Positions 1 through 64,000 of a stretch of 64,000 nucleotides of DNA are shown here, in pieces. The position numbers and the translations under genes are program-made. The stretch covers positions 1,590,501 to 1,654,500 of the forward strand of contig NZ_CP144374.1 of NCBI RefSeq assembly GCF_040451425.1. Reading direction: 5' to 3'. This stretch comes from Thermodesulfovibrio sp. 3462-1. Its GTDB lineage: Bacteria > Nitrospirota > Thermodesulfovibrionia > Thermodesulfovibrionales > Thermodesulfovibrionaceae. Each line of letters begins with the position of its first letter. Position 1 is the stretch's first letter. The notes beneath the pieces are model-generated. The model saw only the letters and a program-made list of their open reading frames with translations, made no database searches and was not told the origin of the DNA.

Positions 1-273
1 TCTTAATCCTCTATAACAGCCTATATCCATCAGTCTTTTGATATTCATGGATATTTCTTTTCTGAGCTCACCTTCAACCTTGTAATTTCTCTCTATTTCA
101 CTTCTTATCTTTACTATTTCTTCATCTGTAAGGTCTTTTACTCTTTTGTCGGGATCCACTCCTGTTTCTTTCAATATTCTATTTGACAAGCTTCTACCTA
201 TGCCGAAAATTCTTGTCAGTCCTATTTCAACTCTTTCATTTTTTGGTATATCAACGCCTGCTATTCTTGCCAT
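1..273 (-). CDS. rpsM: 30S ribosomal protein S13, partial (C-terminus outside window)
   Basis: S13 sits in the head of the small ribosomal subunit, contacting the P-site tRNA and S19. The visible 91 codons begin [20 protein letters not shown], the classic S13 N-terminus, and run open to the left edge, so roughly the last quarter (the basic tail) is not visible. The ATG at 271-273 follows an AAAGGAGT ribosome binding site and lies 14 bases after the rpmJ stop, which is the normal rpmJ-rpsM order. It is presumably co-transcribed with the rest of the spc part of the superoperon. Identity is secure; only completeness is uncertain. Confidence 0.96.
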
Positions 274-287
274 ACTTTACTCCTTTC

Positions 288-401
288 TTATCCCTGTCTT
301 TGTTTATGCTTTGGATTTTCACAAATAACTCTAATAACTCCTTTTCTCTTAATTATCTTACACTTTGAGCAAATCTTTTTTACTGAGGCTCTTACTTTCA
401 A
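288..401 (-). CDS. rpmJ: 50S ribosomal protein L36 (zinc-binding form)
   Basis: This 37-residue protein starts at a TTG codon (399-401) behind a GGAGGTG ribosome binding site and reads [20 protein letters not shown] before a basic tail. The zinc ribbon ligands Cys11, Cys14, Cys27 and His32 are all present, so this is the 'C+' zinc-binding L36 rather than the zinc-free paralogue. It binds 23S rRNA near the peptidyl-transferase region. It lies between infA and rpsM as in most bacteria. The TTG start and the small size make it easy to miss. Confidence 0.95.
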
Positions 402-411
402 TTAACACCTC

Positions 412-630
412 CTATTTAAATCTATAAATTATTCTACCTTTGGTAAGGTCATAGGGAGATATTTCAACCAGAACTTTATCTCCTGGTAAAATTTTTATAA
501 AATGCATTCTCATCTTTCCAGACACATATGCGAGTATAACATGCCCATTTTCAAGCCTTACTCTAAACATGGCATTGGGTAAGGCCTCCTCAATGGTTCC
601 TTGCATTTCTATATGTTCTTCTTTCGGCAT
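412..630 (-). CDS. infA: translation initiation factor IF-1
   Basis: A 72-residue single OB-fold (S1-like) protein of exactly the usual IF-1 length. It contains the typical stretch with [20 protein letters not shown] near the N-terminus and ends [14 protein letters not shown]-1 occupies the ribosomal A site during initiation and supports IF-2 and IF-3. It follows map by 25 bases and precedes rpmJ, the standard order. No strong ribosome binding site is visible ahead of its ATG. Confidence 0.96.
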
Positions 631-655
631 ATAACTTGTTAATATATCTATATTT

Positions 656-1405
656 TTATAATTTAGTCAAGATTTCTGGTTCATTATCAGTAACTGCAAT
701 AGTATGCTCAAAGTGAGCTGAAAGAGAACCATCCTCAGTAACAGTTGTCCATCCATCTGAGAGAATTTTTACTCCATAGGTTCCTGCATTCACCATGGGT
801 TCAATAGCAAGGGTCATGCCTTTTTTTAGTTTTGGACCAACTCCCCTTGTACCAAAATTTGGAATTTGAGGTTCTTCATGAAGAGACCTCCCTATCCCAT
901 GACCTACAAATGCTCGCACAACAGAAAATCCATTGGATTCAACATGTCTTTGAATTGCACTTGATATATCACCAATTCTATTGCCAACCCTTGCTTCCGC
1001 AATTCCTTTATATAAAGCTTCTTCAGTAACCTTTAGTAACCTCTGAGCTTCATCTGAAATTTTACCAACAGGATAGGTATATGCAGCATCCCCGTAAAAG
1101 CTTTCATACAAAACTCCTACATCAACGCTCACAATATCTCCTTCTTTAACAAAAACTTTTTCTGATGGTATTCCATGAACAACCTGCTCATTTATTGAAA
1201 TACATGCACTAGCAGGATAACCTCTGTAACCTTTAAATGCAGGAATTCCTCCCATTTTAATTATCAAATTTTCAATAAATTGCTCTATCTGTTTTGTTGT
1301 TAATCCTTCTTTTATATATGTTTTAAGCTCTTCAAGAACTTTTGCCACTATCCGACAGGACTGTCGCATTTTTTTTATCTCTTCAGGACTTTTTAATATG
1401 ATCAC
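656..1405 (-). CDS. map: methionine aminopeptidase, type I
   Basis: This enzyme removes the initiator methionine from nascent proteins co-translationally using two metal ions. All five metal ligands of the pita-bread fold are visible: Asp95 (VSVDVG), Asp106 (GDAAYT), His169 (FVGHGIG), Glu202 (AIEP) and Glu233 (FEHTIAV). At 249 residues without an N-terminal extension it is a type Ia enzyme. The start is GTG, just seven bases after the secY stop. In most bacteria adk lies between secY and map; here it does not. Confidence 0.97.
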
Positions 1406-1412
1406 TACTTGA

Positions 1413-2720
1413 TTAGTCCTTCCTACCTTTTATTCTGAATTTTTTGAAGAATCCCTCGTAAGATCTGCTTATCATGTGAGTTTCAATTTGAGAAACTGTA
1501 TCAAGAGCCACGCCAACTGCTATAAGAAGGGAAGTTCCACCAAAATAAAATGGGACTTTAAATTTGGCAATAAGAATTTCTGGCAGGACACAAACAGCAC
1601 TTAAATAAAGAGCACCGATGAATGTAAGGCGTGAAAGAACACGATAAATATATTCAGATGTTTTCTGACCAGGTCTTACTCCTGTAATATATCCTCCATT
1701 TTTCTGAAGATTTTCAGCAATTTCAACTGGATTGTAAATTACAGCTGTGTAAAAATATGTAAAAAAGATTATCAAACCAATGTAAAGTATGATATGAAGA
1801 AGGCTTCCTGGAGAAAGCTGTTTTGCCAGTGCCTGAACCCATGGAACAGCTATAAATCCTGCTACGGTAGCTGGAAACATCAATACTGATGAAGCAAAAA
1901 TCGGTGGAATAACTCCTGCCGAATTAATCTTCAATGGAAGATATGTGGTATATCCACCATACATCTTTCTTCCAACAACTCTTTTTGCATATTGAATCGG
2001 AATCCTTCTCTGTCCTCTTTCAATAAATATTATTCCTGCTACTACACCAACCATAACAGCAACCAGAATTAAAAGGAAAAATATTGATAGTTCTCCTGTC
2101 CTAACAAGATTGTATGTATAAAAACAGGCATTTGGAAATCTTGCAACAATTCCTGCAAATATTATCAATGAAATGCCATTACCAATACCCCTTTCAGTTA
2201 TTTGTTCTCCAAGCCACATGAGAAAAGCTGTTCCTGCAGTGAGAGTTATCATTGTTATTATTCTGAATGACCACCCAGGCTCCTGAATAAATTGTCCACC
2301 ACCCATGCCTTCAAGACCTATAGCTATTCCAAACCCTTGAATTGCAGCAATCAGCACTGTTGCATACCGAGTGTATCTTGTTATCTTTTTTCTACCTTCT
2401 TCTCCTTCCTTTGCAAGTCTCTGTAAAGAAGGAATAACAACAGTCAAAAGCTGAAAAATAATTGATGCACTTATATAAGGCATTACCCCAAGTGCAAAGA
2501 TAGTAACCTTTGAGAGAGCTCCACCTGTGAAAATGTCAAAAAATCCCATAACCGCTCCACCACGCTCAAGCAAAAACTTGCTCAACGCTTCACCATCTAT
2601 GCCTGGTGTTGGTATATGAGCTCCAATTCTAAATACAGCAAGCATAGCAAGAGTAAATAAAACTCTTGCCCTTAATTCTGGTATTTTGAGAATATTTCTA
2701 AAGGCTGTTACAAGTCCCAC
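1413..2720 (-). CDS. secY: protein translocase subunit SecY
   Basis: SecY is the channel subunit of the inner-membrane SecYEG translocon. The 435-residue protein has the expected ten hydrophobic segments, the early motif RIGAHIPTPGID, the plug region after it, and the conserved GIGNGISLIIFAGI stretch of TM5. It begins with GTG inside a TAGTG overlap with the rplO stop, so its translation is probably coupled to rplO. The C-terminus (MISRSYEGFFKKFRIKGRKD) is basic, as expected for the cytosolic tail. Confidence 0.97.
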   Translation of the reverse strand: MGLVTAFRNILKIPELRARVLFTLAMLAVFRIGAHIPTPGIDGEALSKFLLERGGAVMGFFDIFTGGALSKVTIFALGVMPYISASIIFQLLTVVIPSLQRLAKEGEEGRKKITRYTRYATVLIAAIQGFGIAIGLEGMGGGQFIQEPGWSFRIITMITLTAGTAFLMWLGEQITERGIGNGISLIIFAGIVARFPNACFYTYNLVRTGELSIFFLLILVAVMVGVVAGIIFIERGQRRIPIQYAKRVVGRKMYGGYTTYLPLKINSAGVIPPIFASSVLMFPATVAGFIAVPWVQALAKQLSPGSLLHIILYIGLIIFFTYFYTAVIYNPVEIAENLQKNGGYITGVRPGQKTSEYIYRVLSRLTFIGALYLSAVCVLPEILIAKFKVPFYFGGTSLLIAVGVALDTVSQIETHMISRSYEGFFKKFRIKGRKD

Positions 2721-3166
2721 TATATAACCTCTACCTTACCACCTATTGATTCAATTTTTTGAAGGGCTGCTTTGCTTATTGCATGAGTTTTAATTGTGAC
2801 AGGCTTTTTTATTTCGCCATTTGCAAGAATTTTTATGCCATCTTTTAATTTTTTCACAATGCCTTTCTGTAAAAGAATTTCTGGAGTAATAACATCAACT
2901 TCATCAATAATTTTATTTAAATCTTTGAGATTTACTACTGCATATTCTTTCCGGAAAGGAGCATTTGAAAAACCTCTTTTGGGAACTCTTCTCTGAAGCG
3001 GCATCTGCCCACCTTCAAATCCTGCTCCTTTAGCACCTCCTGAACGGGATTTCTGCCCTTTAAGTCCCTTTGTTGAATATCTACCATGTCCAGAACCCAG
3101 TCCTCTCCCAATTCTTTTAACTCTTTTCTTGCTTCCTGGAGCTGGTTTCAATTCATTTATTTTCAT
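2720..3166 (-). CDS. rplO: 50S ribosomal protein L15
   Basis: A 148-residue L15 with the glycine/arginine-rich N-terminal extension ([20 protein letters not shown], then GSGHGR) that threads into 23S rRNA, followed by the globular domain. It overlaps the rpsE stop by four bases (ATGA) and the secY start by one base. rpmD (L30), which normally lies between rpsE and rplO, is absent; the four-base overlap leaves no room for it. Confidence 0.97.
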
Positions 3167-3696
3167 AAAACTTTTTCCTCCTCAACTACTTGATTTTCTT
3201 CTGTATCAGAAGGCTTTACTCTGAGTTTTGCTACTGAAGTAGGTTCCTTTAGGCTATTTAATGCTCCTATTGTTGCCTTAACTGAATTAAAAGGATTATG
3301 GCTTCCAAGAACCTTTGCAACAACATCCTGAACTCCCGCAACTTCAAAAACTGCTCTTGCAGGACCGCCAGCTATTATACCAGTTCCTTTTGGAGCAGGG
3401 TTTATTACTATCTTTGTAGCACCATATTTGTACTCCACACGATGCGGGATTGTGGTATCTTTCAAAGGAAAACTTATGAGATTTTTTTTCGCCTTATCTA
3501 TTGCCTTTCTTATTGCATCAGGAACTTCTGCTGCTTTTCCTTTACCAACTCCAACAATACCTGCTTCATTTCCTACTACAACGAGAGCACTGAAGGAAAA
3601 GCGCCTTCCACCCTTTACAACCTTGGCAACTCTATTTATGTAGACTACTTTATCTTTTAAATTCAGCTCCTGAGCATTTATTCTCCCCTGCTTCAT
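3163..3696 (-). CDS. rpsE: 30S ribosomal protein S5
   Basis: S5 lies at the mRNA entry tunnel and affects decoding accuracy. The 177-residue protein has the double-stranded-RNA-binding-like N-terminal domain ([20 protein letters not shown], then [10 protein letters not shown]) and the S5 C-terminal domain ([19 protein letters not shown]). It has a slightly longer acidic tail than usual ([15 protein letters not shown]). It overlaps rplO by four bases and lies nine bases after rplR. Confidence 0.97.
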
Positions 3697-3705
3697 TACT
3701 CCTCC

Positions 3706-4065
3706 CTAAAATTGTAATCCCTTCTGCCTTGCAGCATCTGCAAGAGCTTTAACACATCCATGATATTTATAACCTGCCCTGTCAAAAACAACCTTTGTTA
3801 TTCCAGCCTTAATGGCTCTTTCTGCAATCAGTTCTCCTACCTTTGCAGCAAATTCTTTATTACCCTTATGACCTGGCAAGTCTCTTAATTCTTTATCTAA
3901 TGTGGAGGCTGATACAAGTGTATGACCACGCGTATCATCAATAATCTGCGCATATATATGATTGAGACTTCTGAATACACAGAGTCTTGGTCTGTCAGGA
4001 GTTCCAAAAACCTTCTTTCTGATTCTTCTGCGCCTTCTTTCTCTTAATTCAGTTTTATCTCGCAA
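3706..4065 (-). CDS. rplR: 50S ribosomal protein L18
   Basis: L18 binds 5S rRNA in the central protuberance. The 119-residue protein opens with an arginine-rich tail ([15 protein letters not shown]) and contains [19 protein letters not shown] and the C-terminal motif [20 protein letters not shown] typical of the family. The start is TTG (4063-4065) behind a clean AGGAGG ribosome binding site; no ATG fits the expected length. Confidence 0.96.
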
Positions 4066-4077
4066 TGCTGAACCTCC

Positions 4078-4620
4078 TTATTTCTTTCCAGTTTTTCCAG
4101 GTTTTAGTTTTAAAACTTCATCAGCATATCTAATTCCTTTACCCTTGTAGGGATCTGGAGGTCTAATAGCCCTCAGGTTAGCAGCTACCTGACCAACAAG
4201 CTGTTTGTCTATCCCATACAGAGTAATAGTTGTCTGTTTCTCATCCACAGTAGCTTTAATACCTTCTGGAAGAGGAAATTCCACTGGGTGAGAATATCCA
4301 ACATTGAGTATGAGTTTATTTCCACTTAATTGAGCCCTATAACCAACACCATAAATTTGAAGAGTTTTTGAAAACCCCTGAGAAACACCGGTAACCATAT
4401 TTGATATCAAGCTCCTTACAAGCCCGTGCATGGCTTTTTGCTTAGTAATATCGGAATCTCTTGTAACAATTATAGCTTTACTATCTAAGGTTACCCCTAT
4501 GCCATCAGGTAGTTCATAACTTAACTGACCCTTTGGACCTTTAACAATGACCTTTCTATTTTCTACTGCTATGTTCACTCCTTCTGGTATCTGAATTGGT
4601 TTTCTTCCTATTTTTGACAT
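4078..4620 (-). CDS. rplF: 50S ribosomal protein L6
   Basis: L6 consists of two tandem alpha/beta domains bound near the factor-binding site of the large subunit. The protein begins MSKIGRKPIQIPEGV and ends with the conserved PDPYKGKGIRYADE segment and a lysine-rich tail. An in-frame extension upstream (to 4647) is possible, but the ATG at 4618-4620 has the ribosome binding site AGAGGTGAAGGG directly in front and gives the family-typical 180 residues. Confidence 0.96.
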   Translation of the reverse strand: MSKIGRKPIQIPEGVNIAVENRKVIVKGPKGQLSYELPDGIGVTLDSKAIIVTRDSDITKQKAMHGLVRSLISNMVTGVSQGFSKTLQIYGVGYRAQLSGNKLILNVGYSHPVEFPLPEGIKATVDEKQTTITLYGIDKQLVGQVAANLRAIRPPDPYKGKGIRYADEVLKLKPGKTGKK

Positions 4621-4631
4621 CCCTTCACCTC

Positions 4632-5027
4632 TTACCATACATAACATATTACTTCTCCACCGACTCCTTTATGTCGGCACTCTTTATCAGTCATAACACC
4701 CTGAGATGTGGTCAATATGGCTATACCAAGTCCTCCCATTACACGAGGAATTTCATCTTTACTAACATATACTCTTCTTCCAGGTTTACTGATTCTCTGC
4801 AGATTTGAAATCACTGAATCGCCCTCCGGCGTATATTTCAAATTTATTCTTATTATGCCTTGCTTTTTATCCTTGATAATCTTGTAAGATTTGATAAACC
4901 CTTCTTCCTTAAGTATCTTTGAGATTTCAATCTTCATCCTTGAAGCAGGGATATCTACCTTGTCTGCTTTTACTTTTATTGCATTTCTAATACGAGTTAA
5001 CATGTCAGCAATTGGATCTGTCATCAT
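4632..5027 (-). CDS. rpsH: 30S ribosomal protein S8
   Basis: S8 is a primary 16S rRNA binder of the central domain and in many bacteria the translational repressor of the spc operon. The 131-residue protein starts [16 protein letters not shown] and ends [11 protein letters not shown], matching the family at both ends. A GTG nine bases further upstream overlaps the AAGAGGTGG ribosome binding site, so the first of two adjacent ATGs is chosen. Confidence 0.96.
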
Positions 5028-5039
5028 AATTACCACCTC

Positions 5040-5225
5040 TTACCAGCTTGCTTTTACAACTCCAGGGATTTTCCCTGAGTTGGCTAAAAATCTAAAGCAA
5101 ATTCTACAAAGCCCAAAATCCCTCAGATATCCTCTGGGTCTGCCGCAAATTTTACAACGATTTCTCGCTCTTACCTTAAATTTTGGTGGATACTTTGCTC
5201 TTTCTATTTTACTCTTTCTTGCCAC
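5040..5225 (-). CDS. rpsN: 30S ribosomal protein S14, type Z (zinc-binding)
   Basis: This is the short 61-residue zinc form of S14, with ligands Cys24, Cys27, Cys40 and Cys43 in CKIC and CRIC motifs. It ends with the family signature [12 protein letters not shown]14 is located in the head of the 30S subunit. It lies between rplE and rpsH, the standard position. Retention of zinc-dependent S14 and L36 forms suggests a genome without zinc-sparing replacements at this locus. Confidence 0.97.
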
Positions 5226-5234
5226 AGCTCCTCC

Positions 5235-5795
5235 TTATCTTATTGGCATTCCAAAGGCTTTCAATAATGCTAAAGCCTCTTCATCAGACTTAGCTGTTGT
5301 GCATATGGTTATATCAAGTCCGTGTATCATCTCCACTTTATCATAATCTATTTCAGGAAATATAAACTGTTCTTTAATTCCAAAAGAGTAGTTTCCTCTT
5401 CCATCAAAGGATTTTGGTGAAATTCCTCTAAAATCCCTTATTCTTGGTAAAGCAAGAGAAATTAATCTATCTAAAAATTCATACATTCTGTCTTTTCTTA
5501 ATGTAACCTTGCAGCCTATAGGCATTCCTTTTTTAAGTTTAAAAGCTGCCAGCGCTCTTTTAGCCTTTGTTATAACAGGTTTCTGTCCTGTTATTAAAGC
5601 AAGCTGTTTTTCAGCAGCATCAAGAAGCTTTATATTCTGAATTGCCTCTCCCAAAGTAACATGGACAATTATTTTATCAAGGCGAGGCGCCTGCATCACA
5701 TTTTTATAGTTAAACTTTTTCATTAATGCTGGAATTATTTCTTTGTAATATTTTTCTTTAAGACGAGGCACATATTTTTTAGCTTCAGCATTCAT
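5235..5795 (-). CDS. rplE: 50S ribosomal protein L5
   Basis: L5 binds 5S rRNA and contacts P-site tRNA. The 186-residue protein carries the conserved blocks [30 protein letters not shown] and [14 protein letters not shown]. It overlaps the rplX stop by a single base (TGATG), suggesting translational coupling, and precedes rpsN by nine bases. Confidence 0.97.
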
Positions 5796-6112
5796 CAGTC
5801 AATAACCTCCATGCATTTCTTACAAATCCTCAGTTTTCTACCATCTTCTAAAATTCTTGTACCTATCCGAGTAGGTTTATCACATTTTGGGCACATGAGC
5901 ATTACCTTTGATATGTGAATTGGATGCTCTCTTTCAATAATTCCACCCTGTGGATACTTACGCGAAGGTTTCTGATGCTTTTTTACAATATTAACTCCCT
6001 CTACCACTACTTTTTCGTCCTTAGGTATAACCCTAAGGACTCTTCCCTTTTTATCCTTATCTTTTCCTGATAAAACTAAAACTGTATCCCCTTTCTTAAT
6101 CCTTAAACTCAC
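5795..6112 (-). CDS. rplX: 50S ribosomal protein L24
   Basis: L24 is an early assembly protein near the polypeptide exit tunnel. The protein begins [19 protein letters not shown] (KOW motif) and contains a C-terminal four-cysteine segment ([14 protein letters not shown], then CKKC) likely to bind zinc. The chosen GTG start at 6110-6112 has a GGTGGAGG ribosome binding site and gives 105 residues; a longer reading to 6145 would add an atypical N-terminus. Confidence 0.95.
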
Positions 6113-6125
6113 TTTATTCCTCCAC

Positions 6126-6494
6126 CTAAATAACTTCTGGAGCAAGAGAAACTATTTTTGTAAATTCTTTCCATCTCAGTTCCCTTGCAACAGGACCAAA
6201 TATTCTTGTGCCAATTGGTTCAAGCTGATTATTTACCAGCACAACCGCGTTCTGATCAAATCTTATATAAGAACCATCAGGTCTCCTGACAGATCTACGC
6301 AATCTAACAATAACAGCCTTTACAACAGAACCTTTTTTTATATTGCTATCTGGCAAAGCTTCTTTAACACTTACAACAATAATATCGCCCAGAGTTGCAT
6401 ACTTTCTATTTGAACCTCCAAGAACTCTTATGCACTGCACTCTTTTTGCACCAGAATTATCAGCAACCTCAAGAATACTTCTTGGTTGAATCAT
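6126..6494 (-). CDS. rplN: 50S ribosomal protein L14
   Basis: The 122-residue length and the opening [20 protein letters not shown] are diagnostic for L14, which forms an intersubunit bridge and is the docking site of the silencing factor RsfS. It ends with [13 protein letters not shown], matching the family. Its start overlaps the rpsQ stop by four bases (ATGA). Confidence 0.97.
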
Positions 6495-6742
6495 TGAGCA
6501 TCACCCTCCTTCAGAATTCTTAAAACCTTCCATCTTTTTGTTTTGCTTATTGGCCTAAATTCAATTATCTCCACCATATCTCCAAGTTTGCACTTGTTTT
6601 CTTCATCATGGGCTTTATACTTCTTTCGTGTTTTAATAGTTTTTTTGTAAAGAGGATGCTGAAAAATTCTTTCCACAGAAACCACCACTGTTTTATCCAT
6701 TTTATCGCTTACAACTGTGCCTTTTAATATCTTTTTTGGCAT
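6491..6742 (-). CDS. rpsQ: 30S ribosomal protein S17
   Basis: S17 is an OB-fold primary binder of 16S rRNA. The 83-residue protein has the family blocks [19 protein letters not shown] and [18 protein letters not shown]. It lies four bases after rpmC and overlaps rplN by four bases, in the standard order. Confidence 0.97.
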
Positions 6743-6746
6743 ATTA

Positions 6747-6947
6747 CTAACTCCTTATTCCTCTTTGTTTCTCTGTAATAATCGTTAAAATCCTTGCAAT
6801 ATCTTTTTTTACTGCCCTGATTCTTTTTACATTCTGAAGTTCACCTTTTGCAAGTTGAAATCTTAAATTAAACAACTCCTTGCGTAACTCCTGCTCTTTT
6901 TTCTTTAACTCTTCTATTGAAAAATTTCTAAGTTCTACAGTCTTCAT
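6747..6947 (-). CDS. rpmC: 50S ribosomal protein L29
   Basis: A 66-residue two-helix protein located next to the exit tunnel, where trigger factor and SRP dock. It shows the typical [20 protein letters not shown] and [19 protein letters not shown] blocks. Its start overlaps the rplP stop by four bases. Confidence 0.96.
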
Positions 6948-7363
6948 ACAAAACTCTCCTGCCTTTTTACGAATTTGGTCTTCACTGGAAGTTTATGCGA
7001 TGCCAATTCAAAGGCTTCCTTTGCAACTTCTTCTGGAACTCCAGATATTTCAAAGAGAATTCTACCTGGTTTAACCACCGCAACCCAAAATTCAGGATTA
7101 CCTTTTCCTTTACCCATTCTTGTTTCAGCAGGTTTACGAGTAATTGGCTTGTCAGGAAAAATTCTTATCCAGAGCTTGCAGCCCTTTTTAGCATGCCTCA
7201 TTATAGCAACTCTTGCTGCTTCAATCTGCCTTGCTGTAATCCATGCTGGCTCTAAAGCCTTAAGACCATATTCACCAAAAGAGATTGTGCTGCCTCTGTA
7301 AGCAATACCTTTCATTCTGCCTTTTTGCATTTTACGAAATTTAACTTTCTTTGGAGCTAACAT
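6944..7363 (-). CDS. rplP: 50S ribosomal protein L16
   Basis: L16 helps position tRNA in the A and P sites. The protein starts [20 protein letters not shown] and contains [19 protein letters not shown], both signature stretches; its 139 residues fit the family. The basic residues of the N-terminal arm are intact. It lies between rpsC and rpmC. Confidence 0.97.
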
Positions 7364-7389
7364 AATTTATTCCTCTCCGTTTCTAATAG

Positions 7390-8034
7390 TTATGGCTTTA
7401 TATATTGCCCTGGTTGAACTTCACCCTTAAAAATCCATACCTTGACACCAATCACTCCATAGGTAGTCCTTGCCTCTGCAAAACCGTAATCAATGTCTGC
7501 CCTGAAAGTGCTCAAAGGAACTCTTCCTTCTCTATACCATTCAGTTCTTGCTATTTCTGCTCCAGCCAGTCTTCCAGCACACGATACCTTGATGCCTTTA
7601 GCACCAAACCTCATTGAAGAGGCTACGGCTCTTTTCATTGCCCTCCTATAGGCAACTCTTTTTTCTATCTGAAGAGCTATGTTTTCCGCAACAAGCTGTG
7701 CATCAAGCTCTGGACGCCTTACCTCCTGAACATCAACATTTGCCTGTTTATTTGTTATTGCTTCAACTTCCTTTTTTAGTTTTTCAACTTCTGCACCTTT
7801 TTTACCTATGATTATTCCAGGTCTTGCCGCAAATATTAAAACCTTTATTTTTTCTCCAACTCTTTCTATCTCAATTCTGGATACTCCAGCATGATAAAGC
7901 TTTTCTTTTAGCATTTTTCTAAGTTTTAGATCCTCTATGAGCTGCTGTCCATATTCTTTTTTAGCAAACCATCTGCTTTCCCATGTTCTTATTATTCCTA
8001 ATCTGTTACCTATTGGATTTGTTTTTTGACCCAA
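7390..8034 (-). CDS. rpsC: 30S ribosomal protein S3
   Basis: S3 forms part of the mRNA entry helicase. The 214-residue protein begins [20 protein letters not shown], has a KH domain with the loop [18 protein letters not shown], and the C-terminal S3 domain ([20 protein letters not shown]). Fifteen bases separate it from rplV. Confidence 0.97.
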
Positions 8035-8049
8035 AGAAACACCTCCGCT

Positions 8050-8391
8050 TTAGTTTTCTTCAATACCCACATATATTGTAATATGCGAAGTTTTCTTTTT
8101 AATAATATTTGCTCTTCCCATAGCTCTATGCTCAATTCTCTTCATCATAGGACCCTGATCAACGTATGCCTTCAGTATTCTCAATGCATCTATATCTATT
8201 CTGGGATTTTTCTGTTCAGCATTTGCCAATGCAGATCTTAAAACCTTTTCAATTATTCTGGCACCTCTGTGAGGCATATATTTCAACATCAACAGAGCCT
8301 CACCTGCTTTTCTACCACGAATTAAATTTATAACTCTTCTTGCTTTAGTTGGAGTTATACGAGCATATCTTAATATAGCCCTTGCTTCCAT
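8050..8391 (-). CDS. rplV: 50S ribosomal protein L22
   Basis: L22 lines the exit tunnel with a long beta-hairpin. The 113-residue protein has ARITPTKARRVINLIRGRK near the start and the hairpin-tip sequence GPMMKRIEHRAMGRAN near the end. It follows rpsS by two bases. Confidence 0.97.
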   Translation of the reverse strand: MEARAILRYARITPTKARRVINLIRGRKAGEALLMLKYMPHRGARIIEKVLRSALANAEQKNPRIDIDALRILKAYVDQGPMMKRIEHRAMGRANIIKKKTSHITIYVGIEEN

Positions 8392-8393
8392 CT

Positions 8394-8681
8394 TTATTTC
8401 CCCTTAGCCTTTTTCTTTTCTTCAGAGCCTGCATGGCCTTTAAAAGTTCTTGTTGGAGCAAATTCTCCGAGTTTATGTCCAATCATATTTTCAGTAACAT
8501 ATACAGGAATAAACTTTTTGCCATTGTGAACCGCAAATGTAAGACCAATAAACTCAGGAATAATTGTAGACCTTCTTGACCATGTCTTTATGGGCTTTTT
8601 ATCTCCTGTCTGCAGTGCTTTTTTTACCTTTTCCATCAGTTTGGCATCAACAAATGGACCTTTTTTAAGCGATCTTGGCAC
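8394..8681 (-). CDS. rpsS: 30S ribosomal protein S19
   Basis: S19 sits in the 30S head and contacts S13. The 95-residue protein begins [19 protein letters not shown] and contains the conserved [20 protein letters not shown]. The start codon is GTG. It lies 12 bases after rplB. Confidence 0.97.
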
Positions 8682-8693
8682 CTTTAACCCCCT

Positions 8694-9512
8694 TTACTTC
8701 CGCCTCTTTATTATAAACTTATCAGTTCTTTTATTTTTCCTCGTTTTAACTCCCTCAGGTTTACCCCATGGTGTGCATGCAGGCCTTCCTCCAGAAGATT
8801 TACCCTCTCCACCTCCAAGAGGATGATCAACAGGATTCATTGCAACACCCCTGACTGATGGACGTCTTCCCATGTGCCTCATCCTTCCTGCTTTTCCGAT
8901 TATTACATTTTCATGATCAATATTACTTACCTGCCCTATTGTTGCAAAACAATTGATATTTATCAATCTTACCTCTCCAGATGGTAACTTAATGTGCGCA
9001 TATTTACCTTCTTTAGCCATAAGCTGTGCTGCTGTGCCTGCGCTTCTTACAAGTTTTCCCCCTCCACCAGGATAAAGCTCAATATTATGTATCATTGTTC
9101 CAAGTGGTATTTCTTTAAGAGGCAAACTATTACCAACTTTTACATCAACGCCTGAGCCACTTATTATTTTATCTCCGACATTTAATCCATCTGGTGCAAG
9201 AATATATCTGTATTCACCATCCACATACTTCAAAAGAGCTATTCTGGCTGATCTATTGGGATCATATTCAATGCTTACAACTGTTGCTGGAACACCGTGT
9301 TTGTCTCTTTTAAAATCTATAATTCTATAAAGCTTTCTGTTGCCTCCACCTTTAAGCCATGAGGTGATTCTGCCCTGATTGTTTCTTCCTCTTGTCTTTT
9401 TAATGCATATTGTCAGTGGTTTATAGGGCTCTTGACTGGTTATCTCACTAAAATCAGGATATGTTACAAATCTTCTACCTGCTGATGTTGGTTTACATCT
9501 TCTTATAGCCAT
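8694..9512 (-). CDS. rplB: 50S ribosomal protein L2
   Basis: L2 supports the peptidyl-transferase centre. At 272 residues it is full-length, with SH3-like and OB domains and the C-terminal segment [20 protein letters not shown] containing the conserved histidine that contacts 23S rRNA. It directly abuts rplW. Confidence 0.97.
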
Positions 9513-9800
9513 TTATACACCCTCTATCAGATCTAATTTTTCCCCTGGTTTCAGGGTAACTATCGCTTTTTTTATCTTCTTAGTTCTTGTAAAATGAAGT
9601 CCAACTCTTTTTAACTTGGGTTTAACATTAATAACATCAACGCTATCAACTTTTACCTTAAATATTTCTTCAAAAGCCCTCTTAATTTGAACCTTGTTCG
9701 CATCGGTATGAACTTCCACAATGATTTTATTCTGTCCTTCTTTAAGATTTAAAGCTTTTTCTGTAAAAATAGGTTTTTTTATTACATCATAAATGTTCAT
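9513..9800 (-). CDS. rplW: 50S ribosomal protein L23
   Basis: L23 is the tunnel-exit docking site of trigger factor and SRP. The protein begins [19 protein letters not shown] and contains VQIKRAFEEIFKVKVDSVDV; 95 residues. A TTG two codons upstream is possible, but the ATG at 9798-9800 is spaced seven bases from a GGGGG ribosome binding site and overlaps the rplD stop by one base (TAATG). Confidence 0.96.
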   Translation of the reverse strand: MNIYDVIKKPIFTEKALNLKEGQNKIIVEVHTDANKVQIKRAFEEIFKVKVDSVDVINVKPKLKRVGLHFTRTKKIKKAIVTLKPGEKLDLIEGV

Positions 9801-10432
9801 TAGCAAACCCCCTTAATTCTAAGCAACTTATCAAGTCCCTCAACAGTAAATATCACCCTGTCAAACATTGCCACATGGTAAGCATTGAGATCTTCTGCCC
9901 TTACTACGCCTACATATGGAATATTCCTTGCTGAAAGAAGTATTTTTTCATCTTTTTCTGGAAGAGCTATAAGAACAGAATGCCCATCCAGTTGCAAATT
10001 CTTTAAAATTTTTACCATATCCCTGGTTTTTATTTTATCAATAGTTAAGTTGTCAAGTAACAAAATCTCATTGTCTTTATATTTCATTGTTAAAGCTTTA
10101 AATAAAGCCGTATCTTTCATTTGTTTTGGAAGCTGAACATAGTAATCCCTTGGCTTAGGACCAAAAACTATTCCACCTTTTCTCCATAAAGGTGATCTTA
10201 TACTACCATGCCTTGCTCTTCCTGTGTGTTTTTGCCTCCATGGCTTTCTTCCTCCACCAGAGACTTCAGCTCTTGTTTTAGTAGAGTGCGTACCCTGTCT
10301 TTGATTTGCCATATAGGCAACTACTGCTGTATGAACAACAGATTCATCTGAAGTATTATTAAAAACAATCTCTGGAACTTCCTTTTTTCCAACTATGTTG
10401 TTATTGATATCTCTTACCTCAATCTCCATCAT
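9800..10432 (-). CDS. rplD: 50S ribosomal protein L4
   Basis: L4 extends a long loop into the exit tunnel and in some bacteria represses the S10 operon. The conserved loop region ([20 protein letters not shown], then ARHGS) is present at about residues 55-80. Two adjacent ATG codons overlap the rplC stop; the first (10430-10432) forms the usual ATGA overlap and gives 210 residues. A further upstream reading of five codons overlaps more of rplC and is less likely. Confidence 0.96.
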
Positions 10433-11046
10433 GCCTCTACCTTCCATATTTCTAATATTCCGTTTTCACCACCCGGAACAGCACCTTTCACAAGAAGTAA
10501 ATTCTGCTCCGGAATGACATCAACAATTTTTAAATTTTTCACAGTAACTCTTTCATTTCCCATATGACCAGCCATTCTTTTGCCTTTCCATACTCTTGAA
10601 GGAAAAGAACTTGCACCAATAGAGCCAGGAGCCCTGTTAAACATAGAACCATGACTGTCAGGACCACCTGCAAAGTTATGCCTTTTCATAACACCTTGAA
10701 ATCCTTTTCCTTTTGAAATTCCTCTCACACTTACCACATCACCTTTTGAAAATATCTCTACAGTAACTTTATCTCCCACATTAAATCCTGCCATTTTAAA
10801 TTCCTTTAAAACTCTGCAAGGAGGAACTCCTGCTTTTTTAAAAATTCCAAGCAAAGGTTTTGGTATATTTTTCTCTTTCTTTACTTCCTTAAAACCAAGC
10901 TGAACTGCCTCATAACCGTCCTTGTCCTTGCTTCTTACCTGAACAACCCAGCAAGGTCCTGCTTCTATTACAGTTACAGGAACAATCCTGCCTTCTTCAT
11001 CAAATATTTGAGTCATTCCTACTTTTCTACCTAAGATTCCTCTCAT
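10429..11046 (-). CDS. rplC: 50S ribosomal protein L3
   Basis: L3 is an early assembly protein next to the peptidyl-transferase centre. The 205-residue protein has [20 protein letters not shown] at the start and the central W-finger region ([20 protein letters not shown]) with the conserved glutamine site (FQGVMKRH) that PrmB methylates in some bacteria. It overlaps rpsJ by four bases. Confidence 0.97.
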
Positions 11047-11348
11047 AGCTTTATCTCCACATCTACCCCTGCTGAAAGCTCCAACTTCATAAGAGCTTCC
11101 ACTGTCTCGGGGGTGGGATCATGTATATCTATTAATCTTTTATGCACTCTTATTTCAAATTGTTCTCTTGATTTTTTATCCTGATTCGTTGACCTTAAAA
11201 CCGTGTATCTGCTTATCTTTGTTGGTAAAGGCACAGGACCTGAAATCCTTGCACCTGTCCTCTTTACCGTATCCACTATTTCTTTAACAGACTGATCCAG
11301 AACTCTGTGATCATAAGCTCTTAATTTTATTCTGATCTTTTGGTCCAT
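11043..11348 (-). CDS. rpsJ: 30S ribosomal protein S10
   Basis: A 101-residue S10 with [20 protein letters not shown] at the start and the loop [21 protein letters not shown]10 forms part of the 30S head and doubles as NusE in transcription antitermination. It lies one base after the tuf stop, so S10 and str operons are joined here. Confidence 0.97.
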
Positions 11349-11349
11349 T

Positions 11350-12549
11350 TTACTCCAGCACCTCTGTAACTACACCTGCACCTACTGTTCTTCCACCTTC
11401 TCTTATGGCAAACCTCAATCCCTCTTCCATTGCTATAGGTGCTATCAACTCTACTGTGAGATTTACGTTGTCACCAGGCATTACCATCTCCACTCCCTCA
11501 GGTAACTTTATCACTCCTGTTACATCTGTGGTCCTGAAATAAAACTGCGGCCTGTATCCATTGAAAAAGGGTGTGTGCCTACCACCTTCTTCCTTCGTCA
11601 ATACATAAACCTCTGCCTTAAATTTAGTATGTGGCGTAATACTCCCTGGCTTAGCCAATACCATCCCACGCTCTACTTCATCCTTGCCTATACCCCTAAG
11701 CAAAACTCCTATGTTGTCACCTGCTCTTCCTTCGTCAAGTATCTTACGAAACATCTCTATCCCTGTGGCTACTGTCTTGCGTGTCTCCCTTAGTCCCACT
11801 ATCTCTACTTCATCTCCTACCTTTATTATCCCTCTTTCTACTCTCCCTGTAACTACTGTCCCACGACCAGAGATGCTAAATACATCCTCTATGGGCATTA
11901 AAAATGGCTTGTCTATCGGTCTCTCAGGCTCAGGAATGTAGTTATCCAACGCATCAAGTAATTCCTGTATGGGTTTATACTCAGGTGCATTCGGATCTCT
12001 ACTGGAACTCTCCAGTGCTTTCAGCGCACTACCCCTCACTACAGGTATCTCATCACCAGGAAATCCATACTTGCTCAGTAGCTCCCTTACTTCAAGTTCT
12101 ACTAAGTCCAACAGTTCAGGATCATCTACCATGTCTGTCTTGTTCATAAATACTACTATGTATGGCACCCCTACTTGCCTGGCAAGCAGTATGTGCTCCC
12201 TGGTCTGCGGCATTGGTCCATCATTTGCAGCTACTACAAGTATTGAACCATCCATCTGTGCCGCTCCAGTTATCATGTTCTTTATATAGTCTGCATGCCC
12301 AGGACAGTCTACATGCGCATAATGACGCTTTTCTGTCTCATATTCTACATGCGCTGTGTTTATCGTTATCCCCCTTGCTTTCTCCTCAGGTGCATTGTCT
12401 ATCTGATCATAACTCCTGTACTGCGCCATCCCCTTGAGCTCCAGATACTTCGTTATCGCTGCTGTCAAAGTGGTCTTGCCATGGTCAATATGCCCAATTG
12501 TCCCTACATTTACATGCGGCTTCTTCCTCTCAAACTTTGCCTTTCCCAT
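11350..12549 (-). CDS. tuf: elongation factor Tu
   Basis: EF-Tu delivers aminoacyl-tRNA to the ribosome. The 399-residue protein has GTPase motifs GHIDHGKT (G1), the switch [18 protein letters not shown] (G3), NKTD (G4) and GSALKAL (G5), then domains II and III. Codon usage is visibly different from its neighbours, with more G/C at third positions, as expected for a very highly expressed gene or one homogenised with a second tuf copy elsewhere. The start follows an AAGGAGGTAATGG ribosome binding region. Confidence 0.98.
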
Positions 12550-12577
12550 TACCTTCCTCCTTAAAATCTTTAAAACT

Positions 12578-14662
12578 TTATTTGTTATTTCCCTTTATCT
12601 TAGCAATTATCTGCTCTGTAAGATTTTTAGGAACCTCATCATAATGCGAAAACTGCATTGTATATGTGCCTCTACCCTGTGTTTTTGACCTCAAATCAGT
12701 TGCATACCCGAACATTTCTGCCAGAGGAACCATTGCTCTTATAACCTGTGCTTTTCCTCTTTTTTCCATAGACTGAATTTTACCACGTCTTGAATTTAAA
12801 TCTCCTATCACCTCACCCATATAATCTTCTGGAACTACCACTTCTACATCCATAATTGGTTCCAATAAAACAAGTCCAGCTTTTTTACAAGCATCTTTAA
12901 ATGCCATTGAAGCAGCAATTTTAAATGCAAGCTCTGAAGAGTCAACCTCATGATAGGAGCCATCAAAAAGAGTCACCCTTACATCAACAACAGGATATCC
13001 AGCAAGAACTCCTCCCTCCATAGCTTCAACAATACCTTTTTCAACAGCAGGAATGAATTCTCTGGGAATAGTTCCTCCAACAATATTATTCACAAACTCA
13101 AAGCCCTTTCCTCTCTCTAAGGGCTCCACTTCAATCCACACATGTCCATACTGACCACGTCCACCAGTTTGCCTTATAAACTTTCCTTCAGCCTTAGCTG
13201 GCATTTTAATCGTTTCTTTATAGGCAACCTGAGGTTTTCCAACATTTGCTCCAACTTTAAATTCTCGTGTGAGCCTGTCAACAATTATTTCAAGATGAAG
13301 CTCTCCCATTCCAGAAATAATTGTCTGACCAGTTTCTTCATTAAAGCTTACCCTGAAAGAAGGATCTTCCTGAGAAATTTTCTGCAATGAAAGAGATAAT
13401 TTTTCTTGATCTGCTTTTGTTTTTGGTTCTATAGCAACAGAGATAACAGGCTCGGGAAACTCTATGGATTCAAGAACAATAGGATTATTTTCATCGCAAA
13501 GAGTATCTCCTGTTAAAGTATTCTTTAAACCTACGACAGCTGCGATATCTCCTGCACAGATTTCTTTTATTTCTTCTCTTCTATTTGAATGCATTCTAAA
13601 AATTCGTGCAACTCTTTCCTTTATATTTCTTGTGGAATTGTATACATAGCTACCAGATGTTAAAACTCCTGAGTAAACACGCACATAAGTAAGACTACCC
13701 ATGTAAGGGTCTGCCATTATCTTGAATGCAAGAGCTGTCAATGGTTCATCTACACTTGGTTTTCTTGATATTTCTGCCCCATCAAGAGGATTTATTCCTT
13801 TTACAGGAGGAATATCAAGAGGAGAAGGTAAATAATAAACAATTGCATCAAGAAGCATTTGAACTCCCTTATTTTTGAAGGCAGAACCACATAAAACAGG
13901 AGTGAGCTTCATCTGGATTGTTCCTTTTCTTAAGGCAGCCCTTATTTCTTCTGCAGTAATCTCCTCCCCAGAAAGATATTTTTCCATAATTCTGTCATCT
14001 ATGTCACAAAGGGCTTCTATCATTTTTTCTCTATATTTTTTTGCCCCCTCAAGATACTCAGAGGGAATTTCATCTTCTACAAATTTGGCACCGAGAGTTT
14101 CATCGTCGAAATAATAAGCTTTCATTTCAATCAGGTCTATAGGCCCTCTAAAGGTATCTTCTCTGCCAATAGGAATCTGAACAGCAACAGGATTAGCACC
14201 GAGTTTTTCTACCATGCTTTCTATTGACATAAAAAAATCTGCTCCTATTTTATCCATCTTATTCATAAAAGCAATTCTCGGCACTTTATATTTATCAGCC
14301 TGTCTCCAAACAGTCTCACTCTGAGGCTCCACTCCTGCTGAAGCATCAAAAACAGCAATAGCTCCATCAAGCACTCTTAAAGATCTCTCTACTTCAATTG
14401 TAAAGTCCACATGTCCAGGAGTGTCTATTATGTTGATTTTGTGATCTTTCCACATACAGCTTGTAGATGCTGCAGTAATAGTTATTCCACGCTCCTGTTC
14501 CTGAGGCATCCAGTCCATTACTGCTGTGCCTTCGTGGACCTCGCCTATTTTATATGTAACGCCGGTATAATACAGAATTCGCTCAGTAGTAGTTGTTTTA
14601 CCAGCGTCAATATGAGCCATAATACCAATATTTCTCGTCTTCTCAAGTGGGAATCTTTCCAT
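12578..14662 (-). CDS. fusA: elongation factor G
   Basis: EF-G is the GTPase that drives translocation and, with RRF, ribosome recycling. The 694-residue protein has G1 [16 protein letters not shown]3 DTPGHVDF and G4 NKMDK, followed by domains II-V, including domain IV ([15 protein letters not shown]) that reaches into the decoding site. Its length and canonical motifs indicate the primary fusA rather than a paralogue. It lies between rpsG and tuf, the standard str order. Confidence 0.97.
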
Positions 14663-14676
14663 AATACTCCTCTAAA

Positions 14677-15147
14677 TTACCACCTATAATGCGCAAAGGC
14701 TCTATTGGCTTCTGCCATTTTGTGGGTTTCTTCTTTTTTCTTTATTGAAGCACCTACATTATTGTAGGCATCTAATATTTCTGCAGCAAGTCTTTCTTTC
14801 ATTGTCTTTTCTTTTCTTTGACTTGCATATGTTTTAAGCCATCTTAATGCAAGACTTAATCTTCTGTTGGGTCTTACTTCCATTGGAACCTGATAGGTAG
14901 CACCTCCAACTCTACGAGGCCTTACTTCAAGAACAGGTTTAATATTTTCAATTGCCTGTTTAAACACTCTTAATGGATCCTGACCTGTTTTTTCCCTGAT
15001 AATTTCAAAAGCACCATAGCATATTTTTTCACTTATTGATTTTTTACCATCTTCCATAATTACATTTATCAATTTTGATACAAGTTTACTCTGATATTTT
15101 GGATCAGGTAAAACTTCTCTTTTTGGAACATAACCTCTTCTTGGCAT
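14677..15147 (-). CDS. rpsG: 30S ribosomal protein S7
   Basis: S7 organises the 30S head and the E site. The 156-residue protein starts [20 protein letters not shown] and contains [20 protein letters not shown], both family signatures. It lies 13 bases after rpsL and 14 before fusA. In enterobacteria S7 represses the str operon; whether it does so here cannot be told. Confidence 0.97.
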
Positions 15148-15160
15148 CTTCTACTCCTGC

Positions 15161-15532
15161 TTATTTTGGTCTTTTAGTTCCATATTTTGAACGACTCTGT
15201 CTTCTATTATTAACACCTGCACAATCCAGCGTTCCTCTTACAATATGATATCTAACACCTGGTAAATCCTTTACTCTACCGCCTCTTACAAGAACTATTG
15301 AATGCTCCTGTAAATTGTGCCCTTCTCCAGGTATATAAGCTATTACCTCAACTCCGTTAGTAAGCCTTACTTTTGCTACTTTTCTTAAAGCAGAATTAGG
15401 CTTTTTTGGAGTTGTTGTATATACCCTTACGCAAACCCCTCTTTTCTGAGGGCATGATTGCAAAGCAGGTGATTTGGTTTTCTTTTCAACCTTCTGCCTG
15501 CCTTTTTTTACTAATTGTGCAATTGTTGGCAC
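15161..15532 (-). CDS. rpsL: 30S ribosomal protein S12
   Basis: S12 lies at the decoding centre. The 123-residue protein starts (GTG) [20 protein letters not shown] and has the streptomycin-related loops [18 protein letters not shown] and [11 protein letters not shown], with the methylthiolation aspartate region ([15 protein letters not shown]). Lysines at the usual resistance positions are wild-type. It is the first gene of the whole superoperon; the promoter lies just upstream. Confidence 0.97.
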
Positions 15533-15585
15533 CTTTTCACCTCATAATAAAATTACTTTAACAAAACTTTAACATTCGTAGACAA

Positions 15586-15616
15586 GACTTTTTAGTTTAT
15601 CAAAAAATAAAAAGTC
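15586..15616. repeat. inverted repeat over the rpsL promoter
   Basis: Perfect 9-base arms, gacttttta (15586-15594) and taaaaagtc (15608-15616), are separated by 13 bases and extended outward by gaca/tgtc with one bulged base. The repeat covers the spacer and -10 of the promoter and the probable start site. It could be an operator or form a 5' hairpin, but without a U-run it is not a convincing terminator. Confidence 0.6.
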
Positions 15617-15622
15617 TGTCAA
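15594..15622 (-). promoter_or_regulatory. sigma70-type promoter of the ribosomal superoperon
   Basis: On the minus strand TTGACA (15617-15622) is followed after exactly 17 bases by TAAACT (15594-15599), a perfect -35 and a 4/6 -10. It lies about 60 bases upstream of the rpsL start in the only gap of this size in the first 15.5 kb. The promoter core is embedded in an inverted repeat, reported separately. Confidence 0.65.
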
Positions 15623-15703
15623 GTAAGTTAGCAGCAAAATTTGAAATATATAAAAAGTAATTTAACCAATTTCATATAAAAAAAGCAACAAGAATCAATA
15701 ATC

Positions 15704-16048
15704 TTAGTCAGGAGAATTTCTGTGATACTTGCTTTTTCTCTTCCTTATTTTTTCAATTTCTTTCTGTTTTTCTGTAGGAATGCCTAAATATTCTTTTAAT
15801 TTTTCCACAAGCATTCTGCGTGCAAAAAAGCGATTTAATCCCTGGGATCTTTCCTTTGTGCATTTTACCTCAATCCCTGTAGGTTTATGCTTTAAATAAA
15901 CTCCTGTAGAAGCTTTATTTAGCTTCTGTCCTCCATGTCCCGAGCATCTGATAAACTTCTCATCAATATCTGATTCCTTTATTCCCAGCTTTTGCATTTC
16001 ACTTAAAAGCTCTTTTTCTTTCTTTTCAGTTACTGGAAATTTTCCCAT
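15704..16048 (-). CDS. peptide chain release factor-like protein (GGQ domain)
   Basis: A 114-residue protein consisting essentially of the RF-1 catalytic domain: the GGQ motif lies in IRCSGHGGQKLNKAST, followed by VYLKHKPTGIEVKCTKERSQ and a lysine/arginine-rich tail. Such small GGQ proteins (ArfB-, PrfH- or Pth4-like) hydrolyse peptidyl-tRNA on stalled or damaged ribosomes. The ATG at 16046-16048 lies one base after the HAD-gene stop, implying coupled translation; a longer in-frame reading to 16087 overlaps that gene and lacks homology-like sequence. The exact subfamily is uncertain. Confidence 0.8.
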   Translation of the reverse strand: MGKFPVTEKKEKELLSEMQKLGIKESDIDEKFIRCSGHGGQKLNKASTGVYLKHKPTGIEVKCTKERSQGLNRFFARRMLVEKLKEYLGIPTEKQKEIEKIRKRKSKYHRNSPD

Positions 16049-16049
16049 T

Positions 16050-16724
16050 TTAGGAAAGAAGTGGCAAAATTTTATTGATTTCTCCAAGAGTTTTAATAAC
16101 TATGTCTGCCTCTGTCTTTTGTAATGTTTCAAAACTGTAAGGGCCTGTAGCCACAGCTATTACCTTTGCTCCATAGGGCTTTGCACAGGCTACATCTCTT
16201 GGAGTATCGCCAATAACAATACAATGATGGAAATCTAAATAATTATTGAATGTCTTTGAAAATCTCTTAACAGCTATGGGCAAAAGCTTGTTTCTGTCTT
16301 CATGGTCACTTCCAAAAGCACCAGTAGGGAAAAAAGAATTTAAGCCAAAGGGGTCTAACTTAATTCTTGCGCCTTTTTCAAGATTTCCTGTAAGAAGTCC
16401 TATTGGATATTTTAATTCATAATAAATGAGTTTTATAAATTCATCAACCCCTGGTTTCAAATGCTTTGAATTGTTATTGATTTCAATTTTTAGATTTTCA
16501 AGATAACTTTCAATTAAATCATTAACTAACCACGAAGAGGGCTCAATCCCATTAAGCAGAAGTCCTTCTTTTATTATCTGGATATCGGTTTTACCAGCCA
16601 TTTCAAAGTTTTTAAAGGCCTCTTTAATTCCAAGAACCTTTTCAAAAGCTTTATTGAGAGAGCGGGTTCCCGCTCCTCCAGCACTGATTAAAGTTCCATC
16701 AATATCAAAAAGAATTAGCTTCAT
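16050..16724 (-). CDS. HAD-family phosphatase, phosphoglycolate-phosphatase-like
   Basis: The 224-residue protein has the HAD motifs in order: FDIDGTLI at the N-terminus (nucleophile Asp, acid Asp), LLTGN (motif II), a lysine after the cap, and IGDTPRDVACAK (motif IV). The helical cap between motifs I and II places it in subfamily IA with Gph-like enzymes. The substrate cannot be deduced; phosphoglycolate or another small sugar phosphate is plausible. It overlaps aat by 20 bases and precedes the GGQ protein by one base. Confidence 0.85.
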   Translation of the reverse strand: MKLILFDIDGTLISAGGAGTRSLNKAFEKVLGIKEAFKNFEMAGKTDIQIIKEGLLLNGIEPSSWLVNDLIESYLENLKIEINNNSKHLKPGVDEFIKLIYYELKYPIGLLTGNLEKGARIKLDPFGLNSFFPTGAFGSDHEDRNKLLPIAVKRFSKTFNNYLDFHHCIVIGDTPRDVACAKPYGAKVIAVATGPYSFETLQKTEADIVIKTLGEINKILPLLS

Positions 16725-17463
16725 AAATCCTCCGTGAAATTAACTTTTCTTTCAGAAATTTTGCAGTTTTTGATGTAGGCTCTGGCTCTTTATTCCATTC
16801 TATTGAATCTTTTTTCTTTAAAGCTTCATCAAGTAAGACAAGAAAGACTCTTCGTGGTAATTCATAGGCTCCAAGGCTTAATAAATGTCTGTTTGTAATC
16901 TGGCAGTCAATAAAATAAAAACTATTTTTAATCAGATGCTCAACAAGGCAGGCAAGAGCCACCTTTGATGCATCTTTCATAAGTGTAAACATTGACTCAC
17001 CAAAAAAAGCTCTACCAATTGAGACTCCATACAGTCCTCCTACTATTTTACCTTCAAACCAGACTTCCACTGAATGAGCATATCCAAGTTTATGAAGCTT
17101 TATATAAGCCTCCATCATTTCTGGAGTAATCCAGGTTCCTACAGAATCCCTTCTTGGAGCTGTGGCACATCCCTTAATAACAGAGATAAAATTTCTATCA
17201 AAACTAACTTTATAAATGTCTTTTTTCAAACTCTGATAAAGACTTCTTGACATTTTAAAAAGCATGGGAAATATCAGAGGTCTCTGAGGAGGTGACCACC
17301 ACAGAATTGGTTCATTATTGTACCATGGGAATATTCCTGACCTGTAGGCAAGTATAAGTCTTTCAGTGCTAAGATCTCCACCAATTGCAAGTAATCCATC
17401 AGGATCTGCAAATTCTGGATGAGGAAAGAATAATTCATCACGACGAAGCAAATACACCGTCAT
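16705..17463 (-). CDS. aat: leucyl/phenylalanyl-tRNA-protein transferase
   Basis: Aat transfers Leu or Phe from tRNA to proteins with N-terminal Arg or Lys, creating N-degrons for ClpS-ClpAP. The 252-residue protein shows PDGLLAIGGDLSTERLILAY, the active-site region WWSPPQRPLIFP and GGLYGVSIGRAFFGESMF, all diagnostic. It overlaps the end of clpA by 26 bases, placing the enzyme in one transcript with the adaptor and unfoldase it feeds. Confidence 0.95.
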   Translation of the reverse strand: MTVYLLRRDELFFPHPEFADPDGLLAIGGDLSTERLILAYRSGIFPWYNNEPILWWSPPQRPLIFPMLFKMSRSLYQSLKKDIYKVSFDRNFISVIKGCATAPRRDSVGTWITPEMMEAYIKLHKLGYAHSVEVWFEGKIVGGLYGVSIGRAFFGESMFTLMKDASKVALACLVEHLIKNSFYFIDCQITNRHLLSLGAYELPRRVFLVLLDEALKKKDSIEWNKEPEPTSKTAKFLKEKLISRRIYEANSF

Positions 17464-19663
17464 CTATTTCAAAAGAAAGGCTTCCTTCATGTAGAGTTAC
17501 GATAACTTTTCCACCTTGTTTAAGTCTTCCAAATAAGATTTCTTCAACAAGCGGCACTTTTATTTCTCTTTGAATAATTCTTTGAAGGGGTCTTGCTCCA
17601 AATTTTGGATCAAAACCCTTTTGAGCAATCCATTTTCGCGTTTTCTCTGTAATTTCAACGAAAATATTTTTTGATGCAAGCTGTTCATTAAGTTCCTTTA
17701 TAAATTTGTCCACAATCTTTAAAACAATATCTTCAGGTAAAGGATTGAAGGTAACTATTCCATCAAGTCTGTTACGAAATTCAGGGCTAAAAAGTCTTTC
17801 AACTGCTTCTTTACTTTTTCTGAGTTGATCAGAACTTCTATCACCAAAACCAATTACTGGTCTTTCCATTTCTCTTACACCAATGTTTGATGTCATAATA
17901 AGAATGACATTCCTCATATCTGCCTTTCTTCCTGTGTTGTCCGTGAGAGTTCCATAGTCCATTACTTGAAGCAGCACATTAAATATATCTTCATGAGCTT
18001 TTTCTATCTCATCAAGCAAAAGCACGCAGTGAGGATTTTTTCTTATCTGCTCAGTAAGAAGTCCACCCTGTTCAAATCCAATATATCCTGGAGGAGCTCC
18101 AATAAGCTTTGCAACAGAATGTTTCTCCATATATTCAGACATATCAAATCTTATAAAACTAATTCCCAGTATGTTTGCCAGCTGTCTTGCAAGTTCTGTC
18201 TTTCCAACTCCAGTAGGACCGGTAAACAGAAAGCAACCTATTGGTCTCTGAGGCTCTTTAAGACCCGCCTTAGCAAGTTTTATTACTCTTGAAACTACTT
18301 CTATTGCTTCATCCTGCCCAAAAATTACAGATTTTAATCCTGATTCAAGATTTTTAAGTCTGTCAGCCTCACTTGATGTTATCTCCTGAGAAGGTATTCT
18401 TGCTATTTTTGCCACTGTCTGCTCAATTACTTTTTCAGTAACAACAGGATTATCGCTGTGGTAAAGTCTCACAACAGCACCTGCCTCATCAATAACATCA
18501 ATGGCTTTATCTGGTAAAAATCTCTCTGTTATATATTTCGCTGAAAGATGAACTGCTGCACACAGAGCCTCTTCAGTATAGATAACTCCATGATAGTCTT
18601 CATAATGGGATTTAAGTCCTTTAAGAATTTCAATTGTCTCTTCCTCAGAAGGCTCGGAGATGTCTATTTTCTGAAATCTTCTTGAAAGTGCCCTGTCTTT
18701 TTCAAAATAGTTTCTATATTCTTCATAAGTTGTAGCACCAATACAGCGGATTTTCCCTTCAATTAAAACAGGCTTTAAAAGATTTGATGCATCAACAGTG
18801 CTTCCACTTGCAGATCCAGCACCAACAACAGTATGAATCTCGTCTATAAAAAGTATGCAGTCTTTGATTTTATAAAGAGAGTTTATTAAAGTCTTCATCC
18901 TTGCTTCAAAATCTCCCCTATATTTAGTCCCTGCAAGCAATGAACCCATGTCAAGAGCAAAAATTTTAACATCTTTAAGATGCTCTGGAACTTTATCATG
19001 AGCAATCTTTAACGCCAGTCCTTCAACAATTGCTGTTTTTCCAACCCCTGGTTCGCCTACCAGAATTACATTATTTTTTCTTCTCCTGCTTAAAACCTGG
19101 ATAACCCTTTCAAGTTCACTGTCCCTACCAATTATTGGGTCAATTTCTCCTCTTCGTGCCTTTTCAACCAGTTCTATTGTAAAGGTCTTAAGAGGATCTC
19201 CCCGTTTTTCCTCTTTTGTTACAGTTTCTCCAAAGCGTGTCTTAGGACTACCATGAGAAATATAATTCAAAATATCAATTCTTGTAATTCCATATGACTT
19301 AAGAAGGTTTACTGCGTAGGTTTCCTCCTCAAGAAAAAGGGAGGCAAGGAAATCTCCTGCATCAGCTTCTTTTTTTTCTGCACTTTTTATATGATTGAGA
19401 GTTCTTTCCATCACTCTCTGGAAACTCACTGTTGGATATGTCTGACCCTTATTTTTTCTTTTTGGAACCTGTTCTTCAAAAAATCTTTCAATATTTCTTT
19501 TAATCTGTTCAGGATCGCCGCCACAGTTTTTAATTATCTCCATACCAAACTCATCATGAAGAATAGCATAAAGAAGATGTTCAACTGTAAGATATTGATG
19601 GCCTCTCTCAATGGCATCTTCAACAGTGGCTGATATAATAATCTGTAAATCCTTATTGATCAT
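17438..19663 (-). CDS. clpA: ATP-dependent Clp protease ATP-binding subunit ClpA
   Basis: ClpA is the AAA+ unfoldase that feeds substrates to ClpP. The 741-residue protein has a Clp-N domain (about 1-140), a first AAA+ module with Walker A GEPGVGKT and Walker B LFIDEIH, and a second with GPTGVGKT and LLLDEIEKAHEDIFNVLLQV. The ClpP-docking loop carries IGF (VIGFGD) in place of the usual IGL. There is no ClpB-type coiled-coil between the modules. It overlaps clpS by 11 bases. No clpP is in the window. Confidence 0.95.
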   Translation of the reverse strand: MINKDLQIIISATVEDAIERGHQYLTVEHLLYAILHDEFGMEIIKNCGGDPEQIKRNIERFFEEQVPKRKNKGQTYPTVSFQRVMERTLNHIKSAEKKEADAGDFLASLFLEEETYAVNLLKSYGITRIDILNYISHGSPKTRFGETVTKEEKRGDPLKTFTIELVEKARRGEIDPIIGRDSELERVIQVLSRRRKNNVILVGEPGVGKTAIVEGLALKIAHDKVPEHLKDVKIFALDMGSLLAGTKYRGDFEARMKTLINSLYKIKDCILFIDEIHTVVGAGSASGSTVDASNLLKPVLIEGKIRCIGATTYEEYRNYFEKDRALSRRFQKIDISEPSEEETIEILKGLKSHYEDYHGVIYTEEALCAAVHLSAKYITERFLPDKAIDVIDEAGAVVRLYHSDNPVVTEKVIEQTVAKIARIPSQEITSSEADRLKNLESGLKSVIFGQDEAIEVVSRVIKLAKAGLKEPQRPIGCFLFTGPTGVGKTELARQLANILGISFIRFDMSEYMEKHSVAKLIGAPPGYIGFEQGGLLTEQIRKNPHCVLLLDEIEKAHEDIFNVLLQVMDYGTLTDNTGRKADMRNVILIMTSNIGVREMERPVIGFGDRSSDQLRKSKEAVERLFSPEFRNRLDGIVTFNPLPEDIVLKIVDKFIKELNEQLASKNIFVEITEKTRKWIAQKGFDPKFGARPLQRIIQREIKVPLVEEILFGRLKQGGKVIVTLHEGSLSFEIDDGVFASS

Positions 19664-19958
19664 CTCTTTCTATAGTGCATTTTAATGGAAAACCATTAGC
19701 TCTTGCAAGGCTTTCCACCTGAGCCACCTTTGTTTCAGCAATCTCCTTTGGATAAATTCCTGCAAGACCTTTTCCGTGTCTGTGAACATAAAGCATAATT
19801 TGGGTGGCTTCTACTTTTGATTTGTCAAAAATTGTCATTAACACATGAACAACAAAATCCATTGTTGTGTAATCATCATTCAGCAGATAAACTCTGTAAC
19901 GGTCAGGAGCATCAATTGAGATTTCCTCTTGTTCTTCGAGGAAAATTTTTTCTTCCAT
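19653..19958 (-). CDS. clpS: ATP-dependent Clp protease adaptor ClpS
   Basis: ClpS binds N-terminal Leu, Phe, Tyr and Trp and hands N-degron proteins to ClpA. The 101-residue protein has an extended acidic N-terminal tail and the core RYRVYLLNDDYTTMDFVVHV with the Asn-Asp pair that binds the alpha-amino group, and HRHGKGLAG further on. It is the first gene of a clpS-clpA-aat cluster with overlapping reading frames. Confidence 0.95.
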   Translation of the reverse strand: MEEKIFLEEQEEISIDAPDRYRVYLLNDDYTTMDFVVHVLMTIFDKSKVEATQIMLYVHRHGKGLAGIYPKEIAETKVAQVESLARANGFPLKCTIERDDQ

Positions 19959-20000
19959 AATTTTATGATAAAAGAACAGGTATCAAAAGTTCAATAAAAT

Positions 20001-20579
20001 TTAATGTCTGAGTAATCCGAAAATTCCTATGAGAATAGTTATAAATGTGAAGCCTGCCCCCATAAACCATTGCAAAAATTGAATTCTTTTATCAATTGCC
20101 TCAAAACGCTTATCAATTGCTTCAAAACGCTTCTCAGTTGCTTCATGATAAACTTTCATCTCATTGCGCACTGCCTCAAAACGCTTATCCATTGCCTCAA
20201 ACCGCTTCTCAGTTGCTTCATGATAAGCTTTCATCTCATTGCGCACTGCCTCAAAACGTTTATCCATTGCTTCAAACCGCTTCTCAGTTGCTTCATGATA
20301 AGCTTTCATCTCATTGCGCACTGCCTCAAAACGATTATCGCTCGCTTCACGATATGCTTTCATCTCACTGAGAATTGCCTCAAAGCGTTTCTCACTTGCT
20401 TCAAATCTGGCATTTTCAATTTCTCTTAATGCCTTAAGTTCTTCTTCAACTCGGATTATCCTTTCAATAAGAGAAAATTCTTTTACCCGTTGTTCATTCT
20501 GACGGACAAAGTTTTCAACAATCTCTTTTACAAGGGCTTCCAATTCTTGTTTTGATATTTTTTCTATAACTTCAGGCAT
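20001..20579 (-). CDS. membrane-anchored coiled-coil repeat protein
   Basis: The 192-residue protein is a long heptad-rich coiled coil (about residues 1-165) followed by one hydrophobic segment near the C-terminus (FMGAGFTFITILIGIFGLL). The middle consists of near-identical 25-residue units with the core RFEAVRNEMKAYHEATEKRF. It resembles the broadly distributed coiled-coil/tail-anchor proteins related to DUF1640, whose function is unclear. It follows clpS by about 40 bases but has no evident connection to it. A second coiled-coil gene of similar design lies at 35.9 kb. Confidence 0.75.
   Translation of the reverse strand: MPEVIEKISKQELEALVKEIVENFVRQNEQRVKEFSLIERIIRVEEELKALREIENARFEASEKRFEAILSEMKAYREASDNRFEAVRNEMKAYHEATEKRFEAMDKRFEAVRNEMKAYHEATEKRFEAMDKRFEAVRNEMKVYHEATEKRFEAIDKRFEAIDKRIQFLQWFMGAGFTFITILIGIFGLLRH
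20128..20335. repeat. 75-bp tandem repeats within the coiled-coil gene
   Basis: Units start at 20128, 20203 and 20278 (the last partial), each 75 bases and over 90% identical, keyed by cgcttctcagttgcttcatg. The period is a multiple of three, so copy-number change keeps the frame and would shorten or lengthen the coiled coil. Confidence 0.85.
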
Positions 20580-20598
20580 AACTTAATTATATCACAAT

Positions 20599-21777
20599 TT
20601 ATGTTCTATAGGCAGAGTTTATTCGCACATATTCCTCAGATAAATCTGTTGTAAAAATCTTTGCCTGTCCTTTACCAAGATTCAGATTTATCAAAATCTC
20701 AATCTCACTCTGCTTTAAAGATTCTTTTAAATCTTCTTCTTTAATCGTTGGCATTCCTTTAGCAAAAAGGCATATGTCATTTATATAAATCTCAATTTTT
20801 TCTTCCTTTAAAGAAACTCCAGAGTACCCCGCAGCAGCAATCACTCTACCCCAGTTGGGATCACATCCATAAAAGGCTGTTTTAACCAGAAGGGAATTTG
20901 CCACAGCTCTGGCAACTCTTTTTGCATCCTGAGCTGTCTTAGCTCCTTTAACATTAACTGTTATGAATTTTGTTGCTCCTTCCCCATCCTTCACTATCAT
21001 TTTTGAAAGCTCAATGCACAAATCAGTAAGGGCTCCTTTAAACTGCTTCCATAAAGTGGTTTTTCTTTCAATCTTTATATCAGATTCTCCATTTGCAAGC
21101 ATTAAAACCGTATCATTTGTTGACATGTCTCCGTCAACTGTAATTGAGTTAAAGCTCTGTGCCACAGCATCTCTTAAAGCCTCTTTCATCAAATCCGAAC
21201 TTATCTTTGCATCCGTAAGTATTGCGCACAGCATTGTTGCCATATTCGGAGAGATCATTCCAGCACCCTTACATATTCCAAGAATTGTCAATGCAGTATC
21301 CTCTTTAATTTGCCTGTATGTAAGCTTTGGAAAAGTATCTGTTGTCATTATTGCTTCTGCAACCTGTGCTGGCTGAGCATTGCCAAGACTGCTTACAAGT
21401 TCATCAACTGCTTTAATGATTTTTTCAACAGGTAAAGGCACTCCTATAACTCCTGTTGAAAGCGGTAGAACATGTTCTTTATTGATATTAAGCCTGTCTG
21501 CCAGATAATTAGTTATTTTTAATGCATTGTCTATCCCGTTCTGCCCTGTACAGGCATTTGCATTTCCACTGTTTAAAATCAATGCCTGAGCCTGTCCTGA
21601 GCGTATTCTTCTCATACATATTTTTACTGGCGCTGCTTTAATTTGATTTGTAGTAAAGACTCCTGCAACCTGTGCTGGTTTCTTAGAATAAATTAATGCA
21701 ATATCATACCTGTCTGGGTACTTAATCCCTGCCTTTGCAACAGAATAGAGAAATCCTCTTGGTGAAACAATGTCCAT
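20599..21777 (-). CDS. argJ: bifunctional glutamate N-acetyltransferase/ornithine acetyltransferase
   Basis: ArgJ recycles the acetyl group in cyclic arginine biosynthesis, transferring it from N-acetylornithine to glutamate. The 392-residue precursor contains the self-cleavage site in GAGMISPNMATMLCAI, where the threonine becomes the nucleophile of the beta chain, and the C-terminal block FYGCDPNWGRVIAAAGYSG. Its start overlaps the lysC stop by one base (TAATG). Whether it is mono- or bifunctional cannot be told from sequence alone. Confidence 0.95.
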   Translation of the reverse strand: MDIVSPRGFLYSVAKAGIKYPDRYDIALIYSKKPAQVAGVFTTNQIKAAPVKICMRRIRSGQAQALILNSGNANACTGQNGIDNALKITNYLADRLNINKEHVLPLSTGVIGVPLPVEKIIKAVDELVSSLGNAQPAQVAEAIMTTDTFPKLTYRQIKEDTALTILGICKGAGMISPNMATMLCAILTDAKISSDLMKEALRDAVAQSFNSITVDGDMSTNDTVLMLANGESDIKIERKTTLWKQFKGALTDLCIELSKMIVKDGEGATKFITVNVKGAKTAQDAKRVARAVANSLLVKTAFYGCDPNWGRVIAAAGYSGVSLKEEKIEIYINDICLFAKGMPTIKEEDLKESLKQSEIEILINLNLGKGQAKIFTTDLSEEYVRINSAYRT

Positions 21778-22994
21778 TACTGCTCACCTAACTTAAATGT
21801 ATCATGAAGAACTCTTACAGCAAGCTCAGTATATTTAGCATCAATAAGGCATGAAATCTTTATCTCTGATGTGCTTATTGCCATTATGTTTATTCCATGA
21901 TTGGCAAGGGCTTCAAACATCTGAGCTGCTACTCCCGAATGTGTTCTCATGCCAACGCCTACAATGGAAATTTTCGCTATCCCCTCATTTAAAATAACTC
22001 CCTCAGCTCCAAGTTCTTTTGAAATTTTTTCTGTAAGTTCAAGAGCTTTTTTAGCATCTGTTTTAGGAACAGTAAAAGAAATGTCAGTTGCTTTACCATC
22101 ACTGCTTATGTTCTGAACAATCATGTCAACAACAATATTGGCATCTGCCACTGCTTTAAACAGTTTTGCTGCTATTCCAGGTCTGTCAGGAACTTTAAGA
22201 ATTGTAATCTTTGCCTGATTTTTGTCATGGGCAATGCCTGATACTACAACTTTTTCCATATCTTTATCCTCCTTTGTAACTAATGTTCCTGGATTCCAGT
22301 TAAAGCTTGAACGAACTATTACAGGGACATTGTATTTCATTGCAAACTCCACAGAACGAGTTTGCAAAACCTTTGCTCCCAGTGAAGCAAGTTCAAGCAT
22401 TTCTTCATAAGAAATCTTATCAAGCTTACGGGCATTGGGCACAATATTTGGATCAGCAGTAAATACACCATCAACATCTGTATAAATCTCACATAAATCA
22501 GCATTCAATGCAGCTGCTATGGCAACAGCTGTAAGATCAGAGCCACCTCTACCAAGTGTTGTCACATCCTCTGTTTCTGTAATTCCCTGAAATCCTGCAA
22601 CTACTACAACATAACCATCTTCCAGAGCTTTCAATGCTCTTGTTGCGATAATTTTCTCAATTCTTGCCTTTGTATGTACTGCATCGGTAATGATTCCCAT
22701 TTGCCTTCCAGTAAGAGCAATTGCCTTATGTCCCAGTTCACATAAAGCCATTGCTGTAAGTGCGGCAGTAACTCTTTCTCCAGAGGAAAGAAGCAAATCC
22801 ATCTCCCTTTCTGGTGGGTTTGAACATACCTGATGAGCGAGTCCAATGAGTTTGTCTGTCTCTCCAGCCATTGCAGAAACAACAACCACCACTTTGTTGC
22901 CTTCTTTAACAGTTTTTGAAATCCTTTCTGCAACAGCTTTTATTCTTTCAATGTTTGCAACAGAAGTTCCACCATATTTTTGAACAATAAGCAT
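21777..22994 (-). CDS. lysC: aspartate kinase
   Basis: Aspartate kinase starts the Lys/Thr/Met pathway. The protein (405 residues from the ATG at 22992-22994, preceded by GGAGG) starts [20 protein letters not shown], has the kinase motifs [10 protein letters not shown] and [15 protein letters not shown], and two C-terminal ACT domains ([36 protein letters not shown]) that bind lysine/threonine. This is the alpha/beta type used in many bacteria. A start four codons earlier overlaps the ribosome binding site and is rejected. Confidence 0.96.
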
Positions 22995-23027
22995 AGGCGC
23001 CTCCATCTCGGAAATTTGAGTTTTTCT

Positions 23028-23057
23028 ATTATGTAAAAATTCTTCAGTTTTTTACAA
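23028..23057 (-). promoter_or_regulatory. candidate promoter for lysC-argJ
   Basis: On the minus strand TTGTAA (23052-23057) and CATAAT (23028-23033) are separated by 18 bases, about 35 bases ahead of the lysC start. Matches to consensus are 4/6 and 5/6. Plausible but unproven. Confidence 0.4.
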
Positions 23058-23122
23058 TTACTTAGATTTATCCCTCCTGGCTTGAGCTTAATCCAGAAAA
23101 TATTATTGTTCTTCCTTGAGGA

Positions 23123-23335
23123 ATGTCTTCAGATACAGCAGAAATTCTCGAAGTTGCTATCAAAGCAAAGATAACTGTAACTTTCGGATTCCCAAAAAGA
23201 GGACATCTACTTTTTCCCGGAAAAGAATATACAGCTTTTTATTAAAGATGTCGGTAAAAAAGAAAGCCTGAATATTGCCATGCGTGCTACTGTGCTGCTT
23301 TATGAAATTCTTCATCAATGCTCCTTAAAGCCTCT
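23123..23335 (+). pseudogene. short degraded coding fragment, function unknown
   Basis: An ATG at 23123 opens [20 protein letters not shown] and then [17 protein letters not shown], after which a stop appears. Skipping one T of a T5 run near 23240 restores an open frame that continues KDVGKKESLNIAMRATVLLY into the end of the antisense receiver gene. The sustained protein-like composition across the shift suggests a decayed gene fragment. The family is not recognised. Confidence 0.35.
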
Positions 23336-23655
23336 TTAAACTCTTGAAGATAAAAAGGTTTGGTAAGACAGAGAGCATTATATTTGAAAATTTCTTCTTC
23401 AGGGCAGTTCAAGGTAGATAAAATTATCACAGGTTTATGAAAAATTATGCTCTCTATTTCTTTTAGAAGATTCCATTCCTTTATTGTTGTATAATCAGCT
23501 ATAATAAATTTGTAGTCTGAAAATGATTTTACAGTTGATGTAGCAATTTCACCTTCATAGCCGAAGAACCGTAGATACTCCATTAAGACTTCTCTTACAA
23601 GTCGGTTATTTTCAATAATCAGAACTTTTTTCTGACACTGAATTAAAAAAATCAT
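23287..23655 (-). CDS. degenerate response-regulator receiver domain
   Basis: A 122-residue stand-alone CheY-like fold: KVLIIENNRLVREVLMEYLR (beta1-alpha1), FIIADYTT with the likely phosphoacceptor Asp, VIILST (beta4 with Ser/Thr) and LTKPF (conserved Lys-Pro). The acidic pair that normally coordinates magnesium after beta1 is replaced by Glu-Asn-Asn, so phosphorylation may be weak or lost. It has no output domain and no neighbouring kinase. It is convergent with the degraded fragment described next to it. Confidence 0.7.
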   Translation of the reverse strand: MIFLIQCQKKVLIIENNRLVREVLMEYLRFFGYEGEIATSTVKSFSDYKFIIADYTTIKEWNLLKEIESIIFHKPVIILSTLNCPEEEIFKYNALCLTKPFYLQEFKEALRSIDEEFHKAAQ

Positions 23656-23718
23656 TATTGAAAATCATTAAAGAACTGAGCTCAAAATAGTCAGGCTTCC
23701 TATACTTGTTTGTGCATA

Positions 23719-23727
23719 TGGTATGAT
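23719..23727 (+). promoter_or_regulatory. extended -10 element upstream of rplI
   Basis: TGGTATGAT is a TGnTATnAT-type extended -10 located about 35 bases before the rplI ATG; no good -35 is seen at the matching distance, which is tolerated for extended -10 promoters. It probably serves the rplI-dnaB operon. Confidence 0.4.
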
Positions 23728-23762
23728 ATATTTAAGTGAAAAATTTTTGTGGGGAGGCAGTA

Positions 23763-24206
23763 ATGAAGGTAATTCTCAAAGAAGATGTTCATGGATTGGG
23801 TAAAGCAGGACAGATTATCAATGTAAAAGATGGATATGCAAGAAACTATCTTCTGCCAAGAGGACTTGCATTAATTGCTGATGAGAAAAACTTAAAAGCC
23901 CTTGAGTATCAAAAGAAAAAATTTGAAGAAGAAGCAAAGAAAAAGCGTCAGGATGCAGAATCAGTTGCAGAAAGACTCAGTGTTCTTGAACTTATAATTA
24001 AAGCAAGGGCTGGAGAAGACCAGAAACTTTTTGGTTCCATTACAGCAAAAGATGTAGCAGAAGCTTTACAAAATCAAGGTTTTTCCATTGACAAAAGACA
24101 GATCAACATCTTAGAGCCCATAAAAAGATTGGGAGAGCATGAAGTAGAGGTTAAACTCCATTCAAATGTCAGTGCAAAATTAAAGATTAATGTTGTAGGA
24201 GAATAA
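23763..24206 (+). CDS. rplI: 50S ribosomal protein L9
   Basis: L9 bridges ribosomes on polysomes and restrains frameshifting. The 147-residue protein starts [20 protein letters not shown] and has the long connecting helix and C-terminal domain ([18 protein letters not shown]). The ATG at 23763 has a GGGGAGGC ribosome binding site; an in-frame start nine codons earlier is unlikely. It overlaps dnaB by one base. Confidence 0.96.
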
Positions 24207-25588
24207 TGGCTTATTTAAAGGAAATAGATGCTACTGCCCTCAGACTACCACCTCAGAGTCTTGAGGCTGAACAGGCTGTGCTGGGAGCAATAATTCTTGA
24301 AGGAGAATCAATAACTAAAGTAATTGAAATACTTTCACCAGAAGATTTCTACAGCGAAAGACACAGAAAAATTTATCAGGCAATGCTTGAACTTTTTGAT
24401 AAAAATGAGCCAATTGACCTCATCACTCTTACAGAACATTTAAAGGACAAGGGTGAGCTTGAAGAGGCTGGTGGAGTTGGCTATTTAGGAAATCTTACCA
24501 CAGTAGTTCCTACAGCAGCAAATATAAAATATCATGCCAGAGTTGTCAGACAAAAGGCTTTATTGAGGGCACTTATTCGTGCCTGCACAGAGATTGTTAC
24601 AAAGGTTTATGAAGAGCCTGAGGATGCTGAGGAAATGATTGATTATGCTGAAAGATTAATCTTTGAAATTTCAGAAAAACGAACAAATACAAGCTTTTAT
24701 CATATGAAAGATGTTGTGAAACATACTTTCAAGATAATAGAGAGCATGTATGAGAAAAAGGCAGTAATAACAGGTATTCCTTCAGGTTTCAAGGACCTTG
24801 ACGAGTTAACCTCAGGTTTTCAGCCAGGGGATTTGATAATTATTGGTGGCAGACCAGGAATGGGAAAAACAGCTTTTTCATTGAACATTGCCCAGCATGT
24901 GGGAGTAGAACTTGGGCAGCCTGTCGCCTTTTTCAGCCTTGAGATGTCAAAAGAGCAGATTGCGATGAGACTTCTCAGTAGCATTGCAATGGTAAATTCC
25001 ACAAGCTTGAGGAAAGGATTTATCAGTAAAAAAGACTGGGAAAGGATTACTGATGCTGCTGTAAGACTCAGTGAAGCTCCAATTTACATAGATGATTCTT
25101 CTCAGATGAGCGTTCTTGAGATAAGGGCAAAAGCAAGAAGGCTCAAAATGGAAAAAGGTAGCCTTGGATTGGTTATCATAGACTATCTTCAGCTTATGCG
25201 AAGTAGAAACTCATATGATGTAAGAGAGCAGGAAATAGCTGATATATCCCGTTCACTTAAAGCTATGGCAAAGGAGTTAAAAGTTCCTGTCATTGCACTC
25301 TCTCAGCTTAACCGTTCAGTGGAAAAAACTTCTGATAGAAGACCTACTCTGGCAAATTTAAGAGAATCAGGTGCAATTGAACAGGATGCAGATGTAATAA
25401 TTTTCCTTTACAGGGATGAGGTATACAACAGGAAAAACACTGCCAACAAAGGGAAAGCTGAAATAATAGTAGCAAAGCAGAGAAATGGTCCTACTGACAC
25501 TGTGTATCTTACTTTTCTGGATGATTATACAAGATTCCTTGATTATACAGACATGTACACAGGCACAGAAATACAAGAGGAAGTGTAA
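24206..25588 (+). CDS. dnaB: replicative DNA helicase DnaB
   Basis: DnaB is the hexameric helicase at the replication fork. The 460-residue protein has the N-terminal DnaG-interacting domain (LPPQSLEAEQAVLGAIILEG), and the RecA-like core with Walker A GGRPGMGKTAF, Walker B LVIIDYLQLM and the arginine-finger region VIIFLYRDEVY. No intein is present. The rplI-dnaB pairing is common in bacteria; translation is coupled through a TAATG overlap. Confidence 0.96.
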   Translation: MAYLKEIDATALRLPPQSLEAEQAVLGAIILEGESITKVIEILSPEDFYSERHRKIYQAMLELFDKNEPIDLITLTEHLKDKGELEEAGGVGYLGNLTTVVPTAANIKYHARVVRQKALLRALIRACTEIVTKVYEEPEDAEEMIDYAERLIFEISEKRTNTSFYHMKDVVKHTFKIIESMYEKKAVITGIPSGFKDLDELTSGFQPGDLIIIGGRPGMGKTAFSLNIAQHVGVELGQPVAFFSLEMSKEQIAMRLLSSIAMVNSTSLRKGFISKKDWERITDAAVRLSEAPIYIDDSSQMSVLEIRAKARRLKMEKGSLGLVIIDYLQLMRSRNSYDVREQEIADISRSLKAMAKELKVPVIALSQLNRSVEKTSDRRPTLANLRESGAIEQDADVIIFLYRDEVYNRKNTANKGKAEIIVAKQRNGPTDTVYLTFLDDYTRFLDYTDMYTGTEIQEEV

Positions 25589-25589
25589 A

Positions 25590-26396
25590 ATGCTCAGAAG
25601 AAAGCCAGCAGTTGCAGGGTATTTTTATCCATCAAATCCTAAAGAACTTTTATATGAAATGGAAGAATACATGCCCTCACAGGCAAAAGTAAATGCTCGT
25701 GGTGCCATATGTCCTCATGCAGGATATGTTTATTCAGGTCATGTAGCAGGTTCAGTATACTCAAGAATTTCTCCTCGGGAAACCTTTATTCTTCTTGGAC
25801 CAAATCATACTGGTTATGGAGCAGAGATTTCTTTGATGACCGAGGGGCAATGGGATATTCCTCTTGGAAGTTTAAAAATAAATGAAGAACTTGCAAAAAA
25901 AATCATGGAAAAATCTTCTGCTACAGAAGACACGGAGGCTCATCTTTATGAACACTCTCTGGAAGTGCAGCTTCCTTTTATTTATAAACTCAATCCTCAG
26001 GCTCAGATTGTGCCGATAACATTAAAAATGCTTTCACTTAAAGACTGTCTCAGTTTAGCACAGGGCATTGCTAAAGCAGTGGAAGAACTCACTCTTAAAG
26101 ATAAAGTTATTGTTATTGCAAGCACAGATATGAGCCATTATTTACCAGATGATCTTGCAAGAAAGGTTGATGCTCTGGTAATTGAAAAAATTAAAGCCTT
26201 TGATCCAGAGGGAGTTTACAACACTGTATTAGAGCATGGAATATCAATGTGTGGAGTAATTCCCACCACAGTAATGCTTCAGGCAACAAAACTTCTTGGT
26301 GCAAAGGAAGTTCAAATTATTAAATATGCAACCTCTGCTGAAGTTAGCAGAGACTATGATAAAGTTGTAGGATATCTCGGTGCAATTGTCATCTAA
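25590..26396 (+). CDS. amrB: MEMO-family protein (AmmeMemoRadiSam system protein B)
   Basis: The 268-residue protein starts RRKPAVAGYFYPSNPKELLY and contains the family's histidine and aspartate positions (CPHAGYVYSGHVAGSVYSRI; GPNHTGYG; ASTDMSHYLPDD; CGVIPTTVM). MEMO proteins resemble class III extradiol dioxygenases and in bacteria are usually encoded beside AMMECR1 and a radical SAM enzyme; those partners are not adjacent here. The ATG used lies two bases after the dnaB stop. Function is not established. Confidence 0.85.
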   Translation: MLRRKPAVAGYFYPSNPKELLYEMEEYMPSQAKVNARGAICPHAGYVYSGHVAGSVYSRISPRETFILLGPNHTGYGAEISLMTEGQWDIPLGSLKINEELAKKIMEKSSATEDTEAHLYEHSLEVQLPFIYKLNPQAQIVPITLKMLSLKDCLSLAQGIAKAVEELTLKDKVIVIASTDMSHYLPDDLARKVDALVIEKIKAFDPEGVYNTVLEHGISMCGVIPTTVMLQATKLLGAKEVQIIKYATSAEVSRDYDKVVGYLGAIVI

Positions 26397-26988
26397 GCTG
26401 CCTCTGACAGGTGTGATACTTGCTGGTGGAAAATCTTCACGAATGAAAATTAATAAATGTTTACTCTCTTTTAATAACCGCAGGCTTATTGAAATTCTTC
26501 TCATAAACTTAAAAGAAATATTTGAAGATCTTTTCATCGTTACAAACTTTCCTGAAGCATATTTTTATACTGGAGTACCTCTCATTGGAGATATTTATCC
26601 TTTTAAAGGACCAATGGCAGGAATTCATGTTGCATTGAAAAACTCAAAATACGATGTCTTTGCCTTTGCCTGCGATATGCCTTTTGTTAAAAAAGAAATC
26701 ATCTATTTTCTTGGTGGAAAACATATTTCTCAAAAAAACAACATAACTGTTGGCTGTTATAATGAAAAAATTTATCCTTTACCAGGGATTTATTCAAAAG
26801 AGATGCTGAATGAATTAGAAAATTTACTTAAAGAAGACAAGCTCAGCATGATTAGACTTATTAAAGATGTGCATGCTCAGACAGTTGATGTTGCAAATTT
26901 AGATGAAGAAGGGTTATCTTTTATTAATGTAAACACAGAAGAAGATTTAAAATTTCTTGAAAAAGGAGGCAAAAAATGTTTGGATTAG
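26380..26988 (+). CDS. mobA: molybdenum cofactor guanylyltransferase
   Basis: MobA attaches GMP to molybdopterin to form the bis-MGD cofactor. The 202-residue protein has the nucleotide-binding signature [27 protein letters not shown] and [10 protein letters not shown] (metal-binding Asp). The GTG start at 26380 lies inside the preceding gene, a 17-base overlap; a TTG two codons later is an alternative. A need for bis-MGD fits formate dehydrogenase or nitrate/polysulfide reductase type enzymes elsewhere. Confidence 0.9.
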
Positions 26989-27158
26989 GAACACAGGAAT
27001 TAATGCTTATTCTCATAATAGTGGTTATTCTTTTCGGAGCAACAAGACTACCACAGATTGGCAAAGGAATTGGAGAGGCTATAAGGAACTTTAAAAAAGC
27101 AACCTCTGAAAAGGACGAGATTGATGTAACTCCAAAAAAGGATGAAGAGAAAAAATAA
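26976..27158 (+). CDS. tatA: twin-arginine translocase subunit TatA/E
   Basis: A 60-residue protein with the TatA architecture: short periplasmic N-terminus ([12 protein letters not shown]), one transmembrane helix, the FG hinge ([13 protein letters not shown]), an amphipathic helix ([13 protein letters not shown]) and a charged tail. It overlaps mobA by 13 bases and has an AAGGAGG ribosome binding site. Tat exports folded, often molybdenum-containing enzymes, so its position after mobA is meaningful. Confidence 0.93.
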
Positions 27159-27160
27159 AT

Positions 27161-28255
27161 GTGAGACTTCTTGAAGCAGAGATAGATTTAAAAGCATTAA
27201 TTCACAACTTTCATACAGTTAAAGCTATTGTCAAGCCAATTAATCCATCCTGCAGGATAATAGCAATTGTAAAAGCAGATGCCTATGGACATGGAGCAGT
27301 AGAGGTTACCCGTGCTCTTGAAAAAAAATGCTTTGCCTTTGGAGTGGCTTTTTTTGAAGAAGCTGCCATATTACGAGAAGCAGGAATAAAATCAAAAATT
27401 ATTGTTCTCTTTGACAGAGAAGTGGAAGGTATATTTAAATACAATCTTACTCCAGTGGTCTTTGATTTTAAACAGGCTCAGCTGCTTTCAAAACAGGCTC
27501 ACAAAAAAGCAGTTAATCTCTCTGTTCATGTTAAAGTTGAGACAGGTATGGGAAGACTTGGAATTTATAATGCACCATGCGAAACAATTAAAAAAATTGC
27601 TCAATTACCAAATATAAAAATTGAAGGTGTCATGAGTCATCTTTCAGAGGCAGAAAACAAAGAATGGACAACAGAACAGATAAGAAAATTTAAAGAGATT
27701 CAAAGATGCATTGTTAATCTTGGAATTAGCCCTGTTTTCCACATTGCAAACTCTCAAGGAATCAAATATCCTGAGGCTTTATTTGATGCAGTAAGGCCAG
27801 GACTCATGCTTTATGGATACGGTCAAAACTTTGAAAAAGAATTAAAACCATGCATGAAAGTTAAAACAAAAATTATTGACATAAGAAGGCTTCCGAAGGG
27901 TTCACCAATAAGTTATGGAAGAACTTTTATAACCAAAAAAAATAGCGTTATTGGAGTTATTCCAGTGGGATATGCTGATGGATATTTCAGAAAATTAACT
28001 AATAGAGCAAAGGTTATTGTCAGAGGGAAAAAAGTGCCAGTTGTGGGCACAGTTTGCATGGACCTTACAATGATAGACCTTACAGATATCCGAGAGGTAA
28101 AAGTGGATGATGAGGTGATTTTGCTCGGAGACTTAGGAAATGAAAAAATTACAGCTCAGGATATAGCAGAATGGGCAGAGACAATACCATATGAAGTGTT
28201 AACTTCCTTAGGAAGCCATGCAAAAAGAAAATATATTAGGGAGGAAGTATGTTAG
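27161..28255 (+). CDS. alr: alanine racemase
   Basis: Alr makes D-alanine for peptidoglycan using PLP. The 364-residue protein has the PLP-lysine motif AIVKADAYGHGAVEV near residue 40, the barrel strand VKVETGMGRLG and the C-terminal block VGTVCMDLTMIDLTD containing the family's catalytic-site region. The start codon is GTG, two bases after tatA. It overlaps the next gene by seven bases. Confidence 0.95.
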   Translation: MRLLEAEIDLKALIHNFHTVKAIVKPINPSCRIIAIVKADAYGHGAVEVTRALEKKCFAFGVAFFEEAAILREAGIKSKIIVLFDREVEGIFKYNLTPVVFDFKQAQLLSKQAHKKAVNLSVHVKVETGMGRLGIYNAPCETIKKIAQLPNIKIEGVMSHLSEAENKEWTTEQIRKFKEIQRCIVNLGISPVFHIANSQGIKYPEALFDAVRPGLMLYGYGQNFEKELKPCMKVKTKIIDIRRLPKGSPISYGRTFITKKNSVIGVIPVGYADGYFRKLTNRAKVIVRGKKVPVVGTVCMDLTMIDLTDIREVKVDDEVILLGDLGNEKITAQDIAEWAETIPYEVLTSLGSHAKRKYIREEVC

Positions 28256-29427
28256 CAGAGAGAACAAAAAAAATTAAACCTTCAGCAACTCTTGCTGTTG
28301 ACAGCCGAGCCAAGGAATTAAAAGCAAAGGGAATGGATGTTATAAATTTTGGAGTTGGAGAGCCAGATTTTGACACACCTGAACATATTAAGGAAGCTGC
28401 AATAAAGGCAATCAAAGATGGTTTTACAAAGTATACTCCTGTTGGCGGGATTGATGAGCTTAAAGAGGCAATAATTGAAAAACTTGAGCGAGACAATGGA
28501 TTAAAGTATGAAAAAGCAAATATTTTAGTGTCCTGTGGAGCAAAGCATTCTTTGTATAACATTGCTCAGGCATTATTTGGTCCAGGGGATGAAGTAATAA
28601 TTCCAGCTCCATACTGGGTTTCTTATCCTGATCAGGTTCTTCTCAATGATGCAAAACCAGTGATTGTTGAAACAACTGAAGACAATGATTTTATGCTTTC
28701 TGTAGAGATTTTAAAAGAAAATATTACTTCCAGAACAAAGGCAATTATTCTTAACTCACCATCAAATCCTACTGGTTTCATTTACACAAAAAAAGCACTG
28801 GAAGAGATCGCAGAAATTGCTTTAAAACACAACCTTTACATTATTTCTGACGAGATATATGAAAAATTGATTTATGATGGCGGAAAACACATAAGTATTG
28901 CATCTTTAAGTGAAGAAGTTAAAAATAAAACCATCGTTGTAAATGGATTGAGTAAATCCCATGCAATGACTGGCTGGAGAATTGGATATGCAGCAGGACC
29001 AGAAGAGATTATAAAAACCATGACAAAAATACAGAGTCAGTCCACATCAAATCCAACCTCCATTGCCCAGAAAGCAGCAGTTGCAGCATTGAGAGGACCT
29101 CAGAATTGTGTGGCTGAGATGCGTCAGGAGTTTGAAAAAAGAAGAGACCATCTTGTGAAAGAGTTAAACAGCATTCCAGGCATTTCCTGCAAAATGCCAA
29201 AAGGTGCCTTTTATGCTTTTCCGAATATAGAAAAAATTCTTGGAAAAAACGGAATAAATTCATCAATGGATTTAAGCATCTATCTACTTGAAAAAGCCCT
29301 TGTAGCAGTTGTGCCAGGTTCTGCCTTTGGTGCTGAAGGATATATAAGAATATCCTATGCAACGAGCATGGAAAATCTGTCAAAAGGCATTAATAGAATA
29401 CGCAAAGCATTGGAAGAACTTAGATGA
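28249..29427 (+). CDS. class I aminotransferase, probable aspartate aminotransferase
   Basis: The 392-residue PLP enzyme shows INFGVGEPDFDTPEHIKEAA, SNPTGFIY, SDEIYEKLIYDG and the PLP lysine in VNGLSKSHAMTGWRIGYAAG. It belongs to the Ib-type aspartate/prephenate aminotransferases common in thermophiles and anaerobes; the Arg of the C-terminal domain (YIRISYATSMENL) binds the substrate carboxylate. Substrate choice between aspartate and prephenate cannot be settled. It overlaps era by four bases. Confidence 0.9.
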   Translation: MLAERTKKIKPSATLAVDSRAKELKAKGMDVINFGVGEPDFDTPEHIKEAAIKAIKDGFTKYTPVGGIDELKEAIIEKLERDNGLKYEKANILVSCGAKHSLYNIAQALFGPGDEVIIPAPYWVSYPDQVLLNDAKPVIVETTEDNDFMLSVEILKENITSRTKAIILNSPSNPTGFIYTKKALEEIAEIALKHNLYIISDEIYEKLIYDGGKHISIASLSEEVKNKTIVVNGLSKSHAMTGWRIGYAAGPEEIIKTMTKIQSQSTSNPTSIAQKAAVAALRGPQNCVAEMRQEFEKRRDHLVKELNSIPGISCKMPKGAFYAFPNIEKILGKNGINSSMDLSIYLLEKALVAVVPGSAFGAEGYIRISYATSMENLSKGINRIRKALEELR

Positions 29428-30293
29428 AATGTGGATATGTTGCATTAATTGGAAGACCTAATGTTGGTAAATCAACACTTCTGAATACAGTTGTTGGAGA
29501 GAAAATTGCCATTGTCACGGAAAAGCCCCAGACAACAAGAAATAGAATTATTGGAATAAAAAATCTTGCCCATGCTCAGATTATCTTTGTTGACACACCA
29601 GGAATTCACAGACCAAGACATAAACTTGGTGAATTCATGGTTAAAGAAGCTCATCAGGCAATGGATATGGTTGACTTAATAGTTTTTATGGTAGACCCAG
29701 TGAACCCTTCTGAAACTGAATTTTCAATTATTGAAAAACTAAAAAAACTCAATAAGCCTGTTATTCTTGCAATTAACAAAATAGACACAATCTCAAAGCA
29801 GAGCCTTCTTCCATTAATAGATCTGTACAAAGATTTACATTCATTCAAAGAAATAATTCCAATTTCTGCCCTTAAAAACGATGGAGTTGAACGCCTGCTT
29901 GAAAGAATTATTTCTTATCTTCCAGACTCTGCGAAGCTTTATCCAGAGGATATGCTTACTGATCAGGCAGAAAGATTCATGGTTGGTGAGTTCATAAGAG
30001 AAAAAATCATGAAATACACTTATGATGAAATTCCTTACTCAGTGGCTGTTGAAATAGAAAAATGGGATGAGAAAGAAAAACTGATCCACATTGGAGCAAA
30101 TATTTATGTTGAAAGAGAAGGTCAGAAAATTATTATAATAGGGAAAAAGGGTGAGAGGTTAAAAAAGATTGCACAAGAGGCAAGGCTTGATATTGAGAGA
30201 TTTTTGGGAACAAAGGTTTTTCTTGAGGTCTGGGTAAAGGTTAGAAAAAAGTGGAGGCAAAGAGATATAATATTAAAATCACTGGGGTATTGA
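29424..30293 (+). CDS. era: GTPase Era
   Basis: Era assists 30S maturation by binding the 3' end of 16S rRNA. The 289-residue protein carries G1 GRPNVGKSTLLN, G3 DTPG, G4 NKID and a C-terminal KH domain (ERLKKIAQEARLDIERFLG). It lies in the alr-aminotransferase-era-DUF151-recO run; the era-recO association is widespread. Confidence 0.96.
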   Translation: MKCGYVALIGRPNVGKSTLLNTVVGEKIAIVTEKPQTTRNRIIGIKNLAHAQIIFVDTPGIHRPRHKLGEFMVKEAHQAMDMVDLIVFMVDPVNPSETEFSIIEKLKKLNKPVILAINKIDTISKQSLLPLIDLYKDLHSFKEIIPISALKNDGVERLLERIISYLPDSAKLYPEDMLTDQAERFMVGEFIREKIMKYTYDEIPYSVAVEIEKWDEKEKLIHIGANIYVEREGQKIIIIGKKGERLKKIAQEARLDIERFLGTKVFLEVWVKVRKKWRQRDIILKSLGY

Positions 30294-30294
30294 G

Positions 30295-30747
30295 ATGTTA
30301 ATTGAGATGAAAGTAGAAGGATTGCTTTTTGATCCAAGAAGTGGAATGTATATTATGTTACTGCAGCAGATAGATGGGAATGAAACACTTCCAATATGGA
30401 TTGGTAAACCAGAGGCAGACTCAATAGCACTTGCATTAGGGAAAGTTCTTACTCCAAGGCCTTTAACGCACGATTTGATAAAAAATATTCTTGATGAGCT
30501 TGAAGTTCGCATTACAAAGGTTGTGATAACTGATTTAATTGATAATACTTATTATGCTCTTATTTATGCTCACGATGGAGTAAGAGAAAGAGCAATTGAC
30601 TCTCGTCCTTCTGATGCTGTTGCAATTGCTTTAAGGGTTCAAGCACCAATATTTGTTGAGGAAGGAATCTTTGAGTTGAGAAAAGCTGATGAGCTTGAAG
30701 AGTGGCTCAAAAATCTTAAACCAGAAGATTTTGGCAATATAATGTAG
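30295..30747 (+). CDS. bifunctional nuclease-family protein (DUF151)
   Basis: A 150-residue protein starting IEMKVEGLLFDPRSGMYIML and containing LPIWIGKPEADSIALALGK and SRPSDAVAIALRVQAPIFVE, the hallmark blocks of the DUF151/BFN family. Members have been reported as RNase/DNase in plants and bacteria but the role in most bacteria is unknown. It starts one base after era and its stop overlaps the GTG start of recO. Confidence 0.88.
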   Translation: MLIEMKVEGLLFDPRSGMYIMLLQQIDGNETLPIWIGKPEADSIALALGKVLTPRPLTHDLIKNILDELEVRITKVVITDLIDNTYYALIYAHDGVRERAIDSRPSDAVAIALRVQAPIFVEEGIFELRKADELEEWLKNLKPEDFGNIM

Positions 30748-31442
30748 TGATTTATTCCACTGAAGGAATTGTCCTCAAAAATACAGACTACGCAGAAGCA
30801 GATCTAATCGTTGCCTATTTTAGTAAAGATTTTGGATTAATAAATCTTTTTGCAAAAAGCCCTCGCAAAATAAAAAGTCGCTGGGGAAGTTCTTTTGAAC
30901 CTTTAACCTATGCAAGAATCTCTTTTATTGGAAAAGAAGACAAACTTCAGAAAATAATTCAATCAGACATAATACAGCCTTTTCAGAAAATCAGAGAAAA
31001 TTACAAGCTCTTTTTAAAGCTGTCAGAGGTTTTAAGACTCTTTTTAGACATTCTTCCAAAAAGAGAGCCAAATCATGAACTTTTTTCTCTTTTTTTAGAA
31101 AGTCTTTTTTTTATGGAAAAGACTCAAAGCGCAGAAATTTACATAGTTTTTCTTAAAGTAAAAACATTAAAAATTCTCGGCTATCTTCCTGATTTCAGGC
31201 ATTGTGGAGTCTGCGGTGTTTCTTTAGATGGAGAATCCTTTTATTCAGATGGTTTTGTAATCTGTAAAAAATGCTCCTCTAACCGACAATCTCATGTGCT
31301 GTCTCAGGGAGTTTTAAAGCTTCTCAATACAATCTCCCAATGGAAATTGTCATATCTTGAGAGAGTTAAAATTGCAGAAAAATTGATGAATGAGATGAAA
31401 GATTTTTTAAAAAATCATATTTCAAACACTATTAAGGTATAA
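30747..31442 (+). CDS. recO: DNA repair protein RecO
   Basis: RecO loads RecA with RecR in recombinational repair. The 231-residue protein has an N-terminal OB fold (STEGIVLKNTDYAEADLIVA), helical domain, and zinc-binding cysteines (HCGVCGVSLDG; CKKCSS). It starts with GTG in a TAGTG overlap with the preceding gene. Confidence 0.92.
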   Translation: MIYSTEGIVLKNTDYAEADLIVAYFSKDFGLINLFAKSPRKIKSRWGSSFEPLTYARISFIGKEDKLQKIIQSDIIQPFQKIRENYKLFLKLSEVLRLFLDILPKREPNHELFSLFLESLFFMEKTQSAEIYIVFLKVKTLKILGYLPDFRHCGVCGVSLDGESFYSDGFVICKKCSSNRQSHVLSQGVLKLLNTISQWKLSYLERVKIAEKLMNEMKDFLKNHISNTIKV

Positions 31443-31448
31443 TAAAGT

Positions 31449-31946
31449 ATGGTATACAGGCAAAAATACTACAATTTTATTGAAAAGCTCTCAAAAGAAA
31501 TAATAAATTTTTACGGTGACAGACTTATTAGCATGGTTATTTTTGGGTCTGTTGCTTCTGATACTTTCAGACCTGATAGCGATATTGATATTTTAATCGT
31601 TGCAGAAAACTTACCAGAAGGAAGAGTAAAAAGAGTTGAAGAATTTATAAAAAACATAGAGAGTCACCTTGAGGAAGATATGATAAAACTTTCAAAAGAA
31701 GGGATTTATATAACGCTTTCCCCAGTTTTTAAAACTCCAGAAGAAGTGTATACTGGAAGTCCTCTATTTCTTGACATGACAGAAAATGTAAAAATCTTGT
31801 ATGACAAAAATGATTTTTTCAAAAAATATCTGGAAACACTTAAAATAAAACTAAAAACTCTTGGTGCAAGGAAAATTTACACTAAAGGCGGATATTATTG
31901 GGAATTAAAGCCTGATTATAAATTTGGAGAAATAATTGAATTATGA
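31449..31946 (+). CDS. MNT-type nucleotidyltransferase (antitoxin-like)
   Basis: The 165-residue protein has the minimal nucleotidyltransferase signature MVIFGSVASDTFRPDSDIDI with the GS motif and the Asp-x-Asp pair, and a C-terminal segment ending GGYYWELKPDYKFGEIIEL. In MNT-HEPN modules such a protein AMPylates and neutralises a HEPN RNase encoded next door. Here the downstream overlapping frame keeps only the two ends of a HEPN protein. It may be a surviving antitoxin without toxin. Confidence 0.8.
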   Translation: MVYRQKYYNFIEKLSKEIINFYGDRLISMVIFGSVASDTFRPDSDIDILIVAENLPEGRVKRVEEFIKNIESHLEEDMIKLSKEGIYITLSPVFKTPEEVYTGSPLFLDMTENVKILYDKNDFFKKYLETLKIKLKTLGARKIYTKGGYYWELKPDYKFGEIIEL

Positions 31947-32067
31947 CAACTCATCAGCTCGCAAAAGAATATATGAAAAAAGCTATTTTACCCGGGCTGA
32001 TGCATTAAAAGCCATAGAAGGTGCAAGAAAGGTAGTTGAAGTTGCTAAAAAAGTAATAAAACCTTAG
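31943..32067 (+). pseudogene. HEPN toxin remnant with internal deletion
   Basis: The frame starts at an ATGA overlap with the nucleotidyltransferase stop and encodes MTTHQLAKEYMKKA, as HEPN partners of MNT proteins often begin. A stop follows at 32008. In the -1 frame from 31984 the sequence reads YFTRADALKAIEGARKVVEV to a stop at 32067, like the C-terminal helix of the same family. The simplest reading is loss of the central part, including the catalytic region, by deletion. Family placement rests on remembered patterns. Confidence 0.6.
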
Positions 32068-32076
32068 GAGGTAGCA

Positions 32077-32241
32077 ATGGCAGAGCAAAAACCAATGTGT
32101 ATTATCTGTGCATGGAGGGCAACATGCCAGAAACAGTTTTCCCTTAAAGCAGGGCAAAAATGCCCGGATTTTGTAAAAGATGTTACAGTGAAAACTGAAG
32201 AAGACGAAGAAAAACAAAAGGAAAAAGAAGAAAAGGAATAA
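32077..32241 (+). CDS. small cysteine-rich protein, function unknown
   Basis: A 54-residue protein preceded by TTAGGAGGTAGCA, a very good ribosome binding site. The first half contains four cysteines (MCIICAWRATCQKQFSLKAG, then CPDF) arranged like a zinc or iron-sulfur knuckle; the second half is almost purely Glu/Lys/Asp. It ends directly before the GTG of the marC-family gene. It is too short to be listed by many gene callers. A conserved small metal-binding protein is likely; no function can be assigned. Confidence 0.75.
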   Translation: MAEQKPMCIICAWRATCQKQFSLKAGQKCPDFVKDVTVKTEEDEEKQKEKEEKE

Positions 32242-32835
32242 GTGGATATCGTAAAAACATTTTTACTTACATTTATACCTCTTTTTGTTGCAATTGATGC
32301 TCCTGGAATTTTACCTCTTTATATTTCTCTGGTTGAAGGTCTCCCGGATGCTCAAAGAAAACACATTGCAAGGCAGTCTGTAATTACAGCCTTTTTAGTG
32401 GCAACTTCTTTTCTTTTTCTTGGGAATTTTATATTTTCTCTGCTTGGAATAAAGCTTGAAGACTTCATGATTGCAGGTGGAATTCTTTTATTAATTCTTT
32501 CAATCTCAGATATTTTAAGAGTAAAGGAAAAGGAGCTTACAATAAGTGATACCCTCGGAGTTGTTCCGATTGGTACACCTCTGCTTGCTGGTCCTGCAAC
32601 TCTTACCACTCTAATTATTCTGGCAGGAAACTATGGATATTCAGTGGTAATTTTTTCGCTTTTGCTGAATCTTTTAATAGCATGGATAATCCTTGAAAAG
32701 GCAGAGTTTGTAATAAAAATTATGGGAATTTACGGAATAAAAGCTTTTGCAAAGGTAATGGCACTTCTGTTGAGTGCTATTGCTGTAAGTCTTATTAAAA
32801 AGGGATTGACAAAAATCTTAGGGGCAAGCCTATGA
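32242..32835 (+). CDS. MarC-family integral membrane protein
   Basis: The 197-residue protein has six hydrophobic segments and the family blocks AIDAPGILPLYISLVEGL and GTPLLAGPATLTTLIILAG. MarC proteins were once linked to multiple antibiotic resistance but have no proven transport function. It starts with GTG immediately after the small Cys-rich gene and overlaps the next gene by four bases. Confidence 0.88.
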   Translation: MDIVKTFLLTFIPLFVAIDAPGILPLYISLVEGLPDAQRKHIARQSVITAFLVATSFLFLGNFIFSLLGIKLEDFMIAGGILLLILSISDILRVKEKELTISDTLGVVPIGTPLLAGPATLTTLIILAGNYGYSVVIFSLLLNLLIAWIILEKAEFVIKIMGIYGIKAFAKVMALLLSAIAVSLIKKGLTKILGASL

Positions 32836-33332
32836 TTCATGTATACACAGGTGATGGAAAGGGTAAAACGACAGCAGCAGTAGGAGCTACCATAAGAGCA
32901 ATTGGAAATAGTTTAAAAGTTTTTTTTGTCCAATTCATAAAAGGTGCTCACACTGGAGAGCTTGAGATATTTAAAAATTTTCCAGAACTTATTGAAGTTT
33001 ACCGCTGTAGCACAGGATTTGTTTATGGAAAGCCAGAACCTTCTCAAATAAATGTTGTAATGAAATGTATCCAAGAGATTGAAATTCTTATTAAAAAACA
33101 ACATTACGATTTGATAGTTTTTGATGAACTCACTGTGGGATTAAATACAGGTTTAGTCTCAAAAGAGCAGGCACAAAAGCTTATTGACCTTGCCAGAGAT
33201 GCAGAGCTTATAATCACAGGAAGAGAAGCTCCAGAATGGCTTATTGAAAGAGCAGACCTTGTTACAGAGATGAAAAAAATCAAACACTACTTTGACATTG
33301 GGATAAAAGCAAGAAGAGGTATTGAATACTGA
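32832..33332 (+). CDS. cobO: cob(I)yrinic acid a,c-diamide adenosyltransferase (CobO/BtuR type)
   Basis: The enzyme forms adenosylcobalamin from corrinoids and ATP. The 166-residue protein starts MIHVYTGDGKGKTTAAVGAT with the P-loop and contains VFFVQFIKGAHTGE and LIVFDELTVGLNTG. It is slightly shorter than enterobacterial BtuR, lacking its N-terminal extension. The neighbouring histidine phosphatase may act in the same pathway. Confidence 0.92.
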   Translation: MIHVYTGDGKGKTTAAVGATIRAIGNSLKVFFVQFIKGAHTGELEIFKNFPELIEVYRCSTGFVYGKPEPSQINVVMKCIQEIEILIKKQHYDLIVFDELTVGLNTGLVSKEQAQKLIDLARDAELIITGREAPEWLIERADLVTEMKKIKHYFDIGIKARRGIEY

Positions 33333-33970
33333 TGAATCCAACATTGGTTATTTATCTTCTGAGACATGGGCAGACAGAGGGAGCAAAAAAAGTTTATAAA
33401 GGTCACATCGATGTTCCATTAAGCAAAGAAGGAGAAGCTCAGGTTGAAAAAGTTGCACATTTTTTAAAGGAGCATGTAAAAAAATACGAACTCAAACCAG
33501 AGATTGTTTATTCCTCCCCTCTTAAAAGAGCTCTTACATCAGGAGAAATTTTAAGCAGAACTCTTTCATTAAAGTTAAAAGCTGAAGAGATTTTAAAAGA
33601 ACGTAGCTTTGGGAAATGGGAAGGCTTAGGCATAAATGAAATAATATCCCTTTATCCTGAGGATTTTGAAAGATGGAGACAAAATCCTGTGCGATTTTCA
33701 CCTCCAGAAGGGGAATCCACCTTAGAGGTAAGTAAAAGGGCAAAGGAAGCTTTAAAAAAGATTATAAAAACACATAAAAACAGCCAGATTTTTATCACAG
33801 CTCATGGAGGAATAAACAGAGTAATTTTGTGTAATCTTCTTGGAATGCCTCTTGAGAACATTTTCAGAATTGAGCAGGATTTTGCCTGCGTTAACATAAT
33901 TGAATTTTACGAAAGTGAGCCTGTTATTAAACTCATAAATGGTGTTTTCTGGAAAAATGAATATTTTTGA
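33332..33970 (+). CDS. histidine phosphatase family protein (possible alpha-ribazole phosphatase)
   Basis: The 212-residue protein has the catalytic histidine motif YLLRHGQTEGAKKVYKGHID, the conserved SSPLKRALTSGEIL arginine region and ITAHGGINRVILCNLLG with the second histidine. Adjacent to a corrinoid adenosyltransferase, it could be CobC (alpha-ribazole-5'-phosphate phosphatase), but sequence alone does not distinguish CobC from other phosphoglycerate-mutase-like phosphatases. Confidence 0.82.
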   Translation: MNPTLVIYLLRHGQTEGAKKVYKGHIDVPLSKEGEAQVEKVAHFLKEHVKKYELKPEIVYSSPLKRALTSGEILSRTLSLKLKAEEILKERSFGKWEGLGINEIISLYPEDFERWRQNPVRFSPPEGESTLEVSKRAKEALKKIIKTHKNSQIFITAHGGINRVILCNLLGMPLENIFRIEQDFACVNIIEFYESEPVIKLINGVFWKNEYF

Positions 33971-34958
33971 AAGGCTTTATCTATTTTTTTATCTTCGCAA
34001 AAAAAGGAAAGAGTTAACCTACCAAAAAAAACTTCCCTTTCCTCTAATAAGTGTTGGAAATCTGACATTTGGCGGAACAGGAAAAACACCTTTTACAGTA
34101 GCCCTTGCAAAGGAAATAAAAAAGGCAGGCTATGAACCCATTATTCTTACTCGCGGATACAGGGGAAAACTTAAAGGTCCTACAGTTGTATCTAAAGATA
34201 TGAATGCAGATGATGTGGGAGACGAACCTTTAATGATGGCTATGGATGGATTGAAAGTTGTAAAAAGCATTGATAGACACACTGGAGGCATTTATGCGAT
34301 TGAAAAATTCGGTCTTAATGAGCAAGACAAAGTTGTTTTTATTCTTGATGATGGATTTCAACACTGGAGGCTCTACAGGGATTTGAATATTTTACTTATT
34401 GATGGAATCAGGATTTTTGGAAATGCTCGCTTGATTCCTTTTGGAGCTTTAAGATCTCCAATCAATGAAATCTCTGAGGCAGACATGATATTTATAACAA
34501 AAAAAGAAAATGAAAAACTTAAACAAGCTCTCACTGAAATTGGATTTAAGGAAATACATTTTGCACCATTAAAAATTGAAGGGATAAAAGACTCTGAAGG
34601 CAGAGACATCAAACCATACGGTAAAAAAGCTTTTGCCTTTGCAGGAATTGCTGATTTTCAGGGTTTTATAAACTGTCTTAAAGAGCTTAATTTAAAAATT
34701 ATCGGGCAGAAAAAATTTATCGACCATAAAAAATATACTGAAAAAACACTTAAAAAAATTGAAAAACTCGCCAAAGACGCTGAACTTCTTATCACAACAA
34801 AAAAAGATTTTGTAAAAATAAAGGAAAAAGCAACGATACTAAAACAAAGGATTTGTTATCTCGAAATATCCTTGAAAATCAACGAAAAATCTGTTGCCAA
34901 TGTAATTGATTTTTTATTAAAATTGAAATATAATAGAACAAAAAGTTTCAAGGCTTGA
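33957..34958 (+). CDS. lpxK: tetraacyldisaccharide 4'-kinase
   Basis: LpxK phosphorylates the lipid A precursor, so its presence shows a lipopolysaccharide-bearing diderm cell. The protein has an N-terminal membrane-associating helix (NIFERLYLFFYLRKKRKEL), the Walker A-like ISVGNLTFGGTGKTPFTVAL, LTRGYRG, GDEPLMMA and FILDDGFQHWRLYRDLNILL. The start at 33957 is chosen; an ATG at 33939 would extend the overlap with the phosphatase gene. About 333 residues, family-typical. Confidence 0.93.
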   Translation: MNIFERLYLFFYLRKKRKELTYQKKLPFPLISVGNLTFGGTGKTPFTVALAKEIKKAGYEPIILTRGYRGKLKGPTVVSKDMNADDVGDEPLMMAMDGLKVVKSIDRHTGGIYAIEKFGLNEQDKVVFILDDGFQHWRLYRDLNILLIDGIRIFGNARLIPFGALRSPINEISEADMIFITKKENEKLKQALTEIGFKEIHFAPLKIEGIKDSEGRDIKPYGKKAFAFAGIADFQGFINCLKELNLKIIGQKKFIDHKKYTEKTLKKIEKLAKDAELLITTKKDFVKIKEKATILKQRICYLEISLKINEKSVANVIDFLLKLKYNRTKSFKA

Positions 34959-35005
34959 TGCAACCCATTGAAAAGTTTATCAGAAAGGGGGTGGGGAGAA
35001 ACTCT

Positions 35006-35165
35006 GGAGGAAGGGTGCCATGACTGCCAATATGGGCGCCATGGTGGTTATGGCTTTCCCAAGTGGCGCAACCGACCTCCTGTCAACGAAATGACATTTT
35101 TACTACCTGTGACAGGCAAGCTCTTAGCCTTGGTAAGCGTATGGGCTTGCAATTTCCTGTAAGAG
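35006..35165 (+). ncRNA. unidentified structured RNA/leader upstream of the pilin-like gene
   Basis: The 260-base gap before the pilin gene is far more GC-rich than the surroundings and packed with complementary segments. GGAGG (35006-35010) pairs with CCTCC (35076-35080); GGG (35013-35015) with CCC (35058-35060); GCCATGACTGCCA (35017-35029) with TGGTGGTTATGGC (35042-35054) as a continuous 13-pair helix with G-U wobbles. TGTCA/TGACA (35081-35096) forms a further hairpin. GCAAGC/GCTTGC (35116-35150) and CTCTTA/TAAGAG (35121-35165) interleave, so they are either a pseudoknot or alternatives. No known riboswitch class was recognised. A leader RNA is the best explanation; strand is inferred from the downstream gene. 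Confidence 0.5.
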
Positions 35166-35222
35166 GAGAAGTGGCATTGAATTTGCAGAAGCAAAATGAA
35201 AAAACAAAAAGGAGGTCAGGTT

Positions 35223-35843
35223 ATGAAGAGTTTAAGAAACAGCAAAGGCTTTACATTGGTTGAACTTGCAATTGTATTGGTAATTATTGGAATTATTATT
35301 GGTGCTGTGCTTAAAGGACAGGAGCTGATTAATAATGCAAAGATAAAAAGAGCTTACAATCAGTATCGCGAAATTTTAGCAGCTGTTTATACTTATTATG
35401 ACAAGTACAACTATTATCCAGGAGATGATCCTAATGCTAAGGGAAGATGGCCATCTGTAACGAATGGAGATGGTAATGGATTAATAGCAGTGGGAATTGG
35501 TTCTACTGCTCCAAATTTTGCCTGCACTGGTACAGGAACAGAGCAATGTGACCTCTGGGCGGAATTGAGGTTAGCTAATATATTAACAGGATCAGGTTTT
35601 TCAAATCCTCGTCATGCATATGGAGGAGCTATTGCTGTGTCCTATTATACGATGCCTGCTGTAGCTGGTGGAACACCCTTACTTGCTCATTGGATACATT
35701 TTCAAAATGTACCATACGATGTTTGTCAGGCAATTGACAGAACATACGATGATGGGAATGCGGGTGCAGGAAGTATAAGAGGAACAGCAGATTATATGGC
35801 AGCTACTTCAGGTGTATTTCAGCTAAGTTTTAAACTTGATTAA
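35223..35843 (+). CDS. type IV pilin/pseudopilin-like protein
   Basis: The 206-residue protein has a class III signal: a short basic leader (MKSLRNSKG) followed by FTLVELAIVLVIIGIIIGAV, with cleavage expected between Gly and Phe and Glu at position +5. The rest is a globular domain with a pseudopilin-like helix (LINNAKIKRAYNQYREILAA) and two cysteines that could form a disulfide. The ATG follows AAGGAGGTCAGGTT. No pilus assembly genes are adjacent, so this is an isolated structural gene, probably served by machinery elsewhere. Confidence 0.85.
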   Translation: MKSLRNSKGFTLVELAIVLVIIGIIIGAVLKGQELINNAKIKRAYNQYREILAAVYTYYDKYNYYPGDDPNAKGRWPSVTNGDGNGLIAVGIGSTAPNFACTGTGTEQCDLWAELRLANILTGSGFSNPRHAYGGAIAVSYYTMPAVAGGTPLLAHWIHFQNVPYDVCQAIDRTYDDGNAGAGSIRGTADYMAATSGVFQLSFKLD

Positions 35844-35850
35844 TACGTAC

Positions 35851-35868
35851 GGGAGGCTTATGCCTCCC
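35851..35868 (+). terminator. strong hairpin after the pilin-like gene
   Basis: GGGAGGC-ttat-GCCTCCC forms a perfect 7-base stem seven bases after the pilin stop. It is followed by TTAAGG rather than a long U-run, so it may act as a partial terminator or mRNA-stabilising hairpin ahead of the next gene. Confidence 0.5.
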
Positions 35869-35910
35869 TTAAGGCATCAATCCATTGGAATGACACTTTT
35901 GGAGAAAGTT

Positions 35911-36375
35911 ATGGAATGGGAAAAAATAGCAGAAAAACTAAGGGACATGATAATGGGAGAAATAAAGGAAGAATTCAAGGAATTCAGAGCTTCTGTTACA
36001 GGTGAGTTGAGTGGATTTAGAATTGCTTTAGAAGCTCTTATTGCAAGACAGAACAGCATGGAAAACGAAATTAAAGAACTTAGAAAAGCAATTGATGAAA
36101 CCAACAAGAGAATTGATGAACTCAGGATAGAGCTTAAAACAGAAATAATGAAGAATACTGAGCGTATTGATGAGACTAACAAAAGAATTGATGAGACTAA
36201 CAAGCGTATTGACGATACGAACAAAAGAATTGATGACACTAACCAGAGGATTGATGAGCTTTATTTAATAAGCTCTCACATAAGAACTGATTTAAACAAA
36301 GCTCTTTCAGAGAAGAAAGTTATTGATGATATGCTTACCCGAATTCAAAGACTTGAAGAAAAAGTAGCAATATAA
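35911..36375 (+). CDS. heptad-repeat coiled-coil protein
   Basis: From the ATG at 35911 (TTGGAG eight bases upstream) the 154-residue protein is a continuous coiled coil. Residues around 85-120 consist of seven-residue repeats of the form ETNKRID/DTNKRID. There is no signal peptide or transmembrane segment. Similar low-complexity proteins are scattered in this lineage, and one with a tail anchor lies at 20 kb. Longer in-frame starts back to 35836 overlap the pilin stop and hairpin and are less likely. Function unknown. Confidence 0.65.
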   Translation: MEWEKIAEKLRDMIMGEIKEEFKEFRASVTGELSGFRIALEALIARQNSMENEIKELRKAIDETNKRIDELRIELKTEIMKNTERIDETNKRIDETNKRIDDTNKRIDDTNQRIDELYLISSHIRTDLNKALSEKKVIDDMLTRIQRLEEKVAI

Positions 36376-36852
36376 CCCTGAACTGATAAAGTCAGGAAAA
36401 TTTCTTAGGAAGCGAAATTGATTTTTCTATTGTCTCAGGAAGATTTATATCTTGATGGACCGATGACAGATGACCTTAGGAAAGAAGTTCAGCTAAGTAT
36501 TGATGAATTAATAAGTCTTCGAAGATATTTATGATAGCCACCTTAAAAATGAAATGTTTTCAAAGAATATTATAAGACTTGGCAAAAAGAGCCTGATAGA
36601 ATTCTGGAATTTATAAAACAATGGACATTGCGATTGCTTATTCATATACCCGGGATAATCCCTGCCAGTGCTATTGGATAACTTGAAAGAATTAAACCTT
36701 TTTGAAAAAAGTATCAGATGGAAAGCCTGTAACTGTGCCTGTGTCAGGAAGTCTTGAACAGATAAGAAAAATACATTATTTCAAAGAGAATCAAAGTTGA
36801 AAGACCTGGAAGTGAAAACCCAGCCCCACTTTATTTTTCAACTGGAGGTCTT
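36376..36852. other. decayed coding sequence, no intact gene
   Basis: No credible intact gene is present. Plus-strand fragments with protein-like composition occur in shifting frames, for example LSQEDLYLDGPMTDDLRKEV then SIDELISLRRYL (about 36420-36535) and YKTWQKEPDRILEFIKQW (about 36560-36620). They precede the csx10-like remnant and probably derive from an upstream gene of the same lost operon. The start of this stretch carries one arm of a 22-base inverted repeat. Confidence 0.5.
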
Positions 36853-37440
36853 ATGCAAGCAATAAAATATTGCATAACAACACTCTCCCCACTCCTTCTT
36901 GCCTCAAATACAGGTGATCCAAACATGGTGTCAACCCTTGACTACATTCCTGAAACATGTCTGAGAGGCATGTTTGCAAATGAATATATTAAAAAAAGAA
37001 AGCTTGGTGAAAATGCCCATAAAGATGAAACCTTTTACAGATGGTTTTTGAAATGAGAGTTAAAGATTACAAATGCCTATATCATTTATGGAAACTATCA
37101 TTATTACCCTGTTCCTCTTTCAGTTCAGGAAGACAAAAATGAAAAGGGAAATACCTATGACCTTCTGTTGGAGATGTTGAAGAAGAAAAGAAAACTGCAA
37201 AAAAGGTAGGATTCTTATTGAAGAGACAGTCCCTGAGGGTTATCCTGAAGAGGTTCAGACAAGGATCAAGATAGACCGTTTCACAGGTGGAGTAATTGAA
37301 TCAGCCCTTCTTGAAACAAAGGAAGTTTGGGTTTTTTGAGGATGCAAGGTTGTATTATAGGGGACTTGCAGATATTAGTAGTTTACGCAAAGAATATCAG
37401 AGACATATGAGTTCTTTTGATAAAAGTAGTAAAAAAAACT
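36853..37440 (+). pseudogene. csx10-like type III-D CRISPR RAMP gene, degraded
   Basis: From an ATG with an ACTGGAGGTCTT ribosome binding site the frame encodes MQAIKYCITTLSPLLLASNT, then STLDYIPETCLRGMFANEYI, the pattern I associate with Csx10 N-termini (a ligand-bearing glycine-rich loop and an IPGxxLRG motif, here with Glu for Gly). An in-frame TGA interrupts at 37054, after which LKITNAYIIYG continues, and further frameshifts follow before ARLYYRGLADISS. In type III-D systems Csx10 is a Cas5-like backbone subunit. Assignment is from motif memory. Confidence 0.6.
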
Positions 37441-38132
37441 CAATATAAAATGTCTGCTGGAATTTTAACCAAAAAAGGCTTTGATTATTTCATTACACCA
37501 GCAAAAGGATTCAGACAGATACTCAAATGTGAGGCACGCCAAATGATTGAAAAAACAGGCAAGAGATATGAAGACTTCAAATTTTATAAAGTATGGGAAT
37601 GAAAAAACACGCCTCAAGGGTATTTTTTGAAGATGCCTATCTTGCTGGAAATCCAGAGGATGCCCTTATGCCAACTTCAATCCCACAGATACTTTCAGGA
37701 CCAAAACCAACATCTTTTCAGAACTATCTTGAGCAAAGACCTGAAAATCTTAAGGACCATCCTAAAAGCCTTGCCCATTATAATTCTGACAATCCAATCC
37801 GCGGCTACAAACTCTACTGGCACAAAGATGGCACAGGATGGGAAGAGGTGGAAATATCTTATGATGAAAAAGAATTCAACGAACTACTGAAAAAGCATCT
37901 GATTAGAAAAGATAACACTTCAAAGATAAAAGAATTTAAAGAGGCTTTTGAAAAATACATTATAAGCAATGCAGGCGAAGAGATTTCATCCCTTTGGGAG
38001 ACTCCCAGACTTAAAGAACTCAAAAAGATGCTTGATTTTACGAATAAACCAGAAAATAACGCAACTGAATATCTTGAACTTTCTGAATTCAGAAAAAGAA
38101 AAGTTTTGCCGAAGCTAACAAAAGTCGAATAA
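37417..38132 (+). pseudogene. CRISPR-associated RAMP gene (TIGR03986-like), degraded
   Basis: The C-terminal half of a large RAMP protein can be read only by switching frames: MSAGILTKKGFDYFITPAKG (ends at a stop at 37602), YGNEKTRLKG in a second frame, then RVFFEDAYLAGNPEDAL and PTSFQNYLEQRPENL with NPIRGYKLYWHK in a third, open from 37593 to 38132 and ending SEFRKRKVLPKLTKVE. The order and motifs match my memory of RAMP proteins found beside Csx10. The open 179-codon part could still be translated but is truncated. Confidence 0.6.
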
Positions 38133-38157
38133 ATTAAACTTAATTTGTGCTGACACC

Positions 38158-38246
38158 TTTTGGCAATATTTTGGCAATATTTTTTTACTTGTTTCTGCTA
38201 ATTAAATTATGTTAATTTTAAAATTATATGTTAATTCTAAAATTAA
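38158..38246. repeat. two tandem AT-rich repeats upstream of the outer-membrane gene
   Basis: TTTTGGCAATA occurs twice in tandem (38158-38179), and a 19-base unit atgttaattttaaaattat occurs twice in tandem (38209-38227, 38228-38246) with two differences; each 19-mer contains a near-palindrome (TTAATTTTAAAATTA). They could be operators or an A/T-rich promoter-boosting element. Confidence 0.55.
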
Positions 38247-38275
38247 AAAATAAAAAAGAAAGGAGGTGAAAAGGA

Positions 38276-39071
38276 GTGAAAAAAACTTTCATTGCTGGTT
38301 GTAGCACTTCTTATGCTTGTAGGTGTTAATGCTTACGCAGTGGATTTTGAAGCACAGGTTGGACCTGAAATAAGCCACATTACTTACAAAGAGCCTGGTG
38401 TTATGACAGAAAAAGGTTGGTTTTATGGAATGGCAGGCAGAGCAGAAGTAAAGTTTGATGTTGCAAAGGATTTGAAACTTACTGTGGGTCCAGAGCTTAA
38501 ACTTGCAAAAGGTAGAGTTGATTACTCTTCACCTATAAGTGGTGACATGAACGGAATCGATGACACACTTTTTGAGGCAAGAGCTTTGGTAGGACTTCAA
38601 TATCAGCTTACACCAGAAGCGAAAATTAAACCTTACACAGGATTTGGCTACCGCAGTTTGGTTGATGACTCCTCTGGGAAGCAAACTTCTACTGGTGCTT
38701 GGGGTTATGAACGTTGGATAAGATACTACTACATACCAGTTGGAGTTGCATTTTCTTATGACTTTACAAAGGACTGGACAGCAAAGGCTTACGCAGAATA
38801 CGACATCTTCTTAAGAGGTAAAGTAAAAACCTATCTTAGTTCTGTTCCAGGATATGAAGACATCACAAACACTCAGAAGTCTGGTTACGGATTAAGAGCT
38901 GGTGCTCAAGTTGAAAAGAAATTTACAGGATGGGCAGTTTCATTTGGTCCTTATGTAAAATACTGGAAGATCAAGGATTCTGAGGTAACATATGATTCTT
39001 TAGGTCGGGGTTGGATAGAACCACGTAATCACTCAACTGAGATTGGTAGTGCTTTAACACTTAATTTTTAG
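38276..39071 (+). CDS. outer-membrane beta-barrel protein with frameshifted signal peptide
   Basis: The open frame from 38292 encodes a barrel-like protein of alternating aromatic strands, ending in Phe (GSALTLNF) as outer-membrane proteins do. The real start is probably the GTG at 38276, spaced seven bases from an AGGAGGTG ribosome binding site, but it is one base out of frame because of a run of seven A (38279-38285). With six A the product would begin MKKLSLLVVALLMLVGVNAY followed by A, an ideal signal peptide. So this is a sequencing error, a phase-off allele, or a slippage-dependent gene. About 260 residues; ligand unknown. Confidence 0.75.
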
Positions 39072-39143
39072 GCTACAAAATGGGAAGGCTAAGGCCTTAC
39101 CCATCAAAACATTAAGTTTAAGATTTAACTCGAGGGGGAAGTT

Positions 39144-39896
39144 ATGAGAAATAATTTAGCTTTAAAAGCTTTATCAGTCATTCTGGTAATGTTTTTTATG
39201 CTGCAGCTTACAGGCTGTGGACAGATGATTAATGCTATTGAGCATAGTGATATGCAAGTAAAGCTTAAGATGACTGATACCATATTTCTTGACCCTATAG
39301 CAAAAGCCAAAAACAAATCAGTATTTGTAGCAGTTAACAACACTTCTGATATGCAGGAAGTTGACACAGGAATGTTACAAAATCTTATATCAAGTAGACT
39401 TACTGCAAAAGGTTACCAGGTGGTAAGTAACCCTGAACAAGCAGGCTATATCATTCAGGTTAATGTGCTTTACATGGATTACTACAGGGAGACTGGAACC
39501 CGTGAGGGGGCAGTTGAAGGAGCTCTGACAGGAGCTGGAGCAGGAGCTTGGTTAGGCCAGTCAAGGGATACATCAATTGCACTGGGACTTATTGGTGGAG
39601 TAGTTGGCGGGATTGGTGGAGCACTTATAGGGAAAGCACTAAAGGTTGAAACCTATGCTGGAGTTGTTGATGTTGAACTAAGGGAGAAAACAGATAAGCC
39701 AGTGACAGGGCAAATGGTAACAAATGCACAGACAGGCTCAGCTACAACAATAAAAACCACTCAGGAGATAAACACCAACTGGCAGATTTATAGAACTAAA
39801 ATTGTATGCACAGCACAACAGACAAACATTGACAAAAATGAGGCTGCAAGAGTAATTGCAGAAAGCATCGCAAGTAAGATTGGGGGAATGTTCTAA
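39144..39896 (+). CDS. TraT-like complement-resistance lipoprotein
   Basis: The 250-residue protein has a lipoprotein signal peptide with lipobox LTGC, then MQVKLKMTDTIFLDP and VAVNNTSDMQ, and two glycine-rich hydrophobic stretches (GALTGAGAGAWLG; GLIGGVVGGIGGALIGKAL) typical of TraT. TraT blocks surface exclusion/serum attack in conjugative plasmids, but chromosomal homologues are common and of unknown role. A gggggaa-type ribosome binding site precedes the ATG. It probably resides in the outer membrane. Confidence 0.85.
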   Translation: MRNNLALKALSVILVMFFMLQLTGCGQMINAIEHSDMQVKLKMTDTIFLDPIAKAKNKSVFVAVNNTSDMQEVDTGMLQNLISSRLTAKGYQVVSNPEQAGYIIQVNVLYMDYYRETGTREGAVEGALTGAGAGAWLGQSRDTSIALGLIGGVVGGIGGALIGKALKVETYAGVVDVELREKTDKPVTGQMVTNAQTGSATTIKTTQEINTNWQIYRTKIVCTAQQTNIDKNEAARVIAESIASKIGGMF

Positions 39897-39918
39897 GATA
39901 AGCTATAAAACAGATAAA

Positions 39919-39941
39919 GTGCTGGGATACTCTCCCAGCAC
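39919..39941 (+). other. intergenic hairpin between two lipoprotein genes
   Basis: GTGCTGGGA-tactc-TCCCAGCAC is a perfect 9-base stem. No U-run follows on the plus strand, so it is more likely an mRNA processing or stability element than an intrinsic terminator. Confidence 0.45.
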
Positions 39942-39959
39942 AAAGAAAAAGGAGGGAAA

Positions 39960-40487
39960 ATGAAATCGTATTTCAATTTATGTATTCTTTTCTTTTTATT
40001 GCTTATTTATGGCTGTGCACCTTCAACTACCAAAGTACAATGGGAAACAGGACGCGTTATCAATCCCCAATTTGCAGAAAAGGTAATCATTGTTGAGAAA
40101 TTTGAGTTTACAGCCCCACTTAAGAAAGGAATTAGAACTGAGGTATTAGTGAGTGGCGATATTTCGACATGTATTGTTAAATCTTTAAGAAATAATCTTA
40201 TTGGTTATGCTGTTTTAAGAGAAGATGAAGCAAACAATATATCTCCTAATGCGATAGTTATTAAATTAACACCCACAAAAGTGACAACAGGGTATAATTT
40301 TTGGGGAACAAAGATTGTGGGAAATGTTTATGCTAAGGTTCAAGTTAATGACAGTCCAGTAGAGCTTGAAGGAGAAGGAAAAGCAAATGCTGAAATGCCG
40401 CCCACTAACTATGCATTTGAAACAGCTTTTAGTGAAGCCTGTGATGATCTTGCAGTAAAGGTAGATAAATTGTTGAATAAAAAATAA
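39960..40487 (+). CDS. putative outer-membrane lipoprotein
   Basis: The 175-residue protein begins with a lipoprotein signal peptide (CILFFLLLIYGC, lipobox IYGC). The mature part has mixed alpha/beta character with VIIVEKFEFTAPL and a pattern (SPNAIVIKLTPTKVTTGYNF) reminiscent of small lipoproteins of the LPS-assembly or YajG type, though no family is certain. The ATG is preceded by AAGGAGGGAAA. It probably shares a transcript with the TraT-like gene. Confidence 0.7.
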   Translation: MKSYFNLCILFFLLLIYGCAPSTTKVQWETGRVINPQFAEKVIIVEKFEFTAPLKKGIRTEVLVSGDISTCIVKSLRNNLIGYAVLREDEANNISPNAIVIKLTPTKVTTGYNFWGTKIVGNVYAKVQVNDSPVELEGEGKANAEMPPTNYAFETAFSEACDDLAVKVDKLLNKK

Positions 40488-40607
40488 AACTCAAGCAACA
40501 GAGTAAAACAGTCATCGGAGAGGAATTATTCCTGACTTTATCAGTTTAGGGCTGATCTTTATCGTTTTAAAATCGTAAAACCTTGAAAAATCTATATCAA
40601 ATTAGGT

Positions 40608-41891
40608 TCAAAGTTCAACAGCCCTTCGTGAAATCTTAATTGCACAAAACTCACCGCACATGCTGCAGACTTTTTCATCCTGAAGAGGTGGTCTTTCAGC
40701 TCGCATGGAGCTTACTTTTTCAGGGTCAAAAGACAGAGCAATCTGAGCCTGCCAGTCAAAGTTTCTTCTTGCTTCTGCCATTTTATTGTCTCTCTGCCAT
40801 GCCTGAGGTAAACCCTTTGCAAGATCTGCTGCATGGGCAGCGATTTTTGAGGCAATTACACCCTCCTTTACATCTTCCTTATTAGGAAGCCTTATATGCT
40901 CTGAAGGGGTAACATAACACAGAAAATCAGCACCATACATCCCTGCAAGAGCGCCACCAATTGCTGCTGCAATGTGATCATAACCCATTGCACAGTCTGT
41001 TACAAGAGGACCAAGAACATAAAAAGGTGCTTCTTTGCATATGCTTTTCTGGAGTTTAATGTTTGTCTCCACATGATTCAAAGGAAGATGCCCCGGTCCT
41101 TCAATTATGCACTGAACTCCTTCTGATACAGCTATTTCTTTTAGTTTACCAATGGTTATTAGTTCAAGCAACTGATATTTATCTGTTGCATCAGCAAGAC
41201 ATCCGGGTCTTAATCCATCTCCAAGACTGAGTGTGAGGTCATATTTTTTTGCAATCTCAAGAAGTCTATCAAACTGCTCATAAAGAGGGTTTTCTTTTCC
41301 ATGATAGCACATCCAGTTTGCAAGGATTGAGCCTCCCCTGCTTACAATTGGTAAAACTCTTTCGCCAGATTTAAGCATCTCCACAATCTTCATGGTGACA
41401 CCGCAGTGAACTGTTACAAAATCAACGCCATCCTTTGCATGCTCTTCAATTACATCAAATATATCGTCAACGGTTATCTTTACTATACTTCCATATTTTT
41501 CAATCGCTCTTATAGCAACCTCATAAACTGGAACAGTACCAACGCTTAAAGGAGAATGCTTTATGACTGCCCTTCTCATCTCTGTGAGAGGACCTCCTGT
41601 TGAAAGGTCCATTACAGCATCAGCACCGTACTGGACAGCTATATCAAGCTTTTCAAGCTCTTCCTTTAGGTCTGTTTTATCTTTGGATGTTCCAATGTTG
41701 GCATTTATCTTAGTTTTCAACCCTTTTCCTATTCCAAGAGGCTTTATATGACGAAGAACATTCCTTGTTATAACTGCCTTTCCTTCTGCTATATTCTGAG
41801 AAAGCATTTCAGGAGAGATACCTTCCTCTTTTGCAACTTCCTTTACTTCATCGGTAATTATTCCCTTTTTTGCTAACTCAATTCTTGTCAT
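40608..41891 (-). CDS. thiC: phosphomethylpyrimidine synthase ThiC
   Basis: ThiC is a radical SAM enzyme that rearranges AIR into the HMP pyrimidine of thiamine. The 427-residue protein carries the unusual C-terminal cluster motif CSMCGEFCAIK, plus NIGTSKD, GGPLTEMRRAV and RGGSILANWM. It lacks the long N-terminal domain of plant and enterobacterial ThiC, as in many anaerobes. Its start overlaps thiE by four bases; it is the last gene of the thiSGEC operon. Confidence 0.96.
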   Translation of the reverse strand: MTRIELAKKGIITDEVKEVAKEEGISPEMLSQNIAEGKAVITRNVLRHIKPLGIGKGLKTKINANIGTSKDKTDLKEELEKLDIAVQYGADAVMDLSTGGPLTEMRRAVIKHSPLSVGTVPVYEVAIRAIEKYGSIVKITVDDIFDVIEEHAKDGVDFVTVHCGVTMKIVEMLKSGERVLPIVSRGGSILANWMCYHGKENPLYEQFDRLLEIAKKYDLTLSLGDGLRPGCLADATDKYQLLELITIGKLKEIAVSEGVQCIIEGPGHLPLNHVETNIKLQKSICKEAPFYVLGPLVTDCAMGYDHIAAAIGGALAGMYGADFLCYVTPSEHIRLPNKEDVKEGVIASKIAAHAADLAKGLPQAWQRDNKMAEARRNFDWQAQIALSFDPEKVSSMRAERPPLQDEKVCSMCGEFCAIKISRRAVEL

Positions 41892-42499
41892 GGCTTTTCT
41901 CCTAAAATTTCATTGAATTTTTTCACTGTTCCTTCAATGTCTTTCTGCCCTAAAATTCCAGTTATCATGGCAACTCCATCACAGTAAGGCATTACTTCAT
42001 GGACATTATCAAGCTTAATTCCTCCAAGAGCAAAAACTTTGCATTTAACAGCCTCTTTTACCTCTTTTAATTTCTCTATGCCCTGCGGCTTTCCTTTCAT
42101 GGGAGTATAAAAAACAGGGCTAAAGGTTATAAAATCAGCCCACTCTGAAGCTTCCCTTGCCTCCTGAACTGAATGGGTTGATACACCTATGATGAATCTA
42201 TCCTTCCATACCTTTCTTACAACATGAGCAGAAAATCCGCCCTGAGGAAGGTGAACTCCATCAGCATCAACAGCCATAGCTACATCAATTCTGTCATTTA
42301 TGAATAGCAAAGCGTCATTTCTTTTTGTTATCTCACGCATTTTGTTTGCAAGAAAATAAAGCTCCTTTGCAGTCAAATCCTTTTCCCTTAACTGAAAAGC
42401 CTTAACACCTGCTTTAAGTGCCATTTCCACTGCCTCTAAAAAGGCTTCTTCCCGTGCAAAAAGCTTTCTGTTACCTATGAGATAAAGCTTATGCTTCAT
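41888..42499 (-). CDS. thiE: thiamine-phosphate synthase
   Basis: ThiE couples the pyrimidine and thiazole halves of thiamine. The 203-residue TIM-barrel has [40 protein letters not shown] and the thiazole-phosphate-binding FALGGI. It overlaps thiG and thiC by four bases on each side. Confidence 0.95.
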
Positions 42500-43269
42500 G
42501 TAAGCATTCCCTCAATTGGTGAACTTGCAGAGGCATAAAGCCTCTTAGGAATTCTTCCTGCCTTGTATGCAAGTCTTCCAGCAATACAGGCATGCTTCAG
42601 TGCTTGAGCCATCATAATTGGGTCTTTAGCACCTGCAATTGCAGTGTTTACAAGAACCGCATCACAGCCAAGCTCCATTGCTTGTGATACATCAGAGGCT
42701 GTTCCCACTCCTGCATCAACAATTACGGGAACATTTACAGTCTCAAGAATTATCTTTATGTTGTAGGGATTTCTTATCCCAAGCCCTGAGCCAATGGGTG
42801 CACCAAGAGGCATAACTGCTGCAGCACCCGCATCAACAAGTCTTTTTGCTGTAATGGGATCGTCATTTGTGTATGGAAAAACAATAAAGCCTTCCTTTGC
42901 AAGAATCTCCGTTGCCTTAAGAAGTCCGCATACATCAGGGAAAAGTGTTTTTTCATCACCAATTACTTCAAGTTTAATCATATCTGAAACACCTGCTTCT
43001 CTTGCCAGTCTTGCATATCTCAAAGCATCTTCTACTGTGTAACAACCTGCAGTATTGGGAAGAATTTTGTATTTTTTTGGGTCAATGTAGTCAAGAAGAT
43101 TTTCCTTTGAACGATCTATGATGTTTACTCTTCTTACTGCCACTGTTACCACATCTGTTCCAGAAGCTTCAATTGCACGGGCAGTTTCCTCAAAATCTCT
43201 GTATTTGCCTGTTCCAACCCATAGCCTTGACTTAAACTCAATTCCCCTGATAATTAATGGATCACTCAT
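42496..43269 (-). CDS. thiG: thiazole synthase
   Basis: ThiG builds the thiazole phosphate from deoxyxylulose phosphate, glycine-derived imine and ThiS thiocarboxylate. The 257-residue protein from the ATG at 43267-43269 (GGAGG five bases upstream) starts [20 protein letters not shown] and contains the Schiff-base lysine region [16 protein letters not shown] and [20 protein letters not shown]. It follows thiS by one base. Confidence 0.96.
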
Positions 43270-43270
43270 T

Positions 43271-43468
43271 TTATCCTCCTCCAACAAAGTTGACGATCTC
43301 AATTGAGTCGCCTTCTTTTATTTTATACTCATTAAATCTATCTCTTTTAATTATTTCAAGGTTGACCTCAACAACAACCCTCTGAGGATTTATTTCAAGC
43401 TCTTGTAAAAGCTCTGCTATGGTAGTTGCTCTTACATCCATCTCGTTTCCATTTACTCTTACCTTCAT
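43271..43468 (-). CDS. thiS: sulfur carrier protein ThiS
   Basis: A 65-residue ubiquitin-like carrier ending in Gly-Gly-Gly ([10 protein letters not shown]), whose C-terminal glycine is adenylated and thiocarboxylated to deliver sulfur to ThiG. The start follows the terminator hairpin of the riboswitch by about 15 bases, so it is the first gene under TPP control. No thiF is adjacent. Confidence 0.95.
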
Positions 43469-43482
43469 AAAACCTCCAAAAT

Positions 43483-43511
43483 AAAAAACCTCTATCCCTG
43501 AAGGATAGAGG
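43483..43511 (-). terminator. intrinsic terminator of the TPP riboswitch
   Basis: On the minus strand the stem CCTCTATCC/GGATAGAGG is followed by six U, located between the TPP aptamer and thiS. It is the expression platform: TPP binding should favour it and stop transcription. Confidence 0.85.
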
Positions 43512-43524
43512 CTGGTTTTAACTC

Positions 43525-43618
43525 AGTCTCTCCCTTTCCCTACGCCGGTATTACCCGGATCAGGTTCAAGGGGTCTTCCCTTATCGGGAACTCTCAGGTC
43601 CTTTGACCTCCCCCAGGG
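43525..43618 (-). promoter_or_regulatory. TPP riboswitch (THI element)
   Basis: The minus strand carries the aptamer signatures in order: GGGGGAGGTC, CTGAGAG, then CCCTTGAACCTGAT, GGGTAATACC and GCGTAGGGA. These are the conserved pyrimidine- and pyrophosphate-sensing helices. A terminator follows, so control is probably by transcription attenuation of thiSGEC. Confidence 0.95.
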
Positions 43619-43626
43619 ATTAATTA

Positions 43627-43656
43627 ATTGTATAAATTTATAACTGACTCTGTCAA
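43627..43656 (-). promoter_or_regulatory. promoter of the thi operon
   Basis: On the minus strand TTGACA (43651-43656) and TACAAT (43627-43632) are spaced by 18 bases, placing the start site a few bases upstream of the TPP aptamer. Matches are 6/6 and 5/6. Confidence 0.75.
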
Positions 43657-43672
43657 ATATGTGTTCGTTAAT

Positions 43673-43702
43673 TTGACAAATAAATCATTTTTTATTTAGA
43701 AT
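43673..43702 (+). promoter_or_regulatory. promoter of the PerR-like regulator
   Basis: TTGACA (43673-43678) and TAGAAT (43697-43702) are spaced by 18 bases. The -10 lies only eight bases before the start codon, so the transcript would have almost no leader. The two divergent promoters share about 95 bases. Confidence 0.6.
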
Positions 43703-43710
43703 TATTTTAA
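43696..43710 (+). promoter_or_regulatory. Per-box-like operator
   Basis: TTAGAAT-T-ATTTTAA matches the PerR operator TTATAATnATTATAA at 12 of 14 informative positions. It overlaps the -10 and the start codon of the regulator gene, which predicts peroxide-responsive autorepression. The consensus is known from Bacillus; use in this organism is inferred. Confidence 0.6.
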
Positions 43711-44222
43711 TGATGCCAAAAATAAAATGGACACCGCAAAGGCTTGCTATTTTGAAATATCTTGATGGAAATAAGCAGCATCCATCAGCAGAGGAGATTT
43801 ATGAAGCCTTATCAAAGGATTTTCCCACAATGTCAGTTGCTACAGTTTACAATGTGTTAGAGTTTTTAAAAAGAACTGGCAGAGTTAAAGAGATTCATGT
43901 GGATCCTGAAAAAAGAAGATTTGACCCTGATACAACAGAACACCATCATGCAATATGCGTAAAATGTAAAAAAGTTTTTGACATTTATCAAAAAGTTGAG
44001 CTTCCTGATTTGCATAAGTATCTTACTCAGTTTGATATTCTTGATGCTAAATTAACAGTAGATGTTTTATGTCCTGAATGTAAAAAGAAAAAGGACTTTA
44101 AATTAGGCCTAAAAGAATATAAATGCTCTCAATGTGGTTCAATTAGAACAGCAAAACACAAACCTCAAAAATGTCCTTCCTGCGGAAGCAGAGGCTCCTT
44201 AAAAGAAATTAAACAACATTAA
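43710..44222 (+). CDS. Fur/PerR-family regulator with C-terminal rubredoxin-like zinc domain
   Basis: The 170-residue protein begins with a Fur winged helix (KWTPQRLAILKYLDGNKQHP, then PTMSVATVYNVLEFLKRTGR), followed by the dimerisation domain with HHHAICVKCKKVFD and a second CPECKKK, giving the structural Cys4 zinc site. Beyond the normal end near residue 135 is an extra domain with YKCSQCGSIR and CPSCGSRG, like the rubredoxin module of rubrerythrin. The gene heads a ferritin/flavodiiron/rubrerythrin operon, so peroxide or iron sensing is likely. Translation starts at either of two adjacent ATGs without a ribosome binding site. Confidence 0.85.
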   Translation: MMPKIKWTPQRLAILKYLDGNKQHPSAEEIYEALSKDFPTMSVATVYNVLEFLKRTGRVKEIHVDPEKRRFDPDTTEHHHAICVKCKKVFDIYQKVELPDLHKYLTQFDILDAKLTVDVLCPECKKKKDFKLGLKEYKCSQCGSIRTAKHKPQKCPSCGSRGSLKEIKQH

Positions 44223-44254
44223 AAAATTAAAGTATCAAAAAGGGAGGTGTTTTT

Positions 44255-44671
44255 ATGATAAGTAATGAGCTTATGAATAAGTTGCAAAAAGCAGTTGCAA
44301 GAGAGCTCCAGGTAAGCATTCAGTACATGTGGCAACATGTTCTGGCAAAAGGAATTAAAGCAGAGCCTGTTGGTGCGCTTTTTAAACAGTTTGCGATTAA
44401 TGAAATGCTTCATGCTGAAAAGATTGCAGAAAGAATAGCTTTTTACGGAGGCATTCCTACAACACAACCAGACCCGATAACAATTGGTAAGAACCTCACG
44501 GAAATGCTTCAGATTGATAAAAAAGCAGAGGAAGAAGCTGTTGCGCTTTACAAAGAAATTATCAAAATGGCTGAGAAAGAAGAAGACTATGTAACAAGGA
44601 AGCTCTTTGAACAGATACTTGAAGAAGAAGAGATTCATCTTGATAAATTCAGCTCACTTCTTGAGGAATAA
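44255..44671 (+). CDS. ferritin-like (bacterioferritin-type) protein
   Basis: The 138-residue four-helix protein has diiron ligands spread as expected: Glu in VARELQVSIQYMWQHVL, the ExxH in INEMLHAEKIAERI, Glu near EEAVALYKEI and ILEEEEIHLDKF with a second ExxH. It is shorter than typical bacterioferritin and lacks the usual haem-ligating Met context, so it may be a ferritin-like oxidase or iron store. It follows the regulator with an AGGGAGGTG ribosome binding site and precedes the flavodiiron gene by three bases. Confidence 0.82.
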   Translation: MISNELMNKLQKAVARELQVSIQYMWQHVLAKGIKAEPVGALFKQFAINEMLHAEKIAERIAFYGGIPTTQPDPITIGKNLTEMLQIDKKAEEEAVALYKEIIKMAEKEEDYVTRKLFEQILEEEEIHLDKFSSLLEE

Positions 44672-44674
44672 AAA

Positions 44675-45895
44675 ATGAAGCCAGTGGAATTAAAAAATCA
44701 GATTTACTGGGTTGGTGTTGTTGACTGGGCAATAAGGGATTTTCATGGTTATGAGACACCTCATGGAACAAGCTATAATAACTACCTTGTAGTTGATGAC
44801 GAACCAGCACTGCTTGATGCAGTTCATCATGATTTTGTGAATATTTCAATTGAGAACATATCAAAAATCATTGATTCTAAAAAAATAAGACACATCGTAA
44901 TAAATCACATTGAAAACGACCATGCCTCGGGTCTTGAAAAAATTCTTGAGATACTGCCAGAGGTAAATCTTTACATGACAGAAAAAGGTAAAAAGGGCTT
45001 AAGCAGATTTATGAATTTATCCAGATACAAAGTCAATATCGTAAAATCAGGAGATAGCCTTAAGATTGGCAAAAGAACCCTTCATTTCATTGAAACACCC
45101 ATGATGCACTGGCCTGACTCCATGTTTACCTATATCAAAGAAGAAAAAATTCTCATAAGTCAGGATGCCTTTGGTCAGCATATGGCAACTATTGAAAGAT
45201 TTGATGATGAGTTTGTTCAGAACCATTCAATGGAAGAGCTGGAAGATGCAGTGATTGATTATTATGCAAACATTCTGATGCCCTATGGAAATGTTATTAA
45301 GGCAAAAATTGAGGAAATAAAAAAGCTTGGCATTGAAATTGAAATGATAGCTCCAGATCATGGCGTTATCTGGCGTTCCCATATAGACAGGGTATTAAAT
45401 CTTTATTCTGATATGGTTGAGGCAAAAGCAAAATTGAGCACCACGATTGTCTATGATACCATGTGGCACAGCACAGAACAGATGGTATTTCCAATTGCAA
45501 AAGGGCTTGAAGATGAAGGGATTCCTGTAAAAATAATTAAACTCAGGGCAACCCCAAAATCAGTGGCAGTAAAGGAAGTATGGAAGTCAAGAGGAGTTAT
45601 TGTTGGTTGTCCTACATTAAATAATGGAGTTTTTCCATCAGTTGCTGAGTTTTTATCTTATCTTAAAGGTCTTAGGCTTAAAAACAGGTTATTTGCTGCA
45701 TTTGGAAGTTATGGCTGGTCTGGTGAGGCAGTAAAGGACATGTATGAAACAGCTAAATCAATGAAACTTGATGTTTTTGAACCGGGTATAAGAGTTTTAT
45801 ACAAACCATCAGAGGAGGATCTGGCTAAATGCTATGAATTTGGCATAGCCTTTGGAAAGGCTTTAAAAAAATATCATGCAAAAATGGAGGTGTAA
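44675..45895 (+). CDS. flavodiiron protein (FprA-type oxygen/NO reductase)
   Basis: Flavodiiron proteins reduce O2 to water or NO to N2O in anaerobes. The 406-residue protein has a beta-lactamase-like domain with ligands in NHIENDHASG (His-x-Glu-x-Asp-His), HWPDSMF and DHGVIW, and a flavodoxin domain (TTIVYDTMWHSTEQMVFPIA). It sits between ferritin and rubrerythrin under the PerR-like regulator, so it likely receives electrons from rubredoxin-type proteins. Confidence 0.93.
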   Translation: MKPVELKNQIYWVGVVDWAIRDFHGYETPHGTSYNNYLVVDDEPALLDAVHHDFVNISIENISKIIDSKKIRHIVINHIENDHASGLEKILEILPEVNLYMTEKGKKGLSRFMNLSRYKVNIVKSGDSLKIGKRTLHFIETPMMHWPDSMFTYIKEEKILISQDAFGQHMATIERFDDEFVQNHSMEELEDAVIDYYANILMPYGNVIKAKIEEIKKLGIEIEMIAPDHGVIWRSHIDRVLNLYSDMVEAKAKLSTTIVYDTMWHSTEQMVFPIAKGLEDEGIPVKIIKLRATPKSVAVKEVWKSRGVIVGCPTLNNGVFPSVAEFLSYLKGLRLKNRLFAAFGSYGWSGEAVKDMYETAKSMKLDVFEPGIRVLYKPSEEDLAKCYEFGIAFGKALKKYHAKMEV

Positions 45896-45897
45896 AA

Positions 45898-46392
45898 ATG
45901 GAAAAAACACTTAAGAATTTGATGGAAGCCTTTGCAGGAGAGTCTCAGGCAAACAGAAAATATCTTGCCTTTGCTAAAAAAGCAGAGGAAGAAGGATATC
46001 CCGCAGTTGCAAAGCTTTTTAAAGCTGCTGCTGATGCTGAAACAATTCATGCAATGAACCATCTTAAAGCTGCAAATGGAATTAAAAGCACAAGAGAAAA
46101 TCTTGAAGCTGCCATCAATGGAGAAACCTACGAATTTGAAAAAATGTATCCACCAATGATTAAAGATGCAGAAGCAGAAGGTGCTACTCAGGCAAAAAGA
46201 AGCTTTTACTATGCTAATGAAGTAGAAAAAGTACATGCTGAGTTATTCAAAAAAGCCCTTGAAAATCTTGATAAAAAATTAGATGCTGATTATTATGTCT
46301 GTCAGGGATGTGGGCATACAGTAGAAGGTGAACCACCAGATAAATGTCCTGTTTGTGGTGCTCCAAAGAAGATGTATAAAAAAATTGAATAA
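45898..46392 (+). CDS. rbr: rubrerythrin
   Basis: Rubrerythrin is an NADH-dependent peroxidase with a diiron four-helix bundle and a C-terminal rubredoxin centre. The 164-residue protein has AFAGESQANRKYLAFAKKAE, DAETIHAMNHL and ANEVEKVHAELF as ligand regions, then the rubredoxin knuckles VCQGCGH and CPVCGAP. It starts two bases after the flavodiiron stop and is followed by a strong terminator. Confidence 0.95.
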   Translation: MEKTLKNLMEAFAGESQANRKYLAFAKKAEEEGYPAVAKLFKAAADAETIHAMNHLKAANGIKSTRENLEAAINGETYEFEKMYPPMIKDAEAEGATQAKRSFYYANEVEKVHAELFKKALENLDKKLDADYYVCQGCGHTVEGEPPDKCPVCGAPKKMYKKIE

Positions 46393-46396
46393 AACT

Positions 46397-46426
46397 AAAG
46401 CTCCCTCCATAATGGAGGGAGCTTTT
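46397..46426 (+). terminator. intrinsic terminator of the oxidative-stress operon
   Basis: AGCTCCCTCC-ataat-GGAGGGAGCT followed by TTTT directly after the rubrerythrin stop; a long, near-perfect GC-rich stem. It ends the regulator-ferritin-flavodiiron-rubrerythrin unit. Confidence 0.85.
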
Positions 46427-46434
46427 ACAGAAAG

Positions 46435-47010
46435 ATGAAAATTCTTGCCATATTAGGCTCACCAAGAAAAGGAAACTCTGCAATACTTCTTAATGAAGCA
46501 GTGAAGCTGTGTAGTGAAAAAAATCATGCAATAAATCTCATAAAAGCCTGTGATTTAAACATCACAGGGTGTACTGCCTGTGATGGATGTAAAGATACTG
46601 GTGAGTGCATTATTCATGATGATATGGATAAAATTTATCCTTTACTCAGAGATGCAAACAGAATCATAATTGCATCACCCATATTTTTTTTTGGTGTTCC
46701 AGCTCAGTTAAAGCTTATTATTGATCGATGTCAGTGCTTCTGGTATGAAAAATATGTTTTAAAAAGACCGATTCCAGAAAAAGAGTTTAAAAGAAAAGCT
46801 CTCATTATGCTTGTTGGTGGAATGAAAAAAGGACAAATTGGAGTTACCTGTGCAGAGGCAACACTGAAAGCCTTTCTCAGAACGATCAATGTAAATGAGC
46901 ACAGAACAATCTCTTACCTCGGATATGAAGAACCAGGGTCTTTATTGAAAAATTCCGAAGTAATCAATGATTTAAAAAATGCTATGATAGAACTACTGAC
47001 AAATGATTGA
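46435..47010 (+). CDS. NADPH-dependent FMN reductase/iron-sulfur flavoprotein-like
   Basis: The 191-residue flavodoxin-fold protein has the FMN phosphate loop LGSPRKGNSAIL and a compact cysteine motif in NITGCTACDGCKDTGECII, as in archaeal iron-sulfur flavoproteins where it binds a 4Fe-4S cluster; ASPIFFFGVPAQLKLIIDRC follows. It overlaps the radical SAM gene by eight bases, suggesting it supplies electrons to that enzyme. The ATG is nine bases after the terminator. Confidence 0.85.
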   Translation: MKILAILGSPRKGNSAILLNEAVKLCSEKNHAINLIKACDLNITGCTACDGCKDTGECIIHDDMDKIYPLLRDANRIIIASPIFFFGVPAQLKLIIDRCQCFWYEKYVLKRPIPEKEFKRKALIMLVGGMKKGQIGVTCAEATLKAFLRTINVNEHRTISYLGYEEPGSLLKNSEVINDLKNAMIELLTND

Positions 47011-47926
47011 ATATGTCCAGTTTTTTCCCACACTAAGATGCAATAAAAACTGCGAATTCTGTTTTAATAGAGTAAATCGCTCTTTTGAATCTATAGAATT
47101 TCCTCCAGATAAAATTGAAGATTTTGTAGATATTTTAAAAAGAAATAATATTCTGCACCTTGATATCCTTGGTGGTGAGCCTTTTCTTTATAAAGCTCTT
47201 GAAAAGTTGGTGAAATCAGCCATTGAACATGAAATAAAAGTAACCATCAGCACAAATGGAAGTTTTGAGAAAAAAATAGAAAGACTGTTAAAACTTAATA
47301 AAAATGCCAGAGTACAAATAGGAATATCCATCAATGATGGAATAAATCAAAGTCTTCTTGATTTAATAAGAAAACATAAGTTATGGATTAAAAGCGTTAT
47401 ATCAAGAAAACAGACTCCTCACAGAGAAATCGTAAAATTTGCAAAAAGCAATGGGATTGATTATTATTTACTCTACATGGATGCTGTAACAGAAAAAGAT
47501 TTAGAGCTATCAATGCCTTTTTATGAATTTATGAAATTAATTAAAGAATTAAGAAATCAGTATTCGGGTATAAAGCCTGTTTACTGCAAGGGATTTACAG
47601 GTGGAGATAAGAAATATCGTTGTCCAGCAGGAACGGAAAAAATAACCGTTATGCCAAATGGAGCAGTTTATCCCTGTTATCTTTTATCAGGATTTGATGA
47701 GTTCTGCATTGGTAATGTTTTTCAAAATTCTCTTCAGGAGATTGTCATGTCTCACAAACTTAAAATTTTTAAAACTCCCTTTAACAATTCATGCAATAAT
47801 ACATCATGTAACATAAAAGAAAAATGCAGAGGAGGTTGTGTTGCTCACAGTATTATTCACTATAATAATTTCAGTAAATCAGATCCAAGATGCAATACTA
47901 AAAATCACGAGGAATGTGAACTGTGA
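47003..47926 (+). CDS. radical SAM protein with SPASM-like C-terminus
   Basis: The 307-residue protein opens with the cluster motif CNKNCEFCF (CxxxCxxC), then DILGGEPFLY and a SAM-binding strand ISTNGSF. The C-terminal part has CPAGTEKITVMPNGAVYPCY, GNVF and a cysteine-rich end (CNNTSCNIKEKCRGGC), a SPASM-type auxiliary cluster domain. Such enzymes modify peptides or proteins. No precursor peptide is visible nearby; the neighbouring flavoprotein and suf genes suggest a redox or cluster-related role. Confidence 0.85.
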   Translation: MIEYVQFFPTLRCNKNCEFCFNRVNRSFESIEFPPDKIEDFVDILKRNNILHLDILGGEPFLYKALEKLVKSAIEHEIKVTISTNGSFEKKIERLLKLNKNARVQIGISINDGINQSLLDLIRKHKLWIKSVISRKQTPHREIVKFAKSNGIDYYLLYMDAVTEKDLELSMPFYEFMKLIKELRNQYSGIKPVYCKGFTGGDKKYRCPAGTEKITVMPNGAVYPCYLLSGFDEFCIGNVFQNSLQEIVMSHKLKIFKTPFNNSCNNTSCNIKEKCRGGCVAHSIIHYNNFSKSDPRCNTKNHEECEL

Positions 47927-47955
47927 TACAATATTTAAAACAAAGGAGGGCATTT

Positions 47956-48696
47956 ATGGGAGAGATGTTAAAAGTAAAAAATCTCCATGTTTCTGTTGAA
48001 GGCAGAAAGGTTCTTGAGGATATTAATTTTTCCCTTGAGTATGGAGAAATAGCAGTTCTTTTCGGACCAAATGGTGCTGGCAAGACAACATTTATAATGA
48101 CATTAATGGGATTTCCAAAATATAAAATTGAGAAAGGTAAAATAATCTTTAAAGGTGTGGACATTACATACATGGATATTTCTGAAAGAGCAAAGCTTGG
48201 AATGGGAATATCCTTTCAAAGGCCTCCTGTTGTAAGAGGTGTAAGTCTGAGAAAACTTCTTAAAATTGTGAGCAATGGCAAAAACACAGAAGATGAAATT
48301 CTAAAATATGCTGAAAAACTTAATCTTACAAATCATTTGGACAGAGACGTAAATGATGGTTTTTCAGGTGGTGAGGTAAAAAGAGCAGAGTTATTGCAAT
48401 TACTGATGCAGAAGCCAGAACTTGTTTTTATTGATGAACCAGAAAGTGGAGTTGATCTTGAAAACATTGTATTAATTGGCGAGATAACTAATCATCTTCT
48501 TGGAAGAGACCAGAGAGTTAAAGATGTAAAAAGAAGCGCAATTGTAATAACTCACACTGGATATATTCTTGATTACATTAATGCTGACAGAGGGTATATA
48601 CTTTTTAATGGGAAACTCATGTGCAGGGGTAACCCGAGAGACATACTCTCTGAAATAAAGAAAAATGGCTACAGGAGGTGCGCCACATGCCAGTAA
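47956..48696 (+). CDS. sufC: Fe-S cluster assembly ATPase SufC
   Basis: The ABC ATPase has Walker A GPNGAGKTTF, signature FSGGEVKRAE (SufC-type, SGGExKR) and Walker B LVFIDEPESGVD. The ATG at 47956 has a CAAAGGAGGGC ribosome binding site; the 246 residues fit SufC. SufC energises the SufB scaffold. Together with the next gene it forms the minimal two-gene SUF system typical of anaerobes and archaea. Confidence 0.92.
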   Translation: MGEMLKVKNLHVSVEGRKVLEDINFSLEYGEIAVLFGPNGAGKTTFIMTLMGFPKYKIEKGKIIFKGVDITYMDISERAKLGMGISFQRPPVVRGVSLRKLLKIVSNGKNTEDEILKYAEKLNLTNHLDRDVNDGFSGGEVKRAELLQLLMQKPELVFIDEPESGVDLENIVLIGEITNHLLGRDQRVKDVKRSAIVITHTGYILDYINADRGYILFNGKLMCRGNPRDILSEIKKNGYRRCATCQ

Positions 48697-49937
48697 GCAA
48701 GAAATACTTGGAGGAAATCCGAAAAAGAGCCGAAAAAGCCTTAAACAAAACAGCAATTTATGGAGAGGATATAGATTTAACAAAATTTCAAAAACATATT
48801 GAAAGAGGAAAAATAGAGTCTCTTGAGCTTCTTCCAGAGCTTGCAAAAGAAGCTGCTTTAATGGCAGGTGTGGATGTTGAGGAAAAAGAACGTTCAGGCT
48901 CTTATCTGCAGATAGACCACTCAGTAGTATATAAAAGGCTGAGCAAACTTTATGAAGGCAAGATTGAACTGATGAGCACAAATGAAGCAGTTGAAACTTA
49001 TGAATGGCTTGAGGAATATTTCTGGAGAATTGTTCAGCCTGATACTGATAAATACACTGCCCAGGTTGCTCTAAATCCAACGCATGGATATTTTATAAGA
49101 ATACTGCCAGGGCAGAAGCTTGAATATCCACTTCAAACCTGTCTGATGATTGCAGAGGGCTATATAAGTCAGAATGTTCACAATATAATCATCGTTGAAG
49201 AAGGAGCTGAGCTTCATGTAATTACAGGTTGCACTCTTTCAAGGTCTGATGCTACGGGAATACATCTTGGAATTTCAGAGTTTTATGTTAAAAAAGGTGG
49301 AAAGCTTTTTTTTACAATGATACATAACTGGGCTGAAAACTTTTATGTAAGACCAAGAACAGCAGTTCTGGTTGAAGAGGATGGAGTATATGTAAATAAT
49401 TATGCTTTGCTTAAACCTGTTAAATCCATTCAATCATTTCCTACAGTTTATCTAAAAGGAGACAGAGCCTCAGCAAGATTTAATACAGTAATTTACGGAC
49501 TTAAAGATTCCTACATTGACCTGGGCTCTAAAATAATTTTTGAGGGAAAAGATACAAAGGGAGAGTCTTTGGCAAGAACAATTGCTGATCATAAAAGTGT
49601 AATTTACTCTCGTGGTGACCTTATTGCAAAAACAGGTCAATACTGTATGGGGAGGCTTGACTGTAGAGGTATAATATTCTCAAAAGATGCATCAATATAT
49701 GCAATTCCTCAACTTATTTCATATGGAGCAGACAAAGCAGACCTCTCTCATGAAGCATCAATTGGACCTATATCAGAAGAACAGGTTGAGTATCTTATGT
49801 CAAGAGGAATGACAAAGGATGAGGCAACAAGCCTTATTACAAGCGGATTTTTAAATCTTGATATACCTTTCCTACCCGAGATAATAGACAAACACATAAA
49901 GGAGGTAATACAAATAACATCTAAGGAATCAATGTAA
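48687..49937 (+). CDS. sufB: SufB/SufD-family Fe-S scaffold protein
   Basis: The 416-residue protein has the beta-helix core of the SufBD family (HNIIIVEEGAELHVITGCTL; GQYCMGRLDCRGIIFSKDAS) and the C-terminal region SHEASIGPISEEQVEYLMSR with the His/Glu/Cys-type site of SufB-SufD proteins. Only one SufBD gene is present, so it must act as a homodimer or use a distant partner. The ATG at 48687 sits behind AGGAGGTG and overlaps sufC by ten bases. Confidence 0.9.
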   Translation: MPVSKKYLEEIRKRAEKALNKTAIYGEDIDLTKFQKHIERGKIESLELLPELAKEAALMAGVDVEEKERSGSYLQIDHSVVYKRLSKLYEGKIELMSTNEAVETYEWLEEYFWRIVQPDTDKYTAQVALNPTHGYFIRILPGQKLEYPLQTCLMIAEGYISQNVHNIIIVEEGAELHVITGCTLSRSDATGIHLGISEFYVKKGGKLFFTMIHNWAENFYVRPRTAVLVEEDGVYVNNYALLKPVKSIQSFPTVYLKGDRASARFNTVIYGLKDSYIDLGSKIIFEGKDTKGESLARTIADHKSVIYSRGDLIAKTGQYCMGRLDCRGIIFSKDASIYAIPQLISYGADKADLSHEASIGPISEEQVEYLMSRGMTKDEATSLITSGFLNLDIPFLPEIIDKHIKEVIQITSKESM

Positions 49938-50864
49938 AAAACATCTGATTAAATGTCCAGGACTTACTTCACGAAGACAAGGAGGCTCAAGTGAGCACTC
50001 CTTGCTTTTGTATTTACATCTTGGATAAAATACGCATCCATGAGGCAGGTTTTTAATGTTTGGAACATGACCCGGAATTCCTTCTATTTTTTTGCCTTCT
50101 GCCGGCAAGCAATCTAAAAGAGCTTTGGTGTAAGGATGCAATGGATGTTTAAAAATTTCTTCCACATGTCCCATCTCCATAATTCTTCCTGCATACATAA
50201 CCATTACTCTGTCTGCATATTCACCAAGAATGTTCATATCATGAGTTATTAAAATCATAGCTCTTCCCTTTTCTTTAACTAAATAATAGAGAAGATCAAG
50301 AATTTCTTCCTGCACAGTTACATCAAGGGCTGTTGTAGGTTCATCAGCTATGATTAGTTCTGGCTCACATGCTATTGCCATTGCTATCATAACTCTCTGA
50401 CGCATTCCACCTGAAAGCTGATGGGGATAGTTATTGATTATATGGGCTATTTTAAGTTCGTTGAAAATTTTATTAGTTTTTTCCATAGCTTCTTTTTTAG
50501 GCAATTTATAATGATAGATAAACATCTCTGCAACTTGATATCCTACTTTTATAACAGGATTTAAGGAAACCATAGGATCCTGAAATATGCAAGAAATATG
50601 TTTTCCTCGTATTTTTTGAATTTGAGACAGAGAAAAATTAAGAATATTTTCACCTTTAAATATTAACTTGCCATCAATACTGAAATAATCTGGCAAAAGA
50701 TTTATTATTGAAAGCCCAGTAAGAGTTTTACCACTGCCACTTTCTCCAACAATAGAGAATATTTCACCTTTGTCAACATAAAAATTGATATCATCTATGA
50801 TTGTAGAATTTTTATAAACTATTCTTAGATTTTGAGCCTGAAGTAGCACTTCATTGCCTAACAA
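49929..50864 (-). CDS. oligopeptide/dipeptide ABC transporter ATP-binding protein (OppD/DppD type)
   Basis: The 311-residue ATPase has Walker A GESGSGKT, signature LSGGMRQR, Walker B LIIADEPTTALDV and the oligopeptide-specific C-terminal region (HPLHPYTKALLDCLPAEG; GCVFYPRCKYKSKEC) with cysteines that may bind a cluster. Neither permeases, OppF nor a binding protein are adjacent, so it is an orphan component here. It converges with sufB, overlapping by nine bases. Confidence 0.88.
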   Translation of the reverse strand: MLGNEVLLQAQNLRIVYKNSTIIDDINFYVDKGEIFSIVGESGSGKTLTGLSIINLLPDYFSIDGKLIFKGENILNFSLSQIQKIRGKHISCIFQDPMVSLNPVIKVGYQVAEMFIYHYKLPKKEAMEKTNKIFNELKIAHIINNYPHQLSGGMRQRVMIAMAIACEPELIIADEPTTALDVTVQEEILDLLYYLVKEKGRAMILITHDMNILGEYADRVMVMYAGRIMEMGHVEEIFKHPLHPYTKALLDCLPAEGKKIEGIPGHVPNIKNLPHGCVFYPRCKYKSKECSLEPPCLREVSPGHLIRCFLH

Positions 50865-50894
50865 AACCGCTCCAAATGATAAAATAAAACCATC

Positions 50895-51173
50895 TCACTT
50901 ATTTAAAGCGTCTTTGAGAGCTTTACTCATTTTAAAATGTATTGCTCTCTGCGGTGGAACTTTAATCTTCTCACCTGTTTTTGGATTTCTTGCAGTTCTT
51001 TCAGGTCTTTGTTTTATTTTAAAATTGGCAAATCCTCTCATTTCAATTTTTTCACCCTTTGAAAGCGCCTCTTTCATACAGTCAAAAATCATATCTATTA
51101 TTGTCTCAATCTGTTTTTTTGTTAAAATTTCAATTTTTTGAGAAACCCTTTCAATTAGTTCTGATTTTTTCAT
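50895..51173 (-). CDS. HU/IHF-family DNA-binding protein
   Basis: A 92-residue histone-like protein with KSELIERVSQKIEILTKKQI, RGFANFKIKQRPERTARNPK and TGEKIKVPPQRAIHFKMSKA, matching the HU/IHF beta-arm including the intercalating proline. It may be an IHF-alpha-like or HU protein involved in chromosome folding. It shares the strand with sppA and rpsA upstream, as ihfB follows rpsA in many Proteobacteria. Confidence 0.92.
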   Translation of the reverse strand: MKKSELIERVSQKIEILTKKQIETIIDMIFDCMKEALSKGEKIEMRGFANFKIKQRPERTARNPKTGEKIKVPPQRAIHFKMSKALKDALNK

Positions 51174-51206
51174 ATCTGTCCTCCCTGTATGTTTAAATAG
51201 TTTTAA

Positions 51207-52070
51207 TTAGTTTTGCAATGCCGGTGAATATAAATAATACACCTGTATGTAAGGTAAAATCTTTTTTATTAATGACTCAGTATCACTTTTTAAAAGTTCA
51301 ATAAAAAGTGTTGATTTTTTTGTCACTATCTCTGGCTCTCCTTTTATTTTTCCAAGCTGTGCAGCTACCTTAATAGCATAATCAAGATCGCCTACCTCAT
51401 CTACAAGCCCGAGTTCTTTTGCTTTTATCCCGGTGAATACTCTTCCATCTGCTATCTTTTTAACTTTTTCTAAAGGAATTTTTCTCCCTTCACTAACAGC
51501 TTTGATAAATTGTGCATGAACATCATCTATCAGTCTTTGTAATATCTCTTTTTCATCGCTCTGAAGAGTTTTAAAGGGAGATGTAATATCTTTGTATTTG
51601 CCACTTTTTATCACTTCTGCCTTAACTCCAATTTTGTCAAGTAAGCCTTTTATATTTGGTATTTCTATTAATACACCAATTGAACCTGTAAGAGTTCCAG
51701 GATTTGCAATGATTTTTGTAGCAGGGCAGGAGATATAATATCCTCCTGAAGCAGCCACAGAACCCATAGAAACGACAACAGGTTTCACAGAAATTGTTCT
51801 TTTTATTTCTTCATATATTTCCTGTGAAGGAACAACAGCACCTCCAGGGCTATCTACCCTTAAAACAATTGCTCTTATTGAAGGGTCTTTTCTGTATTGT
51901 TTTATTTCATCAATAACGGTTTTTGATTCAACAATAACTCCTTTAACATTAATCAATGCAATTTTACCACGGGCAACGCTGCTTTCCATCAGAGTAATGA
52001 AAAAACTTAGCAAAATTATAATTCCTATAACAATTAAAACAATTTTGAGTTTTTTATTTTTCATCTTCAT
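51207..52070 (-). CDS. sppA: signal peptide peptidase SppA
   Basis: The 287-residue membrane-anchored serine protease has an N-terminal transmembrane helix, the SPGGAVVPSQEIYEEI loop, the nucleophile serine in GSVAASGGYYIS and the catalytic lysine in VIKSGKYKD. It is the short SppA36 type that cleaves leftover signal peptides. It overlaps the rpsA-like gene by 17 bases. Confidence 0.92.
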   Translation of the reverse strand: MKMKNKKLKIVLIVIGIIILLSFFITLMESSVARGKIALINVKGVIVESKTVIDEIKQYRKDPSIRAIVLRVDSPGGAVVPSQEIYEEIKRTISVKPVVVSMGSVAASGGYYISCPATKIIANPGTLTGSIGVLIEIPNIKGLLDKIGVKAEVIKSGKYKDITSPFKTLQSDEKEILQRLIDDVHAQFIKAVSEGRKIPLEKVKKIADGRVFTGIKAKELGLVDEVGDLDYAIKVAAQLGKIKGEPEIVTKKSTLFIELLKSDTESLIKKILPYIQVYYLYSPALQN

Positions 52071-53658
52071 TCGCTTTTTTCATGCTTAATCCGATTTTTC
52101 TTTTATCTCTGTCTACTTTTACAACTACAACCTTTATTTCATCTCCTTCTTTAACAGGTTTATTTTTATCGACTTCAGAATTATACACAAGTCCCTCAAC
52201 AATTCCTTCAATATCAACAAATAATCCGTGTTCTGTTTTTTTAATCACCTTAGCATTGTAAACTTCCCCCACTTTAAATTTCTCTGGAATTTCTCTAAGC
52301 CATGGGTCTTCAGTAAGCTGTTTTACTCCTAATGAAAGTTTTTCCTTTTCAGGTTCTAAATTTAAAATTACAGCTTCAACTTTTTGCCCTTTTTTAAAGA
52401 ACTCTGAAGGATGTTCCACATGTTTTGTCCAAGAAATGTCAGATATGTGAATAAGTCCGTCAACTCCCTCTGATAATCGGACAAATACTCCAAAATCTGT
52501 TATTGTTTTTACTCTTCCTGTAATCCTATCACCCACTTTGTATTTTTTAGCAACTAATTCCCATGGTTTGGGCTTAAGTTGTTTAAGGCTCAGAGAGAGC
52601 TTTCTTTTTTCCTTGTCAATATCAAGAACTTTTGCATTTATCCATTCATCAACTTCTGCATAATATGTAGGATGTTTTGGAGTTGTCCAGTCAAGTTCAC
52701 TTATGTGAATCAATCCTTCAACTCCCTCTTCAAGTTCAACAAAAAGGCCAAAATCTTCAATTCTTGTTACTTTTCCTCTAACTTTCATGCCTGGCGTGTA
52801 TTTTTTATCAATATTTTCCCATGGATCAGGCTTTTTCTGCTTATATCCAAGTGTTACTCTTTCACTGTCAGAGTCAAATTTCAATACAATAAACTCATAT
52901 TCTTTACCTATTTCAAAAAATTGAGAAGGATGTTTAACTTTTCCCCATGATATATCTGAAATATGCAAGAAGCCGTCTATTCCTCCTAAATCAACAAAAA
53001 CTCCATAATTTGTTATGTTTTTTACAATGCCTTTTATTTTTAAGCCTTCTTTGATTTTTTCAGATACTTCCTTTTTAAGATTTTCCCTTTCTTCCTCTAA
53101 GTAAGCTTTTCTTGAAAATATTAAAGAAGTTTTAATATTCCTCCATTGTCCATAAAGATTTTTTGGAGGCTCAATTTTTTCTATTTTTACCTTAAGAGTT
53201 TTTCCTATGTATTCATCAAGGTTTTTGGGCTTTCTAAGTTCAAGCAATGAAGCAGGAATAAATCCATTTATGCCGTAAAAACTTGTTAAAACTCCTCCTT
53301 TTGTTTTACCTGTAATTGTTACCTCAACAGGAATGCCTTTCTCATGGGCATCGATCAGAATCTCCCAACCCTTTATTTTCAATGCTCTTTCTTTTGATAG
53401 AGATATTATTCCCTGAGCATCATCTATTTTTTCAATAAAAACTTCTATTTCATCTGTGGCTTTAATGTTTTTCAATTCTTCTTCTGAAAATTCCTGAAGT
53501 GGAATAATTCCTTCAAATTTATATCCTACATCTACTATTACACCATCATTTCTTACTCCCATTATTTTTCCTTTTACAATTTCTCCTCTTTCTATATGAG
53601 AAAGTGATCCCTCGTAGAGACTTTCCAATTCTTGTTTTTCGCTAATCTCACTCTGCAT
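52054..53658 (-). CDS. rpsA: 30S ribosomal protein S1 (six S1 domains)
   Basis: The 534-residue protein consists of six successive S1 OB folds; domains 3-6 show the canonical motif, for example GVFVDLGGIDGFLHISDISW, GLFVELEEGVEGLIHISELDW and GVFVRLSEGVDGLIHISDISW. Domains 1 and 2, which attach S1 to the ribosome, are more divergent. Neighbouring ispH and cmk are typical; ispH-rpsA fusion or adjacency is common. A GGAGG-type ribosome binding site precedes the ATG. Confidence 0.94.
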   Translation of the reverse strand: MQSEISEKQELESLYEGSLSHIERGEIVKGKIMGVRNDGVIVDVGYKFEGIIPLQEFSEEELKNIKATDEIEVFIEKIDDAQGIISLSKERALKIKGWEILIDAHEKGIPVEVTITGKTKGGVLTSFYGINGFIPASLLELRKPKNLDEYIGKTLKVKIEKIEPPKNLYGQWRNIKTSLIFSRKAYLEEERENLKKEVSEKIKEGLKIKGIVKNITNYGVFVDLGGIDGFLHISDISWGKVKHPSQFFEIGKEYEFIVLKFDSDSERVTLGYKQKKPDPWENIDKKYTPGMKVRGKVTRIEDFGLFVELEEGVEGLIHISELDWTTPKHPTYYAEVDEWINAKVLDIDKEKRKLSLSLKQLKPKPWELVAKKYKVGDRITGRVKTITDFGVFVRLSEGVDGLIHISDISWTKHVEHPSEFFKKGQKVEAVILNLEPEKEKLSLGVKQLTEDPWLREIPEKFKVGEVYNAKVIKKTEHGLFVDIEGIVEGLVYNSEVDKNKPVKEGDEIKVVVVKVDRDKRKIGLSMKKANEDEK

Positions 53659-53670
53659 GCTCCTTCCTCC

Positions 53671-54516
53671 TTAATTTGTAAACTTTTTAATTTTATCAAT
53701 AACTTCATCAATTATCCATTGTGGAGTAGATGCTCCTGCAGTTACACCAATTTTTTTAGCAGATTTAACCCAGTCTTTGTCAATTTCCTGAGCATCTTCT
53801 ATATGATATGTCATTACACCAATTTTTTTGCAAAGATTGGCAAGTTGAGTTGTATTTGCACTGTTTTTTCCACCTACAACAATCATTACATCTACTTCTC
53901 GGGCAACTTTCTCTGTTGCCTGAAGTCTTTTATGTGTAAAATTACAAAGTGTGTTAAAAATTCTTATTTCTTCAAATTCATTGAGAGAATTAATTATATT
54001 GTTCATTATCTCTTTTACCTTTGAAAGTGGCTGGGTTGTCTGCTGGATTATTCCAATTTTTTTATTTAAAACAGGAATTTCATCAGAGCTTATTACAGCA
54101 GCTTTTTCGCCCGCATAACTAAAAATTCCTTTAACCTCTGGATGTTCTTTGTCTCCGATAATGAGAACCTGATAACCTTCAGAGGCTAATTTTTCAGCAA
54201 GCCTCTGAGCTTTTTTTACAAATGGGCAGGTAGCATCAATGATTTCAATCCCAAGTTTTTTAAGCTCTTCAAATTTTTCTTTAGGGATTCCATGAGCTCT
54301 GATTATTAATGTTTTTATATTTTTTTCATTGATATTATCTATGGGATAAACTCCTAACTCCTTTAGTTTTTCTACAACTTGAGGATTGTGAATTATAGGA
54401 CCAAGTGTAAAAACGCCCTGTTTATGTTTTTGAGCAATATCAAAGGCTATATCAATTGCTCTTTTTACACCAAAACAAAATCCTGCATTTTCCACAAGAA
54501 CAATATTTTTTAACAT
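53671..54516 (-). CDS. ispH: 4-hydroxy-3-methylbut-2-enyl diphosphate reductase
   Basis: IspH makes IPP and DMAPP in the last MEP-pathway step using a 4Fe-4S cluster. The three cluster cysteines are visible in NAGFCFGVKRAID, DATCPFVKKAQ and NTLCNFTHKRLQ, with catalytic Glu in IGIIQQTTQPLSK's surroundings and histidines in IIHNPQVV and DKEHPEV. 281 residues, full-length. It lies 12 bases before rpsA. Confidence 0.95.
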   Translation of the reverse strand: MLKNIVLVENAGFCFGVKRAIDIAFDIAQKHKQGVFTLGPIIHNPQVVEKLKELGVYPIDNINEKNIKTLIIRAHGIPKEKFEELKKLGIEIIDATCPFVKKAQRLAEKLASEGYQVLIIGDKEHPEVKGIFSYAGEKAAVISSDEIPVLNKKIGIIQQTTQPLSKVKEIMNNIINSLNEFEEIRIFNTLCNFTHKRLQATEKVAREVDVMIVVGGKNSANTTQLANLCKKIGVMTYHIEDAQEIDKDWVKSAKKIGVTAGASTPQWIIDEVIDKIKKFTN

Positions 54517-54539
54517 ACTGTTTTTGATAATACAAGATA

Positions 54540-55208
54540 TCAGCCAGACTCTGCAACTTTTTTTAAAATAATTGAAATAACTTCTTGAGCTGTAAGCTCT
54601 GATGTATCAATGTAAAAGGCATCTTCACTGATTCTTAAAGGAGCATCTTTTCGGGATGAGTCTCTTTTATCTCTCTCAATAACATCTCTTAATGCTTCAT
54701 TAAAGGTTATTTTTTTGCCTGATTGTATGAGTTGCTCAAATCTTCTGCGAGCTCTTACTTCTGCAGACGCATCAAGATAAAATTTTCTCCATGCATCAGG
54801 AAAAACAACTGTTGTCATGTCTCTGCCTTCAGCAACAGTATCCATTTTCTCTGCGAAACTTCTTTGTAGGGGTAGTAAAAAATCTCTAATTATTTTTTTA
54901 GCAGAAAGCTCTGATGTAGCAGCACCAACTTTGGGGTCTCTTATTAATTCTGAGACATCTTCATCATATAAAAAAACTCTGCCATTTTCATAGTAAATTT
55001 TTATATTTAAAAGTTCTTTTTCTATTTCATGCTCTGTTAACAGTGAAAAATTATCAATGTGCTGAAAATTCCTGAAAAAATAATATGCCACAGCCCTGTA
55101 TAAAGCACCAGTATCAAGATATTGAAAGCCCAGTGCTTTAGCTACCTGTCTTGAAACAGTGCTTTTACCAGCACCTGAAGGTCCATCAATTGCTATAACC
55201 CGTTTCAT
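54540..55208 (-). CDS. cmk: cytidylate kinase
   Basis: Cmk phosphorylates CMP and dCMP. The 222-residue protein starts KRVIAIDGPSGAGKSTVSRQ (P-loop), has the CMP-binding LDTGALYRAVAYYF and EGRDMTTVVFPDAWRKFYLD, and the lid ERDKRDSSRKDAPL. It overlaps aroA by four bases, and the cmk-ispH-rpsA order is standard. Confidence 0.95.
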   Translation of the reverse strand: MKRVIAIDGPSGAGKSTVSRQVAKALGFQYLDTGALYRAVAYYFFRNFQHIDNFSLLTEHEIEKELLNIKIYYENGRVFLYDEDVSELIRDPKVGAATSELSAKKIIRDFLLPLQRSFAEKMDTVAEGRDMTTVVFPDAWRKFYLDASAEVRARRRFEQLIQSGKKITFNEALRDVIERDKRDSSRKDAPLRISEDAFYIDTSELTAQEVISIILKKVAESG

Positions 55209-56497
55209 CTCTGAAGCGTTTCAAGCAGATGATAAAATTCAGGAAATGATATGTCCACACAATCTGCATCTTTTATCACGGTTTCACCCTCTGCAATAAG
55301 TGCTGCTATGCTCAGTGCCATTGCAATTCTGTGGTCTTTATAGGAGTAAACTTGAGCTCCCATGAGTTTACATGGACCAGTAATTTCTACTCCATCATCC
55401 AATTCTTTTATATCAGCACCCATTTTACTGAGTTCTATGGTCATTGCTCTTATTCTGTCTGATTCCTTTGCTCTTAAATCTTTGGCATCCCTTATAACTG
55501 TAGTTCCTTCAGCCTGAGTTGCAACAACACACAAAATTGGAAATTCATCAATAAGTTTTGGAATAATCTCACCCTGAACAGTAACAGCTTTAAGAGCACT
55601 GGCGGTTTTCACTAAGATATCTCCCACAGGCTCACCTGCCTGTTGTTTTAAGTTAAAAATTTCAATTTTTGCTCCCATTAATTTTAAAACTTCAAGAAAG
55701 CCTGTTCTTGTCTCATTCAGGCAAACATTTTTAATCACCACTTCAGAGTCTGCAACAAGACAGGCTCCTGCAATAAAAAAAGCTGCTGATGAGAAATCAT
55801 TTGGTATGGTTATATCAAAGGGATTAAGAGGATACTTTGGTGGGGTTATTTTTATTGTGTTATTGTTTATTTCAAGCTTAACCCCCATGCTTTTAAGCAT
55901 CTTCTCAGTGTGATCTCTGCTTTTATGTGGTTCTGTGACAGAAGTTTCACCCTCTGCAAAAAGAGCTGCAAGCAAAATTGCACTTTTTACCTGGGCAGAA
56001 GCAATGGGCATATTATAGTTTATTCCTTTTAGACAACCTCCTTTTATCACAAGAGGTGGGAATTTGTTAGAATCTCTACCTAAAATGTGCGCTCCCATAA
56101 GATTTAATGGCTCGATAATTCGCCTCATTGGTCTTTGTCTTAATGATTCATCACCTGTGAGAATGCTTAGAAATGGCTGCCCTGCAAGTATTCCGCTAAG
56201 TAGTCTTATCGTTGTTCCAGAATTTCCACAATCAATGACATTGTCAGGCTCTTTCAGGGAGTGTAAACCCGTTGCATTAACTATGATTTCTTTTGTCTCT
56301 GTTATCTGAATATCCACTCCGAGTAATCTCATTGCATTAAGACTGCTGAGAGGGTCTTTTGCCCATAAAAAGTTTTTTATCCTTGAGGCTCCCTCTGCCA
56401 GAGAGGCAAACATAACTGCTCTGTGAGATATGGATTTATCTGCAGGTGGAGTTATCTGTCCTTTAAGTGCTTTCGCTTTTCTAATTACTTTCTCCAT
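55205..56497 (-). CDS. aroA: 3-phosphoshikimate 1-carboxyvinyltransferase (EPSP synthase)
   Basis: AroA catalyses the sixth shikimate-pathway step. The 430-residue protein has PPADKSISHRAVMFASLAEG, DCGNSGTTIRLLSGILAG with the phosphate/PEP-binding residues, and the C-terminal RAKESDRIRAMTIEL. The glyphosate-site segment is NSGTTIRL followed by LTGDESLRQRPMRRI, where the family's class I has GNAGTAMRP, so it is not the enterobacterial class. It is the first gene of the aroA-cmk-ispH-rpsA-sppA unit. Confidence 0.95.
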   Translation of the reverse strand: MEKVIRKAKALKGQITPPADKSISHRAVMFASLAEGASRIKNFLWAKDPLSSLNAMRLLGVDIQITETKEIIVNATGLHSLKEPDNVIDCGNSGTTIRLLSGILAGQPFLSILTGDESLRQRPMRRIIEPLNLMGAHILGRDSNKFPPLVIKGGCLKGINYNMPIASAQVKSAILLAALFAEGETSVTEPHKSRDHTEKMLKSMGVKLEINNNTIKITPPKYPLNPFDITIPNDFSSAAFFIAGACLVADSEVVIKNVCLNETRTGFLEVLKLMGAKIEIFNLKQQAGEPVGDILVKTASALKAVTVQGEIIPKLIDEFPILCVVATQAEGTTVIRDAKDLRAKESDRIRAMTIELSKMGADIKELDDGVEITGPCKLMGAQVYSYKDHRIAMALSIAALIAEGETVIKDADCVDISFPEFYHLLETLQR

Positions 56498-56809
56498 AAA
56501 GTTTTATTATAGCAGAAAAATTCTTTGTTTTTTGAGTTCAAGATTATGCGCCAAGAATACTTAAATCTGCAATCATTTTAGTTAAGCAGATTTTAAATCT
56601 TCCACTCCTTTGCCTTAAAAATCTCTTCTCTACTTATTATTTTACCCTTAATAGATATATTTCTTTTTTCATTTTCTAGGCTTTATTTTATATCTAAGGT
56701 TCAATATAAAACAGAGTGGCTATACCACCTCCTATAGCATAATCTGTGATAAACCCCTTTTTGTTTAAGTTCATTTATTACCTCAAGGGTTTTTCTCATT
56801 GTTTATATT
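56498..56809 (-). pseudogene. nucleotidyltransferase-type gene remnant
   Basis: On the minus strand an ATG at 56797-56799 opens MRKTLEVINELKQKG; dropping one G of a G4 run near 56754 continues ITDYAIGGGIATLFYIEP and then a stop at 56694. The pattern resembles the N-terminus of nucleotidyltransferase-fold (AbiEii/MNT-like) proteins. Further minus-strand fragments (GKIISREEIFKAKEWKI, about 56610-56655) may be its C-terminal end. The rest of this gap down to aroA holds nothing recognisable. It starts just after methylase-tail copy a. Confidence 0.45.
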
Positions 56810-56884
56810 ACCTTCAATTATTTTAATTTCTTCCTCTGTTAAATCATAAAATTTATACACAAATTGGTCAATTTGAGCTTCAAG
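56810..56884 (-). repeat. methylase-tail repeat, copy a
   Basis: 75 bases encoding on the minus strand LEAQIDQFVYKFYDLTEEEI followed by KIIEG, the C-terminal signature of type IIG/Eco57I-like DNA methyltransferases. A TAA stands directly before it in frame, so it is not attached to a protein. It lies 11 bases ahead of the nucleotidyltransferase remnant start. Confidence 0.8.
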
Positions 56885-56937
56885 TTATTTTTTTTATTTT
56901 TTGATTGCTTTCTTAGTTGCTATTAGGGAAAGATTAG

Positions 56938-57228
56938 TTAACTTTGTTCTTTTTTATCAGGAGTTAACCATGAAGTTTCCTTCAATCCTTTCTTCAACCC
57001 TTCCCCTTTTTCCGTTAAAAGCGCAGCTTTTGCCCATTGTTTCTTAGAAAAATTGCATATTATATAACAAAAATCAGGCTTATCATAGTTATAACTTCGA
57101 AATATCGCTACTTCATCACCAGATTCCCAATTAGAAATAGATTTTTCGTCTTGGAGGAAAAATGTAGTATCATCTTCTAATGTTATGGAAAAATGCCACC
57201 AACGCCAACCTTTTTCTTTAATTTTCAT
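56938..57228 (-). CDS. hypothetical protein, partner of the AbiU2-like gene
   Basis: A 96-residue soluble protein, rich in aromatic residues (GWRWWHFSITLEDDTTFFLQ), starting six bases after the AbiU2-like gene stop and so co-transcribed with it. No family is recognised. Its small size and position suggest a regulatory or neutralising partner of the HEPN-like protein, but that is only inference. Confidence 0.6.
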   Translation of the reverse strand: MKIKEKGWRWWHFSITLEDDTTFFLQDEKSISNWESGDEVAIFRSYNYDKPDFCYIICNFSKKQWAKAALLTEKGEGLKKGLKETSWLTPDKKEQS

Positions 57229-57234
57229 TAATAT

Positions 57235-58368
57235 TTACTTTTCGGGATATGCAGGTGGTAACCACGGAACTTTAAAAATTGATAAATAATCTCTTCCTTG
57301 ATATACAGGTGTAAGTGATACTAAGTAACCTCCTTCGATTAAAGCGAAAGCCTCTTTAATTACTTCTTCTACTGCATTACGAATTTCTTCAAGAGAGATT
57401 GAAACGGATATGTCAAAACTCTCACGAGAAGGATGAGCAATATATTTGTCACAAATAATCCATAATTTACCAAATATTAGCTTCAAACAAATTAATTCAA
57501 TAGATTTATTTATTGTATTTAAATTTGTTAATATGTTGTTATCGATTTCATCAAGTTTTTTCTTAATATCTGGATAATATTTATATAAACAAAGATCTAA
57601 TGAGGTTTTATAATAAGCATCTCTCTCATTTTCAGGTAAATTTTCAGGCAAGATAACTTCTTCGGGATGTTCCTTTTCGACTCGCTCATAAAGATGTGTT
57701 TCTATAGAATTAAATAATCTTATCCTCTTTTCAATAATCTCTTGATATTCCTTTTTAGCGTTCTCAATTTTTTGTTTCAGCCCATCTATTTCTTCCAACT
57801 TCTCATTTAAATCTTTCCTATTTAAGTTCTCAAGTGACTCTATCACTTCTTTTAGTTTTTCTTTAAGATCATTCACACTTTTTCGAAAGTTGTCTATTTC
57901 ATTTTTAAAAATTTTAGCAGTCTCAGGAGCGAAAATGTCAAAAATAAAATTCTCAATGTTTTCATGAGTTCGGCATTCTTCTAATATTTTAATTATATTC
58001 TCAATAAATTTTTTAATTGTGAATTCTCTTATTTCTTTAAATCCACACATCACATGTATTAAATTGTTAATTTCTTTATTATTGTTAATTTCTTTTTCTT
58101 TCTCCATTAATTTCTCCATTAATAAGATGGGTAAGTTTATATCACCATGTCTAAGGGATATTGCGGAGGGTTGTAGATATTTTCTTAATCTCATCAAAGC
58201 AGCTTCTATGTAGAATCTACGAATATGTTCAATAGGAGTAAGATCCATTGAGTGTAGGTTAGGATTATTTTTAAACATCCAAATAATATCATCTAAAATT
58301 TGCCAGCTAAAAAATGTATAAAATATGTCATTCCACATAATTTTCCATTTATCCAGCTTCTCATTCAT
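57235..58368 (-). CDS. HEPN AbiU2-like abortive infection protein candidate
   Basis: From the ATG at 58366-58368 (AAGGAG ribosome binding site) the product is about 377 residues. The ends resemble AbiU2-type HEPN proteins: WNDIFYTFFSWQILDDIIWM with EHIRRFYIEAALMRLRKYLQ near the N-terminus and WIICDKYIAHPSRE near the C-terminus. Residues about 150-250 form a long charged coiled coil inserted between them, which is unusual. HEPN proteins are typically RNases in phage defense; a clear RxxxxH motif is not seen, so activity is uncertain. The upstream sequence is methylase-tail copy b. Confidence 0.6.
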   Translation of the reverse strand: MNEKLDKWKIMWNDIFYTFFSWQILDDIIWMFKNNPNLHSMDLTPIEHIRRFYIEAALMRLRKYLQPSAISLRHGDINLPILLMEKLMEKEKEINNNKEINNLIHVMCGFKEIREFTIKKFIENIIKILEECRTHENIENFIFDIFAPETAKIFKNEIDNFRKSVNDLKEKLKEVIESLENLNRKDLNEKLEEIDGLKQKIENAKKEYQEIIEKRIRLFNSIETHLYERVEKEHPEEVILPENLPENERDAYYKTSLDLCLYKYYPDIKKKLDEIDNNILTNLNTINKSIELICLKLIFGKLWIICDKYIAHPSRESFDISVSISLEEIRNAVEEVIKEAFALIEGGYLVSLTPVYQGRDYLSIFKVPWLPPAYPEK

Positions 58369-58375
58369 GTTCTTC

Positions 58376-58441
58376 TCCTTCAATTATCTTTATCTCTTCC
58401 TCTGTTAAATCGTAAAGTTTATAAACCAATTGGTCAATCTG
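58376..58441 (-). repeat. methylase-tail repeat, copy b
   Basis: 66 bases encoding QIDQLVYKLYDLTEEEIKII followed by EG on the minus strand. Its last bases (GAAGGAG) also serve as the ribosome binding site of the AbiU2-like gene. Upstream, in the same frame back to about 58590, GDNKKYEPYKEERKNNI and LDLFNLSINDAAPDSKEDLY read as protein-like but without a start, so they are probably a remnant. Confidence 0.8.
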
Positions 58442-58614
58442 TCGTTATATAGATCTTCTTTTGAATCAGGAGCCGCATCATTTATAGATAAATTAAAAAG
58501 ATCCAATCTTTCAAGTCTGGTATCGATATTAATATTATTTTTTCTTTCTTCTTTATAGGGCTCATATTTTTTATTATCGCCTTGCTCTCTTATTCAATTC
58601 TCCTCAAATTTGAT
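58442..58614 (-). other. gene remnant joined to methylase-tail copy b
   Basis: This 170-base stretch contains an open minus-strand frame with LERLDLFNLSINDAAPDSKE that runs directly into tail copy b without its LEA residues. No start codon with a ribosome binding site is seen. It looks like the fused end of a lost gene. Confidence 0.4.
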
Positions 58615-59460
58615 TTATCGTACCATAATTTTTAACAGTTGAAAAATTGCGGCCTGTAAAACTTGCCAACATATTTTAGCTGTATGCTCATCGGGTTTAA
58701 ATTTTGATACCTGTTGTTGATATGGATGAATATAATTCCTAAAATCTCTTAATACGTGACTAAACTTTTTAACATCTTCACCGAGTAAACCAATAGAGTG
58801 TGCAACATCAATAAAGTTTGCAAGTGTCCAATCTTGAAATTGCAAAACTTTGCCGTCTTTTTTGGGACTAGATGTTGATGAATTAAACTCTTTAGGCATT
58901 TTTTTAGCAATCCCTAGCAGAATCCCTTCAAGAGTGCTACCACATAAAAAAATTACTGCTAATGATGCTTTTGCATTTAAACATTTTTTTATTTCATCAA
59001 TCCGTTGACTTAAAATTTCTGTAATTGAACTATCAAGGCCGAGTTTATTAAGCTGTATCTCCTCAAATTCTTGATTTAAAAAGACATCTTCGGTTATAAT
59101 CCGTTGATTTATTTGTGGTATACCTAATAATCTGTTAGCAATTTTTTTGCATTCTTCGTAAAGTTTATTTTTTCCTTCTTCTATTCTTTCATTATTCAGT
59201 AGTGTCTTCGTCTTCCAATATTCCAATAAATCACTAATTAATTTCCCGACAATAGAATCTGATTCCTGTTCCCAAAAAGCGCGAAGTCTATTTGCCTTAG
59301 ATCCACCCCTATAAGAGTATTTTTTATGGTATATATCTTTTTGAACACTGCTGAATACAAACTCTTGAAAAGTACGATTAGAAAAATCAAGCACATAACC
59401 GCTTTCCATCCGAAAAAGCCTTTCTAATTTTAGTTTATCAGAATAATTTAATGTTGCCAT
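58615..59460 (-). CDS. abortive-infection-like protein with C-terminal HEPN motif (AbiJ-type)
   Basis: The 281-residue protein has an N-terminal domain beginning LNYSDKLKLERLFRMESGYV then LDFSNRTFQEFVF and SKANRLRAFWEQE, a combination I associate with AbiJ N-terminal-type domains of defense proteins. The C-terminal half is all-helical and contains LRDFRNYIHPYQQQ, where Arg-x6-His/Arg-x3-His resembles the HEPN RNase site. It follows the methylase-tail ORF by four bases. No antitoxin is evident. Family name is tentative. Confidence 0.6.
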   Translation of the reverse strand: MATLNYSDKLKLERLFRMESGYVLDFSNRTFQEFVFSSVQKDIYHKKYSYRGGSKANRLRAFWEQESDSIVGKLISDLLEYWKTKTLLNNERIEEGKNKLYEECKKIANRLLGIPQINQRIITEDVFLNQEFEEIQLNKLGLDSSITEILSQRIDEIKKCLNAKASLAVIFLCGSTLEGILLGIAKKMPKEFNSSTSSPKKDGKVLQFQDWTLANFIDVAHSIGLLGEDVKKFSHVLRDFRNYIHPYQQQVSKFKPDEHTAKICWQVLQAAIFQLLKIMVR

Positions 59461-59464
59461 AAAG

Positions 59465-59686
59465 TTATCTGTTATTTTTTTTATTATAACTTGCTACAAT
59501 TTTTATTTCTTCCTCAGTCAAGCCGTATAATTTATAAACCAGCTGGTCAATTTGGGCTTCAAGTTCTTTTACTTTTGCTTGCTTTGTTTGGTCTGTTTCA
59601 TAGTCAGATGATTGGGTGAGGGAGAGGATTTGGGAGACAAGGGATTCTATCTGCTTGGCTTCAGGTTGTGCTTTTGTTTTCGTCAT
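59465..59686 (-). CDS. orphan C-terminal methyltransferase fragment (tail copy c)
   Basis: A 73-residue frame starting MTKTKAQPEAKQIESLVSQI and ending with LEAQIDQLVYKLYGLTEEEI, the longest of the four tail copies. It matches the last about 65 residues of type IIG/Eco57I-like DNA methyltransferases (IESLVxQIL...LEAxIDxLVYxLYGLTEEEI). Without a catalytic domain it cannot methylate DNA. It overlaps the end of the winged-helix gene by 26 bases. It could be a translated remnant or merely a translational relay to the next gene. Confidence 0.6.
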   Translation of the reverse strand: MTKTKAQPEAKQIESLVSQILSLTQSSDYETDQTKQAKVKELEAQIDQLVYKLYGLTEEEIKIVASYNKKNNR

Positions 59687-60227
59687 AAAATCTTCTTCCC
59701 TTTTCAGTTAATTCCCAGATACCCCGTGGAGAATCAGATCGCAACAAACCTTCATTAACCATAGTGTTCCTTGCCCATTGAGCAGTATTTTCCCATCGCT
59801 TCTGTTTCGAATTAGAAGGAAGGGGTTCATAATCATATTTATTTAAAATATTCTTCATTTTATCATGCACAAGTTTTAAAACATCTTTCATTTCTGCTTT
59901 TCCACCGAGTTCAATAAGCGATTCTAAAATGGGTATTACAAATTTATCCTCAGGGGTTCTCAAACCGTGTTTTAACTTACTTTTTACTCCCCTTTTTTGA
60001 ACCTTCACAGACACTCTTTCACTAAAAATTGTCTGCCATTCCTTTTGAAGGGATTTAACCTTTTCCCTGAAAGATTTAAGACGCTCGCCATATTCAATAA
60101 GTGATTTTGCTTTATCAAAAGCTTGGGCTTTAAAAGCCTCTTCCCCTTCCTTGCTTATGACATTAAAGACCTCTTCAATCTCCTCAAGCAAGATTTCAAA
60201 AGCAGTGTTTACTTCGTTTTTATTCAT
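59661..60227 (-). CDS. Mrr_N-like winged-helix protein
   Basis: The 188-residue protein has an N-terminal coiled coil (about 1-75) and a C-terminal winged helix: LRTPEDKFVIPILESLIELG, then MKDVLKLVHDKMKNIL and NTMVNEGLLRSDSPRGIWEL. This matches the N-terminal DNA-binding domain of Mrr-type restriction enzymes, here without a nuclease. It probably binds DNA, either as a regulator or as specificity component. The GGAGGAGG ribosome binding site is provided by methylase-tail copy d. Confidence 0.65.
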   Translation of the reverse strand: MNKNEVNTAFEILLEEIEEVFNVISKEGEEAFKAQAFDKAKSLIEYGERLKSFREKVKSLQKEWQTIFSERVSVKVQKRGVKSKLKHGLRTPEDKFVIPILESLIELGGKAEMKDVLKLVHDKMKNILNKYDYEPLPSNSKQKRWENTAQWARNTMVNEGLLRSDSPRGIWELTEKGRRFYDENKSTT

Positions 60228-60238
60228 AAAATACCTCC

Positions 60239-60313
60239 TCCTTCAATTATCTTTATCTCTTCTTCTGTTAAATTATAAAGTTTATAAACCAATTGGTCAA
60301 TTTGGGCTTCAAG
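60239..60313 (-). repeat. methylase-tail repeat, copy d
   Basis: 75 bases encoding LEAQIDQLVYKLYNLTEEEI followed by KIIEG on the minus strand; an in-frame TAA precedes it as in copy a (both share ATAACTTGAAGC). It ends in GGAGGAGG, the ribosome binding site of the winged-helix gene. Confidence 0.8.
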
Positions 60314-61030
60314 TTATTTTATCTTTTTGAAACATTATAACACCCATATATGTTTTAACATTTTCAATCTTAATATCTAGATAATTGAGTTTGAAAGATT
60401 TGATAAGTTTGTTTTCATTTAATGGTGGATGTTCTTCAAAAATGAAATTCAGAAAATTTCTGATTTCATCGCCGTCCGAATAAACCATAAAGAAAGGCAT
60501 TATTATATTGAAAAACATCTCCATCTTTCTCTGAACACCAATACCATCAAAATTCATTATTCTCTTTACTGCATCTTTTGGTTCTTTATTATTTAGTTCC
60601 ATTTTAATACGCTCTAAAAAGAAATGAACAATACCTTCTTCAATTGTTTCTGATAGAAGCATTGATATTCCTTTAATCCTTTTCTCAGGAAAGTTTGCTG
60701 GTCTTATAGCCTTATAGTTCCAGACGGATTTATCCATCTTTAAAGAAAAATCAAAATCCTCTGGCAATCCTTTTTTTATCATCTGTAAATCCTGCTCTAT
60801 ATAAAAGGGCTTTTTCTATAATTTGCCTTTCCTTTAATTTCTTTATTTCAGCATAAGGAGTAATGAGTGCAAGTTCTAAAAAATTTACCTTATTACTAGG
60901 ATATCCAAGAGAGAGCATAATTTCTCTGTATAATGCTTCATCAGGCAGGGCAATTTTTAACAAGTTCTGCATCCTCTGTTTTTTCCGTTCAAGCCAGCGG
61001 TTGCCAAGTTGTGAAATATCCATCTTCATA
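60309..61030 (-). pseudogene. DUF2851-type gene, frameshifted and N-terminally short
   Basis: Two overlapping minus-strand frames make one protein: MDISQLGNRWLERKKQRMQN to RAGFTDD (ending 60751) and KKGLPEDFDFSLKMDKSVWN, then YKAIRPANFPEKRIKGISML (to 60309). They are separated by a run of seven A (60771-60777 on the plus strand as T); with six A the frame is continuous. Motifs SLGYPSNKVNFLELAL and RPANFPEKRI are as I recall for DUF2851, whose N-terminal half is missing here. The C-terminus runs into methylase-tail copy d. Confidence 0.6.
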
Positions 61031-61081
61031 ATGTGCAATTATTGTGCAATTGATGTGCAATATGTGCAATCAATGTGCAAT
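61031..61081. repeat. five short direct repeats (ATTGCACAT)
   Basis: Five copies of atgtgcaat (one as ttgtgcaat) start at 61031, 61042, 61053, 61062 and 61073, spaced 11, 11, 9 and 11 bases. They cover the stop codon of the AlbA_2 gene and the start of the DUF2851 gene. The helical-turn spacing resembles iterons or a multi-site operator. Confidence 0.8.
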
Positions 61082-62419
61082 TTCATAGAACGCTCCCGCA
61101 CCTTTTTTACCACTTTCTTTTAATATTCCTTTGACTACTAATTCTGATAGATCCTTATTTGCAGTGTTTCTATGGCAATCATTTATTTTCTGATATTCCT
61201 TATTTGTAATCTTTCCTTTTTGTTTTACATACATAACTGCCTTTATCTGTCTTTCATTCAAGCCCATTTTTCTTAAATTCTCTTCGGTGTAAATATCTTT
61301 ATAGAAGATTACAGAAAAAGCTCCTATGCCTTGCTCATAATTGATGAAATCTGGTTCTGGCAATCCGCTTTCTTTACATAGTTCTACCATCTTTATAGTT
61401 CCTGAACCCCATGATTCTATCAAACCAGCGTAATAAAAAACAGTTGCTATTTGAGGGTTTCTTTGATTTGCCTGATGCTGTCTTTTTAAATCATCAGGAG
61501 TCAAAGGAGGCATCAGTTTTCCTAAATTCCAAAATTCAATTTTATCGTCAAAAATTTTGATTTGTATCGGAGCAGTTCCGAGGTAATCTTTATGAATTAA
61601 AGCGTTGATCACAGCTTCTCTTAATGCATCAAGAGGATATTCCCATATATCGCGTCTTGCAAGACCTTCAAGTGAAAAATCTTTGACAGAGGTATCAAAT
61701 TTTACACTTATATGTTTTTTAATTGCTTCTACTGTGTGGTCAAGTTGCTCAAATAGGTTTCCTTCAATAATTATTGTGTCCAAAATATCTATTGGGGTTT
61801 TAAAACGACCAACCTTTGTGTAAGCAGATGGAAAATAAAACTGGGGATTTTTACCAAACAGTAATACTGCTCCACGGGTTAGCTTACCATCTTTTGTATA
61901 TAAATTGAGTTTTTTGAGTAGTTCTTCTTTTGACTTGATACTTTTTATCAAGGGTAAGCGAACTTCTGCAAGAGAGATGAATTTTTCTATGGTTTCGTCA
62001 TCTAAATCTTTCTCTTCTGCGTCAGAAGGGAGTTTATCCCATGTTTGCCCCGATTTTTCAAGCAGAAAGGAAGAAAGTTCCAAACCTGTGAGCTCTTGCG
62101 TTGTGGAGCCACTTCTTACAAATATTTTCCCTTCATAAAAAACAGGAAAGGTGGAAGGCAAAACTTCTATGACGATAACATCTTTCCCTTCTTGATTTTC
62201 AACACTTACAAAAGGTGTAATAAAGAGCTTGCTTTTTATTTTGTTTGGTATATCTTCAAGCAACTTTTTCGCATCGTTTACCCCAACAATTTTTCCTTTA
62301 TCGTCTATCCCTATGTAGAGTTTCCCTCCCGATGAATTCGCAAAAGCACAAACTGTTTTCAAATTTTCATCAGACCATCTGGATTTCAGTTCTACATTTT
62401 GATTTTCTTTCTCAATCAT
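61070..62419 (-). CDS. AlbA_2/Schlafen-type putative DNA-binding protein (RecG-related family)
   Basis: The 449-residue protein starts with the AlbA_2 domain (NVELKSRWSDENLKTVCAFA, then NSSGGKLYIGIDDKG), has the conserved DALREAVINALIHKDY segment and WNLGKLMPPLTPDDL typical of 'ATP-dependent DNA helicase RecG-related' proteins, and ends with a winged helix (LNERQIKAVMYVKQKGKITN). Despite the common label there are no helicase motifs. Such proteins often act as transcriptional regulators or in defense loci. It sits 93 bases downstream of the nuclease gene. Confidence 0.85.
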   Translation of the reverse strand: MIEKENQNVELKSRWSDENLKTVCAFANSSGGKLYIGIDDKGKIVGVNDAKKLLEDIPNKIKSKLFITPFVSVENQEGKDVIVIEVLPSTFPVFYEGKIFVRSGSTTQELTGLELSSFLLEKSGQTWDKLPSDAEEKDLDDETIEKFISLAEVRLPLIKSIKSKEELLKKLNLYTKDGKLTRGAVLLFGKNPQFYFPSAYTKVGRFKTPIDILDTIIIEGNLFEQLDHTVEAIKKHISVKFDTSVKDFSLEGLARRDIWEYPLDALREAVINALIHKDYLGTAPIQIKIFDDKIEFWNLGKLMPPLTPDDLKRQHQANQRNPQIATVFYYAGLIESWGSGTIKMVELCKESGLPEPDFINYEQGIGAFSVIFYKDIYTEENLRKMGLNERQIKAVMYVKQKGKITNKEYQKINDCHRNTANKDLSELVVKGILKESGKKGAGAFYEIAH

Positions 62420-62512
62420 TTCATCACACGCTCTTTGCTTGCTCTAATTTTGTTTTTACAAGTATGAAAACTGTCAATCGGGCTTCTTTTGTTCTCTTAC
62501 TTTATTTAATAC
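62420..62512 (-). other. gap between nuclease and AlbA_2 genes
   Basis: A TTGACA hexamer on the minus strand (62472-62477) has only a poor -10 partner, so a promoter for the AlbA_2 gene is possible but weak. Nothing else is seen. Confidence 0.25.
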
Positions 62513-64000
62513 TTAAACAAAAATTGTAAAAATATTTCTGGATACAGCTAACGCTTTAACTTGATTATCTGCAGTAATTAAAATAGCGTTGTATTCAATA
62601 CAGGTATTTATAATTAAATCATCCTTCTCTTGTGAAGTAAGCTTTTTAAATTTATCTGCTCTAAATTCTCCAACCTCTTTAAGTTTAATCCTGCCTATTG
62701 AAGCAAATTTCCCAAGTCTTTTAAATTCTTCTTTACCACCAGATGTATCACATTCAAATCTAACAATGCCAGGGATTAATATTGTAAAATCCTCAAAAAA
62801 ACTTTTTTTATTCAAAGCTTTTGAAATCAAACCTCTATTAATTATATTGCTATCGGGGATAATGAAACCACAATAATATCTTAATGTAAAATCCAAATTT
62901 TCTATTGTATTATTACAACTATGACATTTAGGAATAAATCTATCATCTTTATTAATAAGTTGAACAGATCTTGAAGCCGTTCCACAATGAGGACAAACTA
63001 CGGATAAAGCTCTAATATCTAATTTACCTAAATTAAATTGTTGCTTAAAACATTCAGTGAGAAGATCTTCATTAAGGGGGGGAATTTCTTTTCTTATTTC
63101 TTCTTTTTTTCCTTCAATTTCTCTGACTGATGAATATGAGCGCCTGATAAACCATAGCCAATCTTTACCAGATTTATACCATTTTTCAAGCCATTCAATA
63201 GTTTGCCCATCCCCAGCATTCCCAGAACCTATTGATAAATTTTCTATCTTAAACTCCTCTTTTTCATTTATGGTTTTAATTACCATTTCTCTATTCCTTT
63301 TTGCGATTAATGAAGCGATTCGTGCTTCTAAATATTTATCATCTGCTTTTTGAGAAACTACAATTTCCGCCCCTTTCTGTGCTAAAAAGTTTAGGAATCT
63401 TCTTAGAGTTTCACCTATGCCATAATCATCGATCACTATTCTACACTCTTCTATAAGAATATCTCTAAAAAATGTATTGAGTATCCTTTGATAAACTACA
63501 TCCATAATTTTGTTAATATTATATCTATCTATATCCCATGGAGGTATTTTTTCCTCTATAAATTTCAATCCCTTGTTTTGAAAATTAGCAATTTGCCTGA
63601 AAATTGTATCCCAGTAGTCAAAATTGTGTTTTTTCTTTGTATCAGCAGTGGATATGATTCTTTCTAATTCTGAAAAGAGAATACTTGGAATAATTGCGCC
63701 AACCAAATGCATATGTCCGATAATTTCGCCTTTCCCAGTTTCATCAAAACCTATAAGAAATTTTTTTGTAGGTTGTGTAAAGAGAGAACCAACTATAGAG
63801 TCAATGTAATTCCAAACATTTTCCACTGCAGGATCACGGGAGTTTGAAGGGGTACTATAAAGAGTTCCTGTTGAATAAAAAGTAAAAGTACTATCCGAAA
63901 ATCTTACTCTCCATTTTTCAGAGATATTCTTTACTTTTTCTTCTTCGCCACCCATTTTTAAGAGGTATTCTCTTATGTTTTCAGCTTTTTGGTTATCTAA
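62513..64000 (-). CDS. RNase HIII-like / zinc-ribbon / PIN fusion nuclease, partial (N-terminus outside window)
   Basis: The frame is open to the right edge, so the gene is cut; 495 codons are visible. In order: a substrate-binding-like domain (VRFSDSTFTFYSTGTLYST), an RNase HII/HIII-type core with FLIGFDETGKGEIIG (Asp-Glu-Gly-Gly pattern), CRIVIDDYG and QKADDKYLEARIASLIAKRN; a zinc ribbon with VVCPHCGTA and CHSCNN; and a PIN domain with IIPDSNIINRG, VRFECD, KDDLIINTC and ILITADNQ carrying four acidic residues. Two unrelated nuclease folds in one chain is unusual. Its setting beside HEPN and AlbA_2 genes suggests defense. The MGG at 63955 could be an alternative start. Confidence 0.75.
   Translation of the reverse strand, partial: LDNQKAENIREYLLKMGGEEEKVKNISEKWRVRFSDSTFTFYSTGTLYSTPSNSRDPAVENVWNYIDSIVGSLFTQPTKKFLIGFDETGKGEIIGHMHLVGAIIPSILFSELERIISTADTKKKHNFDYWDTIFRQIANFQNKGLKFIEEKIPPWDIDRYNINKIMDVVYQRILNTFFRDILIEECRIVIDDYGIGETLRRFLNFLAQKGAEIVVSQKADDKYLEARIASLIAKRNREMVIKTINEKEEFKIENLSIGSGNAGDGQTIEWLEKWYKSGKDWLWFIRRSYSSVREIEGKKEEIRKEIPPLNEDLLTECFKQQFNLGKLDIRALSVVCPHCGTASRSVQLINKDDRFIPKCHSCNNTIENLDFTLRYYCGFIIPDSNIINRGLISKALNKKSFFEDFTILIPGIVRFECDTSGGKEEFKRLGKFASIGRIKLKEVGEFRADKFKKLTSQEKDDLIINTCIEYNAILITADNQVKALAVSRNIFTIFV

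Follow-up and report, generated by a model that had tools for sequence, protein, structure and literature searches.

The closest described counterparts of the gene array reported here are orphan rhs modules and minimal mobile elements. Orphan rhs-CT/rhsI modules, like their cdiA-CT/cdiI equivalents, are displaced, start-less fragments found on the same strand as, and 3' of, a full-length main gene, each joining a short stretch of main-gene homology to cargo (PMC3967940). The minimal mobile elements of Neisseria are cassettes of whole genes that are swapped at one place by homologous recombination alone (PMC3898611). In the array described here, from Thermodesulfovibrio sp. 3462-1, defence-type genes follow in series 3' of a restriction–modification (RM) methylase gene, and most units open with a copy of the last ~75 bases of that gene. 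No prior description of such tail arrays was found in a search of an open-access library.

The window, a stretch of 64,000 nucleotides, covers part of the array. A sequence-only reading of it had reported four same-strand copies of a methylase tail, each with a further gene or gene remnant behind it in the same orientation, and both observations were borne out. It had also stated that no methyltransferase body exists, which is not the case. Searching the tail against its own genome (G000, the genome under study) returned eight copies with E values of 6e-10 to 2e-6, beyond chance expectation, and seven of these lie on the same strand within 13 kb, four inside the window and three past its right edge. 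The array adjoins, on the downstream side, an intact 1040-aa methylase (G000:C1:1663738-1660616) that lies 6 kb past the window edge with the three remaining tails in between; the body seemed to be absent because the window edge cut the array off from this head gene. The head methylase matches PF07669 (Eco57I, 1.3e-33) and PF02384 (2.4e-10), possesses the NPPY motif and is a match to the PADLOC model REase_MTase_IIG (PDLC03596, 9e-289). By its N6-adenine methyltransferase core, NPPY motif and Eco57I domain it is predicted to be a type IIG/Eco57I-type enzyme. The PADLOC and Pfam matches liken it to type IIG (Eco57I-type) methylases encoded in an operon with a helicase and a nucleotidyltransferase, but its target-recognition domain (TRD) and tail differ from the array tails.

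All of the following features lie on the minus strand and are given in order of distance from the head methylase. Tail 3, just outside the window (G000:C1:1654530-1654604), heads a unit encoding a 502-aa RNase HII + PIN-like protein (62513..64000; PF01351, 9e-16) and an AlbA_2/Schlafen-HATPase protein (61070..62419; PF04326, 6.9e-21; PF13749, 2.5e-21). A DUF2851 gene split over two frames (60309..61038; PF11013, 1.3e-5 and 1.6e-3, neither of which reaches the gathering score) overlaps tail 4 with its end; DUF2851 relatives also occur next to a helicase–tail locus (L047) and close to an Mrr_N gene (L109). Tail 4 (60239..60313; LEAQIDQLVYKLYNLTEEEIKIIEG) is a displaced methylase 3' end heading a unit whose 188-aa product (59661..60227) had been called Mrr_N-like, an assignment upheld by PF14338 (5.5e-18). 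Tail 5 (59495..59563, in a frame spanning 59465-59686; LEAQIDQLVYKLYGLTEEEIKIV) has a longer upstream linker, IESLVSQILSL..., that matches methylase linkers of the second RM locus of G000 and of G012, a Thermodesulfovibrio congener with a methylase at the same site. It is followed by a 281-aa protein (58615..59460) with a DUF4145-like match (E=0.008, below the gathering score). Tail 6 (58376..58444; QIDQLVYKLYDLTEEEIKIIEG) shares 88.6% nucleotide identity with the G012 methylase 3' end and precedes a ~378-aa coiled-coil protein (57235..58368) for which Pfam and PADLOC returned no family above threshold. The AbiU2-like and AbiJ-like names previously given to array genes find no support in either database, the sub-threshold DUF4145 match being all that the 281-aa protein returned. 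Downstream of the tail-6 cargo lies a 96-aa ORF (56938..57228) with no family above threshold in the domain search. Tail 7 (56810..56884; LEAQIDQFVYKFYDLTEEEIKIIEG), the last of the array, is 83% identical to the G012 methylase 3' end and adjoins aroA (55205..56497), the right boundary of the array in the tyrA–aroA neighbourhood; the remnant ORF behind it (56640..56800) is, by eye, putatively nucleotidyltransferase-like. A junction, ATAACTTGAAGC, had been noted before two of the copies and is indeed present at both, but it carries little weight, as only AAATAA is common outside the tail, in A-rich DNA.

Could the copies simply be separate small conserved proteins? The peptide is certainly conserved (pN/pS 0.19), but in three of the four window copies (tails 4, 6 and 7) the stretch from the in-frame stop ahead of the motif to the motif itself contains no start codon. 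Their frames, at 56810, 58376 and 60239, comprise 33, 27 and 29 codons with 0–1 codon ahead of the motif and, lacking a start, are not small genes. The 5' ends of the tails range from ~22 to 220 codons, and the peptide is the C-terminus of methylases of ~1000-1300 aa; this explanation is therefore largely refuted and highly improbable. In other loci, a start codon is conceivable for some of the stand-alone tails.

Aligning the copies showed that they do not derive from one recent duplication. Pooled pS among tail copies is 0.57, compared with 0.31-0.40 between two Thermodesulfovibrio species (flanking genes), whilst the pN underlying the low pN/pS is biased downward because the tails were detected by protein similarity. 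This ratio, together with a pS above species divergence, excludes simple duplication in situ for most copies. Tandem duplication in situ as the source of all copies was rejected on these codon-position statistics and the species divergence, and is retained for a few recent-looking local cases: L119 (98% over 88 bp), L131 (97%) and L064 (97%).

The tyrA–aroA neighbourhood is retained in eight genomes of the genus, with the two genes adjacent or separated by insertions. The site is empty in five congeners, holds a toxin–antitoxin (TA)-type pair in G008, an RM operon with an intact tail in G012, and an RM operon plus array in G000. The methylases of G000 and G012 are orthologous as far as the NPPY motif, with the TRD swapped beyond it, yet the end of the G012 protein is still that of the array tail, and every G000 tail aligns to it. 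Queried against PDB sequences, the G012 methylase gave no match.

Intact methylases with the same end and the same cargo, the test proposed by the sequence-only reading, were found. A methylase ending in the tail is followed 8–12 bp on by an Mrr_N gene in Sulfurihydrogenibium (intact) and in a Leptospiraceae MAG (one frameshift), and the Mrr_N protein of the array is 80% and 76% identical to the products of these genes in Sulfurihydrogenibium yellowstonense and the Leptospiraceae MAG, respectively. From tail 4 through Mrr_N, nucleotide identity to the methylase–Mrr_N loci (L082/L083) is 79–80%, and homology ends at the left edge of the window tail. The first ~50 nt of the RNaseHII/PIN cargo likewise lie behind the tail of the second methylase of G000 (L011). 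Two units of the G000 array were thus inherited as tail plus cargo from methylase operons. At least eight cargo families are represented behind intact methylases as well as behind stand-alone tails, whilst no intact methylase followed by the TPR, 281-aa or ~378-aa cargo of this array turned up among the loci compared.

These results bear on the proposal that cargo enters just past the methylase stop and duplicates the last 50–190 bp of the resident methylase. Long direct repeats are said to occur at Helicobacter RM loci. Insertion with long target duplication has been proposed for Helicobacter RM genes (Nobusato et al. 2000, as cited in PMC3874152), so the mechanism is already in the RM literature, at least as that later paper relays it. 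It would account for tail edges that are sharp at the stop on the right and vary from -50 to -190 on the left, and for cargo flanked by near-identical repeats in L119, L131 and L064. Such repeats derived from a resident target are, however, absent from the G000 array and confined to a few other loci, L119 for example. The tails of G000 and most others have diverged synonymously past the species split whilst remaining conserved as protein, the nearest relative of 25 of 46 tails lies in a different genome, and tail and cargo arrive jointly from foreign methylase operons. Here the repeats diverged beforehand and travel with cargo, and we regard target duplication as an improbable general explanation.

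The pattern extends well beyond the genus. Among 396 genomes of the phylum, mostly fragmented MAGs, 74 of the 150 tails listed stand alone, compared with none of 59 core motifs of the methylase. In the vicinity of a stand-alone tail, a methylase lies upstream in ten cases and downstream in none, a polarity seen again in a second genome group. All but one of the 34 homology blocks between genomes that reach a tail stop there, and none runs 300 bp or more through it; between G261 (intact methylase–Lon) and G028 (TA–tail–Lon), 88% identity over 4.1 kb starts 14 bp ahead of the tail. The same behaviour is shown by a second tail family, so that recombination at a fixed site within a single tail sequence is unlikely. 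TnpA_REP/IS200-like genes lie behind the tail in four loci (L053, L060, L131, L134); they are absent from most arrays and are not proposed as the agent. Nor are the tails likely to be chance leftovers of RM operons that arrived and were then deleted or pseudogenised. Degraded RM operons ending in the tail do exist, at L049 (a helicase start fused to the tail), L047 and L050, but decay would leave other fragments too, and none of the 59 core motifs stands alone. With arrays of 3–7 tails interleaved with intact genes, random decay is rejected, and we give it very little credence.

A further explanation would have the tail kept as an expression element, with a TTGACC-17 nt-TATAAT promoter in tails 3 and 4 driving the cargo. 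Across 18.5 kb, the two highest-scoring sigma70-like sites do fall within these tails, and tails 1, 2 and 7 hold weaker sites. The amino-acid motif written in the codons of the genome is nevertheless expected to score 8.21, against 8.78 observed, intact methylases score similarly, and the signal is lost where the same arrays occur in genomes of higher GC content. As this synonymous-codon null derives the site from the amino-acid motif, we rejected a promoter role, which is very unlikely.

The reading that we favour, with a probability of roughly 70%, is that each unit consists of a methylase 3' end that has been displaced together with partner genes downstream of it, the tail being a recurrent recombination joint. 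The window copies would be 3' ends of type IIG/Eco57I-type methylase genes still joined to their former downstream gene. The conserved last ~50–90 bp (tail plus stop codon) would serve as the joint for incoming RM-operon fragments, so that the methylase/TRD side and the downstream-gene side vary independently, and every accretion would leave an older tail behind, stacking tail–cargo units in operon orientation. Cargo genes would probably be expressed from the RM operon. The earlier suggestion of repeated recombination at the methylase 3' end is supported by the methylase–cargo loci and by breakpoints between genomes that fall at the tail. As to the agent, tail identities of 75–98% suggest that tails recombine with one another by a homologous or homology-facilitated route, for instance once DNA has been taken up; the 75–85% identity over ~75 bp seen between many tails is a poor substrate for homologous recombination, and illegitimate joining may account for some of the joints.

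How, then, does the array compare with known systems? With orphan rhs and cdi modules it shares displaced same-strand fragments that lack start codons and lie 3' of an intact main gene. In those modules, however, it is the toxin-bearing C-terminus that is displaced, and its recombination gives rise to a new fusion protein, whereas here the fragment comprises the last ~25 codons and the stop, with unrelated cargo downstream. Since the stop codon is part of the tail, an exchange with the main gene would alter the downstream gene and create no new fused product. Switching in rhs/cdi has been demonstrated by experiment, whilst the methylase-tail array is known from sequence comparison. Minimal mobile elements likewise place different cassettes at one site in related genomes (here tyrA–aroA in eight genomes and the Lon site in G261/G028), but they lie between two conserved flanking genes and are replaced, whereas the anchor here is the 3' end of a mobile RM gene and units accumulate. 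Integron arrays alternate gene and repeat in a single orientation, with a head gene at one end and many TA cargos. The methylase-tail array resembles them in all of these respects, but its repeat encodes protein, and ORF maps of the G000 array showed no integrase gene.

That the same pattern is found in many other bacteria suggests that the end of the methylase gene is a joint for repeated swapping of neighbours. A bolder and rather unlikely possibility is that the arrays are working reservoirs, in which recombination between the tail of the methylase itself and any tail 3' of it excises or shuffles the intervening units and places a distant TA or defence gene immediately behind the RM promoter; if so, the methylase 3' end would serve defence cassettes as an attachment site without an integrase. 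To the question of how defence islands gain and exchange single genes without a recombinase, the arrays bring a defined joint, the last ~75 bp of the methylase gene, and a readable record of successive exchanges. The arrays are relevant to specificity switching as well, because at this joint the TRD and the downstream gene vary independently of each other. The tail can moreover be used as a search key, as any gene lying immediately 3' of a methylase tail that stands alone is a candidate for a defence or toxin–antitoxin gene.

The tail, which comprises the final ~25 codons and stop codon of Eco57I/type IIG methylases, follows the TaqI_C specificity domain on its C-terminal side; in the 1064-residue methylase of the congener G012, TaqI_C spans residues 870–993 and the tail approximately 1036–1062. 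The sequence-only reading had claimed four same-strand tails in the window and all four are present, on the - strand (tail 4, 60239-60313; tail 5, 59495-59563; tail 6, 58376-58444; tail 7, 56810-56884). Searching the 1.82-Mb single-contig source genome (G000), of which the window occupies G000:C1:1590501-1654500, located three further copies past the right window edge (G000:C1:1654530, 1656573 and 1660471) and an eighth at G000:C1:1238782. The accompanying claim that no methylase body exists does not survive: its absence is a window-edge effect, because the array starts outside the window with an intact 1040-aa methylase. The head comprises, in order on the - strand, an SNF2-type helicase, a frameshifted nucleotidyltransferase and this methylase. 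There follow tail 1 with Mrr_N, remnants, tail 2 with a TPR gene, tail 3 with RNaseHII/PIN, AlbA_2 and DUF2851, tail 4 with Mrr_N, tail 5 with a DUF4145-like gene, tail 6 with genes of 378 and 96 aa, tail 7 with a remnant and then aroA, all on the - strand.

The orthologous methylase at the syntenic G012 locus retains the tail as its end, and this end aligns with all seven tails of the G000 array. The two loci are 77% identical over 3.9 kb, as far as the methylase NPPY motif, beyond which the target-recognition domain differs. Across Thermodesulfovibrio genomes (L053, L160-L163, L166, L167) the tyrA-aroA junction is an insertion hotspot: it is empty in five species and holds a TA-type pair in G008, an RM operon in G012 and RM plus array in G000.

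Several other features of the array locus (L010) were seen. Between tails 1 and 2 (~11900-13270, + strand) an opposite-strand photolyase-type-like stretch, recognised by eye, adjoins DUF3800-like fragments. The tail-3 cargo (window 62513-64000, extending to G000:C1:1654521) encodes a 502-aa protein in which an RNase HII domain is combined with a CPHCG motif resembling a zinc ribbon and with a C-terminus that weakly resembles PIN. In tails 1-4 and 7 the AT-rich codons of IDQLVYKLYN (minus strand) spell a near-consensus sigma70 promoter, TTGACC-17-TATAAT, and the two best sigma70-like sites of 18.5 kb lie within tails carrying this motif.

That methylases ending in the same tail and followed by the same cargo should occur elsewhere had been anticipated, and Mrr_N bears this out. 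Scanning genomes with the Mrr_N protein identified a 1203-aa methylase in Sulfurihydrogenibium yellowstonense (L082) and one with a single frameshift in a Leptospiraceae MAG (L083), both ending in the tail, with Mrr_N starting 8-12 bp past the methylase end. The tail 4–Mrr_N unit of the window is 79-80% identical to both over ~630 bp; this match begins at the left edge of tail 4, whilst that between L082 and L083 extends further upstream. Within G000, the tail-3 unit matches the methylase end of the second RM locus (L011); the match passes the stop codon and takes in the initial ~50 nt of RNaseHII/PIN. Tail 2 is 94% identical to the L011 tail over 80 bp. The methylase of this second locus (the locus lying at G000:C1:1238764-1242334; L011 4765-8335) is frameshifted immediately upstream of its tail and is also trailed by a remnant of the start of the 502-aa RNaseHII/PIN gene. 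Taking all loci together, no fewer than eight families of cargo are found behind both intact methylases and stand-alone tails, with a short distance from stop to cargo start in either setting (median 11 and 31 nt, respectively).

Comparisons between genomes place the joint at the tail. In G261 an intact methylase precedes a Lon-type gene, whilst in its congener G028 that Lon gene sits behind a tail, itself preceded by a TA pair; 88% identity over 4.1 kb starts 14 bp upstream of the tail. The G018 methylase matches G151 as far as the stop codon (73%, 935 bp) and its downstream genes match G210 from +10 onward (82%, 3.3 kb), although the target-recognition domains of G018 and G210 are unrelated. 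At L058, L068 and L144, methylases from different genomes have target-recognition domain and tail in common, at 69-73% across the ~940 bp that end at the stop, but the genes downstream are unrelated. Homology blocks shared between genomes that measure at least 350 bp and reach a tail number 34. Of the 18 downstream ones 17 begin at the tail, all 16 upstream ones end there, and none of the 34 extends 300 bp past the tail on both sides. Since upstream methylase–methylase blocks stop at the gene end anyway, it is the downstream blocks that carry information.

The arrangement is general. Of the 150 tails listed across 396 genomes from the phylum, 74 lie in frames below 250 aa (62 of them below 130 aa), against none of 59 methylase core-motif matches from the same genomes in a frame below 652 aa (Fisher 5e-13, tails of G000 omitted). 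Where an intact methylase and a stand-alone tail lie on the same strand within 15 kb, the methylase is upstream in all ten pairs. Genomes of the phylum to which a Thermodesulfobacteriales MAG belongs add three methylase-then-tail cases of the same polarity and one tail pair, and in a second methylase tail family (KALDDIIFDALGLTEEERKEV...) 18 of 27 copies stand alone, two arrays having the same polarity. By eye from translations, cargo in other arrays includes the TA-type pairs DUF4258/DUF2283, HicAB, DUF433/DUF5615 and UPF0175/PIN, as well as zeta-type kinases, DUF1016, DUF3800 and OLD-type and other AAA ATPases. IS200-like transposase genes or remnants, assigned by eye to the REP-associated TnpA_REP type, immediately follow a tail or tail B in L053, L060, L131, L134 and L010 (reverse strand 5750-6019). 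A palindromic repeat (e.g. CCCCTCCTTAGCAAGGAGGGG) forms in-frame inserts in linkers immediately upstream of methylase tails (L119 5100-5205; L066, L073).

Stand-alone tails within arrays differ mainly at third codon positions (pS 0.57, pN 0.11); detection by protein similarity lowers pN artificially but cannot explain the high pS. Between G000 and G012, flanking housekeeping genes have a pS of only 0.31-0.40, and the tails therefore diverged as coding sequence before being trapped, most simply inside methylases. A closer relative exists in another genome for 25 of 46 stand-alone tails; others are recent local copies (e.g. L119, 98% over 88 bp).

Sequence comparison, then, establishes the tail joint, its polarity, its generality and the co-inheritance of tail and cargo; for the enzymology of joining and for cargo expression, we infer. 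RM-operon fragments would be linked through the conserved end of a methylase, either by homologous recombination or by its homology-facilitated illegitimate counterpart, which has been documented for competent bacteria and for conjugation in E. coli (PMC3240628), and every linkage event would place one tail–cargo unit downstream of the resident methylase. No prior description of tail arrays was found in the open-access literature searched. Orphan rhs modules (PMC3967940) and minimal mobile elements (PMC3898611) are the systems most similar in their working. Since tail arrays do not form the new fusion protein that is a defining feature of the former, and are only candidate members of the latter, we file them as a variant of homology-anchored cassette exchange.
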